Assembly: GCA_013001295.1 (NCBI GenBank)
Contig: JABDMW010000017.1
Coordinates: 80,788-144,787, forward strand
DNA length: 64,000 nucleotides
Reading direction: 5' to 3'
Source of the DNA: Hyphomonadaceae bacterium
GTDB lineage: Bacteria; Pseudomonadota; Alphaproteobacteria; Caulobacterales; Maricaulaceae
The position numbers and the translations under genes were made by a program. Below, piece by piece: positions 1 to 64,000 of the stretch. Within the stretch, counting starts at the first letter, position 1. The number at the start of each line of letters is the position of its first letter. The notes beneath the pieces were generated by a model. That model was not told where the DNA came from and ran no database searches. It saw nothing but the letters and a program-made list of their open reading frames with translations.

Positions 1-5
1 GTCGC

Positions 6-437
6 ATGATCGCGGGAAATGCGGGTATCCTTTTGTCCAAAGTCGAATACGTCAAAACCGGTGGCGCGCGTAAATTCCTGATTATTGACGCTGCCATGAA
101 TGATCTTATCCGACCGGCGCTGTATAACGCCCACCATGACATCGAACCCGTAGCACAACGTAACAGCGACGGAATAACGACACCCTGTGACGTCGTTGGA
201 CCGGTCTGCGAGACAGGTGACACATTCACGGAACAGCGCGATCTACCTGACATGCAGGCCGGCGATCTATTGGTCATCCATTCAGCCGGCGCATACGGAG
301 CCGTTCAATCCAGCCAGTATAACACTAGGCCCCTTATTCCGGAGGTGTTGGTGAGTGGCGATCAGTTTAAAGTCGTGCGCGAACGCCCGAAGGTCGAAGA
401 TATTCTGAAAACGGAAAACATTCCGGATTGGGTCTAG
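6..437 (+). CDS. lysA: Diaminopimelate decarboxylase, C-terminal part (5' end lies outside the window)
   Basis: ORF with the PLP decarboxylase C-terminal motifs CDVVGPVCETGD and DLLVIHSAGAYGAVQSSQYNTRP; truncated at the window edge. Confidence 0.9.
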   Translation: MIAGNAGILLSKVEYVKTGGARKFLIIDAAMNDLIRPALYNAHHDIEPVAQRNSDGITTPCDVVGPVCETGDTFTEQRDLPDMQAGDLLVIHSAGAYGAVQSSQYNTRPLIPEVLVSGDQFKVVRERPKVEDILKTENIPDWV

Positions 438-1273
438 GCCGCCGCCGCGTCCAATTCGTCCGCTTTTTTCTCGATCAATCGAACACTGACAATGGAAATC
501 TCATACAATAGATAAATAGCGCCGCCCAACAGGATTTGTGACATGGGATCGGGAGGTGTGGCGATTGCGGCAAAGGCGGCAATCCCGACGATCGCATAAC
601 GCCGTCCCTTCTTTAGTCCAGCGGAACTGACGACGCCAATCCGGCCAAGCAATGTCAAAACCACCGGCAGTTGGAAGGACAGCCCGAATGCCAAGAACAT
701 CGTCGTGGCCAATTTAAGGTATTCGCTGACCTTAGGAAGCAGAGAGATACTTTGACCATCATTGATGGCTTGTTCCTGGCTTAAACCAAACGCCAGGACG
801 AAAGGCAGAACAAAGTTGAAGACCAATGCGGCGCCGAGAATAAACAAGATCGGCGAAATGATCAGATACGGCAAAAACGCCCCACGCTCATTCTTGTACA
901 GGCCTGGCGCCACAAACCGGTAAATTTGATAGGCGATAACAGGAAAGGCCAGCAATATCGCCCCAAACAGGGCCAATTTCAATTTTACGAAGAAAAACTC
1001 CAAAACTTGCGTATAGATGAGATCGCCTTCGAGCAGCGCTTTTCCTTCTGCTGCCCGGTCGGCATTCACCCGGTCGAGGGCCACATTGAACGGATGAACC
1101 AGGAATTCGAATATTGGCTCGACGAAAAACAGGCAAATAACGAAACCGACGATGATCGCACCGATAGATTTAATCAATCGTTCGCGAAGTTCATTGAGAT
1201 GGTCCAGTAAGGGCGCCTTGCTGGCGTCGACTTCATCGTCGATTTCAGATTCTATTTTCTCAGCCATCGTCAC
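434..1273 (-). CDS. tatC: Sec-independent protein translocase TatC
   Basis: LLDHLNELRERLIKS N-terminus, multi-TM, follows tatB and tatA on the same strand. Confidence 0.95.
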   Translation of the reverse strand: MTMAEKIESEIDDEVDASKAPLLDHLNELRERLIKSIGAIIVGFVICLFFVEPIFEFLVHPFNVALDRVNADRAAEGKALLEGDLIYTQVLEFFFVKLKLALFGAILLAFPVIAYQIYRFVAPGLYKNERGAFLPYLIISPILFILGAALVFNFVLPFVLAFGLSQEQAINDGQSISLLPKVSEYLKLATTMFLAFGLSFQLPVVLTLLGRIGVVSSAGLKKGRRYAIVGIAAFAAIATPPDPMSQILLGGAIYLLYEISIVSVRLIEKKADELDAAAA

Positions 1274-1622
1274 CCTTTTTCACAGGTTTTGATGTTTTTG
1301 TTTGCGATGTGACTTTGGCTATATCCGTGCTGTCTCTAAGATCCCGATCCAAAGCCCGCATATCTTCTTCGAAGGCCTCATCTGACAAGTTCGACATTTT
1401 CCCGAGGGATTTGAGTTCTTCGATTTCCTTGCGCAATTCCGCCATCTCATCATCAGCGCCGATTTGATTGAAAGCGTCTTTAAATTCCTGACCCATGGCT
1501 TTGATTTTACCGAAGAAATTACCCGCTTTACGCATCATCACAGGCAAGTCCTTAGGACCAACCACAATGAGCGCCAAAATGGCGATCAAAAGCATTTCTG
1601 CAAAACCGATTTGCGGGATCAT
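1260..1622 (-). CDS. tatB: Sec-independent protein translocase TatB
   Basis: FAEMLLIAILALIVVGPKDLPVMMRKAG TatB-type N-terminal TM/APH; between tatA and tatC. Confidence 0.93.
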   Translation of the reverse strand: MIPQIGFAEMLLIAILALIVVGPKDLPVMMRKAGNFFGKIKAMGQEFKDAFNQIGADDEMAELRKEIEELKSLGKMSNLSDEAFEEDMRALDRDLRDSTDIAKVTSQTKTSKPVKKGDDG

Positions 1623-1652
1623 TTGATATTCCCTCCGCCTAAATTGACGAAG

Positions 1653-1886
1653 TTACTTCTTTTTGTCGTCTTTAGGAGGTGTGACATCGATGGCATCATC
1701 TGCCTTGTCAGAATTCGCATCAGGGTCTTCCTTCAGTCCCTTTTTAAAGCTGGTGATGCCTTTTGCGACATCGCCCATAATGGACGAAATTTTACCCCGG
1801 CCGCCAAACAGCAGGATAAACAAAATTCCGACGATTAATAATTGTATTGGTCCAACAGCACCCATTGTAATCTCCTTTGAGGGCAA
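1653..1886 (-). CDS. tatA: Sec-independent protein translocase TatA (start may be MGAVGPIQ, 7 codons in)
   Basis: [43 protein letters not shown] hinge and amphipathic helix. Confidence 0.92.
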
Positions 1887-1950
1887 GAACCCCTTTTGTT
1901 ATACTTAAGACTTTAAAAGACTGTGTTCAAGCGGGAGATAGATGATTTAA

Positions 1951-2697
1951 CTAACACTTTTGTGGCACTAAGCGTAGAATATCATGAATATTCTGCTCGG
2001 CAGCCTCGTCGCCGATCGGCTTTTTGACCGTTGTGGCTTTCCATTTAGCGACCCAGTTCCCGGCGTCGGTTTCCCATTCGGCATTAAAAATAATATCATC
2101 TTCCGGCAAACGGATGACCATACGCATCAGACGGTCATCTTTGGCGCCAAGGGCTTTGGATGTAGAAAATTCCTCATTGTCTGCGGCAACAAAAACGGGG
2201 ATTTCTCCGCCACCGAAATCAACATTGAGTTCACATATTCTGCCCTCGTGTCCGCCCAATTTCCGCCTGAACATCCGGTCTTTAATTCCGTTTGGCTCAG
2301 TTGGCTCCATTTCCGTTAAAACAGCAAAGGCAATCTCTGACAGTCTGTTGAGGCTTTCCTGGTCCGTCGTCGGAACAACCAGTCGGTTCATCACTTCGGA
2401 TGTCGCATCTTTAACTTTATCCGTGCCGGCTTTGGCCACGTCCGTGACGCTTTCAGCCGCGTTCCCCACAACCCGCGCTGGTGCCGACACCATTTTGTAG
2501 ATACCGTAGCCGCCACCGAGAACCGCCAGCGCAACAATAGCCATAGCTACCCATTTTATGGTGCTCATCACATTGCTGGCGTTTTCCATGGTCGTATTGG
2601 CTTTGTCGACCGTCGCGCTTGCCTTTTCGACCACGATTTTAACGGTTGGCTGTTTGGGTTTGTTATTATCGGTGCCGTTTTCGGGTTCGTCGCTCAT
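1951..2697 (-). CDS. Hypothetical protein with one predicted TM segment
   Basis: Long ORF in the scpB-tat gene line; TM segment WVAMAIVALAVLGGGYGIYKMV. Confidence 0.75.
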   Translation of the reverse strand: MSDEPENGTDNNKPKQPTVKIVVEKASATVDKANTTMENASNVMSTIKWVAMAIVALAVLGGGYGIYKMVSAPARVVGNAAESVTDVAKAGTDKVKDATSEVMNRLVVPTTDQESLNRLSEIAFAVLTEMEPTEPNGIKDRMFRRKLGGHEGRICELNVDFGGGEIPVFVAADNEEFSTSKALGAKDDRLMRMVIRLPEDDIIFNAEWETDAGNWVAKWKATTVKKPIGDEAAEQNIHDILRLVPQKC

Positions 2698-2708
2698 TAT
2701 ACTCTCAT

Positions 2709-3488
2709 CTAAGCTTCGAAATCACTTTCCTCATCATCGTGCATGAAGTCCATAACGAATTCGCTCTCGTCTTCATCGTCGATGGGATCCTCGTCTATGT
2801 CCATTGATATCATAGGCGTTGGTACTTCAAAATCTTTGGGCAAGCGTGAATCCAATAAACCTGCTGCTTTCAAATCCTCCTTGCCCGGCAAATCACTTAA
2901 CTCTTCCATATTGAAGTGAGCGAGAAAAGCTTCGGTTGTTCCCAACGTCGTGGGACGACCCGGCGTGCGGCGACGGCCGCGATGGCGAACCCAACCCAAT
3001 TCCATCAATACATCAATCGTTCCGGAAGACACCGAAACGCCGCGAATATCTTCGATTTCCGGGCGCGTTACCGGCTGGTGATATGCGATAATCGCCAAGG
3101 TTTCGAGGGCCGCCTTTGAGAGTTTTCGCGGTGTTTCTTTAATATCGATCATGTGAGGTTCGAGATCGGGAGCAGTTTGAAAACGCCAACGATCCGCAAC
3201 CCGCACCAAATTCATACCCCGACCAGCATAATCGCGTGATAACCGCGCGAGTAAGGCACCGACATCGCAATCATCCGGCATTCGCTCGCGCAAGGTTGCA
3301 ATATCAATCGGTTCAACGGCTGCGAAGAGTAAGGCCTCAAGCAACCTTAACTCATGGTCAATATCAGGTGCTGATTTCAAGCGATCATTGAGGCGGATGA
3401 CATCCTCTTCAATTCCTGCGGCCGCTTTTTCTACGCGGGAAGCTTTCTTCTGATTGTCAGCCATGATTTTCCTTCGTTTGTTCAGCAT
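2709..3488 (-). CDS. scpB: Segregation and condensation protein B
   Basis: LEALLFAAVEPIDIATLRERMP...LSKAALETLAIIAYHQPVTRPEIEDIRGVSVSSGTIDVLMELGWV, ScpB winged-helix signature; adjacent to scpA. Confidence 0.95.
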   Translation of the reverse strand: MLNKRRKIMADNQKKASRVEKAAAGIEEDVIRLNDRLKSAPDIDHELRLLEALLFAAVEPIDIATLRERMPDDCDVGALLARLSRDYAGRGMNLVRVADRWRFQTAPDLEPHMIDIKETPRKLSKAALETLAIIAYHQPVTRPEIEDIRGVSVSSGTIDVLMELGWVRHRGRRRTPGRPTTLGTTEAFLAHFNMEELSDLPGKEDLKAAGLLDSRLPKDFEVPTPMISMDIDEDPIDDEDESEFVMDFMHDDEESDFEA

Positions 3489-4284
3489 CGCGATCTGCGC
3501 TTCTTAAAAAAATTGGGTCAAAAGCCTTGCTTTGGCGAATTTCCAACTTGCCCTCTTTGGCCAGCTCCAGACCGGCAAGGAAGGAACTGGCTTTGATGGA
3601 TCGTACGGGGAGCGGCTCACCGAATTCATTGCTCGCGGGCAATAAATCTTCAAACGACATCCATTCGAGACTGATTCCGAGCGCGCGCGACAGCCGCGAC
3701 CTGGCTTCATCCAAGGCCAAAACCAATGGTTTGGGGAGTTTAACATCGCGTATTGTCGCCTGGGACCGGATGTCACCATAGGCTTTAATGATATCGAACA
3801 TTTCCGCTTGATAGAGCGGCGACGTCCGGGACCGTAAACCCTCGGGTGCGCCGCGAACGAATACAGACTGTCCGGTAACAGGAAGCTTGAAAAACGATTC
3901 TGCAGCTCTGCGCATGGCCTCTAAACGCTGCAACCGAAATGCCAGATGCGCGGCGAGCTCTTCCGCCTCCGGCAATTGATCTTCGCCTTCGACTTTTGGC
4001 AAGATCAGTCTGGATTTCAGATAGGCAAGCCAGGATGCCATCACAAGATAATCGGCTGCGAGCTCTATCCGCAAATCCTGAGCAGATTTGATAAAGGCGA
4101 TATATTGTTCTGCCAATTCCAAGATAGAGATGCGCGCAAGATCGACTTTTTGCATGCGGGCGAGTTCCAAGAGGAGATGCAACGGCCCTTCATACCCGTC
4201 GATATCGAGGATGAGCGCCCTGCCCTCATCGGCAGCGTCATCCGCCGCTTCGAACTCCAGTGCGGATTGGAGATCGTCAATCAT
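3457..4284 (-). CDS. scpA: Segregation and condensation protein A
   Basis: DGYEGPLHLLLELARMQKVDLARISILELAEQY; ScpA kleisin N-terminus. Confidence 0.95.
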   Translation of the reverse strand: MIDDLQSALEFEAADDAADEGRALILDIDGYEGPLHLLLELARMQKVDLARISILELAEQYIAFIKSAQDLRIELAADYLVMASWLAYLKSRLILPKVEGEDQLPEAEELAAHLAFRLQRLEAMRRAAESFFKLPVTGQSVFVRGAPEGLRSRTSPLYQAEMFDIIKAYGDIRSQATIRDVKLPKPLVLALDEARSRLSRALGISLEWMSFEDLLPASNEFGEPLPVRSIKASSFLAGLELAKEGKLEIRQSKAFDPIFLRSADRDAEQTKENHG

Positions 4285-5318
4285 ACGAATGTTTCAGCGA
4301 ATCTATCTGACGTTTTCATAATGTCTTGATACTCTGCATAGCCAGCGTGCGCATCAAAACTTTCCACATAATCGCAAACATTTTCAGAAATTCGCGCTCT
4401 TTCCAGGCTTTTTCCGCGTAATTTGCCCAATCCTTTGGCAACTTTCACCATGGCAGGAAGTTTTCCACTGCATTGTAAAACGACGTCGCAGCCCGCTTTG
4501 AGGCTCGCCTGTGTCAAATATGTCAGATCGCCTTTTAAGGCTTTCATATCAAGATCATCGGTCATTACGAGACCTTGATATCCGATATTCTCCCGAACAA
4601 CAGATGCCATCGCTGTTTTAGACATCGTAACAGGATTATCCGGATCCACTCGCTTTAAGACTACGTGCGCCGTCATCGCAGCCGGCGCATCATTGAAAGC
4701 CTTGAAAGGGCCAAAATCGGTTGCATTGAGCTTGTCCAACGGCTCGTAAATCACCGGCAATTCTTTGTGACTGTCAACAGTGGCACGCCCGTGCCCGGGG
4801 ATATGCTTGATGACCGGAAGCACACCGCCGGCCATAAGCCCGGACATACAGGCATTGGCCAGTGTGATTGTTGTAATTTCCGATCCTTGCGAAAACGCCC
4901 GGTCCGAGATGATCGGATCCGCCCCGTCAACAGGGAGATCAAGTACCGGAGCACAATTGGCCGAAATGCCAACGCTGCGAAGTTCGTCGGCGATAAGCCG
5001 GTAGTTGAGCCACGTCGCGCGCAACGCCGCGCCCTCACTTTCTCGGTACAAATCGCCAAAAATCCGGGCGCTTGGCATTTTGCGCCAATGGGGCGGTTTT
5101 AAGCGTTGTACCCGTCCGCCTTCCTGATCGACAAAAATGAGGGCGTTGCGACCGACGCTGGATCTGAGATCAGCACAAAGTTTGCGGACTTGATCCGGTG
5201 TTTCAATATTACGTGAAAAAAGAATAAAGGCCCAAGGATTGCAATCCCGGAAAAACGCAGATTCGCCTGGCGATAATGAAGGACCCTGGCAGCCAAAAAT
5301 TGCTGCTGCTTCGCTCAT
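4281..5318 (-). CDS. nagZ: Beta-N-acetylhexosaminidase (glycoside hydrolase family 3)
   Basis: FVDQEGGRVQRLKPPHW and VIKHIPGHGRATVDSHKELP motifs; overlaps scpA start by 4 bp. Confidence 0.93.
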   Translation of the reverse strand: MSEAAAIFGCQGPSLSPGESAFFRDCNPWAFILFSRNIETPDQVRKLCADLRSSVGRNALIFVDQEGGRVQRLKPPHWRKMPSARIFGDLYRESEGAALRATWLNYRLIADELRSVGISANCAPVLDLPVDGADPIISDRAFSQGSEITTITLANACMSGLMAGGVLPVIKHIPGHGRATVDSHKELPVIYEPLDKLNATDFGPFKAFNDAPAAMTAHVVLKRVDPDNPVTMSKTAMASVVRENIGYQGLVMTDDLDMKALKGDLTYLTQASLKAGCDVVLQCSGKLPAMVKVAKGLGKLRGKSLERARISENVCDYVESFDAHAGYAEYQDIMKTSDRFAETFV

Positions 5319-6103
5319 TTCGAGCTAATAATGCAATCCTGCCCGCGCGACTTTAACTGGTTACACATGTTCTGGGCTGCATCTTTATCCAAAAGGCCGC
5401 CTACGCGCAGCCGATAATATATGCCCCGTTCATTCAAATCCACGCGCTTTACATCAGCATAGTATGACGATGTGATAATATCGCCCATATTGGATGAAAG
5501 TTTGCCCCACAATCTGTTTGCTTCATCTTGCGAACGCAGCGACGCGACTTGAACGAAATAATTTCCTGATGTTGCCGGTGACGGTGGCGGCGATGTTGGA
5601 ATTTTCGCCGTCGATACGGGAACCCGAACTCGCGGCCCTTTGTCGACTTTGGGCTGTTCAACGGGCTCTGTAACAGGTGTCGTCGTCGACCCACCGGGTT
5701 CTTTGATCACCACATTCGCGGCCGGCTGTTTGACCTCGGCGGTTTTAGGAACCGACATTGGTGTTTCCGCCGGCGGAAGAACAGACACCTCGACCTCTGA
5801 GGTCGTTCCGTTTAAAACATCATATATTTCTTTGTCCTGGTTCGGCGTTTCTTCTCCGCCTCGTTCCAAAGGAACCTCTTTATACGGTTCTGCGTCCGCC
5901 AAAATGCGTGGTGTTTGATCCCGATCTCTCGTCCCGCTTGAAAATAATTTCATAATGATAAATGCCAAAAGCAGAAGAAATAAGAATCCCCCGACGAGCA
6001 TGACCATGCCCTTTCGGCTATTCTGCTCCCTGACATCAAATGGCTGTAACTTTTCCAGATCCGAGTCCGGCAGATAAGCGTCTTGTGGTTCGTTTTCCAT
6101 CAA
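5315..6103 (-). CDS. SPOR-domain cell-envelope protein
   Basis: N-terminal TM, Pro-rich linker, C-terminal GNYFVQVASLRSQDEANRLWGKL...YRLRVGGLLDKDAAQNMCNQLKSRGQDCIIS. Confidence 0.9.
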   Translation of the reverse strand: MMENEPQDAYLPDSDLEKLQPFDVREQNSRKGMVMLVGGFLFLLLLAFIIMKLFSSGTRDRDQTPRILADAEPYKEVPLERGGEETPNQDKEIYDVLNGTTSEVEVSVLPPAETPMSVPKTAEVKQPAANVVIKEPGGSTTTPVTEPVEQPKVDKGPRVRVPVSTAKIPTSPPPSPATSGNYFVQVASLRSQDEANRLWGKLSSNMGDIITSSYYADVKRVDLNERGIYYRLRVGGLLDKDAAQNMCNQLKSRGQDCIISSK

Positions 6104-6356
6104 TAATCCTTTGCGCCCGCAAGTTTGTTCGTCTTTTCACCACAAAAAGTCGAATCAATAGCTTTCCGCACAATATATTACCGTCAGCTACTTAAGTACA
6201 AAAACTACGCTATTATGTCTATTTTATGGTTAAAAAGAGATTACGAAAAGGTGGCAAACTTCGGCGTACTATTATGACCAAATCGATTTAAGTCCCCAAT
6301 TTGAATTTCCGCTTATCATTTGAACTTGCCAATCGCGAAAATGGTGGATTGGTGTT

Positions 6357-7436
6357 GTGCAAATTGGAATTAGTCGGCATCATAGTTTTATGAGGGACTC
6401 GGCGAAACCATTGAAATCAGCAACAGCGTTAGATCCAAAATATTATATAAATTCAGACACTTATCATCATGAAGTAAACAAGATGATCCCAAAAGGCTGG
6501 CAAATTGTTGCGCCAGCGCAATCCGTTGGCGGCTCCGGAGACGTTATTGCACGTACGCTCGGTGACATTCCAATCATTATTGTCCGATCGCCCAGCGGCG
6601 CCCTGAACGGATTTTACAATATCTGCCCGCACCGCGCCGGTCCGCTTGCCATGTGTGACAAACGCGGCGCAAAAAGGTTGAGATGTGCATATCACGGCTG
6701 GGCATATGATTTTGATGGTCAGCTCAAATCGGCTCCGGAAATGAATGAAGCGGAAGATTTTGATGCGAGTGCCATTCAACTCACACCAATAAACGTCAAA
6801 GAATGGCACGGGATGATCTTTGCGAAAGCCGGGGACGGGCTGGAATTCGACACGGTTATTGCGGAAATAGATCAAATTGTGGGCGCTCAAATCGATGACA
6901 TGGTGTATCACTCGTCAATTGCCTACGACGTCAATGCCAATTGGAAGGTCTATATCGACAATTATCTGGAAGGGTATCACCTTCCCTTTGTACACCCCAG
7001 CCTTACGCAAGCCGTCGATTACAGTGTGTATATAACTGAACTTGGAAAATACTGGTCATTGCAACGCGCTCCGGTAGATGACGAAACGGGTGCATATGAG
7101 AGCGGTGAGGCGTTGTATTTCTTTATATACCCTAATACAATGCTCAATATTATGCCGGGTCGGTTACAAACAAACCGTGTCGTTCCAACCGGAATAAACA
7201 GATGCACAGTCGAATTCGACTTCTATTATTCTCCTGGGGTTGAGCGCCGGGCCCCCGCAGATATCGAATTTTCGGAACAGGTTCAGGAAGAAGACCGGCT
7301 TATCTGCGAGCACGTCCAAAAAGGCCTTGCTTCCGGAGTATATTCCCCCGGGCGCTTATCGCCCGCGCGTGAATCTGGTGTGTGGCACTGGCAAAACCTT
7401 CTCCGCGCCGACTATCTAAACGCTGATCTGCTGTGA
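6357..7436 (+). CDS. Rieske non-heme iron oxygenase alpha subunit (GbcA/choline monooxygenase-like); the real start may be MRDSAKPL at 6390
   Basis: Rieske CPHRAGPLAMCDKRG...CAYHGW and mononuclear-iron DNYLEGYHLPFVHP motifs. Confidence 0.88.
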   Translation: MQIGISRHHSFMRDSAKPLKSATALDPKYYINSDTYHHEVNKMIPKGWQIVAPAQSVGGSGDVIARTLGDIPIIIVRSPSGALNGFYNICPHRAGPLAMCDKRGAKRLRCAYHGWAYDFDGQLKSAPEMNEAEDFDASAIQLTPINVKEWHGMIFAKAGDGLEFDTVIAEIDQIVGAQIDDMVYHSSIAYDVNANWKVYIDNYLEGYHLPFVHPSLTQAVDYSVYITELGKYWSLQRAPVDDETGAYESGEALYFFIYPNTMLNIMPGRLQTNRVVPTGINRCTVEFDFYYSPGVERRAPADIEFSEQVQEEDRLICEHVQKGLASGVYSPGRLSPARESGVWHWQNLLRADYLNADLL

Positions 7437-8743
7437 CGCGACCCCAAACACGCGAAAAACCATTAGGATTTTGGACATGTTGGTCGCTAACGGTGGGCAT
7501 AATGATTGGCTCGGGCATTTTCTTATTGCCCGCTGCTCTTGCCCCGTACGGCCTTTTAAGCTTTGCCGGTTGGATCCTTACAGCTGGCGGATCTATTTTT
7601 CTCGCTCTGGTTATTGCGCGCTTATCACACCGAACGTCGCGGTCCGGTGGCGTCTATATTTACGCTCAAGACGCATTTGGTGACCTGACAGGGTTTATGA
7701 TCGCTTGGGGATATTGGGCCGCATATTGGATATCGATACCCGCCATCGCGATTGCATTTGTCGGCTATTTGGGCGTCTTCATTCCAGGCCTTGATGACCA
7801 ACCTCAACATCAAGCAATGTACGCGCTCGCCCTCATTTGGGTACTGACATTCATCAATATGAGAAGTTTGAAGGGAGCCGGTTACACACAGCTTCTGATG
7901 ACGGCGCTAAAACTCATCCCTCTTGCCATTATTATCGTTTTGGGGGCGACGAATGGGGACGGCGCAAATCTCCCAGAAACGAACCCGAAGGACGTCTCAA
8001 TGCTGGGTGGCTTGGCAACAACGGCACTCCTCACAATGTGGGCATTCTCGGGCCTGGAAGCCGGTACTGTTCCGGCCGGCGATGTCGACGAGCCCCAGAA
8101 AACTATTCCCAAAGCCATACTTTTGGGCACGCTTACCGTCGCATTTGTGTATATAGCCTCGACCTATGCTGTGATGCGCCTGGTCCCAGCGGAAGTTCTC
8201 GTCAATTCGAAATCGCCATTTTCAGATGCTGCCATATCATTGGGACAATGGGGGCCGCATTTCATCGCCGCAGGGGCCCTTATATCAACTGCAGGTGCCC
8301 TGAACGGTGTCATATTCATCACCGGGCAAATGCCGATGGCCTTAGCGATTGACCGCATGGCGCCAAAAGTTTTGGCCACACGGAATGCATCCAACGCTCC
8401 TTATATTTCTTTGATTTTGGGATCGATTTTGGGTTCTCTGCTGCTATTGATGAATTATAATAAGGGATTGATCGGGATGTTCGTATTCCTGGCCATGATG
8501 AGTACTTTAGCTGTCCTGGTGCCATTGCTTTTTAGCGCTTTGGCAGACATGCGGTATTCTTGGAAAACGTCAAAACCGTGGATAGCTATTGCCATGATCG
8601 CTGCTCTTTACAGCGTATTCGCTATCCTGGGATCCGGTATTGAGGTCATCGGCTGGGGTCTGGTCCTCTTCGCCGTCGGTGTTCCAGTTTATTACTGGAT
8701 CCGCAAAACGAATTTACAGGCAAAAACTACAGATACCCTGTAA
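7433..8743 (+). CDS. APC-superfamily amino acid/amine permease
   Basis: VGIMIGSGIFLLPAALAPYG APC signature; about 12 TM; GTG start overlaps the stop of the Rieske gene (GTGA). Confidence 0.9.
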   Translation: MTRPQTREKPLGFWTCWSLTVGIMIGSGIFLLPAALAPYGLLSFAGWILTAGGSIFLALVIARLSHRTSRSGGVYIYAQDAFGDLTGFMIAWGYWAAYWISIPAIAIAFVGYLGVFIPGLDDQPQHQAMYALALIWVLTFINMRSLKGAGYTQLLMTALKLIPLAIIIVLGATNGDGANLPETNPKDVSMLGGLATTALLTMWAFSGLEAGTVPAGDVDEPQKTIPKAILLGTLTVAFVYIASTYAVMRLVPAEVLVNSKSPFSDAAISLGQWGPHFIAAGALISTAGALNGVIFITGQMPMALAIDRMAPKVLATRNASNAPYISLILGSILGSLLLLMNYNKGLIGMFVFLAMMSTLAVLVPLLFSALADMRYSWKTSKPWIAIAMIAALYSVFAILGSGIEVIGWGLVLFAVGVPVYYWIRKTNLQAKTTDTL

Positions 8744-9923
8744 CAGACGATAATTTGCGATGTTCTTCGATGGCCGCCCGGTCTGTCATTCCGGCGATAT
8801 AGTCACAGATGACGCGTGCAGTTTTTGCCGTCTTGGGTCCGTCGCATTGCTGGAATTCTTCGCTCGGCAAAAGGTTTGGCTCCGCGATGAACAATTCAAA
8901 TAGTTCCTTCACAACCCGCCGGGCCTGCCCCATCATCCTGTTGACCTTGTAATGACGGTACATGTTTTGGAATAAGAACGCGCGCAAGGGCGTTTCTTCC
9001 GTTCGAAATGCACTTGAAAAAGCGATAATCGGCTCGTCCAGATGGCGAATATCGTCGGCGCTTTGTGGGTTGTGGCGTTCCAGTCGAGACCGGCTTTCTT
9101 TCAGGACATCGGCCACCATATACCCGATCATGTCGCGCACGGCTTCATGAATGGTACGATCGCGGTCGAGATCGGGGTAGCGCTTTCGCACATCTGCAAA
9201 AATCCGACCCACTAATGGGACTTCCGTCAGTTCATCAATGGCAAATAAACGAGCACGCAATCCGTCGTCAATATCATGATTGTTGTACGCAATATCATCC
9301 GCGAGTGCGGCAACTTGGGCTTCGGGACCGGCATAAGTCTCTAGCTCCAAAGCTTTCCAATTCGTCAAGTTTTTCAAGGCCCACGGCAATTTATCGACAG
9401 GATTGTCCGGTGTCACCAATGGTCCGTTGTGTTTCGCAATCCCTTCCAGCGTTTCCCAGGTCAGGTTGAGTCCGTCAAACTTGGCATAACGTCCTTCCAG
9501 TTTTTCGACAATACGCAAGGTCTGGGCGTTGTGATCAAACCCACCATAGGGCTCCATAACCTCTTGAAGCGCCTCCTCCCCACTGTGCCCAAAAGGAGGA
9601 TGTCCAAGATCGTGAGCAAGGGCCAAACATTCGGCTAAATCTTCGTCTAATCCCAACACCCGGGCAATCGAGCGGGCGATTTGCGCCACTTCCAGCGAAT
9701 GGGTAAGGCGCGTCCTGTAATAATCGCCTTCATGGGCCACAAAAACCTGGGTTTTACCTTTGAGCCGCCGGAAGGCTCCGGAATGGATGATGCGGTCCTT
9801 ATCGTGTTGAAATGCGGTGCGTTCCGAAAGGCTTTTTTGAGTAATATTTCGCCCGCGAGACTGGTCAGGATCGCTGGCGTAAATCGCACGATCGCGTTTG
9901 CAAGAAAATACCGTCACAGCCAT
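8727..9923 (-). CDS. dgt: Deoxyguanosinetriphosphate triphosphohydrolase-like HD protein
   Basis: HDKDRIIHSGAFRRLKGKTQVF, RLTHSLEVAQIARSIAR, LAHDLGHPPFGHSGE HD motif. Confidence 0.95.
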   Translation of the reverse strand: MAVTVFSCKRDRAIYASDPDQSRGRNITQKSLSERTAFQHDKDRIIHSGAFRRLKGKTQVFVAHEGDYYRTRLTHSLEVAQIARSIARVLGLDEDLAECLALAHDLGHPPFGHSGEEALQEVMEPYGGFDHNAQTLRIVEKLEGRYAKFDGLNLTWETLEGIAKHNGPLVTPDNPVDKLPWALKNLTNWKALELETYAGPEAQVAALADDIAYNNHDIDDGLRARLFAIDELTEVPLVGRIFADVRKRYPDLDRDRTIHEAVRDMIGYMVADVLKESRSRLERHNPQSADDIRHLDEPIIAFSSAFRTEETPLRAFLFQNMYRHYKVNRMMGQARRVVKELFELFIAEPNLLPSEEFQQCDGPKTAKTARVICDYIAGMTDRAAIEEHRKLSSVTGYL

Positions 9924-9989
9924 TCACCTTTTGATTCTTTTAAATTAATCCCTATATAGGATGAGACAGAATAGTGAAGCGACTCAATT

Positions 9990-10322
9990 ATGACGACACC
10001 GAACATTACAATGAGTGAAAGCGCGGCGACCAAGATCAATGCGATCATGGCCAAGCAGGGCAATCAGCAATTCTTGCGCGTTGCCGTAGACGGTGGCGGC
10101 TGCTCGGGATTCCAGTACAGCTTTGATTTCGCAGACGCACCCAATGAAGACGATATGATCATTGAACGCAATGGCGCTCGGATTTTGATCGATGAAATTT
10201 CGCAAGAATTTTTAAAAGATTCCGAAATTGATTATGTTAATGAATTGATCGGTGCTGCGTTTAAGATTCATAATCCGAATGCCAAATCATCGTGCGGATG
10301 TGGAACCAGCTTTTCGCTGTAA
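9990..10322 (+). CDS. erpA: A-type iron-sulfur cluster carrier (ErpA/IscA family)
   Basis: LRVAVDGGGCSGFQYSFDFAD...NPNAKSSCGCGTSFSL: three conserved cysteines. Confidence 0.93.
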   Translation: MTTPNITMSESAATKINAIMAKQGNQQFLRVAVDGGGCSGFQYSFDFADAPNEDDMIIERNGARILIDEISQEFLKDSEIDYVNELIGAAFKIHNPNAKSSCGCGTSFSL

Positions 10323-10332
10323 CCCCCTGTAA

Positions 10333-11442
10333 TTAAATTAAAATTTCCTCGACGGTTTCCTTGACGGCCGCAATCACCCGATCTTGCTCGTCCAACGAAT
10401 AAAAGATAGGCAACCGGACGAGTGTATCAGAGACCTTGTCGGTCACGGCCATGGACGCGGGTGTTGACCCATAACGTTGACCTGCCGGAGCCGAATGCAG
10501 GGGTACATAGTGAAATGGCGTGTATATCAGCTTAGCCTTCATGCTCGCGATAAACGCCTGCCGCGACGCCAAATCAGGAAGCTGTAGATAATACATATGT
10601 CCATTGTGCACGGTATCAGGAACTGGATCCGGACACTTGAACCCAAATTTTGCCGATAGTGGTCGTAAAGCCTCATCATAGGCCTGCCACATGTCGAGCC
10701 GGCGCGCGAAAATATTGTCTTCCTTCAAAAGCTGAGCATAAAGAAAAGCGGCAATCAATTCTCCCGGCAAAAACGATGAACCCAGATCGACCCAGGTATA
10801 TTTATCCACCTGTCCTCTGAAAAATTGACTGCGATTGGTCCCTTTTTCGCGAATGACTTCGGCACGTTCGATCATTTTAGGATTGTTGATGATCAGCGCC
10901 CCGCCCTCACCCGAAATCACATTCTTTGTTTCATGAAAACTAAACGCGGCTAGATCGCCAATCGACCCCGCTTGCTGGTTTTTATAACTGGAACCCAGTG
11001 CCTGCGCGGCATCTTCAACAATATAGAGATCGTGTTCGTCGGCTAGCGTCTTAAAACGATCCATATCGGCGACGGCACCTGCATAATGAACAACATAGAT
11101 GGCTTTGGTTTTATCCGTGATCGCGGACTTGGTTTTATCCGGGCATAGATTCAATGTGCTCGGGTCAATATCGACAAAGACCGGCGTCGCGCCTCTCAAT
11201 ACAACGGCGTTTGCGGTCGAGACGAAGGTAAACGACGGCATGATCACTTCGTCGCCGGGTCCAAGATCACATAAAATAGCGGCCATTTCGAGAGCCGCCG
11301 TGCAGGAATGCGTTAACAGTGCCTTTTCCCCGCCGGTCTTTTCTTCGAGCCACCGCTCACAAAGCTTTGTGTAATGACCATCGCCGGACAATTGGCCGCG
11401 ATGGATCGCATCAGCAATGTGGAAAAATTCTTCGCCCACCAT
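10333..11442 (-). CDS. wecE: dTDP-4-amino-4,6-dideoxygalactose transaminase (WecE/RffA family); the true N-terminus probably lies upstream of the annotated ATG
   Basis: GDEVIMPSFTFVSTANAVVLRGATPVFVDIDP, FSFHETKNVISGEGGALI, REKGTNRSQFFRGQVDKYTWVDLGSSFLPGELIAAFL. Confidence 0.88.
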   Translation of the reverse strand: MVGEEFFHIADAIHRGQLSGDGHYTKLCERWLEEKTGGEKALLTHSCTAALEMAAILCDLGPGDEVIMPSFTFVSTANAVVLRGATPVFVDIDPSTLNLCPDKTKSAITDKTKAIYVVHYAGAVADMDRFKTLADEHDLYIVEDAAQALGSSYKNQQAGSIGDLAAFSFHETKNVISGEGGALIINNPKMIERAEVIREKGTNRSQFFRGQVDKYTWVDLGSSFLPGELIAAFLYAQLLKEDNIFARRLDMWQAYDEALRPLSAKFGFKCPDPVPDTVHNGHMYYLQLPDLASRQAFIASMKAKLIYTPFHYVPLHSAPAGQRYGSTPASMAVTDKVSDTLVRLPIFYSLDEQDRVIAAVKETVEEILI

Positions 11443-11486
11443 TGACGGTGCATTGAATGGTATTGCCGTTTTTTTAGCCTCGCTTG

Positions 11487-12461
11487 CTATGACGCGACCG
11501 TTTCAATATTGCTGGTCTCGGCGACAATAAAGACCGGACGATCTTTAACCTCAAAAAACACCTTGCCTACATAAATCCCGACAAAGCTAATGACGAAGAT
11601 CTGGATCCCCCCCATAAGCATGACAACCGTCATCAAACTGGCCCAGCCTTCGGCCTGGATATCAAAAATCAATGCCCGAATGACTACAAAACTGGCAAGT
11701 AAGACCGCGATCATGGAAATAAAAATGCCAAACCCGGCCAAATAATACATCGGTTTAATCGTATTGGAGACGATACTGTCAAAGCCCAGTTGAAACAGTT
11801 TTTTAAACGTATAATTGCTTTCGCCCTCAACTCGATCCGGGCGCGTGACATCGAACTGTCCGACCTCAAACCCTATATGACCCATCAGCGCTGGAAAAAG
11901 GCGCATTTTCTCCGGATACATGCGATAAGATTTTGCCATGGCATCGTTGAATATTCTGAAATTTCCGATTTGCGACGTCGCGGGAATGTCCGCCAGTTTT
12001 TCAAGCATCTTATTGAAAATCGTCGACCCGAGCTTGCGACGACGTCGCAAGGATTGGCTTGCCCGAAAGGCCAGGACAGAATCGAGTTTTTGTTCAACTG
12101 CATGTTGATACAGTTTTGGTATGTCTTCCGGGAGATCCTGAAGATCGCAATCCATGACGACATACCAGTCAGCATTAGCCAATTCGAGCCCGGCTGAAAT
12201 TGCTGCATGCTGTCCGAAATTACGGCTTAACCGAATACCTTTGATACGACTATCGGCCTGCCCTGCATTTTCGATAATCGGCCAGACCGGCTGTGGACCC
12301 CGATCATCCACAAGAATGATCTCAAAATCCTTTGTATATGAGGATAACGACGTGCTCAATCGGTCGATCAGCTCCTGCAGCGTCGCGAGACTGTTATACA
12401 CTGGAACAATCACGGCAGTGTTGGCGCGTTTCACAATCGATTTGGATTTACGAGTGGCCAC
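11487..12461 (-). CDS. Family 2 glycosyltransferase (polyprenyl-phosphate sugar transferase type, two C-terminal TMs)
   Basis: VIVPVYNSLATLQELIDRL...LVDDRGPQPVW...RLSRNFGQHAAISAGLELANADWYVVMDCDLQDLPEDI. Confidence 0.92.
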   Translation of the reverse strand: MATRKSKSIVKRANTAVIVPVYNSLATLQELIDRLSTSLSSYTKDFEIILVDDRGPQPVWPIIENAGQADSRIKGIRLSRNFGQHAAISAGLELANADWYVVMDCDLQDLPEDIPKLYQHAVEQKLDSVLAFRASQSLRRRRKLGSTIFNKMLEKLADIPATSQIGNFRIFNDAMAKSYRMYPEKMRLFPALMGHIGFEVGQFDVTRPDRVEGESNYTFKKLFQLGFDSIVSNTIKPMYYLAGFGIFISMIAVLLASFVVIRALIFDIQAEGWASLMTVVMLMGGIQIFVISFVGIYVGKVFFEVKDRPVFIVAETSNIETVAS

Positions 12462-12618
12462 AAATTCGCCCGATACAACTAACTATTTGGCGGGAAATAT
12501 CGCCAATAACTGTTAATTAACCGTTCCTAATCAGAAAAGTTTAGATCGATAAAATCCACATTTTCTAAACCATTATATCGTATGAGATCCGTCGGCTTGG
12601 ACGCTCGAATGGATAATA

Positions 12619-13050
12619 ATGATTAAGATATTTGGAAATGAGGGGGCAAACACAAGCGCCGACCCGCTAAACAAGCAACTTATTTTGTTTGGATTTGCCG
12701 GAATCATAAACACATTTGTCGGATTCGTTGTCTTTTCAGGCGCGACGATATTTCTAGACACCCCCTATTGGGTTTCAAATTTCTTTTCAGTCGTCGCCGG
12801 GATTATTTGCGGCTTTACACTTTCGCGGACCGTCGTATTCAAATCCCAAAAAACCGGCCTGTACTCGAACATGTGGAAATATGTTGCCACTATTTTTCTG
12901 CAATATGTCGTTGGGACATCATTGATCGGCTTTCTGGTCTCAAAAGGCATCAGTGAAATTCCAAGTTACGTGATTGTGTTGCCCGTCGTGGTTTCCCTGT
13001 CATTTGCCCTGCAAAAGCTTTGGGTCTTCAATAAAAAAGAGGAGGTTTAA
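12619..13050 (+). CDS. GtrA-family membrane protein
   Basis: Four-TM GtrA pattern LFGFAGIINTFVGFVVF...FSVVAGIICGFTLSRTVVFKS...KLWVFNKKE. Confidence 0.88.
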   Translation: MIKIFGNEGANTSADPLNKQLILFGFAGIINTFVGFVVFSGATIFLDTPYWVSNFFSVVAGIICGFTLSRTVVFKSQKTGLYSNMWKYVATIFLQYVVGTSLIGFLVSKGISEIPSYVIVLPVVVSLSFALQKLWVFNKKEEV

Positions 13051-13053
13051 GCC

Positions 13054-13890
13054 ATGAATTTTGAATCGGCTAAATCTCAATTTATCTCAAACGCGAATGG
13101 ACCGACCTATTTTGGCGAAGCCGAGTTCGGATTCGGTAAAATTCAATCTGAATTAAATGCACTTAAACCGGGCGCCAATGTTTTGGAAGTTGGTGCAGGT
13201 GCTGGCATTTTGATGGCTATGAACGCTTCAATACACAAGGATCTGAATTTCACAGGTGTTGAACCTATGGGAGACGGTTTCGACTATGACAATGTCTTTC
13301 ACCGATTAATCAACACGATCCCCAACGCGGAAATCCAACCGGTAGGTTATGAGGATTTGAAGACGTCGATTAAGTACGATCTGATCTACTTGGTCAATGT
13401 GTTTGAACATCTTCCCGACTGGAAAGATTTCCTTCAATTTGTCAGCGGCACTCTAACCGAAAACGGACGCTGTATCATCTTGTGCCCGAACTATAGTTTC
13501 CCATATGAACCGCATTTTCAAATTCCAATCATTTTCAACAAGCCACTCACCCATTTCCTTTTGAAAAAACGGATCACTAAATTCGAGACGGAAAACGACT
13601 GCAAAGGACTTTGGACCAGTTTGAACTTCTGTAAATTCCGCTCTGTTTCCAAGAACGCCGCCCAGGCTGGATTTAACGTTTCCAATGACAAATCGACATT
13701 CACAGAAATGATCGACCGACTTGAAACAGATGAGGAGTTTGCGAAACGACAAGGCCTCCTCCGACTGCCGATCTCGGTTTTAAATAAATTGGGTCTTATC
13801 TCGTTATTTGTGAAATCCCGGATGTTCAATATGGTCTCACCCTATATGCATTTAGTATTGACTAATAGTGGCGATTCAGGGACCGCTTAA
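13054..13890 (+). CDS. Class I SAM-dependent methyltransferase
   Basis: GANVLEVGAGAGILMAMN and YDLIYLVNVFEHLPDW motifs. Confidence 0.87.
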   Translation: MNFESAKSQFISNANGPTYFGEAEFGFGKIQSELNALKPGANVLEVGAGAGILMAMNASIHKDLNFTGVEPMGDGFDYDNVFHRLINTIPNAEIQPVGYEDLKTSIKYDLIYLVNVFEHLPDWKDFLQFVSGTLTENGRCIILCPNYSFPYEPHFQIPIIFNKPLTHFLLKKRITKFETENDCKGLWTSLNFCKFRSVSKNAAQAGFNVSNDKSTFTEMIDRLETDEEFAKRQGLLRLPISVLNKLGLISLFVKSRMFNMVSPYMHLVLTNSGDSGTA

Positions 13891-13899
13891 GGAAGACTA

Positions 13900-14520
13900 G
13901 TGGCCGAAAAAACCAAATCTTTATACAGGATTGTCACGATCCCTGTTTTCTACGAAGCGATCCAAATAATATTGGGGCGCGATAAGGCCCGTAAACACCT
14001 ACGCGAACATTATTTGCAGACTAAAAAGGGAGACAAGGTCTTAGAAGTCGGTTGTGGCCCGGGTTCGCTGCTTCCCCTTTTAGGAGATGTGGATTATTTG
14101 GGGATGGACCTAAATCCAGTACATATCGAAAAAGCAAAGCAGTCCAATGGCGACAAGGGCACATTTATTTGCGGAAATGCCGTGACTGAAGTAGAGCACG
14201 CGGCTGGACCATTTGATCTGATTATCTGCATTGGTCTGTTGCATCATTTAAACGATGATGAAGCCGCGTCTATGATCGGCGCTTTGTCTAAACGACTGTC
14301 ACAAAATGGGCGTTTCGTTTCCCTGGATCCAACCTATATCGACAAGCAAAACTGTATCGCAAAAAAACTCGCGGATTTAGATTCGGGCCAAAACATACGG
14401 ACACAGTCAGCCTATGCCTCGCTTTTCCCGACAACCAAATTCAATCTCGATTCCCGGGAACTCAGCGGCCTGTTGAATATCCCTTATAATCACTGCCTCA
14501 ACGTCTTAACATCAGGATAA
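13900..14520 (+). CDS. Class I SAM-dependent methyltransferase (GTG start)
   Basis: GDKVLEVGCGPGSLLPLL, FDLIICIGLLHHLNDDEA. Confidence 0.88.
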   Translation: MAEKTKSLYRIVTIPVFYEAIQIILGRDKARKHLREHYLQTKKGDKVLEVGCGPGSLLPLLGDVDYLGMDLNPVHIEKAKQSNGDKGTFICGNAVTEVEHAAGPFDLIICIGLLHHLNDDEAASMIGALSKRLSQNGRFVSLDPTYIDKQNCIAKKLADLDSGQNIRTQSAYASLFPTTKFNLDSRELSGLLNIPYNHCLNVLTSG

Positions 14521-14577
14521 ACGCAATTCACCTAAAGTCTGGCTTGACTTTGCGCCCGACCCTGCGAATTTGCCTGC

Positions 14578-15360
14578 ATGGATATTGCTTCGTGGAACGT
14601 CAACTCGATTAAAGCTCGCACGCATGCGGTCACACAATGGCTGGATGAAGCCAAGCCGGATATTGCCTGCCTGCAGGAAATTAAAACCGTCGATGAAGGC
14701 TTTCCGTCAGAGTTTTTTGAAGAGCGCGGCTATAATGTCGCGACCCATGGCCAAAAATCCTACAATGGCGTGGCTCTGCTCTCCAAATATCCATTTGAAG
14801 AAATCAATGTCGGCCTGCCTGGCGACGACGAAGACGAGCAGGCACGGTATCTCGAAGCTGTCATCTCAACGGATACCGGCCCCGTGCGATTTGCCAGTAT
14901 CTATCTCCCCAATGGCAACCCTGCGCCCGGGCCAAAATATGACTATAAGCTGGCCTGGATGGAACGCTTATATGCACATGCAAAAGTATTGTTGGTTCAC
15001 GAAGAGCCATTGATCCTGGCGGGAGACTATAATGTCATCCAAAGCGCCGACGATACATATGATGCAGCGCTATGGGCCGACGATGCTTTATTTTTGCCTC
15101 AAACGCGGGCAGCTTTTCAAAAACTGAAATGGCTCGGCCTAACCGAAGCCTATGAACAAGTGGATGGTCGCCCTCATCAATATACGTTTTGGGATTATCA
15201 AGGCGGCGCATGGCCAAAAAATCACGGTATTCGTATTGATCATCTGCTGTTGTCCGGTCAGGCGGCTGATAAGCTGAAATCAGTTCGCATTGACGCCCAT
15301 GTGCGCGACCGTGAAAAACCTTCTGATCATGTTCCGATTATTGGAACATTTGATCTGTGA
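14578..15360 (+). CDS. xth: Exodeoxyribonuclease III
   Basis: IASWNVNSIKAR, CLQEIKT, LAGDYNVIQSADD, GIRIDHLLLS, KPSDHVPI. Confidence 0.94.
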   Translation: MDIASWNVNSIKARTHAVTQWLDEAKPDIACLQEIKTVDEGFPSEFFEERGYNVATHGQKSYNGVALLSKYPFEEINVGLPGDDEDEQARYLEAVISTDTGPVRFASIYLPNGNPAPGPKYDYKLAWMERLYAHAKVLLVHEEPLILAGDYNVIQSADDTYDAALWADDALFLPQTRAAFQKLKWLGLTEAYEQVDGRPHQYTFWDYQGGAWPKNHGIRIDHLLLSGQAADKLKSVRIDAHVRDREKPSDHVPIIGTFDL

Positions 15361-16172
15361 GCCGTAAAAGAGTGGTTTTGGCGATCATCATCGGTCTGAT
15401 TTTCGGCTTGGCGTTGTTCGGTAACCACCTAAATTTAAATTATCGGTCACTGGTTGCGTCAACGCAAAACGCAAAACCATTACTCGACGACGAAACTCTA
15501 AGTTCCTATTCTAAACAGCTGGTCAACAACCTTGCTGCAAAAAAAGCTGAATTTGCCATTGTTTCACGTGCGGGTCAGGCGCGAAAACGCCTACCCGAGG
15601 GCGTAAACTATACGCACAGCGCTTTTTGGATTTTAAATGACCTAGGCACATATGATGTCTACAACCTTTACCACGGCGAGGAAAACAAACTGATCTCCTC
15701 GTTGGTCACTGACGCCCCTTCGGACTTTATTAAGCCGACACGCGCCCATGATGTCGGCATCATTTTACCCGTTCCGGAATTTCAAACAGCGATGAAAAAA
15801 TATATTGGATCCGCCGCCTATGGCCGCACGCATAATCCGACCTATTCGCTGATCTCCAACCCGTTTGACCCCCGATATCAAAACTGTAATGAATTCGTGC
15901 TCGATGAATTGGCCAGCGCTATTTGGCAAGAGTCGGATGTTGCGAAGCTGATTGAAAAATTGCCTGCAACGTTCAAGCCAACCGAGATCAAAGCCGGACC
16001 CATAAAGCGATTTCTAGGCCCGATTGTCGATGAACGTCTCGTGATGAAAGACCACGGAAAAGTTATTGCGACGACAACGCGCGAAGATCTTATTGAATTT
16101 CTTAAGTCTCAGAGTCTCGTCGAAGAAGCCTACCGGCTTGACTTTACCCCTTTACGCCTCGCCGCGCCTTAA
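15357..16172 (+). CDS. DUF2145-like periplasmic/membrane-anchored protein
   Basis: N-terminal signal/TM; RAGQARKRLPEGVNYTHSAFW and FDPRYQNCNEFVLDELASAIW resemble the DUF2145 pattern. Confidence 0.65.
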   Translation: MSRKRVVLAIIIGLIFGLALFGNHLNLNYRSLVASTQNAKPLLDDETLSSYSKQLVNNLAAKKAEFAIVSRAGQARKRLPEGVNYTHSAFWILNDLGTYDVYNLYHGEENKLISSLVTDAPSDFIKPTRAHDVGIILPVPEFQTAMKKYIGSAAYGRTHNPTYSLISNPFDPRYQNCNEFVLDELASAIWQESDVAKLIEKLPATFKPTEIKAGPIKRFLGPIVDERLVMKDHGKVIATTTREDLIEFLKSQSLVEEAYRLDFTPLRLAAP

Positions 16173-17115
16173 GCGGTTTTAAAACACCGTCAACAAGATC
16201 AAAAATCGCTCCGATCTCATCGAGAATCTTTTGTGTTCGTTCGGTCTCGGTCAAAGGTTTGAACATTGATCCGGCCTCGAACTGGTTTGGCGCTTCGATC
16301 GCAATGTAAAGCTTGCCGTTCAAAAACCCGAACCGGGTTTTTTTGCCTTCAAACCGGGATTCCAGATCGACCAGCCTTTGCATGAAATCGGGGGTCAACA
16401 GATAACGGGCTTCGACTTGATCCGTTCCGTAAGCCTCAAATATTTTCTCAAACTTCGGGTCGACCAGCCCAACCCGCTTCATGTCTTTTCTTTTTTTACG
16501 ATTAAAAATACCGGCATCGCGCAAAACAATCGTTTTTCCCAAAAATTCCATATGAAAATCGATTTCAAACATCAGCCCGCGAAATACGGTGACCCATTTT
16601 TTGTCTCCGTCGCTATCATGCTTTTCCCGCTCCAGATGGGTTTCACAAAACACGAAATCGGCACCGTGCGCATTGCCCATCATTTCGTCTTCAAATGAGG
16701 AACGATCATATTTGGGGATTAGCTCGATGTTTCGCCACACGTCCAAGATCGGCGGTCTTGTGGGAATGAGGTTATATGTCCATCCGACGAAATTCGTCAT
16801 ATTGGTCATCAGCACTTTTTTCGTGTCACGCTTGATATTTTTGAGCAAATGGGCGCCTGTTGCGAATGCCCCGATACCGCTGCCGACCAATGCAAATATC
16901 GGAAACTGTACCGACTGGGTTTTGATATACAAACCAATCGCTGCCACCAACCCGACGACGGCAATTCCCGCCCCGATGGTTTTCGCTTTTTTAACAGCCG
17001 CTTCCCTGTGCCGTTCGCTGGCCAATAGGTGCGGAAATATATTGTCGTAATAAAACGAATTAAACCCTTTAAACTCTGGGCGATTTTCAGAAAACTGACT
17101 TAGCTCTTTGCTCAT
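16144..17115 (-). CDS. DUF3137-like membrane protein
   Basis: Two TMs followed by FCETHLEREKHDSDGDKKWVTVFRGLMFEIDF, typical of DUF3137 proteins. Confidence 0.7.
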   Translation of the reverse strand: MSKELSQFSENRPEFKGFNSFYYDNIFPHLLASERHREAAVKKAKTIGAGIAVVGLVAAIGLYIKTQSVQFPIFALVGSGIGAFATGAHLLKNIKRDTKKVLMTNMTNFVGWTYNLIPTRPPILDVWRNIELIPKYDRSSFEDEMMGNAHGADFVFCETHLEREKHDSDGDKKWVTVFRGLMFEIDFHMEFLGKTIVLRDAGIFNRKKRKDMKRVGLVDPKFEKIFEAYGTDQVEARYLLTPDFMQRLVDLESRFEGKKTRFGFLNGKLYIAIEAPNQFEAGSMFKPLTETERTQKILDEIGAIFDLVDGVLKPLKARRGVKG

Positions 17116-17174
17116 GGGTTCAATTAATCACCCGAATTGATTACATTTTCATAAAAAAGTATCAGATGCCGAGT

Positions 17175-20012
17175 TTACAGGTTTTGTAGCGCTTCAACCA
17201 GTTTCTCCCGCTCATCTACAAAACCGGATTTGCGCGCATGCTGCTCGGCAACGACAGCTTCCGGCGCGCGGTCAACAAAATTCTTGTTGGCAAGTTTCTT
17301 ATCAACTTTCTCGATTTCCGCGTCGAGTTCGACAATTTTCTTATTTATGCGGTCTTTTTCCGCATCCAAATCGATCAATCCGGCCAGTGGCATCGCCATG
17401 GTCGCTTCATCAATGATGATTTGAAGCGAATTGCCCGGGACCTCGTCCGCGACGGACCATCCGTCAACACGTGCCATCTGTCCCAGGGCGTCAATGTAGG
17501 TTTTCATCCGCTCCTTGGTTTGAGCGGACGCACCCACAATGATCAGAGGACTCTTCTTAGCAGGTGGAATATTGGCTCCTTTACGAACTGACCTGATTTC
17601 TGAAATCGTCTGAACCAACCAATTGATATCGGCTTGGGCCTGGGAATTGGTCTTAACGCCTGACAATTCCGGCCATTCCGTCAAAATGAGCGTCTCAGAA
17701 CGGTCATCAGATATCGCCCCCCATAGCTCTTCGGTAATGAAGGGCATGAACGGGTGCAGGAGCTTCAGGATTGTATCGAGGCACCAGGCAAAGCAGGCTT
17801 GTGTTTCAGCTTTGGCCGCCGCGTCATCGCCGGACATGGCTGGCTTGACCAATTCCAAATACCAGGCGCAGAACGTATTCCACGCAAACTTGTATAACGT
17901 GTCGGCCGCATCATTAAACCGGTATTTCTCAATATACTGTGTGACGTCAGCGGCGGCACTTGCGACCTCGGAAACGATCCACTGATTGACAGCGAGTTTG
18001 CAGCCTGATGGATCAAAACCTTTAACAGATTTACAGTCATTCATTTCGCCGAACTTAGCGGCGTTCCAGATTTTAGAGCCGAAATTTCGGTATCCGGCAA
18101 CTCGTTCGACCGAGAGTTTGATGTCACGTCCCATGCCAGCCATGGCCGCGAGCGTAAAGCGAAGCGCATCTGCGCCGTAGGCTTCAAACCCGTCTGGATA
18201 TTGCTTGCGCGTGTTCTTTTCGACCTTCGGGGCTTTCTCGGGCTGGCGTAATCCGGTCGTGCGTTTGGCAACGAGGCCGTCAATATCAATGCCTTGAATG
18301 AGATCGATCGGGTCAATGACATTGCCCTCAGACTTTGACATTTTCTGGCCTTGCTCATCGCGGACTAGGGCATGGATGTAGACATCATGGAATGGGATAT
18401 CATTCATGAAATACAGCCCTTGCATCATCATGCGCGCGACCCAGAAAAATATAATATCAAATCCTGTGATCAGGACATTGGTCGGATAAAAGCGCGTCAG
18501 ATGCTCGGTCTCTTCCGGCCATCCCAATGTCGAGAACGGCCACAAACCAGATGAGAACCAAGTATCAAGAACGTCATTATCTTGTGTAAGTTTGACCTTT
18601 TCACCCGCTAATTCTTGAGCAGCATTTAAGTCTTCACCCACATATATTTTTCCATCGTCGCCGTACCAAGCCGGGATCCGATGCCCCCACCAGAGCTGGC
18701 GAGAGATACACCAAGGCTGGATGTCTTTCATCCAATGGTCATAGGTCTTTTTCCAATTTGCCGGGAAAAACTTGGTTGAGCCATCATCAACTTTTTCGAT
18801 GGCGCGCTTGGCGATTTCTTCCGCATTGACAAACCATTGGTCGGTCAACATCGGTTCAATCACGACACCGGAGCGGTCGCCGAATGGTTGCTGGACTTTT
18901 TTATCTTCGACTTTGATCAAAAGGTCTTGGGCGTCGATATCGGCAACGACGGCTTTACGGGCTTTGAACCGGTCCATGCCGACATATTTTTCCGGCATGA
19001 CGGAATTACCGTCTTTATCCGGACTCTGGATCATGCGGGCCTGCTCGTCCATGAGAGAATACATGGGCAGCCCTGCCCGTTTGGCCACTTCATAATCGTT
19101 AAAATCATGGGCACCAGTAATCTTGACCGCTCCTGACCCGAATTCCGGGTCCGGATATTCATCGGTAATGATCGGGATAAGCCGATCAGCCAGCGGTAGT
19201 CGAACCAGTTTACCGACAATCGGTGCATAGCGTTCGTCGTCCGGATGCACGGCAACAGCGCCGTCGCCCAACATGGTTTCCGGACGCGTGGTCGCAATGG
19301 AAATATAGTCGCGCTCTTCTGTGAGAACGACATTTCCGTCCTCGTCTTTTTCAACATAGGTATAGGTCTCGCCGCCTTCGAGCGGATATTTGAAATGCCA
19401 AAAATGACCGTCTTTATCGCGGTTTTCCACTTCCAGATCAGAAATAGCTGTCTGGAAGTGCGGATCCCAGTTGACCAGGCGCTTATCACGGTAGATCAGG
19501 CCATCATTATAGAGATCTACGAAAGCCTTGGTCACGGCCTCGGCCATTTTATCAGACGGATCGTCAGGATCGCCCAAGGTAAATTTCTCACGCGACCAAT
19601 CGCAACTCGCACCTAAGCGCCGCAATTGTTGTGTAATGGTGCCGCCGCTTTCCGCCTTCCATTCCCAGACTTTGGCAACAAATTCTTCGCGCAACATGTC
19701 CTTGCGGCCCATATTGCCTTCGGCAGCCAGTTTGCGCTCGACCACCATTTGCGTTGCGATCCCGGCATGATCCATACCAACTTGCCAAAGCACGTCCTTA
19801 CCGCGCATACGTTCAAACCGGATCAATATGTCCTGCAAGGTGTTGTTGAGCGCGTGGCCCATGTGCAGGCTGCCTGTCACATTTGGGGGGGGATTGACGA
19901 TACAATAGGCTTCACGCGATGTGTCCATACGCGGTTCGAATGCGCCGGACTTTTCCCATGCCTCATACAGGCGCGGCTCAGCGATTTGCGGATTGAATGA
20001 TTTGTCTAACAT
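17175..20012 (-). CDS. valS: Valine-tRNA ligase
   Basis: PPPNVTGSLHMGHALNNTLQD (HIGH-type) and KMSKSEGNVIDP (KMSKS); 945 aa. Confidence 0.97.
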   Translation of the reverse strand: MLDKSFNPQIAEPRLYEAWEKSGAFEPRMDTSREAYCIVNPPPNVTGSLHMGHALNNTLQDILIRFERMRGKDVLWQVGMDHAGIATQMVVERKLAAEGNMGRKDMLREEFVAKVWEWKAESGGTITQQLRRLGASCDWSREKFTLGDPDDPSDKMAEAVTKAFVDLYNDGLIYRDKRLVNWDPHFQTAISDLEVENRDKDGHFWHFKYPLEGGETYTYVEKDEDGNVVLTEERDYISIATTRPETMLGDGAVAVHPDDERYAPIVGKLVRLPLADRLIPIITDEYPDPEFGSGAVKITGAHDFNDYEVAKRAGLPMYSLMDEQARMIQSPDKDGNSVMPEKYVGMDRFKARKAVVADIDAQDLLIKVEDKKVQQPFGDRSGVVIEPMLTDQWFVNAEEIAKRAIEKVDDGSTKFFPANWKKTYDHWMKDIQPWCISRQLWWGHRIPAWYGDDGKIYVGEDLNAAQELAGEKVKLTQDNDVLDTWFSSGLWPFSTLGWPEETEHLTRFYPTNVLITGFDIIFFWVARMMMQGLYFMNDIPFHDVYIHALVRDEQGQKMSKSEGNVIDPIDLIQGIDIDGLVAKRTTGLRQPEKAPKVEKNTRKQYPDGFEAYGADALRFTLAAMAGMGRDIKLSVERVAGYRNFGSKIWNAAKFGEMNDCKSVKGFDPSGCKLAVNQWIVSEVASAAADVTQYIEKYRFNDAADTLYKFAWNTFCAWYLELVKPAMSGDDAAAKAETQACFAWCLDTILKLLHPFMPFITEELWGAISDDRSETLILTEWPELSGVKTNSQAQADINWLVQTISEIRSVRKGANIPPAKKSPLIIVGASAQTKERMKTYIDALGQMARVDGWSVADEVPGNSLQIIIDEATMAMPLAGLIDLDAEKDRINKKIVELDAEIEKVDKKLANKNFVDRAPEAVVAEQHARKSGFVDEREKLVEALQNL

Positions 20013-20033
20013 GACGAATAAACCTATAACGTG

Positions 20034-20066
20034 AAAACCCCGCCCCCTGCGAAGAGGGCGGGGCTG
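20034..20066 (-). terminator. Rho-independent-type terminator for the popZ-like gene
   Basis: Perfect 8-bp stem CCCCGCCC...GGGCGGGG, followed on the minus strand by TTTT, in the gap between the popZ-like stop and the valS start. Confidence 0.7.
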
Positions 20067-20109
20067 AATTATTGATCTTCTAGCCCGAAGCCCCGGGCAT
20101 TAAAAGAGA

Positions 20110-21894
20110 CTATTTGCCCGAAGAGATGCGTTTCACTTCTTTGGTCACAGCGCGCTCGACAATACCTTTGAGGTTTTTATCCAGCCATTCTTTAAGCATG
20201 GGGCGCAATGCGTCTTGAACTAGATCGCCGATTGGTGGACCGTTTTCTTCCATTTCAGCTTTCTCCTGAACGACATGCGACAGCGCCGCAAACGCTTCTG
20301 TCGATTCTTGTTCGATATCTTCGTCTACCAACGCTTCTTTTTTCGCAGCTCTCGCCATTTCTACATTCTCCTGTGGTGTCCCTAATTCTTCTACTAACTC
20401 TTCCAAGGCCGCCTGCTCAGCGTCCTCTTGGATATCGGCCTGTTTCGCAGGCTCCGCCTCCGTCTCTTCTATCAACTCCAGCAATTCTTCAATTTCCTCG
20501 AGTTCCAGTTCTTCTTCGACCATTTGAGAAACCTGAGCATCTAAAGCCTTGTCAGTTTCAACATTTTCACCGCGTGTACCAGCGATTGCCGCGCCAGCGG
20601 TAACACCGACGAACCCGCCAGCAGCGCTCAAATTTAACTTCTTATCCAAATTACGCTGCGGCAACTCGACTTTATCCTCGGCTCTTGTCGTCGCAGAATC
20701 CGGATAAGGCGCGGCAGCCGCTTCACGGGCCGTTCTGGCAATCTCCGCAAGCTCGCTCTCATCCTGTGCTTCCAGATCATCGGAAGCTTCCGCTATAGCC
20801 GTTTCGTCTTCCATGGTTTGATAAAGAATTTCATCGAGAATGTTTTCCGCCTCTGTCTCGTCCAGTATAACGCTTTCTTCTTCCACAACGCTCGCGGTTT
20901 CTTGTTCTTCAATACTGGCAATCTCGTCTTCAATCACGTCATCGGCGAAACTTTCAGCCTCAAGCTCATCACCCAGATCATCTTCAAATTCGGAAGTTTC
21001 GTCTTCATCCATTAAATCCGCCAGCAGCGATTTGACCAAATCCATATCCTGGTCATCGCCTGGCACATCGGACTGTGCCGCCTCAATATCCCCGCTCTCT
21101 TCAAAATAGACCGTTTCGTCGGGCACTTCGACATCTTCAACAGGCTTGGCGGCATCGGAAAGATCGAGATCCTCAAATTCAGTTAACGAATCGTCTGAAA
21201 AGTCATCGTCAAGCGCAAGAATATCTTGCTGCTGATCGGGTTCGCTATCCAGCAAATCATCCAAATCGGGAGCTTTAGCGATGTCGACGTCGGCATTCAG
21301 CAAGTCAGACTCTATGTCCGGTGCGATATCCGTTTCGAATGTTCCAGCGTCGGCGCTCAATTCTTTTTCGATTTCCTCACGCAACATCCGGTTCTCGTCA
21401 GATTCCGCACTGGAAGAATAATAGTCCGATGCGTCAGAATCCATAACCAGATCCAAGCTCTCATCAAAAGATGTATCCGGTAGATCGGTGTCGGTCTGCG
21501 CGTTTTCGGCCTCCGCAGGCTCAGCCTCGTCCTCATTCACGAAATTGATCAGATCGAGAATTTCTTTATCCTCAACATCATCGTCGGGCAGAATTGCGGA
21601 TTTCGTTTCAAAATCGGCCGTTAGCTCGTCGAAGTCTGTAACAGTTCCTTCAACATCAGGGATTTCGAATTGCTGCTCCTCAACCGTTTCTGAAAATGAA
21701 ACCGGATCGGCCACGTCAGGCTCGGCCGCAATGTCAGATACTTGCGGATCCGTATCAGCTAATTGAGTTTCCGTTTTATCGTCAGCGATTATTTTACGAA
21801 TGGAAGCCAGAATATCTTCCATGCTCGGTTCGCTATCTCCGGTTGATAGATCAGGCATTCCGTTGCTCGTCTCCGACATTTTCGCTCCCCGCAC
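20110..21894 (-). CDS. popZ: PopZ-like polar organizing protein (DUF2497) with a very long acidic linker
   Basis: N-terminal SMEDILASIRKIIADDK and C-terminal LRPMLKEWLDKNLKGIVERAVTKEVKRISS; Asp/Glu-rich middle. Confidence 0.85.
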   Translation of the reverse strand: MRGAKMSETSNGMPDLSTGDSEPSMEDILASIRKIIADDKTETQLADTDPQVSDIAAEPDVADPVSFSETVEEQQFEIPDVEGTVTDFDELTADFETKSAILPDDDVEDKEILDLINFVNEDEAEPAEAENAQTDTDLPDTSFDESLDLVMDSDASDYYSSSAESDENRMLREEIEKELSADAGTFETDIAPDIESDLLNADVDIAKAPDLDDLLDSEPDQQQDILALDDDFSDDSLTEFEDLDLSDAAKPVEDVEVPDETVYFEESGDIEAAQSDVPGDDQDMDLVKSLLADLMDEDETSEFEDDLGDELEAESFADDVIEDEIASIEEQETASVVEEESVILDETEAENILDEILYQTMEDETAIAEASDDLEAQDESELAEIARTAREAAAAPYPDSATTRAEDKVELPQRNLDKKLNLSAAGGFVGVTAGAAIAGTRGENVETDKALDAQVSQMVEEELELEEIEELLELIEETEAEPAKQADIQEDAEQAALEELVEELGTPQENVEMARAAKKEALVDEDIEQESTEAFAALSHVVQEKAEMEENGPPIGDLVQDALRPMLKEWLDKNLKGIVERAVTKEVKRISSGK

Positions 21895-22028
21895 CCAAGC
21901 CTAAATAGTAATTTTTTATTAACGTATGACAAGCCTCACCGATTGTCCAGCAGTCCTGCTACCGAAATTGTGGAGAAATCGTAAAAATTTGTGGTCACCC
22001 AACGGAACAAAACAGCTTGTCGAATTTT

Positions 22029-23531
22029 CTACTTATGTCGCGATATAGTTTTTGTCGGCGAAGGATCGATTGATTCCGGATCAACCGGATTATATTCCAG
22101 TACATTTTTCCGGTCGATCTCAAAAAAATCCTTTATTTGTGGCCCTAAACCCTGAATTTGGTGTTCCCTCAGATTTTGTGTTGGATCATAGAGGTCGACA
22201 GGCAACTGCAATGCGTAAGCGTCAAAGCCGCCAATGGCCCCTAATAGTTGATATGTGGCGACATTCAAATTTCGTTCAGCCTGCAGCACCGATAGTTTTG
22301 CATCAAGGACTTCCTGCTCAGCGTCCAACACATCGAGCGTATTTCGCGTCCCGACATCGCGTTCGAGCTCCACGCCTTCAAATGCGATTTCTGCCGCGTC
22401 AACCTGTTGACGACTCGCAACGACAGAACGCCTCGCCGCTTCGACTTGGGCCCATAAATTGGAAATCGACTGATCGACAATCATTTCCAGCTCCCGTGTT
22501 TCAAACTTGGAGCGGATTTTTGCTTGATTGGCAGCCCTGATCTTCGATCTGTTTCCGCCACCCGAATAAAATGGAATGCGTAGTTGTGCCGTAATACTGG
22601 CTCCATCTGACCGGGGAACGCTGGTTGATGTATCAGAATTGGTTTGCAGACCGCCATTGATCGATAAAGAAGGTTTCCCGGCCGCCTTGGCGACTTCAAT
22701 AGCCGATCGCGCTGCGTTTTCATTGTACCGCGACGCCACGACCAATGGATTGTTTGACCGACCACGCTGTAAAGCGTCTTCAAGTGATGCGGGCAAATAA
22801 AATGTCGGGGGTGTGCTCAATTGCTCGGGAATATGGCCCATATACCTGACATAAGCCGCGCGACTGGATGCCAATTGCGCGTCTGCATTCGCGAGTCCAA
22901 TTTCCGCCGCCGCTAGTCGGGCGTTCGATTGAGCGATATCGGTTCGCGTCCCCGCTCCCACATCGAACCGGGCCTGAGCAGCTTCGCGTTGGCGGGTGAG
23001 GACCCGCACATTATTTCTTCGAATTCTGGCTGCTTCTTCATCTCGCAACACATCAACAAAGGCCGTAGCAGCGGCGACCAATACATCCTGTTCTTTGCTT
23101 CTTAAATTTTGACGTGCCGCCAAAATGCCGGCTTTTGCTTGCGCTTTTAAGGCTTTGACGCGGCCGCCTTGGTAGATTGGTTTAATGATGTTGAGTTGCG
23201 CAATTTTCGGGGTCAATTGGCCACTTGTGGAAACGGATCCACCCTGCCCAAAAAAAATATCGGTGTCAAAAGCGGTTTGTCCGATACTGGCATCGACCCC
23301 GGCGTTTAAACGACCGGCGGCTTGGGCCTGGATATAATTTTCGTCGATCTCGCGCACACGGGCCCGTTCAGACATGAGGCCCGGATTGCCCTGATAAGCA
23401 GAGACTAAGGCTTGTTGAAAATCCTCGGCTTGAGCAGTTACAGCACCTGAAAAGAATGCATGCGCAACAACCAATCCTGAAACAATCATTTTGTTGATTT
23501 TATTCAGGGTCAATTTTCCACCTACGATCAT
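22029..23531 (-). CDS. tolC: TolC-family outer membrane efflux protein
   Basis: OEP repeats, e.g. ALVSAYQGNPGLMSERARVREIDENYIQAQA and RDVGTRNTLDVLDAEQEVLDAKLSVLQAERNLNVATYQLL. Confidence 0.93.
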   Translation of the reverse strand: MIVGGKLTLNKINKMIVSGLVVAHAFFSGAVTAQAEDFQQALVSAYQGNPGLMSERARVREIDENYIQAQAAGRLNAGVDASIGQTAFDTDIFFGQGGSVSTSGQLTPKIAQLNIIKPIYQGGRVKALKAQAKAGILAARQNLRSKEQDVLVAAATAFVDVLRDEEAARIRRNNVRVLTRQREAAQARFDVGAGTRTDIAQSNARLAAAEIGLANADAQLASSRAAYVRYMGHIPEQLSTPPTFYLPASLEDALQRGRSNNPLVVASRYNENAARSAIEVAKAAGKPSLSINGGLQTNSDTSTSVPRSDGASITAQLRIPFYSGGGNRSKIRAANQAKIRSKFETRELEMIVDQSISNLWAQVEAARRSVVASRQQVDAAEIAFEGVELERDVGTRNTLDVLDAEQEVLDAKLSVLQAERNLNVATYQLLGAIGGFDAYALQLPVDLYDPTQNLREHQIQGLGPQIKDFFEIDRKNVLEYNPVDPESIDPSPTKTISRHK

Positions 23532-23555
23532 ATATTAAACGGCGTTACAGATGCT

Positions 23556-24209
23556 TTATAATGCGAATTCCGGTTCTTTCTCAAAACCCGGTATTGTTGG
23601 AATTCCCGCATCAAAAACAACGCGCTCCCCCAAAGTATCTCCGGATTTCGTGTACACATGCACCCGGCACACATGTCCGGACGAAATCGGGACAACAATC
23701 CGGCCGCCTCCGGCCAATTGGTCAACCCAGGACGGTGAGATTTCACTCACTGCACCATTGACAAATATAACATCAAACGGGCCGTGTTCTCGGGCGCCGG
23801 CTTTCAGATCGCCGGTCACGATTGCCGCATTTGTAATGTCGCATTGTTCAAGCTGAGCCGTGGCTTTGTCCGCCAGTTCCGGCGCACTTTCAAGCGCAAC
23901 AACGGTCTCAGCCAAATGCGCCAAAACCGCAACAGAATATCCGCGATCACACGCAATATTGAGAACGACATCTGTGGGTTCGATATCGGCGGCATCTACC
24001 ATTTTAGCAAAATCGCGCGGCTTCATCATCCAGCGACCATCGCCCAAATCAACATTGGCATCGCCATACGCCAATGCCATTTTGGATTTAGGGACAAATT
24101 TTTCACGGGGCACGGCTTTAAAGGCGGCCTGCACAGCGAAATCCGTGACGTCAGATGTCCGAATCTGACAATCCAGCATGGTTTCGCGGGCGGCATTATA
24201 ATCGAACAT
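23556..24209 (-). CDS. Protein-L-isoaspartate O-methyltransferase-like protein
   Basis: MLDCQIRTSDVTDFAVQAAFKAVPREKFVP; position upstream of tolC, a common alphaproteobacterial arrangement. Confidence 0.85.
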   Translation of the reverse strand: MFDYNAARETMLDCQIRTSDVTDFAVQAAFKAVPREKFVPKSKMALAYGDANVDLGDGRWMMKPRDFAKMVDAADIEPTDVVLNIACDRGYSVAVLAHLAETVVALESAPELADKATAQLEQCDITNAAIVTGDLKAGAREHGPFDVIFVNGAVSEISPSWVDQLAGGGRIVVPISSGHVCRVHVYTKSGDTLGERVVFDAGIPTIPGFEKEPEFAL

Positions 24210-24400
24210 TTATTTCTCCAAGCAACGCTGATCGGCGTGAGTCTGTGTTTGCGCAGATATAGCCCCTGAATTCATAGGATGGCAATGGTTCAATAACGCA
24301 CAGGTGCCATTAATATCTGCTTTTATTGCCAAGTGCCTGCAAAACCCGTTGCATCGCTCAATCAGCTCCGATATACCGCGAACGCAATAACCAGCCTTGG

Positions 24401-24474
24401 GGCACCATGGCGGAGTGGTTACGCAGCGGATTGCAAATCCGTCTACCCCGGTTCGATTCCGGGTGGTGCCTCCA
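24401..24474 (+). tRNA. tRNA-Cys (anticodon GCA), CCA encoded
   Basis: GGCACCA/TGGTGCC acceptor stem, anticodon loop GATTGCAAATC, T-arm CCCCGGTTCGATTCCGGG, U73-CCA. Confidence 0.96.
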
Positions 24475-24535
24475 ACAACACCCATCCTTCCATTATGTTT
24501 TCCATAAATTTGTGAGACAATCTGTGTCATTGCAG

Positions 24536-25624
24536 CTATTTGACCTGTTGCGAATTCGAGGATTTAGGTAGTAAATCGGAATATTCTGCACGGTAAATTT
24601 CCAGAACCGTCAACAGGAACACAGCTAAAATCGGCCCGACGATTATGCCCGCGACTCCAAAGGCGCCCAACCCGCCAAGTATTGCGAGGAATACCAGTAA
24701 ATCAGGCACCTGGGCTTCGCCGCCGACCAATCGTGGCCTGAGAATATTGTCGACAACACCAACGACCAAGACGCCCCACAAAGCGAGCCCGACCGCAGCG
24801 GCCGGCTGCCCACTGACCAATAAATAAATAGATGTCGGAACCCAAACAATGCCTGAGCCCAGAAGCGGAATAGCCGACAAGATGACGACAATAGCACCCC
24901 AAAACACAGGACCATTTAACCCCAGCACCCAAAATGCCAATCCAACCAGCGTTCCTTGCAAGACCCCGATTACAAGAATGCTTTTGAGGATGGCCTTGGT
25001 AACCCTTGACCCACGTGAAATGAAAAGATCGCGTTCCGCTTCATTGATCGGTAGATATCGTAGAGCAGAATCGACGGTGTCTGTCCCGCGTTTTAGAAAG
25101 AAAAACAAGGAATAGACGAAAATAAAAATATTTAAGATCGCGCCGATTGTGCCTCGTGTGGCGTTTTCGATCGATGTGAACAGGAATTGGGCAACACCAC
25201 TCGCGACTTCACCCATTTTCTCGAAGACAAGCGCTTGATATTCTTCCAACTCACTTCTGAACGGCAACCAGGACGGCCATTCAACAGTAATAGCCCCGTC
25301 GCGATAGACATGTTCATTTAACCACGGACCAATTGCTTTACTTACCGTTATGGCTTCTGTCGCTGCCAATCCGGCGAGAGCAAAAAACGGAATGCCAACT
25401 GCGACCATGAAAACAGAGATAACCAGCGCTGAAGAAACTGATGGCCCCGCCCGCAATACCCGCCGCACATAACTGTGAGCGGGATGCAATAAAATCCCAA
25501 ATACAGCGGCAAGGATAACCGCAACCAAGTAATTTCGGATCAACCAGATAAATATGGCACACAAAATAATTGTCGACGTCAAAATAAATATTTTGCGATA
25601 TCGTTTAGGGTCAGTCATTTGCAT
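24536..25624 (-). CDS. AI-2E/PerM-family transporter
   Basis: Multi-TM; GSGIVWVPTSIYLLVSGQ and VVDNILRPRLVGGEAQVPDLLVFLAILGGL motifs. Confidence 0.92.
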   Translation of the reverse strand: MQMTDPKRYRKIFILTSTIILCAIFIWLIRNYLVAVILAAVFGILLHPAHSYVRRVLRAGPSVSSALVISVFMVAVGIPFFALAGLAATEAITVSKAIGPWLNEHVYRDGAITVEWPSWLPFRSELEEYQALVFEKMGEVASGVAQFLFTSIENATRGTIGAILNIFIFVYSLFFFLKRGTDTVDSALRYLPINEAERDLFISRGSRVTKAILKSILVIGVLQGTLVGLAFWVLGLNGPVFWGAIVVILSAIPLLGSGIVWVPTSIYLLVSGQPAAAVGLALWGVLVVGVVDNILRPRLVGGEAQVPDLLVFLAILGGLGAFGVAGIIVGPILAVFLLTVLEIYRAEYSDLLPKSSNSQQVK

Positions 25625-25708
25625 TTCACCTTTTCAGTGCATAGCCATTTCTATGTTTCGCAATCGCAACGGTTTGCACCTTTCCTCGCCCAATGATTGA
25701 AACATTGT

Positions 25709-26149
25709 CTAGAGTTTCTGTCCCCAATTTAGAACAATCCTGTAAGCGTTTATCCCGATAATCACAGCAACGACGAATAAGAATATTTGCGGTATGACCA
25801 GACCGATACCAGCTAGAGCTGGGCCGGGGCAAAGACCAATCAATCCCCAGCCTATTCCAAATAGCGCTGCACCAACCAGTAATTTGAGGTCGATCTCGGA
25901 AGATCCGGGAACCCGGAACAAGTCTTCAAAAATCGGTGTTTGACGTGACAAGACGAGCTTATATCCGATTAGGGTCACAATAATGGCGCTGATCAAGACC
26001 AATGCCAGACTTGGATCCCAATTGCCGAAGATATCCAAAAAATTTAGCACTTTGAGCGGATCAATCATTTGTGAAACAATAAGACCAAATGAAAAAATCA
26101 ATCCTACGACGAAAGCCGAAACAACGCGAAATAAAGCGGAATTGGTCAT
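25709..26149 (-). CDS. YeeE/YedE-type (DUF6691) membrane protein, second half
   Basis: LVGAALFGIGWGLIGLCPGPALAGIG; likely start MTNSALFRVV; overlaps the preceding half. Confidence 0.85.
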   Translation of the reverse strand: MTNSALFRVVSAFVVGLIFSFGLIVSQMIDPLKVLNFLDIFGNWDPSLALVLISAIIVTLIGYKLVLSRQTPIFEDLFRVPGSSEIDLKLLVGAALFGIGWGLIGLCPGPALAGIGLVIPQIFLFVVAVIIGINAYRIVLNWGQKL

Positions 26150-26577
26150 GCTAAGCCTCCCAACCCGTGCCGGACGAACGTAACTGTCAGAACCCCGGTT
26201 AGAAGAAAAGTGACAGTCGCAGCAATCGAACGGCCAGACAAACGTGCAATGCCGCAAACACCATGTCCGCTTGTGCACCCATTTCCGATTTGGGTCCCAA
26301 CTCCCACGATTAAACCCGCCAAAATGACGGCCCAACCGGGCTCTGGAGTTGTTATAGATATCTGGGTTCCTGTCATGCGCATATAAACAACAGGACCGAC
26401 AATTAATCCCGCGATGAAAGCCGCCCGCCAGCCGAATTCGCCTTTGTCAAATCGCAAGAGACCGCCCAATATGCCGCTAATGCCTGCAATTCTTCCATTC
26501 AATAGCATCAACAAAACGGCGGCCAGCCCAATTAATCCTCCGCCAATTAGCGCTGATATTGGTGTAAATTCTGTCAT
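26146..26577 (-). CDS. YeeE/YedE-family membrane protein, first half
   Basis: LAGLIVGVGTQIGNGCTSGHGVCGIARLSGRSI, the YeeE/YedE cysteine motif. Confidence 0.9.
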   Translation of the reverse strand: MTEFTPISALIGGGLIGLAAVLLMLLNGRIAGISGILGGLLRFDKGEFGWRAAFIAGLIVGPVVYMRMTGTQISITTPEPGWAVILAGLIVGVGTQIGNGCTSGHGVCGIARLSGRSIAATVTFLLTGVLTVTFVRHGLGGLA

Positions 26578-27842
26578 ACATATCTCCTGAGTTTTTCCGC
26601 TTCCCCGACAATTTGCATCCCCGCCCCTTCTAATTCCACAAGTGACAGGGCCCGATCGCGCGCGGCTTTGTTCGCGGTATGCAATGTAAAAACAGGTTGA
26701 TCAACGTAAACCTTCTGGCCCAGACGGACATGCAAATCCAGACCAGCGCATTTATCTTCGGGTGCCCCCGCTGTTTTAGCAATCCGGGCAATATGTTTAT
26801 TGTCGATTTCCATCAAGTCCCCCACAGAGTCCGCAAGTACAGGATGGGTATATTTTGGTGTGGGAATGTCGCGCATTCCCCCTTGGGCTTCACAGATTGC
26901 CTGGAATTTCTCCCATGCCTTTCCGGATTGCAGGATTTCCCTCGCCTTAGCATGGCCCTCACCGACTCGCGCTTTACCGCCAATCTCAAGCAGGGACCCG
27001 GTGAGCATCAGGGCCTTTTCACGTAAATCACCCGGTCCGGAATCCCGTGATGTGAGGATGGTGTGAACATCCCTGGCTTCCAAAGCCGGGCCTATGCCCC
27101 AGCCGATAGGTTGTGTTCCGTCCGTTTGTTTAATCGTCAAGGTTAAACCGAAGCTTTTCGCCGCCTCCATTAAATTTGTTCGCAATGTCTTTGCCTCGTC
27201 TTCATTGCGTATTTTGGCTGAGGGCCCAATCGGCACATCAATAACAACATGGCTGGCACCAGCGGCAATTTTCTTAGACAGCACTGATGCCACCATTTGC
27301 CCGTGACCGTCAAAATCTAACGCGCGGGCCACACGAACCAGCTCATCATCAACCGGGCTAAGGCCAACATTCCCGCCCCAGACGACACATCCACCTTCTT
27401 GGTCAACCACATATTTCATCCGGTCTATATTCAGATCAACCGGGGCAAAAACTTCCATTGTATCAGCCGTTCCCGCAGCCGATGTGATCGCCCGCGATGA
27501 GGTTTTGGGTATTGTCAGTCCGGCAGCGGCGACAATTGAAACAATAATGGGAGTCGTGCGATTGCCCGGTAATCCGCCCACACAATGTTTGTCCACAACG
27601 GGTGAATTTTGCCATTTCAAGGAATGCCCGACCTTTACCATGGCCCGGGTTAAATTATACACTTCATCAGCGTCCAGGGGCATGGCCGCACAGGCGGTCA
27701 AAAAAGCCGCTGTATGCACCGAGCTATATACACCCGCCTGAATATCGTAGACGATCTCTGTAAAGGCGCGGGACGTAAATCGGGTTCCCTCAATTTTTTC
27801 GCGAATAAAGCGAAGTGAATTCGGTGCATTTAACAGCGACAT
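26574..27842 (-). CDS. Thymidine/AMP phosphorylase family (archaeal-type AMPpase-like subgroup)
   Basis: DKHCVGGLPGNRTTPIIVSIVAAAGLTIPKTSSRAITSAAGTADTMEVFAPVDL; no deo genes beside it. Confidence 0.88.
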   Translation of the reverse strand: MSLLNAPNSLRFIREKIEGTRFTSRAFTEIVYDIQAGVYSSVHTAAFLTACAAMPLDADEVYNLTRAMVKVGHSLKWQNSPVVDKHCVGGLPGNRTTPIIVSIVAAAGLTIPKTSSRAITSAAGTADTMEVFAPVDLNIDRMKYVVDQEGGCVVWGGNVGLSPVDDELVRVARALDFDGHGQMVASVLSKKIAAGASHVVIDVPIGPSAKIRNEDEAKTLRTNLMEAAKSFGLTLTIKQTDGTQPIGWGIGPALEARDVHTILTSRDSGPGDLREKALMLTGSLLEIGGKARVGEGHAKAREILQSGKAWEKFQAICEAQGGMRDIPTPKYTHPVLADSVGDLMEIDNKHIARIAKTAGAPEDKCAGLDLHVRLGQKVYVDQPVFTLHTANKAARDRALSLVELEGAGMQIVGEAEKLRRYV

Positions 27843-27846
27843 GGAC

Positions 27847-28434
27847 TTATATTCCTTTGCGGCCCAACCCTGATACTTTTTTAATGGCTTTTTCCCGTTG
27901 TGCCTGTGTCCTTTTGTACACGCTGCCGATCATGGTCGTGCGAACCGGATCAATGCCGCAATATTTAAAAATATTCCGCTCAAGACTTTTAACAGTATGA
28001 GCACCGTAAATCAGACGGTAAACCGCTTCCGGCATCGCCATTGTCACAACAATGCGCGCCGATTTTCCCAACAGCAATTTTTCCCACTTCTCGCCTGGCC
28101 CGGTATCAATATGGGCTAGGCCTGGTCGCAAGACCTGTTCGAAAAACCCTTTGAGCGCCGCTGGCATATCGCCGAGCCACATCGGATAGAAGACAGCCCA
28201 ATGATCTGCCCATAGCAAATTGTGTTGCGCCTCAATGAGAGCGTCAGGAATGTCTATTTTTTGCCATTCGAGCTTGGAACGCAGCAATGGATAGTCCAGC
28301 TTTCCAATCTCGATCACCCGAACGTCATGTCCCGCTTTTTCCGCGGCATCGGCATATGCTCTCGACAACGCATGACCAAAATGAGTTGTCTTTGAATCAG
28401 GATGACCTTGTAGAACCGCGATACGTCTTGTCAT
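27847..28434 (-). CDS. NAD(P)H oxidoreductase, flavodoxin-like fold (KefF/MdaB type)
   Basis: RIAVLQGHPDSKTTHFGHALSRAYADAAEKAGHDVRVIE...DHWAVFYPMWLGDMPAALKGFFEQVLRPG; start taken at MTRRIAVLQ. Confidence 0.9.
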   Translation of the reverse strand: MTRRIAVLQGHPDSKTTHFGHALSRAYADAAEKAGHDVRVIEIGKLDYPLLRSKLEWQKIDIPDALIEAQHNLLWADHWAVFYPMWLGDMPAALKGFFEQVLRPGLAHIDTGPGEKWEKLLLGKSARIVVTMAMPEAVYRLIYGAHTVKSLERNIFKYCGIDPVRTTMIGSVYKRTQAQREKAIKKVSGLGRKGI

Positions 28435-28488
28435 TATGAACTCCATTGTTTTCGCCGCTCTATCTGGCCATGTGTTCGATCTAAAATC

Positions 28489-28502
28489 TTGACCGCCGTC
28501 AA
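28489..28502. promoter_or_regulatory. FNR/FixK/CRP-family-like box TTGACCGCCGTCAA
   Basis: Perfect TTGAC-N4-GTCAA dyad between the divergent genes at 28434(-) and 28538(+). Confidence 0.75.
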
Positions 28503-28537
28503 ATCTGATCGAATACGCGCCCCTAGTCTGATGACCT

Positions 28538-29284
28538 ATGAATATTCGGCGGAATACAAATATTGCGGAAGCCATCGATGATGGGACGTTGATATCCGCG
28601 CGAGGACTGACGAAAGTCTATGATACGGGCGAAGTAAAAGTGCATGCGCTTCGCGGCGTTGATCTCGACATAAAAAACGGCGAACTTATCGTTTTGCTTG
28701 GACCTTCCGGTAGCGGAAAATCCACTCTCCTGAATATATTGGGAGGATTAGATAGACCGACGGAAGGCGAAGTCATCTTTCGAGGCGAAACCCTGACCGA
28801 TTTTTCTGATGCCCGCATGACAAAGTATCGGCGTCATCATGTTGGTTTCATTTTTCAATTTTATAATCTTGTTCCAAGTTTAACAGCACGCGAAAATGTC
28901 GCTTTGGTCACCGAAATTGCGGATGATCCCATTGCGCCTGATGAAGCCTTGGACATGGTTGGGCTTGCTGATAGGATGCATCATTTTCCCGCTGAACTGT
29001 CGGGCGGTGAGCAACAAAGAGTGGCTGTCGCCCGCGCGATTGCTAAACGCCCGGAAATTTTGTTTTGCGATGAACCGACCGGCGCTTTGGATAGCAAGAC
29101 CGGCGTACATGTTCTGGAAGCGCTGGAAGACGTGAACAGGCGTTTGGGCGCCACCACCCTGATCATCACCCATAATGTCGGCATCGCAGACATGGCGGAC
29201 CGCGTTTTTCGGTTCAAAGACGGCAGAATTGACTCGATCGAAATTGTCGGTCGGCGCCGAAAACCTTCGGAGATCAGCTGGTGA
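28538..29284 (+). CDS. ABC transporter ATP-binding protein (MacB/LolD type)
   Basis: [27 protein letters not shown] Walker [31 protein letters not shown]. Confidence 0.95.
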
Positions 29285-31653
29285 GTTTTATATCCGCTAT
29301 TGACCGAAAATTGATTCGCGATCTCATTCATTTAAAAGGGCAGGCTTTGGCAGTGAGTATCATTGTCGCCTGCGGTGTCGCCATCATGGTTATGGCATTG
29401 GGAACGCTTAGTTCCTTACAGCAAAGCCAAGAGACTTATTATGACCGCTACCGGTTTGCCGATGTGTTTGCGACCGTTAAAAGGGCGCCGGACTCGTTGG
29501 CACGTCGTGTGCGCGAGATCGAAGGCGTGCGCGTCGCGGAAACCAGAATTTCACGCTATGCCACACTGAAAATTGAAGGGTTTAATGACCCGGCCAATGC
29601 ACTACTGGTTTCCGTTCCAGACTTCGGCGAACAAATCTTAAACAGGACACTGATGCATACCGGGCGATGGCCCGACGCCAAACGTCCGGATGAAATCGTC
29701 GCCAGTAAATCTTTCGTTGATGCGCATGGTTTCGAATTAGGCGATCAATTGACAGCGATTATCAATGGACGCGCGCGTCTCTTGACGATCGTGGGTATCG
29801 GCGATTCTCCAGAGTACATTTATACACTTGGCCCGGGAAACCTGCTTCCAGATGACAAGCGGTTTGGCGTTTTCTGGATGCGTCGCAAAGCCTTAGAAGC
29901 CGCCTTCGATCTGAATGGTGCCTTTAACGATATTTCTCTCGTTTTAGGACGCAACGCCAAGCCGAACTCGGTGATCGATGAGTTGGATCGGATTCTGGCC
30001 CCTTATGGTGGTCTCGGCGCATATTTAAAAGAAGATCAACTCTCTAATGCATTCATTGAATCAGAGATGAACCAGCTTAAAAACATGGCTAAAATAATAC
30101 CGCCGGTTTTCTTGCTGGTTTCAGCCATGCTTTTAAACGCATTATTGATCCGTTTGATTGCCACCGAGCGCCAACAAATCGGGTTGCTCAAGGCCTTTGG
30201 CTATACGAGCCCGGAAATTGCCTGGCACTATGTCAAACTTGCATTGGCGATTACGTTGCTCGGTATCGTTATGGGATTTGGCTTCGGCGCAATGCTCGCG
30301 CGTCTCATGACAAACCTTTATGGGGATACATTCCGGTTTCCCGTCATGATCTTCACATTCAGCAAATCATCTTTCGCCTTCAGCGCCGGCGCGGCGATCA
30401 TTGCTGCCGTTGCGGGAGCGCTGAATGCGTCCCTGTCGGCAGCACGCTTACAACCGGCAGAAGCGATGATCCCGGCGCCGCCCGAGTCCTATCGCCGCGG
30501 TCCGATTCAAAAATTTTCCGCCAGGCTGCCGTTTGATGAACCTACCCGTATGATCATGCGACACTTGGTTCGCTGGCCGGGACGCGGGGCGACGACATTG
30601 CTCGGCGTGGCAGCAGCTCAAGCCCTGCTTATTGGCACGTTGTTTATGTTCGATTCCCTCGACGTCATGCTGGATACGTTTTTCGAGCGCACGGATCCCT
30701 ATGAAGCTATGGTCAATTTCGTAGAGCCCATTGGTTCCAATGCGATCGAGGAGTTAAAGGATTTGCCAGGCGTTATATCCGTGGAAGCCAGCCGAACCGT
30801 GGCCGCTAAAATCCGGCATGGCCCCAGATTTGAACGGGCTGGGATAATTGGCCTTCCCGGCAACGCAGTTTACAAGCAAATATTAAATGAAAACGATGAA
30901 GTATTCCCGGTTCCAGAAGAAGGCCTGACCCTGTCTTCACAATTGGCCAAGATGCTCGATGTGGGTATCGGCGATCAGCTGACATTGGAAATACTTGAAG
31001 GGCGGCGCCCGACAATCATCTCTCCCGTCACTGCCATGGTCAACGAATATATTTCTTCGCCCGCCTATATGAATATAAATCGTCTTAATCAGCATCTATT
31101 TGAAGGTGAAGTTGTGTCTGGCGCTTTTATCAAATTAGACCCAAGTCAATCGGATCAATTCTCCAAAGCGGTTCTTGATCGCCCGGTGATTGCCAGCGTG
31201 ACCTTACAAAGTGCTGCAATCAAATCATTCGAAGACACGCTTGAAGACACGATTTCAATCATGATGTCGATTTACGCCGTCATTGGCGGTGCCATCGCTG
31301 CCGGCGTTGTTTACAATGCGGCCCGCATATCGCTCACCGAGCGCGGGCGCGAACTGGCAAGTTTAAGAGTGCTCGGGTTCACCCGCCACGAAGTCTCTTA
31401 CATTCTTATTGGCGAATTGGTTATTCTTGTTTTACTGGCCTTGCCGCTCGGGTGCTTGTTCGGGGCGGCACTCGCCTATGTATTTGGCCAAGCCATGTCT
31501 TCGGAACTTTTTCGAATTCCAATTGTCATTGAACCGGCCACATATGGCGTGTGTGCGCTTATCGTTCTCGTTGCCGCAATCGGGTCAGCAGTTCTCGTCA
31601 GTCGCCGAATTGGTCAACTTGATATGATCGCCGTGTTAAAAACCAGGGAGTAA
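29281..31653 (+). CDS. ABC transporter permease (FtsX/MacB type, duplicated FtsX domain)
   Basis: 790 aa, two FtsX-like modules; overlaps the ATPase stop by 4 bp. Confidence 0.92.
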
Positions 31654-31657
31654 ACTT

Positions 31658-32854
31658 ATGGCAATTAAAAACCGTATTATCTTTTGGGCAATTTTAGCAA
31701 CGCTTCTCGTGCTAGCGCTTGCATATGCGTTTTGGCCCCGACCTATTCCTGCCGATCTGGCAACGGTCACTCGAGGCGCTCTATCCGTTTCGATAGATGA
31801 GGAGGGCGAAACCCGGGTCAAGGATATGTTCGTCGTTTCAGCTCCCGCGTCGGGCACTCTCGATCGCATCACTTTGGAACCTGGCGATCATGTGCTGAGC
31901 GGCCAAACCCTGTTGGCCTCCATCAAACCGTCCACGTCCCCTATTCTGGATTCGCGAACCGAAGCCCAGTTAAACGCTGCGGTGCGATCGGCCCGCGCAG
32001 CAGTATCGGTGGCTGAAGCTGATCTAGAGCGACTGATTTCGGCTTACAAATTTGCCAAATCCGAAGGGGATCGGGCCAAACCATTGTACGAGCAAGATTT
32101 GATCTCACGGGCCGCCTATGAACGTACGATCTCGGCGGTGGATACGGCGAACGCAGCGGTTCATTCGGCCGAAGCCGCCTTGCGTATGCGTCGTTCCGAG
32201 CTTCAAATGGCCCGCTCCGCGCTCCTCCCCAGCGTCAGCAATGCCAGCGATTGTGAATGCGTTGAAGTCCGTTCCGTGATTGATGGCGTTATTTTGAAAG
32301 TCGTCCGCGAAAGTGAAGGTCCAGTGGTGCAAGGCGCCCCTTTGCTTGAGATAGGAGACCCAGCAGAGACTGAAATTGTTGTCGATTTATTGTCCGAAGA
32401 TGCTGTCGCGGTTTCGGTCGGCGACCCGGTTATTATTTCCGGCTGGGGAGGTGATCCTCTAGAGGGAATCGTGCGGATAATAGAACCCTATGCGTTTACC
32501 AAAATCTCAGCCCTCGGCATCGAGGAGCAACGCGTTAATGTCATCATCGACTTGGACAATTCTGATGAGGATGCCAAGCGTTTGGGACACGGTTACCGCG
32601 TCGATATTGCCATTGTAGTTTGGCAAGGCGAGGATGTGTTAAGCCTGCCAATGACGACCTTGTTCAAACAAGGAACCGATTGGTCTGCGTATAAGCTTCA
32701 AAATGGGCGCGCCGAATTAAATACATTAGAACTCGGCCGCATGAATGGCCGCCGGGCGCAAATCCTTTCCGGACTGAAAGAAGGCGATAAGGTGATCGAA
32801 CACCCCTCTAACCGGATTGCGGACGGCATTCGGGTTGTCGACCGACGCCAATAA
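31658..32854 (+). CDS. HlyD/RND-type periplasmic adaptor subunit
   Basis: N-terminal TM, lipoyl/barrel-sandwich pattern (VVSAPASGTLDRITLEPGDHVLSGQTLLASIKP), coiled coil; directly downstream of the permease. Confidence 0.92.
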   Translation: MAIKNRIIFWAILATLLVLALAYAFWPRPIPADLATVTRGALSVSIDEEGETRVKDMFVVSAPASGTLDRITLEPGDHVLSGQTLLASIKPSTSPILDSRTEAQLNAAVRSARAAVSVAEADLERLISAYKFAKSEGDRAKPLYEQDLISRAAYERTISAVDTANAAVHSAEAALRMRRSELQMARSALLPSVSNASDCECVEVRSVIDGVILKVVRESEGPVVQGAPLLEIGDPAETEIVVDLLSEDAVAVSVGDPVIISGWGGDPLEGIVRIIEPYAFTKISALGIEEQRVNVIIDLDNSDEDAKRLGHGYRVDIAIVVWQGEDVLSLPMTTLFKQGTDWSAYKLQNGRAELNTLELGRMNGRRAQILSGLKEGDKVIEHPSNRIADGIRVVDRRQ

Positions 32855-32930
32855 ATACTTCCGGCCTCGTAGCATCTGTTAATTTGTCCATGGTCAATAT
32901 TGCGTTGAGCAAATTGGGTAATTTCAAAGT

Positions 32931-33425
32931 ATGACCAATGTTCTTATCGTATACTATTCCCTGACCGGAAACACCAAAGAAGTCGCTGAAACGATCGCGG
33001 CCAAATTTGACGCCTTCGTTGAACCGATTATCGATAGCCAAAAAAGATCAGGATTTTTTGGATATCTACGTTCCGGTTATGAAGGGATGACCGGTAAAAG
33101 GGCCATGATTAAAAAACCGGAAAAACACCCTGAGCAATTTGATCTGGTGATTGTCGGTACGCCGGTTTGGGCAGGCGGCATGGCATCGCCTGTCAGATCC
33201 TACCTTGCAAACCATCCGCCACATCCGGCGAAACTCGCAGTTTTTTGCACCAGTGGCGGTCCACAAAACAAAAAAGTTTTGCAGGAAATGGTTAAATTGG
33301 CAGGACAGTCTTCTGTTGCAGGACTTGGCTTGTCGAGTACCGATCTCGAATCTGCTGCGTTCAAGGACAAAGTTGACGAATTCGTAATCCAGATAAAAGC
33401 TGGTATGGTCGACCTCGCTGCATAG
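32931..33425 (+). CDS. Flavodoxin-family protein
   Basis: NVLIVYYSLTGNTKEVAETIAAKFDA FMN loop; VIVGTPVWAGGMASPVRSYL. Confidence 0.9.
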   Translation: MTNVLIVYYSLTGNTKEVAETIAAKFDAFVEPIIDSQKRSGFFGYLRSGYEGMTGKRAMIKKPEKHPEQFDLVIVGTPVWAGGMASPVRSYLANHPPHPAKLAVFCTSGGPQNKKVLQEMVKLAGQSSVAGLGLSSTDLESAAFKDKVDEFVIQIKAGMVDLAA

Positions 33426-33588
33426 CAACCTAATAAGCACTAGAGTCATAAGAATTTGCTCGAATTAATGTTGCCGTTGTAATGCTTCATTTGCAATCCG
33501 CCGAACTTCCATATTGAATTTTCCCGGTTCCTCGAAAGGTGGTGAGTATCGAATGGAATTTAATTCTTCAGCCTTGGATCTAAGACCA

Positions 33589-34050
33589 TCAGGCGTCTTT
33601 GGTAAGCTCAACTAACCCCCAAAGACTCCACAGCACAATCGCTGGGAGGACGATCCAAAAGATAAAGGGAATTGACATCGTCCACGCGTCTGAGTTTTGC
33701 GCGATAACGACGGCCGTCAAGCAAGTGATCGGCCAATATATACTAATCCCCAATGAGGCGGCCAACGCAATCCGACCCCAGGTTTTTTGCAAATAATATC
33801 CAATCAAGCCGACGATGAAGAGTGGGATATAGGCAACAAGATCCGCAATCGCAAAACCCCGCCAAAAAGCCACACCAACCTCAGAAACTTCGGAGGCCGG
33901 TTCCTGTGTCCCCATGGCGACGCCAAGCTCGTAATCTATAGCCGGTATGGCTTGTGAATAGATCAGATAGAGGACAAGTATCCATCCGGGGATTTGTAGC
34001 AGTAGATTGCTTTTTTGACGTTTTAACTTTGGTTGAGCCGTCTCCATCAA
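33589..34050 (-). CDS. Hypothetical membrane protein
   Basis: Several hydrophobic segments; start overlaps the upstream flavodoxin gene by 4 bp. Confidence 0.65.
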   Translation of the reverse strand: MMETAQPKLKRQKSNLLLQIPGWILVLYLIYSQAIPAIDYELGVAMGTQEPASEVSEVGVAFWRGFAIADLVAYIPLFIVGLIGYYLQKTWGRIALAASLGISIYWPITCLTAVVIAQNSDAWTMSIPFIFWIVLPAIVLWSLWGLVELTKDA

Positions 34051-34565
34051 GCCGCTAAATCTCGAGAAGATTGAATTTTTTCGACCATTTCCACAACTGG
34101 CGAAATGCTGGACTCGTCCATAAAGTCGAAGCCTTCCAACTCATGCTTTTTCACTTCTGGATCGTCACTTTTCCACGACCCTATTCTCATAAATAACTTC
34201 AGCCACCAACTGATTTCATTCATATCCAGCCGGCCGCGCAGGCCGACATGTTGCATGCTAGACACCAAGGTCTTTGGCAAACAATCGGCAACCCATTTAT
34301 CCAATTTGGCGCCGGGTCCAGCGCCTGATACCGAAAACAGGATGATCGGTTTGTTCGCAATCTTTGCCAGATTTTGGGTGACCCACTTACGGATCGTCAA
34401 TTTGTACACAATTACCGAACTCCCCAAGACCAGAAAATCATACTTTGTCGGATCGGCGTATGAATCTTCTATGCTGAAGACCGGCAAACCGGTCGCCACA
34501 CCGATCCAGTCGGCATATTTGGCGGTACTGCCGTATTGGCCAGAATAAAAAATTGCGCCTTTCAT
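34047..34565 (-). CDS. Flavodoxin-domain protein (HemG-like)
   Basis: GAIFYSGQYGSTAKYADWIG; DFLVLGSSVIVYKLTIRKWVTQNLAKIANKPIILFSVSG. Confidence 0.82.
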   Translation of the reverse strand: MKGAIFYSGQYGSTAKYADWIGVATGLPVFSIEDSYADPTKYDFLVLGSSVIVYKLTIRKWVTQNLAKIANKPIILFSVSGAGPGAKLDKWVADCLPKTLVSSMQHVGLRGRLDMNEISWWLKLFMRIGSWKSDDPEVKKHELEGFDFMDESSISPVVEMVEKIQSSRDLAA

Positions 34566-34579
34566 ATCAATTTATCTTT

Positions 34580-34939
34580 CTAATACCTGTACTCTCCGTT
34601 TTGCCAATATGTGCGTCCGCTGTAAGGATCGACATAGAAATATCGCCGGTATCGCTGATCGAAATAAAGTTGCGGACGACCGTATTGCTGATTGCGATTA
34701 TAGTAGCGCTGATCCTGTACATAGCCGCTATGTGCGCCGCCTGCGCCGCCAACAAGGCCTCCAATCAGCGCCCCGGTGCTCGCGTCACCCGAGCCGGTAT
34801 TATTGCCGATAATTGCGCCGGTTCCGGCACCAAGACCTGCGCCGATCAATGCATTGCGCTCCATATTGCCGGTCGTTGAACACGCACCCAACGCCAAGAC
34901 GCATATGCACACGCTCCATAAATATTTTGTTGGAACCAT
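34580..34939 (-). CDS. Glycine-zipper outer-membrane-type lipoprotein
   Basis: Lipobox LALGAC and GAGLGAGTGAIIGNNTGSGDASTGALIGGLVGG glycine zipper. Confidence 0.85.
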   Translation of the reverse strand: MVPTKYLWSVCICVLALGACSTTGNMERNALIGAGLGAGTGAIIGNNTGSGDASTGALIGGLVGGAGGAHSGYVQDQRYYNRNQQYGRPQLYFDQRYRRYFYVDPYSGRTYWQNGEYRY

Positions 34940-35006
34940 CGCTTTACCCTTTCAGCTTATTGCATCAATTTATGCGGTGATTGTTGCTGAAAGTGGATAG
35001 CGTGAC

Positions 35007-35020
35007 TTGATGACCGTCAA
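35007..35020. promoter_or_regulatory. FNR/FixK-like box TTGATGACCGTCAA
   Basis: TTGAT-N4-GTCAA; centre about 74 bp upstream of the lipoprotein start at 34939. Confidence 0.65.
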
Positions 35021-35562
35021 ATTTGATCGGTTCTTACGATGCCGACGAGATAGTTTTTTCCGTACTTTTTGGCACATTTAGGGCAAGTCGTGTAAAAGAA
35101 GTAGACATCGGGTGGTTTTTTCATATCCCCGCCGACACTTTCAACCAATTCTTCATGCCAATGCTTGGCCTCGCGGTATGGTCCTTCAAAAACTTTTGTA
35201 TGGAAGTCACCGGACAGACGCACCATGTTCTCGCCGGGCACAGCCTTTGTCACGGCAAAAAAATGCTCCGCTTTCCAAGCTGATACCTCCCGGCTCAGAA
35301 CGATGAATTGATCCATATCCTGCGCCCCGGCATCTTCAATCGCCGTGAATGTTTTGCCAAATACCTTTCCCATATTAAGCGGGATATGGGCGATGCTGCG
35401 GGTTTCCGTGCGAACAAACAGCTTCTCTCTAAACAGCAAATCCCGATCATCCCAATCCTCCGGATTAAACCGAGGGCAACAATCGGTCGGATTGTCGCTC
35501 ATATCATATTGCGGCAATTCATTGACAACTAATGGTTTGGGCTTTTCCAATATTTCAACCAT
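35017..35562 (-). CDS. Uncharacterised CxxC-containing protein
   Basis: Intact 181-aa ORF in an apparent operon with the HPF/CSD and CBS genes; C-terminal TTCPKCAKKYGKNYLVGIV. Confidence 0.75.
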   Translation of the reverse strand: MVEILEKPKPLVVNELPQYDMSDNPTDCCPRFNPEDWDDRDLLFREKLFVRTETRSIAHIPLNMGKVFGKTFTAIEDAGAQDMDQFIVLSREVSAWKAEHFFAVTKAVPGENMVRLSGDFHTKVFEGPYREAKHWHEELVESVGGDMKKPPDVYFFYTTCPKCAKKYGKNYLVGIVRTDQI

Positions 35563-35573
35563 ATTAATTCTCC

Positions 35574-36125
35574 CTAATGAAGCGGGCGAACCGTACTGGC
35601 TTGCGGGCCCTTGTCGCCCAATGATTCAGCGAAAACGACACGGTCGCCGACGGATAATTTATCGAATCCGTCATTGATCACACTATTACCGTGGAAGTAA
35701 ATTTCCCGGCCATCCTCAGTTTCCAAAAATCCGTAATTTTCTTCAGCTATTAATGTGCCGACAGTGGCCTCCGGGGGACCGACCGGTTTCTTTCGCTCGC
35801 GGCGCAATTTTTGAGCATGGTCTTTCAATTGCCGACGGGCCGCTTGAAACGTATCCCTAATCGTTACGAACACATCTTCATGTGCATGATCTTTGGGCGG
35901 ATTACGATTGGCGTTGACTTCACGCCCGTTGGACAATGTTAAATGAACGCTTGCCGTATAGAGATCGCCATTCTTGTGCCGTTTTTGTGGCCGACCGACG
36001 GTCACGCGGCATGCGGTAATTTCCGGATAAACTTTTTCGAGTTTGGCGATCTCTTCATTGACCCGGGTACGCACCCGATCAGCCGCTTCAATACCCGTCA
36101 CAACGATATGTGGATCGATTTTCAC
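35574..36125 (-). CDS. Ribosome hibernation factor (S30AE/HPF) fused to a C-terminal cold-shock domain
   Basis: N-terminal S30AE-like region; C-terminal GTLIAEENYGFLETEDGREIYFHGNSVINDGFDKLSVGDRVVFAESLGDKGPQASTV (CSD). Confidence 0.88.
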   Translation of the reverse strand: MKIDPHIVVTGIEAADRVRTRVNEEIAKLEKVYPEITACRVTVGRPQKRHKNGDLYTASVHLTLSNGREVNANRNPPKDHAHEDVFVTIRDTFQAARRQLKDHAQKLRRERKKPVGPPEATVGTLIAEENYGFLETEDGREIYFHGNSVINDGFDKLSVGDRVVFAESLGDKGPQASTVRPLH

Positions 36126-36131
36126 GAGACT

Positions 36132-36575
36132 CTAACCCGCTTCAAGTGCGATAACGCCGTCATGATGAGCCGATACAGCTTTCACCAATTCACCCGACAG
36201 GTTTTGCGGGACGGCGTGGGATACATCGCCGAGGCTTAAAATTCCAACCATCCTATCTTTATCATTTATAACGGGAAGTCGACGCACTTTATTGTCCTCC
36301 ATCAAATGAATGGCATCCTCAATAGCTTCATTTTCGCGGCAATAAATAATACCTTTGGACATCACATCCTTGGCCGTCTTTTTCGAAAGGTTTCCGCCGT
36401 TCGCGACAGCACGGATCGCGAGATCGCGATCGGTCACCATGCCAATCAACTTATCATTTTCGCCGATGGGGATTGCGCCAATATCTTCCGCTTTCATAAT
36501 ATTGGCCAGAGTTGCAACAGAGGTTGTAGGTTCACACCATTGCACATTCTTATGCATTGCTTCTTTAACTTTCAT
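36132..36575 (-). CDS. Tandem CBS-domain protein
   Basis: KVKEAMHKNVQWCEPTTSVATLANIMKAEDIGAIPIGENDKLIGMVTDRDLAIRAVA plus a second CBS repeat; start taken at MKVKEAM with GGAG upstream. Confidence 0.92.
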   Translation of the reverse strand: MKVKEAMHKNVQWCEPTTSVATLANIMKAEDIGAIPIGENDKLIGMVTDRDLAIRAVANGGNLSKKTAKDVMSKGIIYCRENEAIEDAIHLMEDNKVRRLPVINDKDRMVGILSLGDVSHAVPQNLSGELVKAVSAHHDGVIALEAG

Positions 36576-36817
36576 GGGAGGCTCCTTTTTCTTGAACAGG
36601 GCAATATAAAAGCCCGGAGACCAAACCGCTCCACAAGAAGCAGGACTCCTCACGCTCACGGATTAATCGACCGGGCTCTGTCGCGCAGAGTCTTCACTTA
36701 ACCAGATACATTGCTAATACCGCCCCTTATCAGCTTGGATAATTCGCGGTGTTACGACGTCAGGCCAACTCCTCTTTGCGGCACCAACAAAACATATAGG
36801 AAGTCAAGCTTCCAATT

Positions 36818-36831
36818 TTGACGGGCGTCAA
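36818..36831. promoter_or_regulatory. FNR/FixK-like box TTGACGGGCGTCAA
   Basis: Perfect TTGAC-N4-GTCAA dyad upstream of the CBS-HPF/CSD operon. Confidence 0.7.
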
Positions 36832-37073
36832 AATCCTTAATGAGAATTGAAATCTTCGACGAAATTTGGCTTTTTAAGGCAAAACCCGAGGAAATCAGCC
36901 AAGTGGACGCGCCCCATTACCACTCATTTCGCCAATTCCCTTCGGGCAACATCGTGTCGGCCTACTTTAAATCCAATCTATCTATTTTTTCTTTGAGAGA
37001 GAAATCAAGACTGAAAATCGATCGGCAAACTGACGCGATACCGACCACTTACCCAAAGTGTCATAATTGGATA

Positions 37074-37087
37074 TTGACCGTCGTCAA
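37074..37087. promoter_or_regulatory. FNR/FixK-like box TTGACCGTCGTCAA
   Basis: Perfect TTGAC-N4-GTCAA dyad about 28 bp past the stop of the MBL gene. Confidence 0.6.
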
Positions 37088-37114
37088 TTTGGAGCAATTC
37101 TTTAGGGTTTTCGA

Positions 37115-38479
37115 TCAGTGTAACGGATGTGTCGAAAGCTGTTCCGGAACAATACAATCCCAATCTAATTCCTCTTCGATCCGATCCTGTAAGGCGTCGG
37201 ACGCAGCAGGTTCGCCATGAACGATGAATGTACATTTTGGAGGTTTTCGAAAATTATGCAACCAGCTCATGATTTCATCTGAATCCGCGTGAGCCGACAA
37301 CATTTCGAGGTTTGATATCTCAGCACTTACCTCAAAGTATTCGCCGTGAATTTTGACGCGGTTGGCACCATTGATCAAGGCCTCTCCTCGCGTGCCGCCT
37401 GCCTGGAAGCCGGCAAACAATATAGTATTGCGATTGTCAGAAAGATATGACTTTAGATGATGAACAACCCGCCCCCCGGTCGCCATACCGCTCGCCGAAA
37501 TGATAATTTTCGGCATTGGGTTGGTGTCGAGTGCTTTTGATTCCTCGGATGTCCGCACATAGTGCGACGACTTGAATGCCAAATCGCACATGGTTTTGGT
37601 CAATTTGTGATGTTCGCGATTATTTTTGAAAATTTCCGTGGCATTGATCGCCATGGGGCTATCCAAAAATACGGGCATGTCGGGAATTCGGTTGGCCACT
37701 TTCAATCTGTGAATATGAAATAATAGCGTCTGGGCGCGCCCGACCGCAAATGACGGGATGATAACCGTGCCACCTCGCCTTACCGTGCGTAAAATAATGT
37801 CTTCGAGCGCATCTTCCGGATCGCGGTCATCGTGGCGACGGTCCCCATAGGTCGATTCAATGACAAGACAATCAGCTTTTTCAACAATGTCTGGATTTAC
37901 CATTGTCACCATGTCGGGACGGCCCAAATCGCCAGAAAAAACAACCTGTTTTCCATTGAACGTGCATTCAACGATCGCGGCACCTAATATATGCCCGGCC
38001 CGCATAAACTTTATGTTCAGTCCCGGAAAAATCTCGATCGATTGTGCAAACGGATGCGGGGCGAAGGCAGCAAGTGAGTCCTGCGCGTCTTTCAATCCAT
38101 ATAGTGGTAGGGCCGGTTTATGTTTTGAATATCCGTAGCGATTGGCAAAATCGGCTTCCCGCTCTTGTAAATACCCACTGTCGGGCAACAGAATTTCGCA
38201 AAGATCAAGCGTGGCTTCGGTACAAAACACCTTACCGGCAAAGCCATTTTTGACCAATAACGGAATATAACCGGAATGATCGATGTGGGCGTGGGTAAGA
38301 ACAACCGCGTCAATCTCTACCGGATCAAACGGCAAAGGAGCCCAATTGCGTTGACGCAACTGCTTATAACCCTGGAACAGGCCGCAATCGATCAGGACTT
38401 TACGGCCACCCGACTCCAGTAAAAACTTCGAACCCGTAACGGTTCCGGCACCACCGAAAAACGAGAGCCGGTCAGCCAT
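37115..38479 (-). CDS. MBL-fold/beta-CASP RNase (CPSF-like RNA-processing exonuclease)
   Basis: VVLTHAHIDHSGYIPLLVKNGF, STYGDRRHDDRDPEDAL, IISASGMATGGRVVHHLK, SAHADSDEIMSWL, FIVHGEPAASDAL. Confidence 0.93.
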   Translation of the reverse strand: MADRLSFFGGAGTVTGSKFLLESGGRKVLIDCGLFQGYKQLRQRNWAPLPFDPVEIDAVVLTHAHIDHSGYIPLLVKNGFAGKVFCTEATLDLCEILLPDSGYLQEREADFANRYGYSKHKPALPLYGLKDAQDSLAAFAPHPFAQSIEIFPGLNIKFMRAGHILGAAIVECTFNGKQVVFSGDLGRPDMVTMVNPDIVEKADCLVIESTYGDRRHDDRDPEDALEDIILRTVRRGGTVIIPSFAVGRAQTLLFHIHRLKVANRIPDMPVFLDSPMAINATEIFKNNREHHKLTKTMCDLAFKSSHYVRTSEESKALDTNPMPKIIISASGMATGGRVVHHLKSYLSDNRNTILFAGFQAGGTRGEALINGANRVKIHGEYFEVSAEISNLEMLSAHADSDEIMSWLHNFRKPPKCTFIVHGEPAASDALQDRIEEELDWDCIVPEQLSTHPLH

Positions 38480-38485
38480 GCCCGA

Positions 38486-38923
38486 CTAGGCAGCGCTCAA
38501 CAAGCGCTCGATCTCTGTCACCGGGTGTTGAGTTAAATCTTTAGCCAACTCTTGAACTAGTTTTTTGCCCGCAAATGCGTTCAAATTTGGTCGAAGGACG
38601 CCGAGTGTTTTCGGATCTGCAACAATGACCAGAGCAGGAAAATCATTCCGTTCGGCCCACTTATTTATTCGCTTCGCCAGATCAATCGCTGCATTTTCTT
38701 TCTGCAATTGATGCCAATCCGTATTTGCGACAGCACTCACCTGTCCATTGGGTGAGGGAAATCGGCCTGGCCTTTCTGTGCCCTGCTCCTTTGTGGGCGG
38801 GTTATCAGTCTCACTGTATTTGCGAATGCGTAGATCAATCAAATCCGCATCGCCATGGTTTTCAAACACTTGGAATTTTTCACTGTCTGCGACAACAACC
38901 CATGCAGCATGTTCGATCTTCAT
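38486..38923 (-). CDS. Host-attachment (baeRF-like) protein
   Basis: HAAWVVVADSEKFQVFENHGD...ALVIVADPKTLGVLRPNL; start taken at MKIEHAAW. Confidence 0.82.
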   Translation of the reverse strand: MKIEHAAWVVVADSEKFQVFENHGDADLIDLRIRKYSETDNPPTKEQGTERPGRFPSPNGQVSAVANTDWHQLQKENAAIDLAKRINKWAERNDFPALVIVADPKTLGVLRPNLNAFAGKKLVQELAKDLTQHPVTEIERLLSAA

Positions 38924-38952
38924 ATCGGTCTCCTTATAAATATTAATGTCGA

Positions 38953-39393
38953 TTAATCCGGTGTCGCCGGCCAAAGGTTTTTAATGTGATAGGGCAAGCA
39001 GCTCTGAACATGTTCCACTTCACCCGGAGAGAGTTTGTCCATCAAAACCGCAAATACCGCGCTTGCAATACGTTTGGGCTCATGATCCTCTTCCGTAAAA
39101 TTGAAAGCGGCAGCGAGACCGTCGACGAATTCTTCTTCGGTCCTATCGTCCGTCGGGCATTTGCTGGGCTTCCAGCCCTCATAATATATGCCGCGCATCA
39201 ACATGGGCATTTGAGCGGCGAGCGCAGCCGCCGTGTTCACAGGCAACCGATCACGCAATGCATGAAGTGTTACACTGAAAGCGCGGTAGGCGTCCTGACG
39301 ACTTTCCAAATTCAAACGCTCCATTAACTCCTTAAGCCAAATATTGGTTTTTTGAACCGTATCATCAAAGACCGGTAATCCATTGGTCGTCAC
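38953..39393 (-). CDS. DUF2267 protein
   Basis: FDDTVQKTNIWLKELMERLNLESRQDAYRAFSVTLHALRDRLPVNTAAALAAQMPMLMRGIYYEGWKP. Confidence 0.9.
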   Translation of the reverse strand: MTTNGLPVFDDTVQKTNIWLKELMERLNLESRQDAYRAFSVTLHALRDRLPVNTAAALAAQMPMLMRGIYYEGWKPSKCPTDDRTEEEFVDGLAAAFNFTEEDHEPKRIASAVFAVLMDKLSPGEVEHVQSCLPYHIKNLWPATPD

Positions 39394-39454
39394 AACGCTC
39401 TCCTTTCGCAGTTGATCTCTTTCTTACACCCTCTGACAAAATGCGTTTGTCATC

Positions 39455-39468
39455 TTGACCCCCGTCAA
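39455..39468. promoter_or_regulatory. FNR/FixK-like box TTGACCCCCGTCAA
   Basis: Perfect TTGAC-N4-GTCAA dyad; centre 68 bp from the DUF2267 start (-) and 64 bp from the 39526 start (+). Confidence 0.8.
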
Positions 39469-39525
39469 AATTAAGGGGGAAGAGATGGGATTAATTGACC
39501 AAAGCAAAGGAAATGGAGAAAGCTG

Positions 39526-40401
39526 GTGAAGTTAGCGCTGTTCATCTTAATCATGCTCACAGCGCTGATTGTCACGTTGCACGTGGTGCGTTGGTGGGAC
39601 AATCGTCGTGCATTCCAGATTTGGAATGCCTTGGTGTTTGAGACCGTAGAAACAGACATTGTTTTTGATCCAGCCATGGTCAAAGATCTTCCAGACCCGG
39701 CGAAACGGTTTTTCTTGTTTACGATCAAACAAGGCACGCCTTTACAAGATGTTGCAGAGATAGAAACCAGTGGCGAAATTGGTCTCGGGCCCCGTGACAA
39801 GCCTGGATATATGCCAATGCAAGGTGTTCAGATTATCGCACCGCCTTATGGGTATGTCTGGCGATTAACCGCGGGACGCGGTGTGATGAAACTTTCGGGA
39901 AATGAAGGCGCTTATAACCAACGTTCGTGGATACGATTTTGGGCAGCGGGGACCGTACCTGTTGTGCGCGCCGGTGACGACACAGATCATTTCCGTTCTG
40001 CATTTGGGCGAATGATAGCAGACGGGTTGTTCTGGGTACCCGCTGCACTGCTCCCGCACAACGGTGCCAAATGGACGCCGGTAGACGAAACAACATCTCG
40101 CGTGACGGTTTCGCATTATGGACTTGAACAAAGTATCGACATAACTGTGACGGAAACAGGACAGCCAACGCAGGTCGTTTTCCAACGATGGAGCGATGTG
40201 AATCCCGATAATGAATATCGGCTTCAACCGTTTGGCGGGAAGCTATATGATTTCAAAGACTTTGACGGGTATACATTGCCAACGCGTGTTGAAGGCGGAA
40301 ACCATTTCGGCACGGACGACTATTTCCCCTTTTATAAAGCGATTGTTGAAGGCATTACCTTCCCGCATGCAAACCCGAAAAACCAGAACACGGTAGAATG
40401 A
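39526..40401 (+). CDS. DUF6920/DUF6544-like protein with N-terminal TM
   Basis: Intact 291-aa ORF; DLPDPAKRFFLFTIKQGTPL...GRMIADGLFWVPAALLP pattern; preceded by GGAG. Confidence 0.65.
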   Translation: MKLALFILIMLTALIVTLHVVRWWDNRRAFQIWNALVFETVETDIVFDPAMVKDLPDPAKRFFLFTIKQGTPLQDVAEIETSGEIGLGPRDKPGYMPMQGVQIIAPPYGYVWRLTAGRGVMKLSGNEGAYNQRSWIRFWAAGTVPVVRAGDDTDHFRSAFGRMIADGLFWVPAALLPHNGAKWTPVDETTSRVTVSHYGLEQSIDITVTETGQPTQVVFQRWSDVNPDNEYRLQPFGGKLYDFKDFDGYTLPTRVEGGNHFGTDDYFPFYKAIVEGITFPHANPKNQNTVE

Positions 40402-41123
40402 AATTTTTGAGCTACAATATCCAAGCCGGAATTGGCACGGTAAAAGCTTCCCAGTATTTCACAGGGGCGTACAGACAGCTTATTAACGATGCCCGGAAAT
40501 CCGACACATTAACGGATATCGCCAACTATATCCGTCACTATGATGTTGTCTGTTTGCAAGAAGTTGATTTGGGCGGATTTCGGGCGGGCTATTTAAATCA
40601 AGCGGAATATATACAGGAATTGGCCGGATTTCCTCATATGGCGACGCAGATTAACCGGCGTATCGGTCGGCTTTCTGTTCACGGCAATATTATTTTGTCG
40701 CGACGACCGATCACGCACCAACAAGACTATAAATTACCAGGTACTGTATCGGGGCGCGGCCTGCTCGTCGCCGATATCGGCATCAGGAACCCGATCGTCA
40801 TTGCTAACACCCATTTCAGCCTGGGCGAGCGCGCCCAACATTCACAATTCGATTTCGTACAAAAAACGATTGGACACCGTGAAAAAGTGATATTGGCCGG
40901 TGATTTTAACTGCGCTCATGACAGTCGCCCTTTGAGATTATTTGACGCTGGGTCGGATCTCGATCTGGTCACAGAAAAACATCATTACGGATTTCCATCC
41001 TGGAATCCAAGCCGGGCAATTGATCACATTTTTGTCTCCAAATCTTTTGGACCGACGACTTGCAAAGTCGGAAATGTCCGATATTCGGACCATCTTCCCC
41101 TCGATCTTCGCCTGGATATATGA
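40398..41123 (+). CDS. Endonuclease/exonuclease/phosphatase-family protein
   Basis: LSYNIQAGIGT, VVCLQEVDLGG, ILAGDFNCAHDSRPL, IDHIFVSKSF, YSDHLPL. Confidence 0.92.
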   Translation: MKFLSYNIQAGIGTVKASQYFTGAYRQLINDARKSDTLTDIANYIRHYDVVCLQEVDLGGFRAGYLNQAEYIQELAGFPHMATQINRRIGRLSVHGNIILSRRPITHQQDYKLPGTVSGRGLLVADIGIRNPIVIANTHFSLGERAQHSQFDFVQKTIGHREKVILAGDFNCAHDSRPLRLFDAGSDLDLVTEKHHYGFPSWNPSRAIDHIFVSKSFGPTTCKVGNVRYSDHLPLDLRLDI

Positions 41124-41177
41124 GTTTACGCTATTTGGCGTAAATATAGATGTTTAGGGCAGTCGAGGCTGCTGAAA

Positions 41178-42593
41178 TCACAAATAAGGCAGCAACAGGC
41201 GGGCGGTTGAATCACGCAAAACAACAAAGCGGTTTCTTTTTTGATAATCGGCATAGCTCAATAATTTAGACGCTTTCCGCTTGCGTTCGAAAACTGCGTT
41301 GACAGACATTGCAAAAATCTCACTTACGCATTCAATATCAAACTCGAAATTCAGCCGTAGACTTCTGGAATCCCAATTACTGCTTCCGATCAAAACCCAT
41401 CGATCGTCGACAGTCATGAGTTTAGAGTGATCGAAACTGTCGTCACGCAAATAGATATTACAACCCGTAGATAAGAGGGTTTGCAATTGTCGTTTCGTCG
41501 CCCAGTCGGTAATTCGGTGATTGGATTTTTTTGGCAGGACCAGCTCAACATTGACACCGCGAAGGGCGGCAAGTCGGATATCTGATAACATCGCTTTGTC
41601 GGGTACAAAGTAAGGCGATACGATGCGAACCGACTTTGATGCAGCATTCAGTGCGCCAGATATCATCGTTCGTGTTCTTTGAAACGTATATGCCGGGCCA
41701 CTCATGACGCCGCGCGCGATGATCTCTCCAGTCTGGGTTTGTGCATCACAGCCCGTCAGAACAGGACGCTTTGATTTGGTTGACATCGCCCAATTTTCCA
41801 AGAAAGCAGCGCACATCGTTTCGATAATCGGACCTTGAAGTTTGAAATGCGTTTCCAAATTTCCAACCCGGCCGACATTCATGCTGCCGGTAAAAGCAAT
41901 TTTTTCGTCGACGATGAGCAATTTTCGATGATTTCTGAGGTTCAGATAGGGCATGCGCCATGGCCAATAACTGTGCAAGAACCGGTGAACGTTCAATCCC
42001 CGTTTTTTCATTTCGTGAAATGACCAGGAACGGGCTAAAATATTGCCGAACCCATCCAGCGAAATAAAGACCTCTACACCCCGCGCCTTGGCGTCTACCA
42101 GTGCCGCCACAACCCGTTTTCCCAAATCATCGTGCTTGAAAATAAATGTCGTTAGAAAAATGCTTTGTTCCGCCGCATTAATTGCATCGATAAACTCATT
42201 GTGAATATGGTCGATGCCTTCCAAAATATCGATTGTATTGCCGTCAACTTGCGAAGTCCCCGTCACTTTACATCCGAGATGGCAAAATCCTTGCCAATAT
42301 TTATCGTTGTCGAAATCCTCTATGCAATTGGTACAATCGCTCGGCGTCGCGTCTTCTGAAACGCCGAGCCGCTGGGCGCGCCGACTGATCCGGTTGATGC
42401 CAAACATAAAATAGAAAATCGCACCGAGCAAAGGCGCAAACCAAACAAGAGCAATCCACAATAAGCTGGCGCGCGGGTCGCTTTTAAACTGGAGAACGTG
42501 TACCGTGACTATAAGTGCGAGTAGGACGTAGGCGATTGGTAAGATCGTCTGCAACGGCACAAAGATAGATTCTAAAAATGATGACGCGTCCAT
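41178..42593 (-). CDS. cls: Cardiolipin synthase / phospholipase D-family protein
   Basis: Two HKD motifs (NHRKLLIVDEKIAFTGSMNVG and DHSKLMTVDDRWVLIGSSNWDSRSL) plus N-terminal TMs. Confidence 0.93.
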   Translation of the reverse strand: MDASSFLESIFVPLQTILPIAYVLLALIVTVHVLQFKSDPRASLLWIALVWFAPLLGAIFYFMFGINRISRRAQRLGVSEDATPSDCTNCIEDFDNDKYWQGFCHLGCKVTGTSQVDGNTIDILEGIDHIHNEFIDAINAAEQSIFLTTFIFKHDDLGKRVVAALVDAKARGVEVFISLDGFGNILARSWSFHEMKKRGLNVHRFLHSYWPWRMPYLNLRNHRKLLIVDEKIAFTGSMNVGRVGNLETHFKLQGPIIETMCAAFLENWAMSTKSKRPVLTGCDAQTQTGEIIARGVMSGPAYTFQRTRTMISGALNAASKSVRIVSPYFVPDKAMLSDIRLAALRGVNVELVLPKKSNHRITDWATKRQLQTLLSTGCNIYLRDDSFDHSKLMTVDDRWVLIGSSNWDSRSLRLNFEFDIECVSEIFAMSVNAVFERKRKASKLLSYADYQKRNRFVVLRDSTARLLLPYL

Positions 42594-42611
42594 AAACCTA
42601 TCCCTGAATAT

Positions 42612-43208
42612 CTAGTCGATTGGCTCAGCCCTCCGGGCATGCCAATCAGCTTCATCTCCATATTCGGCAAATTCGATATAGTAATCGTGAGCCGTCTCGA
42701 GCTCAGATTTATGTTTAAGCGGGCACCAATACCGTTCTGTTACGGCGCCTATCCGCCGTGCGTAGTTCAGAACGCCAATCGCATATCCACAATAGGCGCA
42801 GTTGAATTTCTGATGAGGCTTTAAATAGGAAAGATATTGTCGGTCGACGACGATAAATTTCGATCGTTGAACTTGCGGAACATTCCATAGCCGAAAGCAA
42901 ATTGCCTGGTACAGGCTGACAGTTACATCCAGGATCAAGATGGGAATAATCATGGCGTATATAATTGGTGCTGACATAGCGTACCGCAAGGGCATATTGT
43001 CTTTGTCTTCCGCGCTCTCAATATCAGCGGGCACAATTCGACCGCCCAACCGCCAACGAAAACTGACGCTCCCGTCAGATAATCCCTTCATAAAACGTTC
43101 GAAGGAACTATCGCCCGCAAACTTTTTGCTTTCCGTTTTTAATCGATCAACAAAAGCGGTTACATCACTCAAAAAAGCCTTGTTCACCTGATCCTCCGTG
43201 CTGTTCAC
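42612..43208 (-). CDS. Uncharacterised membrane-associated protein with a cysteine motif
   Basis: 198-aa ORF upstream of cls; FNCAYCGYAIGVLNYARRIGAVTERYWCPLKHK. Confidence 0.7.
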   Translation of the reverse strand: MNSTEDQVNKAFLSDVTAFVDRLKTESKKFAGDSSFERFMKGLSDGSVSFRWRLGGRIVPADIESAEDKDNMPLRYAMSAPIIYAMIIPILILDVTVSLYQAICFRLWNVPQVQRSKFIVVDRQYLSYLKPHQKFNCAYCGYAIGVLNYARRIGAVTERYWCPLKHKSELETAHDYYIEFAEYGDEADWHARRAEPID

Positions 43209-43246
43209 TTGATTGGGTCAGTATTTGGCGTTTTAAGGGCTGATCA

Positions 43247-43260
43247 TTGACGGCAGTCAA
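43247..43260. promoter_or_regulatory. FNR/FixK-like box TTGACGGCAGTCAA
   Basis: Perfect TTGAC-N4-GTCAA dyad; centre about 45 bp upstream of the 43208 start. Confidence 0.72.
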
Positions 43261-43390
43261 ATTTGATTTCTATTGTCCCATCATGCGGTCTTTAGTCGAG
43301 ATTTTCGCCGTTTATGTGCAGCACAGACCGCCTGCAGTAGCTTTTGTAAGAATATCAACGCTATCGTACCGCCGAAAATAGACTTTTCAA

Positions 43391-44926
43391 CTAGCTAATA
43401 TTGCTGTCCGGGAAGCTGGCCTTTTTATCTTCCATATATTTGAGGAGCTTCGCGTCGATATCAGGATCGAGTTCCGGCGCTTTATATTCTGCCAACATGG
43501 TTTTATAGACCTTTTCCGCCCGATCTTCCGCGGTTGTAGACCCATCTTCCACCCATTGCTCATACGAATTATTATCTGAGATGTTTGAGCGGTAAAATGC
43601 GGTTTTAAAGTTCTTCTGCGTATGCTCACAGCCGAGGAAATGCTGCCCTGGCCCGACTTCTGCAATGGCGTCGAGAGCTTGTCCATTCTCAGACATATCG
43701 ACGCCTTTGGCAAATACGGCCATCATGCCGGCCTGATCAGCATCCATGACGAATTTCTCGTAGCCCATAGCGAGTCCACCTTCCAGCCAGCCAGCCGTGT
43801 GCAGCATGAAATTCACGCCGGCCATTAGCCCGGTTTGCAAGGAATTGGCAGATTCATACCCAGCCTGCGCGTCCGGTACTTTAGAGGCGTTAAACCCACC
43901 AGCAGAACGGAATGGGACCCCCAAACGCCGCGCAAGTGCTGCGCTCATATTAATGATCAATGAAGCTTCGGGTGTCCCGAATGTTGGTGCACCTGTTTGC
44001 ATGGACATGGACGTCACGAAGTTTCCATAAATGACGGGAGCGCCGGGACGAACAAGCTGGGTCAAGGCCATGCCTGCCAACCCTTCAGCCAAGCTTTGCG
44101 CTGCAACGCCGGCCGCTGTCACCGGAGACATGGCACCCGAGACAACGAATGGGCTTGGCATGGTTGCCTGACCATGACGCGCATAGTTTTTCAAGGCGCC
44201 TAACATGACCCGGTCCCAGGTCATTGGTGAATTCGCATTGATCAAACTGACCATCACGCAATTTTCTTCGACGAAGTCATCGCCAAATAGGATCTTACTC
44301 ATCTCAACGCAGTCCAGTGCCCGCCGTGGTGCCGTCACACTGCCCATAAACGGCTTATCGGAATGTTTCATATGGCTATAAAGCATGTCGTAATGGCGTT
44401 TGTTGACCGGGAGATCGACCGGCTCACACACCGTCCCGCCGCTATGATGCAAATTCGGCGACATATAGGCGAGTTTTACGAAATTCCTGAAATCCTCGAT
44501 ATTAGCGTAGCGCCGACCGCCCTCTTTCGAATACACGAATGGCGGGCCATAGGCCGGAACCAGGACTGTATTTTTTCCCCCGATCTCGACATTATTCTCA
44601 GAGTTGCGAGCGTGTTGGGTAAATTGTTTCGGCGCGGTTGCTTGTATGATTTCCCGGCACATGCCGCGCGGGAAGCGAACCCGTTCGCCGTCGGCTTTTG
44701 CACCGGCTTTGACAAAATAATCAATCGATTCCTGATCGTCTTGAATCTCCAGACCAATCTCTTCCAATATCTTGTCGGCGTTATCTTCCAGCTGGGCCAG
44801 GTCGGTATCGTTCAAAACCGAATAAGTTGGAATATTGCGTTTGATATAGGGTTCGCGAGGCGGTGCCTCGGCCGCTGCTGCTGCCGCTCGGCCTGCACGG
44901 CCCCCACTTCTTCCACGTCTCGCCAT
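43391..44926 (-). CDS. MttB-superfamily (non-pyrrolysine) trimethylamine/betaine:corrinoid methyltransferase
   Basis: 511-aa uninterrupted ORF; trimethylamine methyltransferase family sequence (GGTVCEPVDLPVNKRHYDMLYSHMKHSDKPFMGSVTAP, VGPGQHFLGCEHTQKNFKTAFYR); adjacent corrinoid protein and activator genes. Confidence 0.92.
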   Translation of the reverse strand: MARRGRSGGRAGRAAAAAAEAPPREPYIKRNIPTYSVLNDTDLAQLEDNADKILEEIGLEIQDDQESIDYFVKAGAKADGERVRFPRGMCREIIQATAPKQFTQHARNSENNVEIGGKNTVLVPAYGPPFVYSKEGGRRYANIEDFRNFVKLAYMSPNLHHSGGTVCEPVDLPVNKRHYDMLYSHMKHSDKPFMGSVTAPRRALDCVEMSKILFGDDFVEENCVMVSLINANSPMTWDRVMLGALKNYARHGQATMPSPFVVSGAMSPVTAAGVAAQSLAEGLAGMALTQLVRPGAPVIYGNFVTSMSMQTGAPTFGTPEASLIINMSAALARRLGVPFRSAGGFNASKVPDAQAGYESANSLQTGLMAGVNFMLHTAGWLEGGLAMGYEKFVMDADQAGMMAVFAKGVDMSENGQALDAIAEVGPGQHFLGCEHTQKNFKTAFYRSNISDNNSYEQWVEDGSTTAEDRAEKVYKTMLAEYKAPELDPDIDAKLLKYMEDKKASFPDSNIS

Positions 44927-44937
44927 AATGGCCTCCT

Positions 44938-46872
44938 TTACTTCCGCCGTCTGCGGCGTCCTTTTTTATAGTCTGTATTTATAGCTGTTGCTGTCGGGAA
45001 CTTCATCGCATCGACAAAATATTCCTGAAATTTTGGCTCGAGCGCTGTTTCCATTTTTTCTATGATCTTAACGGCGGCAATGATTTTGTTTTTTTCATCA
45101 ACATTGAGCAGCGCCATCGCCGCCCCCATGCCGGCCGCATTACCAATAGACCTGATTTTATCGGCGGGTGCATGGGGAATAATGCCGATATCGGCAACAT
45201 ACTTACTATCAAGATGGGTTCCAAAAGCCCCTGCCAACAGGATTTCATCAAACGCCTCACACCCGAGACTTTCAGCCAGCAATTGCACTCCGGCAAATAG
45301 TGCCGCCTTGGCCAATTGCACGGCGCGTATATCGGTTTGTTTAATGAAAATCGGGTTTTTGGCTTTGTTGACCAGGCAGTATTGCCAAACATTTCCTTCT
45401 TGCGAGAACCGGTGCGGTGCCGCGGTCGGGATGAACAATCCGCTTTGATCGAGCAAACCTGCATCGGCGAGCTCAACCATGACTTCGAAAATCCCGGATC
45501 CGCATATTCCTGTAATCCGGTGGGCGCCTAATGTCCCATCGGAGTCAGATATCCATTCATCATGACCGATAATCTTGACCTTTCCGTCCTTGGTCACCGG
45601 ATCTATGCGTACGCGTTCAATCGCCCCTAAACTCGCGCGCACACCCGAGCTGATCTCGGCGCCTTCCAGCGCCGGGCCGGTTGGAGAGGAGGCCGCGGCC
45701 GTTTTGCCGTTATGAGTAAGAACAATCTCCGCATTGGTGCCGATATCGACCAGGAGAACCGAGCGTCCTTGCATTGCGTCCATTTGAGTCAGGAATGCGG
45801 CTGCCGTATCGGCACCCACATGCCCCCCAATGAGCGGAAACCAGGATATCCGCGCCACGTCGGAAAGACCCATATTCAGATCCTTGGCAGGCACATCCAG
45901 CCAGTGTTTAACCGCGAGCGTAAACGGTGCCAGTCCCAATTCCACCGGATTTATCCCGTTGAAAAAATGATGCATGATCGGATTGCCGACCATCGTGATT
46001 TCAAGCAACTGGTTCGGACCCAGGTTTAAATGCTCGATCGCTTCATTGAGCATTGTCGAGACCTGACGCCGGATATCATCCGTCAGTTTATGTTCGCCGC
46101 CCTTGTTCATCATCACGTAGGAAACCCGGCTCATTAGATCCTCACCGAACCGGATTTGCGGATTCATCGCCGCCTTTTCAAACACCAGGTTGCCGGTTGT
46201 CAAATCGAAGACATACATAGCCACCGATGTCGACCCGACATCTATAGCGGCACCATATAGATCAAATGGAGACGGCGGCCAGACGTCGACGATATGGCTC
46301 TCATCGCGCACAACACAAATTACGGTGCGATCATTTTGCGCGAGAATTGGCTGCAATTTGGTCAAAACGCGGTGGGTCGGTCGAGCGTTTACGCCGAAAT
46401 CTGCTAACATCGCTGAAAGCGCTTCGCCGTCGCTTGGATTATCTTCCAAGGTTGGCACCGGCAGTTTGATCATGTGCAATTTGATAGAAGGATTTAGAGC
46501 GGTCTCAAATGTCGTACTTTTCTTCTGAATGGAGCTTTCTGCTTCACGGGCATCCGCGGGGATATTGACAACGAGATCACCGCAAACTTTAGCACGACAG
46601 GCGAGCCGACGGGTCTCTGACAATTCTTTGTCGTGGATTGCTTTTTTCTCGGTGGGCGACAGCTTCGAAACATTTTCCTCAAGAACCTCGAGTTTGAATT
46701 TAGCATGCTTGCCCGGATCAATCTCAATCTGGCATCTTTTGCATAGACCCTTGCCGCCGCAGATAGACTGAATATCGACTCCGGTTTCCAGCGCAACATC
46801 ATATACGCTCTGCCCTGCCTCCGCTGTGGCGCGTTTCCCTGACGGTGTAAATATGATCGTGTGCGAGCCCAT
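44938..46872 (-). CDS. Corrinoid reductive activator (RACo/RamA-like ASKHA ATPase with N-terminal 2Fe-2S ferredoxin domain, DUF4445)
   Basis: VDIQSICGGKGLCKRCQIEI [2Fe-2S]; YGAAIDVGSTSVAMYVFDLTTG, LVDIGTNAEIVL, GICGSGIFEVMVELADAGLLD; start taken at MGSHTIIF. Confidence 0.9.
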   Translation of the reverse strand: MGSHTIIFTPSGKRATAEAGQSVYDVALETGVDIQSICGGKGLCKRCQIEIDPGKHAKFKLEVLEENVSKLSPTEKKAIHDKELSETRRLACRAKVCGDLVVNIPADAREAESSIQKKSTTFETALNPSIKLHMIKLPVPTLEDNPSDGEALSAMLADFGVNARPTHRVLTKLQPILAQNDRTVICVVRDESHIVDVWPPSPFDLYGAAIDVGSTSVAMYVFDLTTGNLVFEKAAMNPQIRFGEDLMSRVSYVMMNKGGEHKLTDDIRRQVSTMLNEAIEHLNLGPNQLLEITMVGNPIMHHFFNGINPVELGLAPFTLAVKHWLDVPAKDLNMGLSDVARISWFPLIGGHVGADTAAAFLTQMDAMQGRSVLLVDIGTNAEIVLTHNGKTAAASSPTGPALEGAEISSGVRASLGAIERVRIDPVTKDGKVKIIGHDEWISDSDGTLGAHRITGICGSGIFEVMVELADAGLLDQSGLFIPTAAPHRFSQEGNVWQYCLVNKAKNPIFIKQTDIRAVQLAKAALFAGVQLLAESLGCEAFDEILLAGAFGTHLDSKYVADIGIIPHAPADKIRSIGNAAGMGAAMALLNVDEKNKIIAAVKIIEKMETALEPKFQEYFVDAMKFPTATAINTDYKKGRRRRRK

Positions 46873-46873
46873 A

Positions 46874-47290
46874 TTAGGTCCGAAGCGCTCCTTCTGGATA
46901 AGTTTCATATTGCGGCAAGCCATCGGTAATTTCATAATAATCCGGCTTTTCCGACACGAAAATATGGCCTTTCACCTTAAGGCCTTTGGTATTATCGATA
47001 TTTCCAGCAAGAACGCTGACAGTGGGCCTACTTGGCATATCCCAAAACAAATAGCTGCCGCAGGAATTGCAATGTCCTGATCGAGACCTGTCCGAGATTG
47101 GGAGCCAATTGACGTCACCCTTAATCGTCAGTTTGTCTCGTTCGACCCCGGCGGCCGCGATATACAAGCCGGTTAAATGCTGGCACTGTGTACAATGACA
47201 ATACCAGATATCGGACATGTCCTGGGCGGTGAATGTCACATCACCGCATAGGCATTTCCCTGTATATATTTTAGGCGCGTCTGCGGCCAC
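46874..47290 (-). CDS. GFA (glutathione-dependent formaldehyde-activating)-like zinc protein
   Basis: GKCLCGDVTFTAQD...WYCHCTQCQHLTG...HCNSCGSYLFWDMPSRP; probable GTG start at 47290. Confidence 0.85.
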   Translation of the reverse strand: MAADAPKIYTGKCLCGDVTFTAQDMSDIWYCHCTQCQHLTGLYIAAAGVERDKLTIKGDVNWLPISDRSRSGHCNSCGSYLFWDMPSRPTVSVLAGNIDNTKGLKVKGHIFVSEKPDYYEITDGLPQYETYPEGALRT

Positions 47291-48173
47291 GACGCCCTCC
47301 CCGTCCCCGACGTTCTTCACCCGCGGCGGGCGCCGGACGATAATTTTTGATCCAGTTCCCACAGCCGGGATCGACACCATTTAAGACGTCAGAAGCGCGG
47401 ACTGCAGGTACGAGGCCTTCATGCAACGGATTAACGATCGCAGATGTCATGCCGGCACAGGCCAACATCGGCAGGAATGCATTGTTGATGGCATGGCGAT
47501 TTGGCAGGCCAAACGCGACGTTGGACGCCCCACATGTCGTGTTGACACCCAACTCATTTCTCAACCGGTGCAAGAGCCGAAAGACATCTTTGCCTGCACT
47601 GTTTACGGCGCCGACCGGCATGACCAGCGGGTCAACGACGACATCTTCCGCCTTAATCCCATAATCGCTGGCACGGTTGACGATCCTTTTAGCGACCTCG
47701 AAACGAACATCGGGATCTTCAGATATGCCGGTATCGTCATTAGAGATTGCTACAACGGCGCAATCATATTTTTTGACCAGCGGCAGCACTCTTTCCATGA
47801 CTTCTTCTTCAGCCGTGGTTGAATTAAGAAGTGGCCGGCCTTTATACGCGGCCAAGCCGGATTCGAGCGCTTCAATAATGGAGCTGTCAATACATAGCGG
47901 GGCATCAGTCAAGCCTTGAATCAACGGGATAACTTCCCCCATAATTCCCGGCTCGTCGGCCAAGGGCACGCCGACATTGACATCGAGCACTTGCGCGCCT
48001 GCTTCAACCTGCGCCAAGGCTTCTTTTTTGACGCGCCAATAATTGTTCTCTTTCAGTTCTTTTGAAAAAAGCTTCCGGCCCGTCGGATTGATCCGCTCTC
48101 CGATCATGACAAAGGGTTGATCAAAGCCGATGACGACTTCTTTGGTAGCGGATGCGAGTATTGTTCTTGCCAT
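47271..48173 (-). CDS. Pterin-binding methyltransferase (MtgA/AcsE-like methylcorrinoid:tetrahydrofolate methyltransferase)
   Basis: FVMIGERINPTGRKLFSKEL, AGAQVLDVNVGVPLADE, NTTCGASNVAFGLPNRHAINNAFL. Confidence 0.9.
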   Translation of the reverse strand: MARTILASATKEVVIGFDQPFVMIGERINPTGRKLFSKELKENNYWRVKKEALAQVEAGAQVLDVNVGVPLADEPGIMGEVIPLIQGLTDAPLCIDSSIIEALESGLAAYKGRPLLNSTTAEEEVMERVLPLVKKYDCAVVAISNDDTGISEDPDVRFEVAKRIVNRASDYGIKAEDVVVDPLVMPVGAVNSAGKDVFRLLHRLRNELGVNTTCGASNVAFGLPNRHAINNAFLPMLACAGMTSAIVNPLHEGLVPAVRASDVLNGVDPGCGNWIKNYRPAPAAGEERRGRGGRRGRRRA

Positions 48174-48182
48174 CTTGTTTTC

Positions 48183-49214
48183 CTAACTGACTAATCCAAT
48201 TGTTGTTTCTGAATGATCGGGAGACCACGGCGTGCGTCCTGCCAACACGCCGGAACTTTTGACGACATCGCCTACCCATTTTTCTTGCCGGTAGGCCATC
48301 ACGTGCAAGCCCGCAACGCCCGGAATTTCCTTGATTTCCTGCATGAGTTCGACGCAAATATTGCGACCTTCACGCAGCGGCTTATCGGCGCTTTTCAAAC
48401 GATTAATGATCTCATCGGGTATGTGCACACCGGGCACATTCTCGCGCATCCAGCTCGCTGTTCTGGCTGAAGGTAAAACACCAACGCCGATTAAAATATA
48501 GCAGTTTTCAGTTAGCCCCATATCGACCGCGCGTTTCATAAAGTCCTTAAGGACAGGAATGTCGAAACAATACTGAGATTGGATATACTCCGCGCCCGCA
48601 TTGATTTTCTTGGCCAATTGATTGACCCGAGAATGTTGAGGGGGAACGAACGGGTTGATCGTCGATCCAATAAATATCTTTGGCGCCAGATCCAGCTTAC
48701 GTCCGCTCAAAAAACGCGATTCATCTCGCAATACACGCAAAGTCTTTGTCAGAGAAATGCTATCAAGATCAAAAACCGGTTTGGCTTCTGGATGATCACC
48801 GGCTCCAACATCATCTCCTGTAAGTGATAGGACGTTGCATACGCCGAGCGCAGCGGCTCCCAAGGTGTCGCCTTGAATGGATATCCGGTTTCGGTCGCGG
48901 CAGGAAATTTGCAAGATTGGCGAATATCCGACACGGGTAAGAATGGCGCACACTGCAAGGCTGGACATATGGCAATTTCCGCCCGATCCGTCTGTTGCAT
49001 TGATGGCGTCAACATAACCGTCAAACAGCGAAGCTCTTTTCAAGACTTCGTCCGGGTCAGAAGAATCCGGCGGCGCGATTTCCGTAGTGACCGCGAAATT
49101 TCCAGCCCGTAACACGCGTTCGAACCGACCGTGAGAGACGTGGCCCGGCAGTGACACCAACGGATCGCCCGGATTTGTGCCGACTCTTTCTACGTCTATA
49201 TCGTGCTTATTCAT
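48183..49214 (-). CDS. metF: Methylenetetrahydrofolate reductase, MetF-type
   Basis: AGNFAVTTEIAPPDSSDPDEVLKRA...DAINATDGSGGNCHMSSLA...SLTGDDVGAGDHPEAKPVFDLDS; start taken at MNKHDIDVERV. Confidence 0.9.
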   Translation of the reverse strand: MNKHDIDVERVGTNPGDPLVSLPGHVSHGRFERVLRAGNFAVTTEIAPPDSSDPDEVLKRASLFDGYVDAINATDGSGGNCHMSSLAVCAILTRVGYSPILQISCRDRNRISIQGDTLGAAALGVCNVLSLTGDDVGAGDHPEAKPVFDLDSISLTKTLRVLRDESRFLSGRKLDLAPKIFIGSTINPFVPPQHSRVNQLAKKINAGAEYIQSQYCFDIPVLKDFMKRAVDMGLTENCYILIGVGVLPSARTASWMRENVPGVHIPDEIINRLKSADKPLREGRNICVELMQEIKEIPGVAGLHVMAYRQEKWVGDVVKSSGVLAGRTPWSPDHSETTIGLVS

Positions 49215-49662
49215 CTGTAGTCTTTTCGTCTCTTGCCAGCTTAAGCCAGGTTGATGTGCCTTTTTCACGGTGATCGACCGCGAATTCATTGTTCTGGATG
49301 GCGTCACCGTTTTTCATGCGCGATGCGCCGTCCCAAGCTAGCACCCAAACACAATTCATGTCCGGCTTGACCTCACACATGCCGTTTGCGCGCACACCGC
49401 CACACGGACCGTTGCGTAAGGTTTTTGGGCAATTCATCGGACATGACATACCGGTTTTTGACAGCGCGCAATCACCGCACATCTGACAATCAAACAGGAA
49501 TCCTTTGACGCCTGCTTCCATTGCCGTAATTGGCCGATCCAGTCTCTTTCCGAATATTTTTGTTACGCCTTTCAGCACCAGCAAAATGCCGGGGTTCGCT
49601 GTATTGTAGAGCCTCTCCATAAACCGCGAATGGCGGACGGACCATAACCGTACTTTATACAT
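49207..49662 (-). CDS. Cysteine-rich MTHFR C-terminal-domain protein (MetV-like)
   Basis: FLFDCQMCGDCALSKTGMSCPMNCPKTLRNGPCGGVRANGMCEVKPDMNCVW; start at MYKVRLWS; overlaps the metF start. Confidence 0.87.
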   Translation of the reverse strand: MYKVRLWSVRHSRFMERLYNTANPGILLVLKGVTKIFGKRLDRPITAMEAGVKGFLFDCQMCGDCALSKTGMSCPMNCPKTLRNGPCGGVRANGMCEVKPDMNCVWVLAWDGASRMKNGDAIQNNEFAVDHREKGTSTWLKLARDEKTTDE

Positions 49663-50281
49663 GGGGGCGACCCCCTGTTTGCAGCGTTGAAATGTGAGTG
49701 GCAAGTTCACCATACCCGACGTTGCGGTTTTCGAATTCTAATCCGAGAAAATCGGCGGCTTTTTTGGCTCGCGCGATCAACTCTGCGCTCGGGGCCTGCG
49801 AAATATAAATCAACCGTTTGTAATGCTTGAAGTAATCGTCCTTTAAATTCGGATATCTATCTATCCCAAATCCTTTAATTATCAATGTTTCAAAATGACG
49901 GACCAGATAATCGGTCAGAAAAAAACTTCCGAGTTCGTCTTCCATCATATCGTCAAATACCGACAATCCAGAATAAAAAGCGTAGCAATGAGCCCCTGGC
50001 AAGCGCTCGGTTTTGGGATATTTTTCCATCATTCGATCAAGTCCACCGCCAGTCCCGCAATCTCCATAACCGATCAGAATCCGGTCATAGTCGTCGCCTC
50101 TGGCATCGATTATCTCCTTCAACCCAGGAACGATTTTATCCGGGAAATTATGATAGCCGGCAGGAAGACATTGCAAATCGAAAACCCCGTCTTCCATTTT
50201 CAAATTTTCTTTAACCGCAAGAATTTCCTTGGCGAGGGCGCCACATGCAACGATCAGTGTTTTATGTGAAGCCTCTTCCAT
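49655..50281 (-). CDS. DUF1638 protein
   Basis: TLIVACGALAKEILAVKE...DRILIGYGDCGTGGGLDRMM...HCYAFYSGLSVF; found within the corrinoid operon. Confidence 0.88.
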   Translation of the reverse strand: MEEASHKTLIVACGALAKEILAVKENLKMEDGVFDLQCLPAGYHNFPDKIVPGLKEIIDARGDDYDRILIGYGDCGTGGGLDRMMEKYPKTERLPGAHCYAFYSGLSVFDDMMEDELGSFFLTDYLVRHFETLIIKGFGIDRYPNLKDDYFKHYKRLIYISQAPSAELIARAKKAADFLGLEFENRNVGYGELATHISTLQTGGRPHV

Positions 50282-50287
50282 ATCGCA

Positions 50288-50980
50288 TTACCGATTCTTG
50301 CCCATGATGGCCTTGGCCAGCTCGGAACTCATCGCGGCGTCCCGGCCATATGTGTGTGCATTGATGGCGTCCGCAAATTCCTGGTTGAGTGGTGCACCAC
50401 CAACCATAACCGGGAGTTCCTTCAAAATATTGCGTTTGTCGAGCTCTTCAATCACAACCCCCATATACGGCATCGTTGTGGTAAGAAGTGCCGACATGCC
50501 GAGAATATCAGGTTCGTGCTTGTCGATGGCTTCAAGATACTCCTCGACCGGCGTATTGATACCTAGATCGATCACTTCAAACCCGGCACCTTCCAGCATC
50601 ATGCCGACGAGGTTTTTGCCGATGTCATGGATGTCACCCTTTACGGTGCCAATTACATATTTACCAGTACTGGAGGCATTTTCAGTGGCAGCGAGGATAG
50701 GCCGTAGCAGCGCCATACCGCCCTTCATGGCGTTAGCGCTTTGCAAAACTTCCGGGACAAAGAGGATTCCATCGCGGAAATCAATTCCGACAATGCGCAT
50801 GCCCTCGACCAAAGCGTCGTTAAGCACCATATTGGCGTCCCAACCGCGATCAAGCAGGATTTGCGTCCCCTCCGTGACTTCCGGGATCATGCCATCATAC
50901 AGATCGTCCTGCATTTGGGCGACAAGATCATCGTCATTTAAATCCTTGAGGATGATTTCTTCTTCGTCTTGATCACTCAT
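50288..50980 (-). CDS. Corrinoid (B12-binding) methyl-carrier protein, MttC/MtgC type
   Basis: DIHDIGKNLVGMMLEGAGFEVIDLG (DxHxxG) with an upstream helical cap. Confidence 0.94.
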   Translation of the reverse strand: MSDQDEEEIILKDLNDDDLVAQMQDDLYDGMIPEVTEGTQILLDRGWDANMVLNDALVEGMRIVGIDFRDGILFVPEVLQSANAMKGGMALLRPILAATENASSTGKYVIGTVKGDIHDIGKNLVGMMLEGAGFEVIDLGINTPVEEYLEAIDKHEPDILGMSALLTTTMPYMGVVIEELDKRNILKELPVMVGGAPLNQEFADAINAHTYGRDAAMSSELAKAIMGKNR

Positions 50981-51006
50981 TTTATTTTCCCTTTAAAGAA
51001 TGATAA

Positions 51007-52707
51007 TTACGCCAGCCCAACGATTAGACCGTCTTCATCGAGCCCGATATCAAGAGCTGCCGGATGACGCGGTAGTCCCGGCATCCGCATAATCGTTCCA
51101 CAAATTGCCACCACAAATCCCGCACCCGCGTTCAATGTCGCTTCACGTACTTCAACCGTATGTCCGGTTGTGGCACCCAATTGAGTTGGGTCAGTGGAAA
51201 AACTCGACTGGGTTTTGGCGATACAGATTGGCAAATGCCCGAATCCCATTTTTTGTATCGACCGCATCGACTTTGCGGCTTCACCGGTGAGCACAATATC
51301 ATCGGCGCGATAAATCGCTTTGGCAACTTTACGGACTTTTTCCTCGAGTTTGTCTTTGTCGTCATACATCAATGTGACTTTAGGCTTTGGCCCATCGAGC
51401 CTTGCCTTTACGGCATTTGCCAAGCCTTCCGCACCGGCTCCGCCCTCAGCCCAATGCTTGGAAATAACCATGGTTACGCCCTCGCCTTCGCAGACTTTAC
51501 GGACGACATCGATTTCTTCATTGGTGTCATGCACAAAATGATTGACGGCGACGACTGGTGCCAGACCGAATTTCTTCATATTCTGGATATGCCGACGAAC
51601 ATTCACGCATCCTTCGCGTACGGCTTCGACATTGGCAGGACCTAAATCATTTTTACTGACGCCGCCCTGCATTTTCATGGCGCGGATTGTGCACACAAGT
51701 ACAACAGCGTCCGGACGCAAACCTGTCTGACGACATTTAATATCCAGGAACTTCTCAGCACCCAGATCGGCACCGAAACCGGCCTCGGTAACGACGACAT
51801 CTGCGAGCTTTAAAGCCGTTTGCGTCGCAACCGCACTATTACAACCATGAGCAATATTTGCGAATGGGCCACCATGGATGAAGGCCATATTGTGCTCGAT
51901 CGATTGCACGAGGTTAGGTTGGAATGCATCTTTTAGTAAAACAGTTACAGCGCCATCTGCGCCGAGATCGCGCACAGTAACGGGTTTTCTTTTGCGGGTT
52001 TGGCCAACAATGATATCGCCGATCCGTTTTTGCAGATCTTTCAAATCAGTGGCAAGGCAGAAAATCGCCATGATTTCAGATGCAACAGTGATATCAAACC
52101 CACCTTCGCGCGGAATCCCTTGGGTCGGCCCGCCGAGTCCTATCACGATATCGCGCAGTGCCCGGTCATTCATGTCAACAACGCGGCGCCACGTAATTCG
52201 GCGTGGATCAATATCAAGCTCATTACCCCACTGCATGTGATTATCCAGCATGGCGGAAATCAGAGAATGGGCCGATGTGATAGCGTGAAAATCGCCATTG
52301 AAATGAAGATTGATATCCTCCATGGGCAAAACCTGCGCTCGACCACCGCCAGCAGCACCGCCCTTCATGCCAAAACAGGGACCAAGTGAGGGTTCGCGTA
52401 AGCAGACAAGCGAATTAACGCCGATCCGATTTAACCCATCACTGAGGCCAACGCTGGTCGTTGTCTTTCCCTCACCTGCCGGAGTCGGGGTCACAGCAGT
52501 AACCAAAACCAACTTGCCGTCCGGCTTATCTTTAACAGAGTCGATGTAATCGAGAGAGAGTTTGGCCTTGAAATGCCCATAAGGAACCAAAGCTTCGGCC
52601 GGAATTCCCAATTTATCCTTCGCCAAAGGCAAAATTGGTTTCATTCTCGCCGCACGCGCAATTTCAATATCAGGAGCGCCGGGCGCTGGAAGGTTTTGTT
52701 GTGTCAT
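51007..52707 (-). CDS. fhs: Formate-tetrahydrofolate ligase
   Basis: [59 protein letters not shown]. Confidence 0.97.
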
Positions 52708-53079
52708 ATTCTTGTCCCGGCCTTAAATGCCTAAATATTTGCAAGTGAACAAATTCACCCAAGTGAAGTTACCACACGCCGGCCTAAAAATTACCTTAAA
52801 TACGACATTCATTTTAAAATTTACGCCACAGCAGTGCGTACATTCTAACACGGTTGAACATGAAATTAATCGAATATTTTCGCGAAAAGAGGAGTGAAAA
52901 CTTTAAAATAAACCAAGTATAATTGGGGCTTTCTGGTTATATTGGATTTAAACCATACTTATACTAATCGAAAATAACGCGAAGCAACTTGCTGAAGACC
53001 GCTTTAATTGAGTATTGAATTCGCTTTTGAGATGAAAGATTTTGTGATTCTTTCCATATAGCGAGCGCACTGAGCAATT

Positions 53080-53337
53080 ATGTCAAACCTTGAAGAACTC
53101 GAACCAATCGACAGCCCGTGTCAGCTTATCTGTTCTATGGACAAGGAAAGCGGCCATTGCTTTGGTTGCGGGCGGACGATGGATGAAATCGCCTATTGGG
53201 CGTTAAAAACGCAAGATGAGCGCGACGCGATTCTAGCACAGCTCGAAGCCCGTATGCCGCCCTTGCGCATTAAATTGGCCGAACGGCGCACACGACGTCG
53301 GGTCAACAAGCGCCGCACCCGGAAACCCGAGTCATAA
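53080..53337 (+). CDS. DUF1289 protein
   Basis: DSPCQLICSMDKESGHCFGCGRTMDEIAYW. Confidence 0.92.
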   Translation: MSNLEELEPIDSPCQLICSMDKESGHCFGCGRTMDEIAYWALKTQDERDAILAQLEARMPPLRIKLAERRTRRRVNKRRTRKPES

Positions 53338-54300
53338 ATGTTTGGTCAAAATAAAGGGAAAAGCCCGCAATCCATTGGTTTCCTACTTCTTCCTCAATTT
53401 TCCCTGATCGCATTTACTGCGAGCATTGAGCCTTTGCGATCTGCAAACCGGCTATCAAGGCAACATCTCTACAATTGGACGACGATCAGCTTTGATGGAT
53501 TGCCGGTTGAAGCCAGCAATCTAGTGACGATTACACCGGATTGCGCGTTAAAGCATGCTAAGAACTGCGACGTGATCTTCGCGTGTGCTGGTGTTCAACC
53601 CCTCAAAAATGTGCCAAACGGACTGGCTGGAGAATTACGCGCATTGGCGCGGACTGGACTGCCGCTGGGCAGTGTTTGCACGGGCTCGGTCGCGCTTGCA
53701 AAAGCGGGATTGCTCGACGGGCATCGCTGTACCATCCATTGGGAAAACATTGAAACATTCGCTGAGACTTTCCCCGATCTTGAAATCACAGCGACGCTGT
53801 TTGAAATTGACCGAAAACGGTACACATGCTCAGGGGGTACGGCGCCTCTGGATATGATGATCTACTCGATTAAACTCGACCATGGAGAAACGCTCGCGCT
53901 GAACGTCGCGGAGCAAATGCTGCTTAATTTCGTCCGCGAACCGGACGAACGGCAACGTATGGCCATCGAATACAGAACCGGGATCAAACACCCAAAGCTA
54001 TTAGCGGCCATCAGCTTAATGGAAGCACATATTGAAACACCTTTAACTCTTGTTGAACTTAGTGGAAAAGTCGATTTATCAATTCGGCAATTGGAGCGAT
54101 TGTTCAATTCCCATGTTAATTTGACGCCGGCAAAATATTATCTCGATATACGCATCAAAAGGGCAAGGCAGTATTTGCGCCAATCACCGTTGACCATTAC
54201 TGAAATAGGTATCGCAACCGGCTTTAGTTCAGCCTCACATTTTACCCAAGTATATAAAGCCCACTTCGGTCATCCGCCTTCAAAAGAACGGCAAAACTGA
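53338..54300 (+). CDS. GlxA-family AraC-type regulator, GbdR/CdhR-like
   Basis: IGFLLLPQFSLIAFTASIEPLRSANRLSRQHLYNW DJ-1/PfpI-like N-terminus; C-terminal AraC HTH. Confidence 0.88.
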   Translation: MFGQNKGKSPQSIGFLLLPQFSLIAFTASIEPLRSANRLSRQHLYNWTTISFDGLPVEASNLVTITPDCALKHAKNCDVIFACAGVQPLKNVPNGLAGELRALARTGLPLGSVCTGSVALAKAGLLDGHRCTIHWENIETFAETFPDLEITATLFEIDRKRYTCSGGTAPLDMMIYSIKLDHGETLALNVAEQMLLNFVREPDERQRMAIEYRTGIKHPKLLAAISLMEAHIETPLTLVELSGKVDLSIRQLERLFNSHVNLTPAKYYLDIRIKRARQYLRQSPLTITEIGIATGFSSASHFTQVYKAHFGHPPSKERQN

Positions 54301-55539
54301 TTATTTTTTTCGTTTCAACATAATTCTTGGATCCGACCTTAAAATGAGGTTCAGCGCCCGGGGTCTTGGAATTGAAACATAGTCGCCGGTTTGATCAGGA
54401 ACCCTTCTGATAACAACGCGCATGACGGCGTAAATGCAGAGCAACGCATGAACGCAAGCCGTATATGCAAACAGCGCCGAAGGCCCGTATTGCGACATGA
54501 CAAATGGTGCGGTCGACGGCCCGATGACGGAACCTATTCCGTAAATAAGCAATAATCCTCCGCTGATCGCCACAAATTCATGCGGCTCTGCGAAATCATT
54601 GGCGTGTGCCGCACTCATGCCAAATACCTGCATGGCAAAAACGCCGTAAAGTGCAGCGCCAATCAGCAGCATAGATTGTGAAACCGGTCCGAATTGCCAA
54701 AGAAACACACCAGCACCCGCAGCTCCAATGGAGGCGAGAATGAGAACAATCCGTCGGCCTATCTTGTCTGAAAGGTATCCAGCCGGCCACTGCAGGATTG
54801 CGCCAGAAAAGATCGTCACACTCATAAATGTAGAAACCATGATGATGGGATGGCCCAATTGTTGCACAAACACGGGCGCCACGCCCCAAAACGCGCCATT
54901 GGCCATGCCAACAGCGAAGGCACCAGCTACGGCCAGCGGGGACGTATTGATCAATTTTCTCAGATTTAACGATGTCTGGGTCACCGCTATAGGCGCTTTT
55001 GCTGCAGACAATGATATAGGAAATATCGCTATGCAAATCAGTATCGCTACGAGAGAAAATAAGACGAAATTGCTGGGGTCAGACAGCGTCAACATAAATT
55101 GTCCAGCCGTAACTGCACCGAGATCAACCATGCGATAAAGTGACAAGACCTGGCCCCGTTTTTCATTGGGGGCTTGTTCGTTGATCCAGCTCTCAATCAA
55201 CATGTATAGACCGGCAAAACTGAACCCGGCTAGGACACGTAGAAGTATCCAGATCGGCACATTCACAAATATTGCGTGAGTGAGTGTCGCGGCTGCAATT
55301 ATCGATGAAAGCGCTGCAAAGACCCTGACATGGCCAACCCGTTTTACCAGATACGGTGTTGCGAAACAGCCGGCGATAAATCCGGCAAAATAGGCTGAAG
55401 TCATAAACCCGATCGCTTCGACCGGGAATCCCTCTATTTGAGCGCGAACAGCTATCAATGTCGACATTAGACCGCCGCCAGCGAGTAAAATCGCGGCTGA
55501 AATCAGTAGTGCGCCGACAGAAGACAAAACAGCCTTCAT
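54301..55539 (-). CDS. MFS transporter (YcaD-like)
   Basis: 12-TM; GFMTSAYFAGFIAGCFATPYLVKRVGHVRVFAAL; ESWINEQAPNEKRGQVLSLYRM. Confidence 0.9.
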   Translation of the reverse strand: MKAVLSSVGALLISAAILLAGGGLMSTLIAVRAQIEGFPVEAIGFMTSAYFAGFIAGCFATPYLVKRVGHVRVFAALSSIIAAATLTHAIFVNVPIWILLRVLAGFSFAGLYMLIESWINEQAPNEKRGQVLSLYRMVDLGAVTAGQFMLTLSDPSNFVLFSLVAILICIAIFPISLSAAKAPIAVTQTSLNLRKLINTSPLAVAGAFAVGMANGAFWGVAPVFVQQLGHPIIMVSTFMSVTIFSGAILQWPAGYLSDKIGRRIVLILASIGAAGAGVFLWQFGPVSQSMLLIGAALYGVFAMQVFGMSAAHANDFAEPHEFVAISGGLLLIYGIGSVIGPSTAPFVMSQYGPSALFAYTACVHALLCIYAVMRVVIRRVPDQTGDYVSIPRPRALNLILRSDPRIMLKRKK

Positions 55540-55696
55540 TTTCCAATACCTTTAAAGCAGCCAAGCTGTGTGGATATTAATTCCTAAAAAAAGCCGCCTT
55601 ATTCTTGTCTGAGCCCCTACGCAAGAAAATAATTGCGTCAGCGCACGATAAAGGGTTTCTGTGTTTTGATCGATTCAAAATACAAAAAGCTTTTCT

Positions 55697-56716
55697 CTAG
55701 TCCTCGACGAATTCGTCTTCCCAAATCAGCTTTTCTTCTAACCACGGAATTTGTTCGTAAAGGCTTGGCATAATTTTGTTTTTTAACAACCCTTGGGCAA
55801 TTGACGCCATTTGTTGGGGCACATCACCCAGACTATCTTCACGCGCCAGTAGATCAAAATGCCGACTGAATGCACCTCTCTTAATCGGATGGACTTGAAC
55901 ATGCTCCAAAAGATCAGGTTTTTCGAGCAAGCATAAGGGTGTCATGATTCCCCATCCAAGCCCCTCAGCGACTGCCATTGTTAGCCCAGGAGCTCGATCA
56001 AATTCGGCAACGTCAGGGAATTTCAACCGCAACCGGTTAAGTTGACTCTCTATCCTGAGTCCCATCGCCGACCGAAGCGAGATCCGCAAAAATGGGATAT
56101 CCTTATCGTCTTGCAGCTCAATAGACCCTTTATAATCCTTGGGAAAAATCAAAACATAAGGTTCTTGAAAAACCTTGAACCGGTTCAATCCGCCTATGTC
56201 CTCCATGACATTACTTGTGGCGATAATAATGTCGATATTGTGCGATAAAAACTCCTCACGGTGGTACGGGGAAAGTCCGCTCCAAAATCGCCAATAACCC
56301 GAGAGATTTTTAGTTTCCTTGTACAATTGAGAGCCGAGCACGGCCGCCATACTGTCGGTCATGGCAATCGTCAGGGACGCCAGGCGCCGCTTCTCCAGGG
56401 TCTGTGTTTCTCTGAAGGCTTCTTTGGTATCTCTTAAGATCTGCCTTGCCCGCTCGAGAAGAATGCGACCGGCTGATGTCAGCATAATCGGGCGTACCGC
56501 ACGGTCAAACAGCTTCACGCCGACCGAGTCCTCTAGTCCGGCAATGATTTGGGAAACCGCCGACTGTGTCATCCGTAAGACCTTGGCACTTTGCGTCATG
56601 CCGCCCTGCTCGGCCGTCACGACAAAAACTTGCAGCGATCTCAAATCAAAATTATTTGGTATTTTCATACGCCATTCCCGACTTAAAGTGTTGGCGCCCC
56701 GGGTATCTATTAGCAC
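55697..56716 (-). CDS. LysR-family transcriptional regulator
   Basis: DLRSLQVFVVTAEQGGMTQSAKVLRMTQSAVSQIIAGLEDSVGVKLFDR HTH; divergent from dmdA. Confidence 0.93.
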   Translation of the reverse strand: MLIDTRGANTLSREWRMKIPNNFDLRSLQVFVVTAEQGGMTQSAKVLRMTQSAVSQIIAGLEDSVGVKLFDRAVRPIMLTSAGRILLERARQILRDTKEAFRETQTLEKRRLASLTIAMTDSMAAVLGSQLYKETKNLSGYWRFWSGLSPYHREEFLSHNIDIIIATSNVMEDIGGLNRFKVFQEPYVLIFPKDYKGSIELQDDKDIPFLRISLRSAMGLRIESQLNRLRLKFPDVAEFDRAPGLTMAVAEGLGWGIMTPLCLLEKPDLLEHVQVHPIKRGAFSRHFDLLAREDSLGDVPQQMASIAQGLLKNKIMPSLYEQIPWLEEKLIWEDEFVED

Positions 56717-56921
56717 TCCTTATCATTAGTCAGCATAATATAAAAACAATTCTTGCATCGATCTCCATAAAATTCGGTTATGGCAGGCAATAAATATCAA
56801 TGATGGCATCCCTGCGCATTTGGCCAGCCCGCAAAATCAGAATAAAGCTGAATTTTACGAACTAACCGAGTGAGCGGTGACCAGATCATAAAAGCGTCGT
56901 TGCTGAATTTCAGGAGTTGGC

Positions 56922-58031
56922 ATGGACCCAATACTCTCAATATCCTGCCGGACGCGGTCGACACCCTTTACCCGACGCGTGACCGAAGCAGGTGTCAAAG
57001 GCTATACTGTATACAATCATATGCTCCTTCCGACCGTATTTGACAGTGTTGTTGCAGATTACGTGCACCTGAAAAAACACGTTCAAGTCTGGGATGTGGC
57101 ATGCGAACGACAGGTCGAGATTAAAGGACCGGACGCGTCAAAATTGGTGCAAATGCTGACACCGCGCAACCTCCAGAACATGGGCGAAGATCAGTGCTAT
57201 TATATTCCCGTTGTCGATGAGAATGGCGGCATGCTTAATGACCCGGTTGCTGTGAAACACAATGATAACCGCTGGTGGATTTCATTGGCTGACTCAGACC
57301 TGATGTATTGGATCAAGGGATTGGCGCTCGGGCGCAAATTGAAGGTTGACGTGTTTGAGCCGGACGTCTCACCTTTGGCCATTCAAGGACCCAAATCTAA
57401 CGAACTGATGGCGCGTCTCTTCGGAGACGATATCAAGGAATTGAAGTTTTTCCGGCACCGGAAGATCCGGTTCGGAGACAATGAATTTACCGTTGCACGC
57501 TCGGGATATTCAGTCCAAGGCGGATTTGAAATCTACGTCGAAAACACCAAAAACGGTGAACAGCTATGGGATGCATTGTTCGAGGCCGGTGAAGACTTGA
57601 ATGTTCGGGCTGGCTGTCCAAATCTGATCGAACGAATTGAAGGCGGGCTCTTATCATATGGCAATGACATGACCATTGAAAATACGCCTTATGAATGTGG
57701 ACTGGGCAAGTTTTGCAAAGGCGACGCGGCCAAAGACTGTATTGGCGCCGACGTTTTACAAAAAGAGCTGGAGAACGGACCAAAACGGCAAATCCGGGGT
57801 ATTGTCATAAATGGAGACGCCACACCACCGTGTCGTGATCCATGGCCTCTTGTGAATGCTGAAGGCAAACCGGTTGGACAGGTCACGTCAGCGGCCTGGT
57901 CACCGGCTTTCAATACCCATGTCGCTATCGGGATGGTCGATAAATCAGATTGGAAAATCGGAAATCAATTGACTGTTCAAACATCGGATGGAGATCGTGC
58001 CGGTGAAGTCAGAAACCTTCCGTTTGTTTAG
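56922..58031 (+). CDS. dmdA: DMSP demethylase-type GcvT-fold protein (DmdA family)
   Basis: RTRSTPFTRRVTEAGVKGYTVYNHMLLPTVFDSVVADYVHLKKHVQVWDVACERQVEIKGPDA and RAGCPNLIERIEGGLLSYGNDMTIENTPYECGL closely match the DmdA pattern I know from SAR11. Confidence 0.85.
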   Translation: MDPILSISCRTRSTPFTRRVTEAGVKGYTVYNHMLLPTVFDSVVADYVHLKKHVQVWDVACERQVEIKGPDASKLVQMLTPRNLQNMGEDQCYYIPVVDENGGMLNDPVAVKHNDNRWWISLADSDLMYWIKGLALGRKLKVDVFEPDVSPLAIQGPKSNELMARLFGDDIKELKFFRHRKIRFGDNEFTVARSGYSVQGGFEIYVENTKNGEQLWDALFEAGEDLNVRAGCPNLIERIEGGLLSYGNDMTIENTPYECGLGKFCKGDAAKDCIGADVLQKELENGPKRQIRGIVINGDATPPCRDPWPLVNAEGKPVGQVTSAAWSPAFNTHVAIGMVDKSDWKIGNQLTVQTSDGDRAGEVRNLPFV

Positions 58032-58576
58032 GCAATATCGCGGCTAAACGCGGTCCAAAAATCGACCATATACGGCGCGAATGACCGCCAGCATTCGATT
58101 TGAAACGTATCCTCACCGGATCGATAGAGCTGTATCGGCGCGTTTTCAAAAATTGTCCGGGTCGCCTTTCCAACCGGAAAGGATTTTAGTGATAGATCCA
58201 GCGGACACCCGATATTCACAGCTTCATTCGCAAGACGGCCGGAGACGTTAAATGCAATATTTCGGTGCGATATATCGGTTGCGCTCATCACAAATTGACC
58301 GGCAAGTTTTGAAAGTTTCTTGGCAATCTTTTCGCGGCTCTTAGCGTCATCAGAAATCACCCACTCATCCGGACCAAACTTAGATATCAGCTGAGTTCCG
58401 GTTTTGGCAGTTGCGCCGATCTTCACAGGAAATTTAAACCCACTTGCCTTTTTAAACGCGGCAACGTCTTTGGATTTTACCCGCACGTTAAAACGCGCCT
58501 TTTCCGGTTCCAGCGCTATATTTAAGGCGTCACCCGAGAGCGCTTCGGGAATGTCAATTCCTTGATCAAACAACAT
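58028..58576 (-). CDS. soxG: Sarcosine oxidase gamma subunit
   Basis: Last gene of the soxBDA line; WVISDDAKSREKIAKKLSKLAGQFVMSATDISHRNIAFNVSG. Confidence 0.88.
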   Translation of the reverse strand: MLFDQGIDIPEALSGDALNIALEPEKARFNVRVKSKDVAAFKKASGFKFPVKIGATAKTGTQLISKFGPDEWVISDDAKSREKIAKKLSKLAGQFVMSATDISHRNIAFNVSGRLANEAVNIGCPLDLSLKSFPVGKATRTIFENAPIQLYRSGEDTFQIECWRSFAPYMVDFWTAFSRDIA

Positions 58577-61526
58577 TAAGTCGCTCCCCTTTTGGATCGT
58601 AGAAAACCGGTGCCGTAATTCTCGCCGTGTGCGTCTGGCCGGGCATGGGAATGTAGACGTCGGTATCGGTCAAATTCACACCGTCTTTGACCAATGCCAT
58701 GGCGATTGAACGCCCAAGCGCCTCGCTCCAATAGCTGGATGTGACATGACCAATCATATCCATCGGTATCGGTTGATCCGGATCGGCAACGATTTGCGCA
58801 CCCTCTTCCAAAACGACATTAGGATCTTCAGTCAACAGTCCAACCAATTGTTTGCGACCTTCGGCGACCAAATCGGGACGCGCCAGCGAACGCTTGCCGA
58901 CAAAGTCTTTTTTCTTCTTGGATACCGCCCACGGCATGCCGGCATCAAATGGCGTGACGGTACCGTCTGTGTCCTGGCCGACAATGATGAAGCCTTTCTC
59001 GGCGCGCAAAACATGCATGGTCTCGGTGCCGTATGGTGTTATGTCGTATTGCTGACCGGCTTCAAACAGCATTTCCCAGACCGCGCGCCCGTAATGCGCA
59101 GGGATATTGATTTCAAAACCGAGCTCACCGGAAAAGCTAACACGGAACAATCGTGTGGGAACGCCGCAAATCTTTCCTTCGCGGAACGCCATGTGCGGAA
59201 AATTTTCGCGGCTTAAATCGATGCCTTCAACGAATGGCTCAATAAGCTTTCGGGCGTTCGGGCCATTAAGCGCAATCACGGCCCATTGCTCCGTGGTTGA
59301 CGTGAGCCAGACATCAAGCTCAGTAAATTCGGTTTGCAGATAATCTTCCATATGTCGATATACCCGCGGCGCGCCGCCCGTTGTGGTCGTTACGTGAAAA
59401 CGATCTTCCGCTAAACGTCCGACAACGCCGTCGTCATAAATATATCCATCTTCGCGCAACATCAGTCCATATCGACACGATCCGGTCTTTAAAGCGTTCC
59501 AAGGATTCGTGTACATCAAATTCATGAATTTAGCGGCGTCTGGCCCGACAACTTCAATTTTACCCAAAGTAGACGCATCAAAAATACCGAGACTTTCCCG
59601 CGTCGCTTTACATTCGCGCGCCACAGCCTGGTGCATATCTTCGCCCTTTTTCGGGAAATACCAGGCACGACGCCATATCCCTACTGGCTCGAAAACCACC
59701 TTTTGCGCCTCAGCCCAAGGATCAATCGGCGTTTTGCGCGTAACTTCGAACAGCTGATCATTACGATAGCCGGCAACTGCCCCGAACGTGGTCGGCGTAT
59801 AGGGCGGCCGGAAAGTCGTCAGACCGACTTTTTCAACCGGCTGATCGACGGCTTTGGCCGCAATCTGCAGAGCATTGAGGTTCGACGTTTTCCCCTGGTC
59901 GGTCGCCATGCCGTTGGTCGTATAGCGCTTCACATGCTCGATGGATTTAAATCCTTCCCGCACGGCAAGTTTGATATCTTTTTCAGTCACATCGTTTTGA
60001 AAATCGACAAACGCCTTTTGTTTGGATGTGTCAATATAATTGGGCAGCGTATCGAGTGAAATTCCCGTTCCAAAATCAAATTCGTTCGTATTGAATTTTT
60101 TGCGTCCACCACCTGCTTTTGTACCGGCATTTAAAGCCGCCGCAACGCCAAAATCTCCATTACAAGCTCCCACAGACACGCAATTTTCGTTGGCCTGATC
60201 AGGAATATAGGCCGCAAGATCAGCATCCCATTTGATTCCGCCTTTAGAATGTGACCATAAATGCAGGCTTGGTGTCCAGCCACCAGACATGATGAGGGCA
60301 TCACACCCTATCATTTGCTTAGAACCGGTGTTTGGATAAAAGACCTCAATCGACTTGATACGGTGTTTGCCTTTGGTTTTTGATACGGCACTGCCCAGGA
60401 ACAAATCGATACCGCGTTGTTCCGCTTGTTCTTTTAGATCGGTACGAATGTCCTCGCGTATATCGACGATCGCCGGAATGCGAATATTTGAATCAGATAA
60501 ATTAAACGCCGCTTCGTACGCGCTGTCATGACTGGTAAACACCGCGACTTCATTACCAACAGCAACACCGTATTTCCCCAAATAAGTCTGCGCCGAGGAA
60601 GCCAGCATCACACCCGGGCGATCATTACCATTGAACACCAAAGGTCTTTCGATCGCCCCCTGCGCCAAAATGACCTTCCCCGCCCGTATTCTGTGCAGCT
60701 TCTCACGTGCCGGCCCAATTTCGACGCCAGGAATATGGTCCGTCAATCGTTCTGCCAACGCGACGAAATTATCATGGAAATAACCAATCGCTGTCGTGCG
60801 GGACATGACCCTAACATTTTCAGTTTTGCGTAATTTTTCCAGAGACTTAGCGAGCCAATCTAATGCAAACTTTCCTTCTATCTGCACGCCTGGTGTCGAC
60901 AATAAACTCCCGCCCAATTCCGGGTTTTCATCACATAAAATCACACGGCCGCCGTTTCGCGCTGCGCTCAGCGCGGCGGCAATACCGGACGGGCCGGCCC
61001 CGACAATCAAAGTTTCGCAATGCCCATAGGTGCTGGCGTAATTATCAGGATCTGGATGTTCGGGCGCAGGTCCAAGGCCGGCCATATTGCGAATAAATGG
61101 CTCATAGACCTTGTCCCAGAAACTGGCTGGCCATTTAAAGGTCTTGTTGTAAAAACCCGCCGGAAAAAACATCGAAAAAGTGTTGTTAAAAGCGCCAATA
61201 TCCGTCTTTAAATTTGGCCAACGATTTTGGCTATTGGCTTTCAAACCGTCATAGAGTTCCAGAGATGTGGCCCGGACATTAGGCGTAATGCGCCCCTGCC
61301 CACGATCTACTGCAACCAGCGCATTTGGCTCTTCCGAGCCGGCGCCGACAACACCGCGCGGCCTGTGATATTTAAAGGACCGGCCCATAAGATGCACGCC
61401 GTTGGCAAGCAAGGCGCTCGCCAAGGTATCGCCTTGCACGCCTTGGTACGACTTGCCATCAAAACTGAAATTCAACGTTTTGGAAACATCAACGTTTCCA
61501 TGGCCAGGCCTGCGAAATTTAGTCAT
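58566..61526 (-). CDS. soxA: Sarcosine oxidase alpha subunit
   Basis: 986 aa: SFDGKSYQGVQGDTLASALLANGVHLMGRSFKYHRPRGVVGAGSEEPNALV; NAD-binding domain; C-terminal GcvT domain. Confidence 0.96.
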   Translation of the reverse strand: MTKFRRPGHGNVDVSKTLNFSFDGKSYQGVQGDTLASALLANGVHLMGRSFKYHRPRGVVGAGSEEPNALVAVDRGQGRITPNVRATSLELYDGLKANSQNRWPNLKTDIGAFNNTFSMFFPAGFYNKTFKWPASFWDKVYEPFIRNMAGLGPAPEHPDPDNYASTYGHCETLIVGAGPSGIAAALSAARNGGRVILCDENPELGGSLLSTPGVQIEGKFALDWLAKSLEKLRKTENVRVMSRTTAIGYFHDNFVALAERLTDHIPGVEIGPAREKLHRIRAGKVILAQGAIERPLVFNGNDRPGVMLASSAQTYLGKYGVAVGNEVAVFTSHDSAYEAAFNLSDSNIRIPAIVDIREDIRTDLKEQAEQRGIDLFLGSAVSKTKGKHRIKSIEVFYPNTGSKQMIGCDALIMSGGWTPSLHLWSHSKGGIKWDADLAAYIPDQANENCVSVGACNGDFGVAAALNAGTKAGGGRKKFNTNEFDFGTGISLDTLPNYIDTSKQKAFVDFQNDVTEKDIKLAVREGFKSIEHVKRYTTNGMATDQGKTSNLNALQIAAKAVDQPVEKVGLTTFRPPYTPTTFGAVAGYRNDQLFEVTRKTPIDPWAEAQKVVFEPVGIWRRAWYFPKKGEDMHQAVARECKATRESLGIFDASTLGKIEVVGPDAAKFMNLMYTNPWNALKTGSCRYGLMLREDGYIYDDGVVGRLAEDRFHVTTTTGGAPRVYRHMEDYLQTEFTELDVWLTSTTEQWAVIALNGPNARKLIEPFVEGIDLSRENFPHMAFREGKICGVPTRLFRVSFSGELGFEINIPAHYGRAVWEMLFEAGQQYDITPYGTETMHVLRAEKGFIIVGQDTDGTVTPFDAGMPWAVSKKKKDFVGKRSLARPDLVAEGRKQLVGLLTEDPNVVLEEGAQIVADPDQPIPMDMIGHVTSSYWSEALGRSIAMALVKDGVNLTDTDVYIPMPGQTHTARITAPVFYDPKGERLNVV

Positions 61527-61830
61527 TTTTCGCGACCTTGATTTGGTGTTCGGTTGGTCGTTTTTGACAGACCTTATAGGTCATTGTAAACTTATCGGTG
61601 ACAGTGTTCCGGATGGCGTTGAAAAACATATTGCAGCCGTGGGCATGCCACCAACGCTCTGCGTGATCGCCGCGTATATTGTCGCGAATAAACATGAATT
61701 TCGACCAGTCCGCGTCCGACATCTCCGCCTGCTCAGCCTCATTGGGACGTACAATATGGGCTTCGCCGGCATAGGCAAATTCCAGTTCCGGGCGTTCTTC
61801 GTTACAATGAGGGCAATGTATGAGTAGCAT
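61519..61830 (-). CDS. soxD: Sarcosine oxidase delta subunit
   Basis: MLLIHCPHCNEERPELEFAYAGEAHIVRP; CPxC zinc-site motif. Confidence 0.94.
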   Translation of the reverse strand: MLLIHCPHCNEERPELEFAYAGEAHIVRPNEAEQAEMSDADWSKFMFIRDNIRGDHAERWWHAHGCNMFFNAIRNTVTDKFTMTYKVCQKRPTEHQIKVAKND

Positions 61831-61840
61831 CCCTATCTCT

Positions 61841-63091
61841 CTAATGTGCTACGGCAGCGGCCGCTGCTTCATCAATCAACCGGCCACCGACAAACCGATC
61901 GAGGTTAAATGGGGCATTGATTTTGTGCGGTGCATCATGGGCAATGGTATAAGCCAGCATATCAGCAGCGCCGGGCGTGGCTTTGAAACCTCCCGTTCCC
62001 CAACCGCAATTGACGTATAGCCCGGGAACCGGCGTTTTCCCGACAATTGGCGAACGGTCTGGTGTCACGTCCACAATTCCGCCCCATGAGCGCAGCATGC
62101 GCTGGCGTTTAAATATCGGGAATATTTCGCAGATCGACATCAAAGTATGTTCGAGGATATGCAGGGCGCCGCGCTGTGAATAACTGGTATATTGATCCGT
62201 CCCGGCCCCGATGACCAATTCGCCTTTGTCGGACTGGCTAATATAGGCATGCACAGCATTAGACATAACCACACAATTCAGTACGGGTTTCACCGGCTCG
62301 GATACCAATGCCTGCAAGGGATAGCTTTCAAGCGGAAAACGTAGTCCGGCCATATCCATGACCACGGACGTGTTGCCCGCCGCCGACACGCCGATTTTCT
62401 TGGCACCAATAAAGCCTTTTTGGGTTTCGACGCCTTCGACGGCACCATCCTTGCCGCGTCTGATGCCGGTGACCATGCAATTTTGGATAATATCAACACC
62501 GAGAGCGGAGGCAGCGCGGGCATAGCCCCAGGCGACGCTGTCATGGCGCGCCGTTCCGGCCCGCATTTGCAACGCCCCACCCATGACCGGATAACGGCGG
62601 TCTTGCGAAATATCGAGGATCGGTAGGAATTTTTTACATTCCTCCGGTGTCAGCCATTTATTGTCGACACCGTTTAGACGGTTTGCATGCACGTGACGTT
62701 GAAAACTCTGAACATCATGAACATTGTGCGCCAGCATCAAAACACCGCGTTTCGAAAACATGACGTTGTAGTTTAGTTCCTGAGATAAACCGTCCCAGAG
62801 ATCGACCGCGTGATCATAAATCCCTGCACTCTCGTCGAATAAGTAGTTTGAGCGAATGATTGTCGTGTTGCGACCGGTATTGCCACCACCGAGCCAACCC
62901 TTTTCGACCACGGCAACATTGGTGATGCCGTACTTTTTCGCCAAATAGTAAGCGGCCCCCAGCCCGTGCCCGCCAGCACCGACGATGACGACATCATAAT
63001 CTTTCTGTGGCTCTTTATTCGGGAACTGTTCAGGCCAGTTTTTATGGCCTTTCAGCGCCTGCGAAAACAAAGTCCGGGCGGAATATTTCAC
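61841..63091 (-). CDS. soxB: Sarcosine oxidase beta subunit
   Basis: [68 protein letters not shown]. Confidence 0.96.
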
Positions 63092-63093
63092 GT

Positions 63094-63996
63094 TTAGCTC
63101 CGAAGCTTCTCATTGGTTGGATCGTGTGGGCTATCCTCCAATACCCGGCATTTATACATTTTGCCAAGGATATCTATTTCCAAATCAGTGCCAACTGCCG
63201 AATGTTCGGGGTCAACCATTGCAAGCGCGAGAGAGGTCATCATGCGCCAGCCAAACCCGCCACCAGTGGCTCGACCAACGACCTCACCATCTTTATAGAT
63301 CGGGTTGTTGCCAATAGCGTCCGCATCATCAACGCCCAGGACTTCCAGAGTGACAAACGCGTTTTTAAATCCGCGTTTCTCCCATGCCAGCAGTGCATCT
63401 TTACCGAGAAATCCGCCTTTCTTCTTCAAATTGACAAAGCGGTTAAGCCCACTTTCATACGCTGCATATTCGATAGACATTTCCGTGCCGACAAGACGGT
63501 AAGATTTTTCAAGCCGCATGGAGTTCATGGCGCGGATACCGAACGGCTTCAGGCCATGCTTTTCACCGTTCTTGAAGAGCGTATCGAAGATATGGTTCTG
63601 GTATTCAATCGGATGATGGATTTCCCACCCGAGCTCACCGACGAAATTGACCCGCAGCAGTTTCACCGGAGCATACCCGACGCTTGTTTCCTGCCCGGTC
63701 AACCACGGGAAGTTTTCATTGGACAGATCAGACCCACAAACCGGCTGCAACAAATCGCGGGCTTTCGGACCGGCGACAACCAATACGCCCATGGAATTGG
63801 TGAGGTCTGTAAATTGAACCGATCCGTCTGTTGGCATATGTTTTTTAAGCCAATCATGATCCAGACGATGGTAAGCACCAGCCGAGACCATGTAAAAACT
63901 GTCTTTGCTTTCCCGTTGCACAGTGAATTCAGAGTGCACACCTCCTTTCGATGTCAAACCATGGCAAAGCGCCAATCGCCCATGGGTGATAGGCAT
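63094..63996 (-). CDS. GcvT-domain protein, C-terminal part (probably a dimethylglycine dehydrogenase/aminomethyltransferase-type protein continuing beyond the right edge)
   Basis: [28 protein letters not shown]...[18 protein letters not shown]...[22 protein letters not shown]; begins at the window edge without a plausible N-terminal GcvT start. Confidence 0.8.
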
Positions 63997-64000
63997 TTTC

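Follow-up and report, generated by a model that had tools for sequence, protein, structure and literature searches.

Three enzymes of one operon in a Hyphomonadaceae bacterium, an MttB-family methyltransferase, the methyltransferase MtgD and a corrinoid activator, carry short Arg-rich tails, and we think it rather probable, from the comparative sequence evidence laid out below, that these tails are disordered docking elements for a shared partner, the corrinoid protein MtgC, which replace the covalent linkers of MetH. The tails themselves are real and beyond chance. The basic peptides quoted in the preliminary description of the window (the whole 64,000-nucleotide stretch of DNA that was analysed) for MttB, the activator and an MtgA-like protein, which is MtgD, match the translation exactly. 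The interval given there, 44938-47330, spans the C-terminal tails of the activator and MtgD and excludes the N-terminal tail of MttB (44849-44926), which lies just outside it.

The tailed enzymes belong to a predicted glycine betaine demethylation operon

Judged by its gene content, the minus-strand operon is an aerobic glycine betaine demethylation system of the MtgBCD type, as in Ruegeria pomeroyi (PMC12478193). It encodes Fhs, an MtgC-type corrinoid protein, a DUF1638 protein, a MetV-like DUF5981 protein, MetF2, MtgD, a GFA-family ORF, a RACo/RamA-type activator and MttB (Table 1). The MttB-family gene is of the non-pyrrolysine type, with its 511-aa frame unbroken, and the domain set of the activator is complete, comprising a 2Fe-2S domain and the RACo linker, middle and C-terminal ASKHA domains (PF00111, PF17650, PF17651, PF14574). 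Both MtgC (cap and B12-binding domains; PF02607, PF02310) and MtgD (PF00809) are stand-alone proteins. The real start of the GFA-family ORF is probably a GTG near 47291; this family is of the glutathione-dependent formaldehyde-activating type, and such a gene adjoins MtgD in few relatives and is absent there in most loci. The neighborhood includes further glycine betaine metabolism genes, namely a GbdR-like regulator upstream of the operon, which scores 356 bits against NF052371, below that profile's cutoff of 480, and a sarcosine-oxidase-type cluster that is the probable source of the later demethylation steps. Beside the regulator, a small DUF1289 protein (53080-53337, plus strand) likewise has a basic R/K tail at its end, RRTRRRVNKRRTRKPES, so that not every basic tail here need involve MtgC.

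Table 1. Positions in the window of the operon genes, their neighbors and the charged segments
Feature	Position	Strand	Evidence
MttB-family (MtgB-like) corrinoid-dependent methyltransferase, 511 aa	43391..44926	-	PF06253, E 5e-221; 689.7 bits to PDB 4yyc
N-terminal Arg/Gly/Ala-rich tail of MttB, residues 1-26, MARRGRSGGRAGRAAAAAAEAPPREP	44849..44926	-	Sequence; type conserved
RACo/RamA-type ASKHA corrinoid activator, 665 aa	44938..46935	-	PF14574, PF17651, PF17650, PF00111; homologous to RACo 3zyy
C-terminal Arg-rich tail of activator, DYKKGRRRRRK	44941..44973	-	Sequence; orthologues
GFA-family ORF, no tail, overlaps MtgD tail codons	46874..47380	-	PF04828, match from residue 39
MtgD-type methyltetrahydrofolate:corrinoid methyltransferase, 300 aa	47271..48173	-	PF00809; NF005719 over cutoff
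C-terminal RG/RR tail of MtgD, EERRGRGGRRGRRRA	47274..47318	-	Sequence; orthologues
MetF2-type methylene-THF reductase, no tail	48183..49307	-	PF02219
MetV-like DUF5981 protein, no RG/RR tail	49207..49713	-	PF12225
DUF1638 protein, no tail	49655..50281	-	PF07796
MtgC-type corrinoid protein, 230 aa	50288..50980	-	PF02310 and PF02607; top NCBIfam match MtgC NF047996, under cutoff
Acidic N-terminal extension of MtgC, residues 1-22, MSDQDEEEIILKDLNDDDLVAQ	50915..50980	-	Orthologues, column conservation, structure model
Formate-THF ligase (Fhs), no tail	51007..52707	-	PF01268
AraC/GlxA-type regulator, related to GbdR (choline/glycine betaine regulator)	53338..54300	+	NF052371 GbdR is top NCBIfam match
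Sarcosine-oxidase-type gamma and alpha subunits, FAD oxidoreductase, aminomethyltransferase	58028..63996	-	PF04268, PF17806, PF01266, PF01571

The tails are rare in the sampled part of the genome and conserved across several bacterial phyla

A background set of 368 predicted genes, each at least 90 aa long, was drawn from the window plus a further 400 kb of its genome, together about 13% of the total. In this set only MtgD and the activator have at least five Arg and a net charge of at least +5 in their last 16 residues. The MttB N-terminal tail is less extreme alone, with 9 of the 368 genes passing a loose N-terminal criterion, some of them with doubtful starts; it draws its weight from conservation. 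Residues 1-20 of MttB are of low confidence (disordered) in the AlphaFold model, at block pLDDT values of 41 and 58.

Conservation was assessed in about 60 alphaproteobacterial genomes and 80 named loci, the latter spanning Alpha-, Beta- and Gammaproteobacteria, Acidimicrobiia and other Actinomycetota, and Acidobacteriota. By a fixed rule applied to the last 40 residues, a basic C-terminal end is found in 134/134 complete MtgD orthologues and 116/118 complete activator orthologues, and a tail is present in about 116 of 119 MttB-family proteins; these genome counts are non-independent. There may have been a single gain of the tail per family, in which case the system-level association between tails and the MtgC extension (below) could rest on few events. 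Two MttB proteins lack a clear tail (L260, L261) and two have a weak one (L404 and one L316 copy), while for those of L100, L294, L406 and one L340 copy the start initially chosen was wrong and the tail is encoded upstream. A net charge of at least +5 per 12 residues occurs at the relevant end in fractions of 0.99 for MtgD, 0.84 for the activator and 0.81 for the MttB N-terminus, and the same measure gives 0.01 for DUF1638, 0 for Fhs and 0.10 for MetF. Arg makes up 0.88-0.97 of Arg plus Lys in the tails of MtgD, the activator and MttB versus 0.57-0.66 in the protein bodies.

What recurs is the type of tail; the exact letters vary. That the tails cannot be aligned residue by residue, and that the MtgD tail overlaps the GFA ORF here, would be expected if they were neutral low-complexity drift or an artifact of GC-rich composition or overlapping genes. 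However, tail strength is equal in loci below 45% and above 65% GC, which rules out a composition artifact, and the tails are kept where no GFA gene overlaps, which rules out a by-product of that gene. Retention is moreover near-universal, so that the refuting outcome named in the preliminary description, a lack of tails in close orthologues, did not occur, and both sister enzymes and paralogues are without tails. We regard drift or artifact as extremely improbable.

Tails are confined to enzymes that contact the corrinoid protein

Within the sampled loci, tails are restricted to the proteins that must contact the corrinoid protein (MtgB, MtgD and the activator); MetF, MetV, Fhs and DUF1638 of the same loci have no Arg-rich tails, which rules out a general habit of pathway proteins. 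Binding of folate polyglutamate is disfavored, because the folate enzymes MetF and Fhs are tail-less, whereas tails do occur on MtgB, MtgE and the activator, none of which is known to bind folate.

Since the tails track contact with the corrinoid protein, MtgE, a fourth partner encoded elsewhere, was predicted to be tailed as well, and a tail is indeed present in 32/32 MtgE-like proteins. No Arg-rich tails were found on the PF02574 paralogues that do not use MtgC, i.e., MetH-type homocysteine modules and MmuM-like proteins. The threshold did flag four lower-scoring homocysteine proteins, of which three are MetH-type (basic residues of the normal MetH sequence, with no tails by eye) and one is a partial MtgE-like protein whose tail looks genuine; it also flagged some MtgD-like paralogues whose ends are basic yet mostly non-RG. 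The genome under study has no tailed MtgE, its PF02574 members being one MetH-type module and one MmuM-like protein, both tail-less. Its cobalamin-dependent MetH seems to be split over separate frames, one for a homocysteine module of about 350 aa and another for the remainder of the protein (L245, contig C29:37500-41800).

The MttB family offers a further comparison. Paralogues starting with "MRPTLxVLS" have no N-terminal tail but a C-terminal one of the RRGRRGRRRRG type, and they form one clade with 100% support. The occurrence of the tail at opposite ends of one family argues for selection acting on the tail itself and against a sequence stretch simply passed on by descent. The earlier argument that tails on different folds are hard to explain by descent is thus strengthened by this clade and by MtgE, the fourth tailed fold. 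At one locus (L340:13820-16888), an N-tailed MttB-family gene lies directly upstream of a C-tailed one, and the two types also co-occur in L291, L314, L316 and L338; such a pair may represent a two-subunit enzyme.

MtgC carries a conserved acidic N-terminal extension

The corrinoid protein itself has a segment of opposite charge. All 99 of 99 MtgC orthologues contain a 12-residue stretch with a net charge of −5 or lower within their first 40 residues, and the extension is retained across Alpha-, Beta- and Gammaproteobacteria, Actinomycetota and Acidobacteriota. Column conservation gives a pattern of acidic residues, [ILF]-x-L, and then L-x-D-x-[DE]-L-V-x-Q-M-x-D-D-L-Y-[DN]-G. In the structure model, residues 1-6 are of low confidence, roughly the first 8 are taken as disordered, and the acidic cap helix runs from residue 16. 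The nearest folds (Foldseek) are MttC, MtaC, MetH and Desulfitobacterium corrinoid structures, and solved corrinoid proteins align to MtgC only from about residue 16-23, the chains of 7xcn and 2i2x from about residue 16. The extension is absent from the paralogous corrinoid proteins examined.

The preliminary description had offered assembly with an acidic partner as one option. The comparative evidence now points to MtgC, with its acidic extension, as the probable partner; the charge complementarity of tails and extension is circumstantial support for docking. The tails could instead anchor the enzymes at the membrane, an option also listed in the preliminary description, or hold them to some different acidic partner, such as a low-potential electron donor for the activator. 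Basic tails can, as is generally known, bind anionic lipids, but these contain no hydrophobic anchors, we saw no sign that MtgD or MtgE need a membrane, and DUF1638, the remaining candidate in the operon, is not strikingly acidic. Such tethering seems very unlikely to us.

Paralogous corrinoid systems serve as natural controls

Second systems in the same genomes, with their own activator and MtgD-like protein (L255-L257), have neither the extension nor RG/RR tails, and both are also absent from the corrinoid systems of Acetoanaerobium and Gemmatirosa (L357, L359) and from those at eleven more loci (L390-L400). By automatic scoring, the activator tail is present in 83/85 systems with the MtgC extension versus 1/7 without it. 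Most of the paralogous systems that lack tails are only distantly related (25-35% identity) and differ in other respects as well. A closer case is L258, where a duplicated MtgD that is 60% identical to that of the window has lost its RG tail, and nothing in the sequence indicates a frameshift; it adjoins corrinoid proteins lacking the extension, but the activator of this locus has a partly basic end, which counts against docking. L258 (2258-19474) is a variant locus with URO-D-like proteins and two extension-less corrinoid proteins, in a genome that also has a tailed system. In the haloarchaeon Halomicrococcus, the corrinoid protein is acidic overall and there are no tails.

A small protein of the PF13769 ("Virulence_fact") family is a regular neighbor of methylotrophy operons (L355:4544-4846; L358:5212-5547), and the Gemmatirosa corrinoid protein (L359:6479-7444) includes a fused segment that resembles it. 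The family name looks misleading, and a role of this protein in corrinoid methyl transfer is likely.

Arg/Gly-rich tails are reminiscent of the RGG/RG segments generally known to bind RNA, and they might co-localize the pathway enzymes on nucleic acid, ribosomes or polyphosphate, with the MtgC extension being unrelated. That tails occur only on enzymes that meet MtgC, and not on others of the same operon, argues against this, as does their restriction, at other loci, to the MtgC-linked PF02574 paralogue MtgE. Nucleic acid binding also leaves the acidic extension and the joint absence of both features in paralogous systems unexplained, and we consider it unlikely.

A proposed model of charge docking on MtgC

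In the docking model, the separate polypeptides of this split aerobic system must each face the same corrinoid on MtgC. MtgB would pass a methyl group from glycine betaine to the corrinoid, MtgD would exchange methyl groups between the corrinoid and tetrahydrofolate, MtgE, where present, would move the methyl group from the corrinoid to homocysteine, and the RACo/RamA-type activator would re-reduce the corrinoid. Each partner would contribute one short basic tail that pairs by charge with the extension of MtgC, envisaged as a disordered stretch of about 8 Asp/Glu residues, followed by an I/L-x-L motif and an acidic lengthening of cap helix 1. Charge attraction would make encounters more frequent, concentrate the partners locally and permit their quick exchange, and several MttB-family enzymes might share one MtgC carrier. 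We infer that the tails bind the extension, with faster hand-over or less loss of Co(I) in air as the putative gain. Against docking, DUF1638 is tied to reactivation yet tail-less, and the genome under study has no tailed MtgE.

Tails and extension might, instead of docking one to one, build a multivalent condensate or other large assembly. Arg-rich and acidic segments are generally known to be able to phase-separate. Methanogen MttB is a hexamer (PMC9842639), and with MttB homologues hexameric, six tails would be displayed per MttB assembly. However, tails and extension alike are short, and on MtgC there appears to be just one acidic segment, which makes a condensate distinctly unlikely in our judgment.

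It is tempting to extend the docking model to a charge-tag system, present in mainly aerobic bacteria of at least three phyla, in which an Arg-rich tail gained at either end makes a methyltransferase or activase a client of MtgC; here we see the case for and the case against as evenly balanced. The window has both sequence traits proposed for the docking group, the acidic N-terminal extension of the corrinoid protein and the basic tails of its partners.

Comparison with known systems

The window has components like those of MtgBCDE of Ruegeria pomeroyi and Phaeobacter inhibens, a glycine betaine demethylase and split methionine synthase (PMC12478193, PMC5764234). Shared parts are PF06253 MtgB, MtgC, MtgD, MetF2, the RamA-type activator and DUF1638, and the context, with a GbdR-like regulator and sarcosine-oxidase-type genes, is likewise similar. 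In Phaeobacter, the genes for MtgC, MtgD, MtgE, the activator and DUF1638 are linked to methionine synthesis, and DUF1638 has a genetic link to corrinoid reactivation (PMC5764234); in Ruegeria, mutation of mtgC or mtgD abolishes methionine synthesis as well as growth on betaine (PMC12478193). Unlike the split methionine synthase of MtgC, MtgD and MtgE, the genome of the window has no MtgE-type homocysteine module and keeps a two-ORF MetH. The Mtg enzyme system is already published, whereas the common tails and the acidic hub appear undescribed: a text search of PMC12478193 and PMC5764234 found no mention of tails, and the limited collection of literature searched held none of tails or of the MtgC extension.

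In MetH, equivalent modules (homocysteine, folate, cap plus B12, and reactivation) take turns at one cobalamin as in Mtg, but they are covalently linked rather than separate polypeptides, and the MetH homocysteine module has no such tail. A short acidic hub segment also has a likeness in SSB, whose acidic C-terminal tip, a short acidic and hydrophobic segment, recruits many unrelated partners. SSB partners bind through folded basic pockets, whereas the basic tails of the Mtg partners are disordered and the proposed hub is the carrier of a cofactor. The pairs MttB-MttC and MtaB-MtaC (PDB 7xcn, 2i2x) combine, as in Mtg, a methyltransferase with a separate corrinoid protein. The extra N-terminal domain of MtaC fits a groove between MtaB subunits (PMC9842639) and is a precedent for an N-terminal docking aid, although it is a folded domain (PMC9842639), in contrast to the charge-matched disordered segment of MtgC with its several proposed partners.

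Significance

Expression of the Mtg pathway in the oceans is reportedly high (PMC12478193). If true, the docking model would explain how a modular enzyme can work when each module has its own gene, and how methionine synthesis and the degradation of several betaines can share one corrinoid protein. The tail would also be a cheap sequence signature, flagging new MtgC clients among the many uncharacterized MttB-family proteins.
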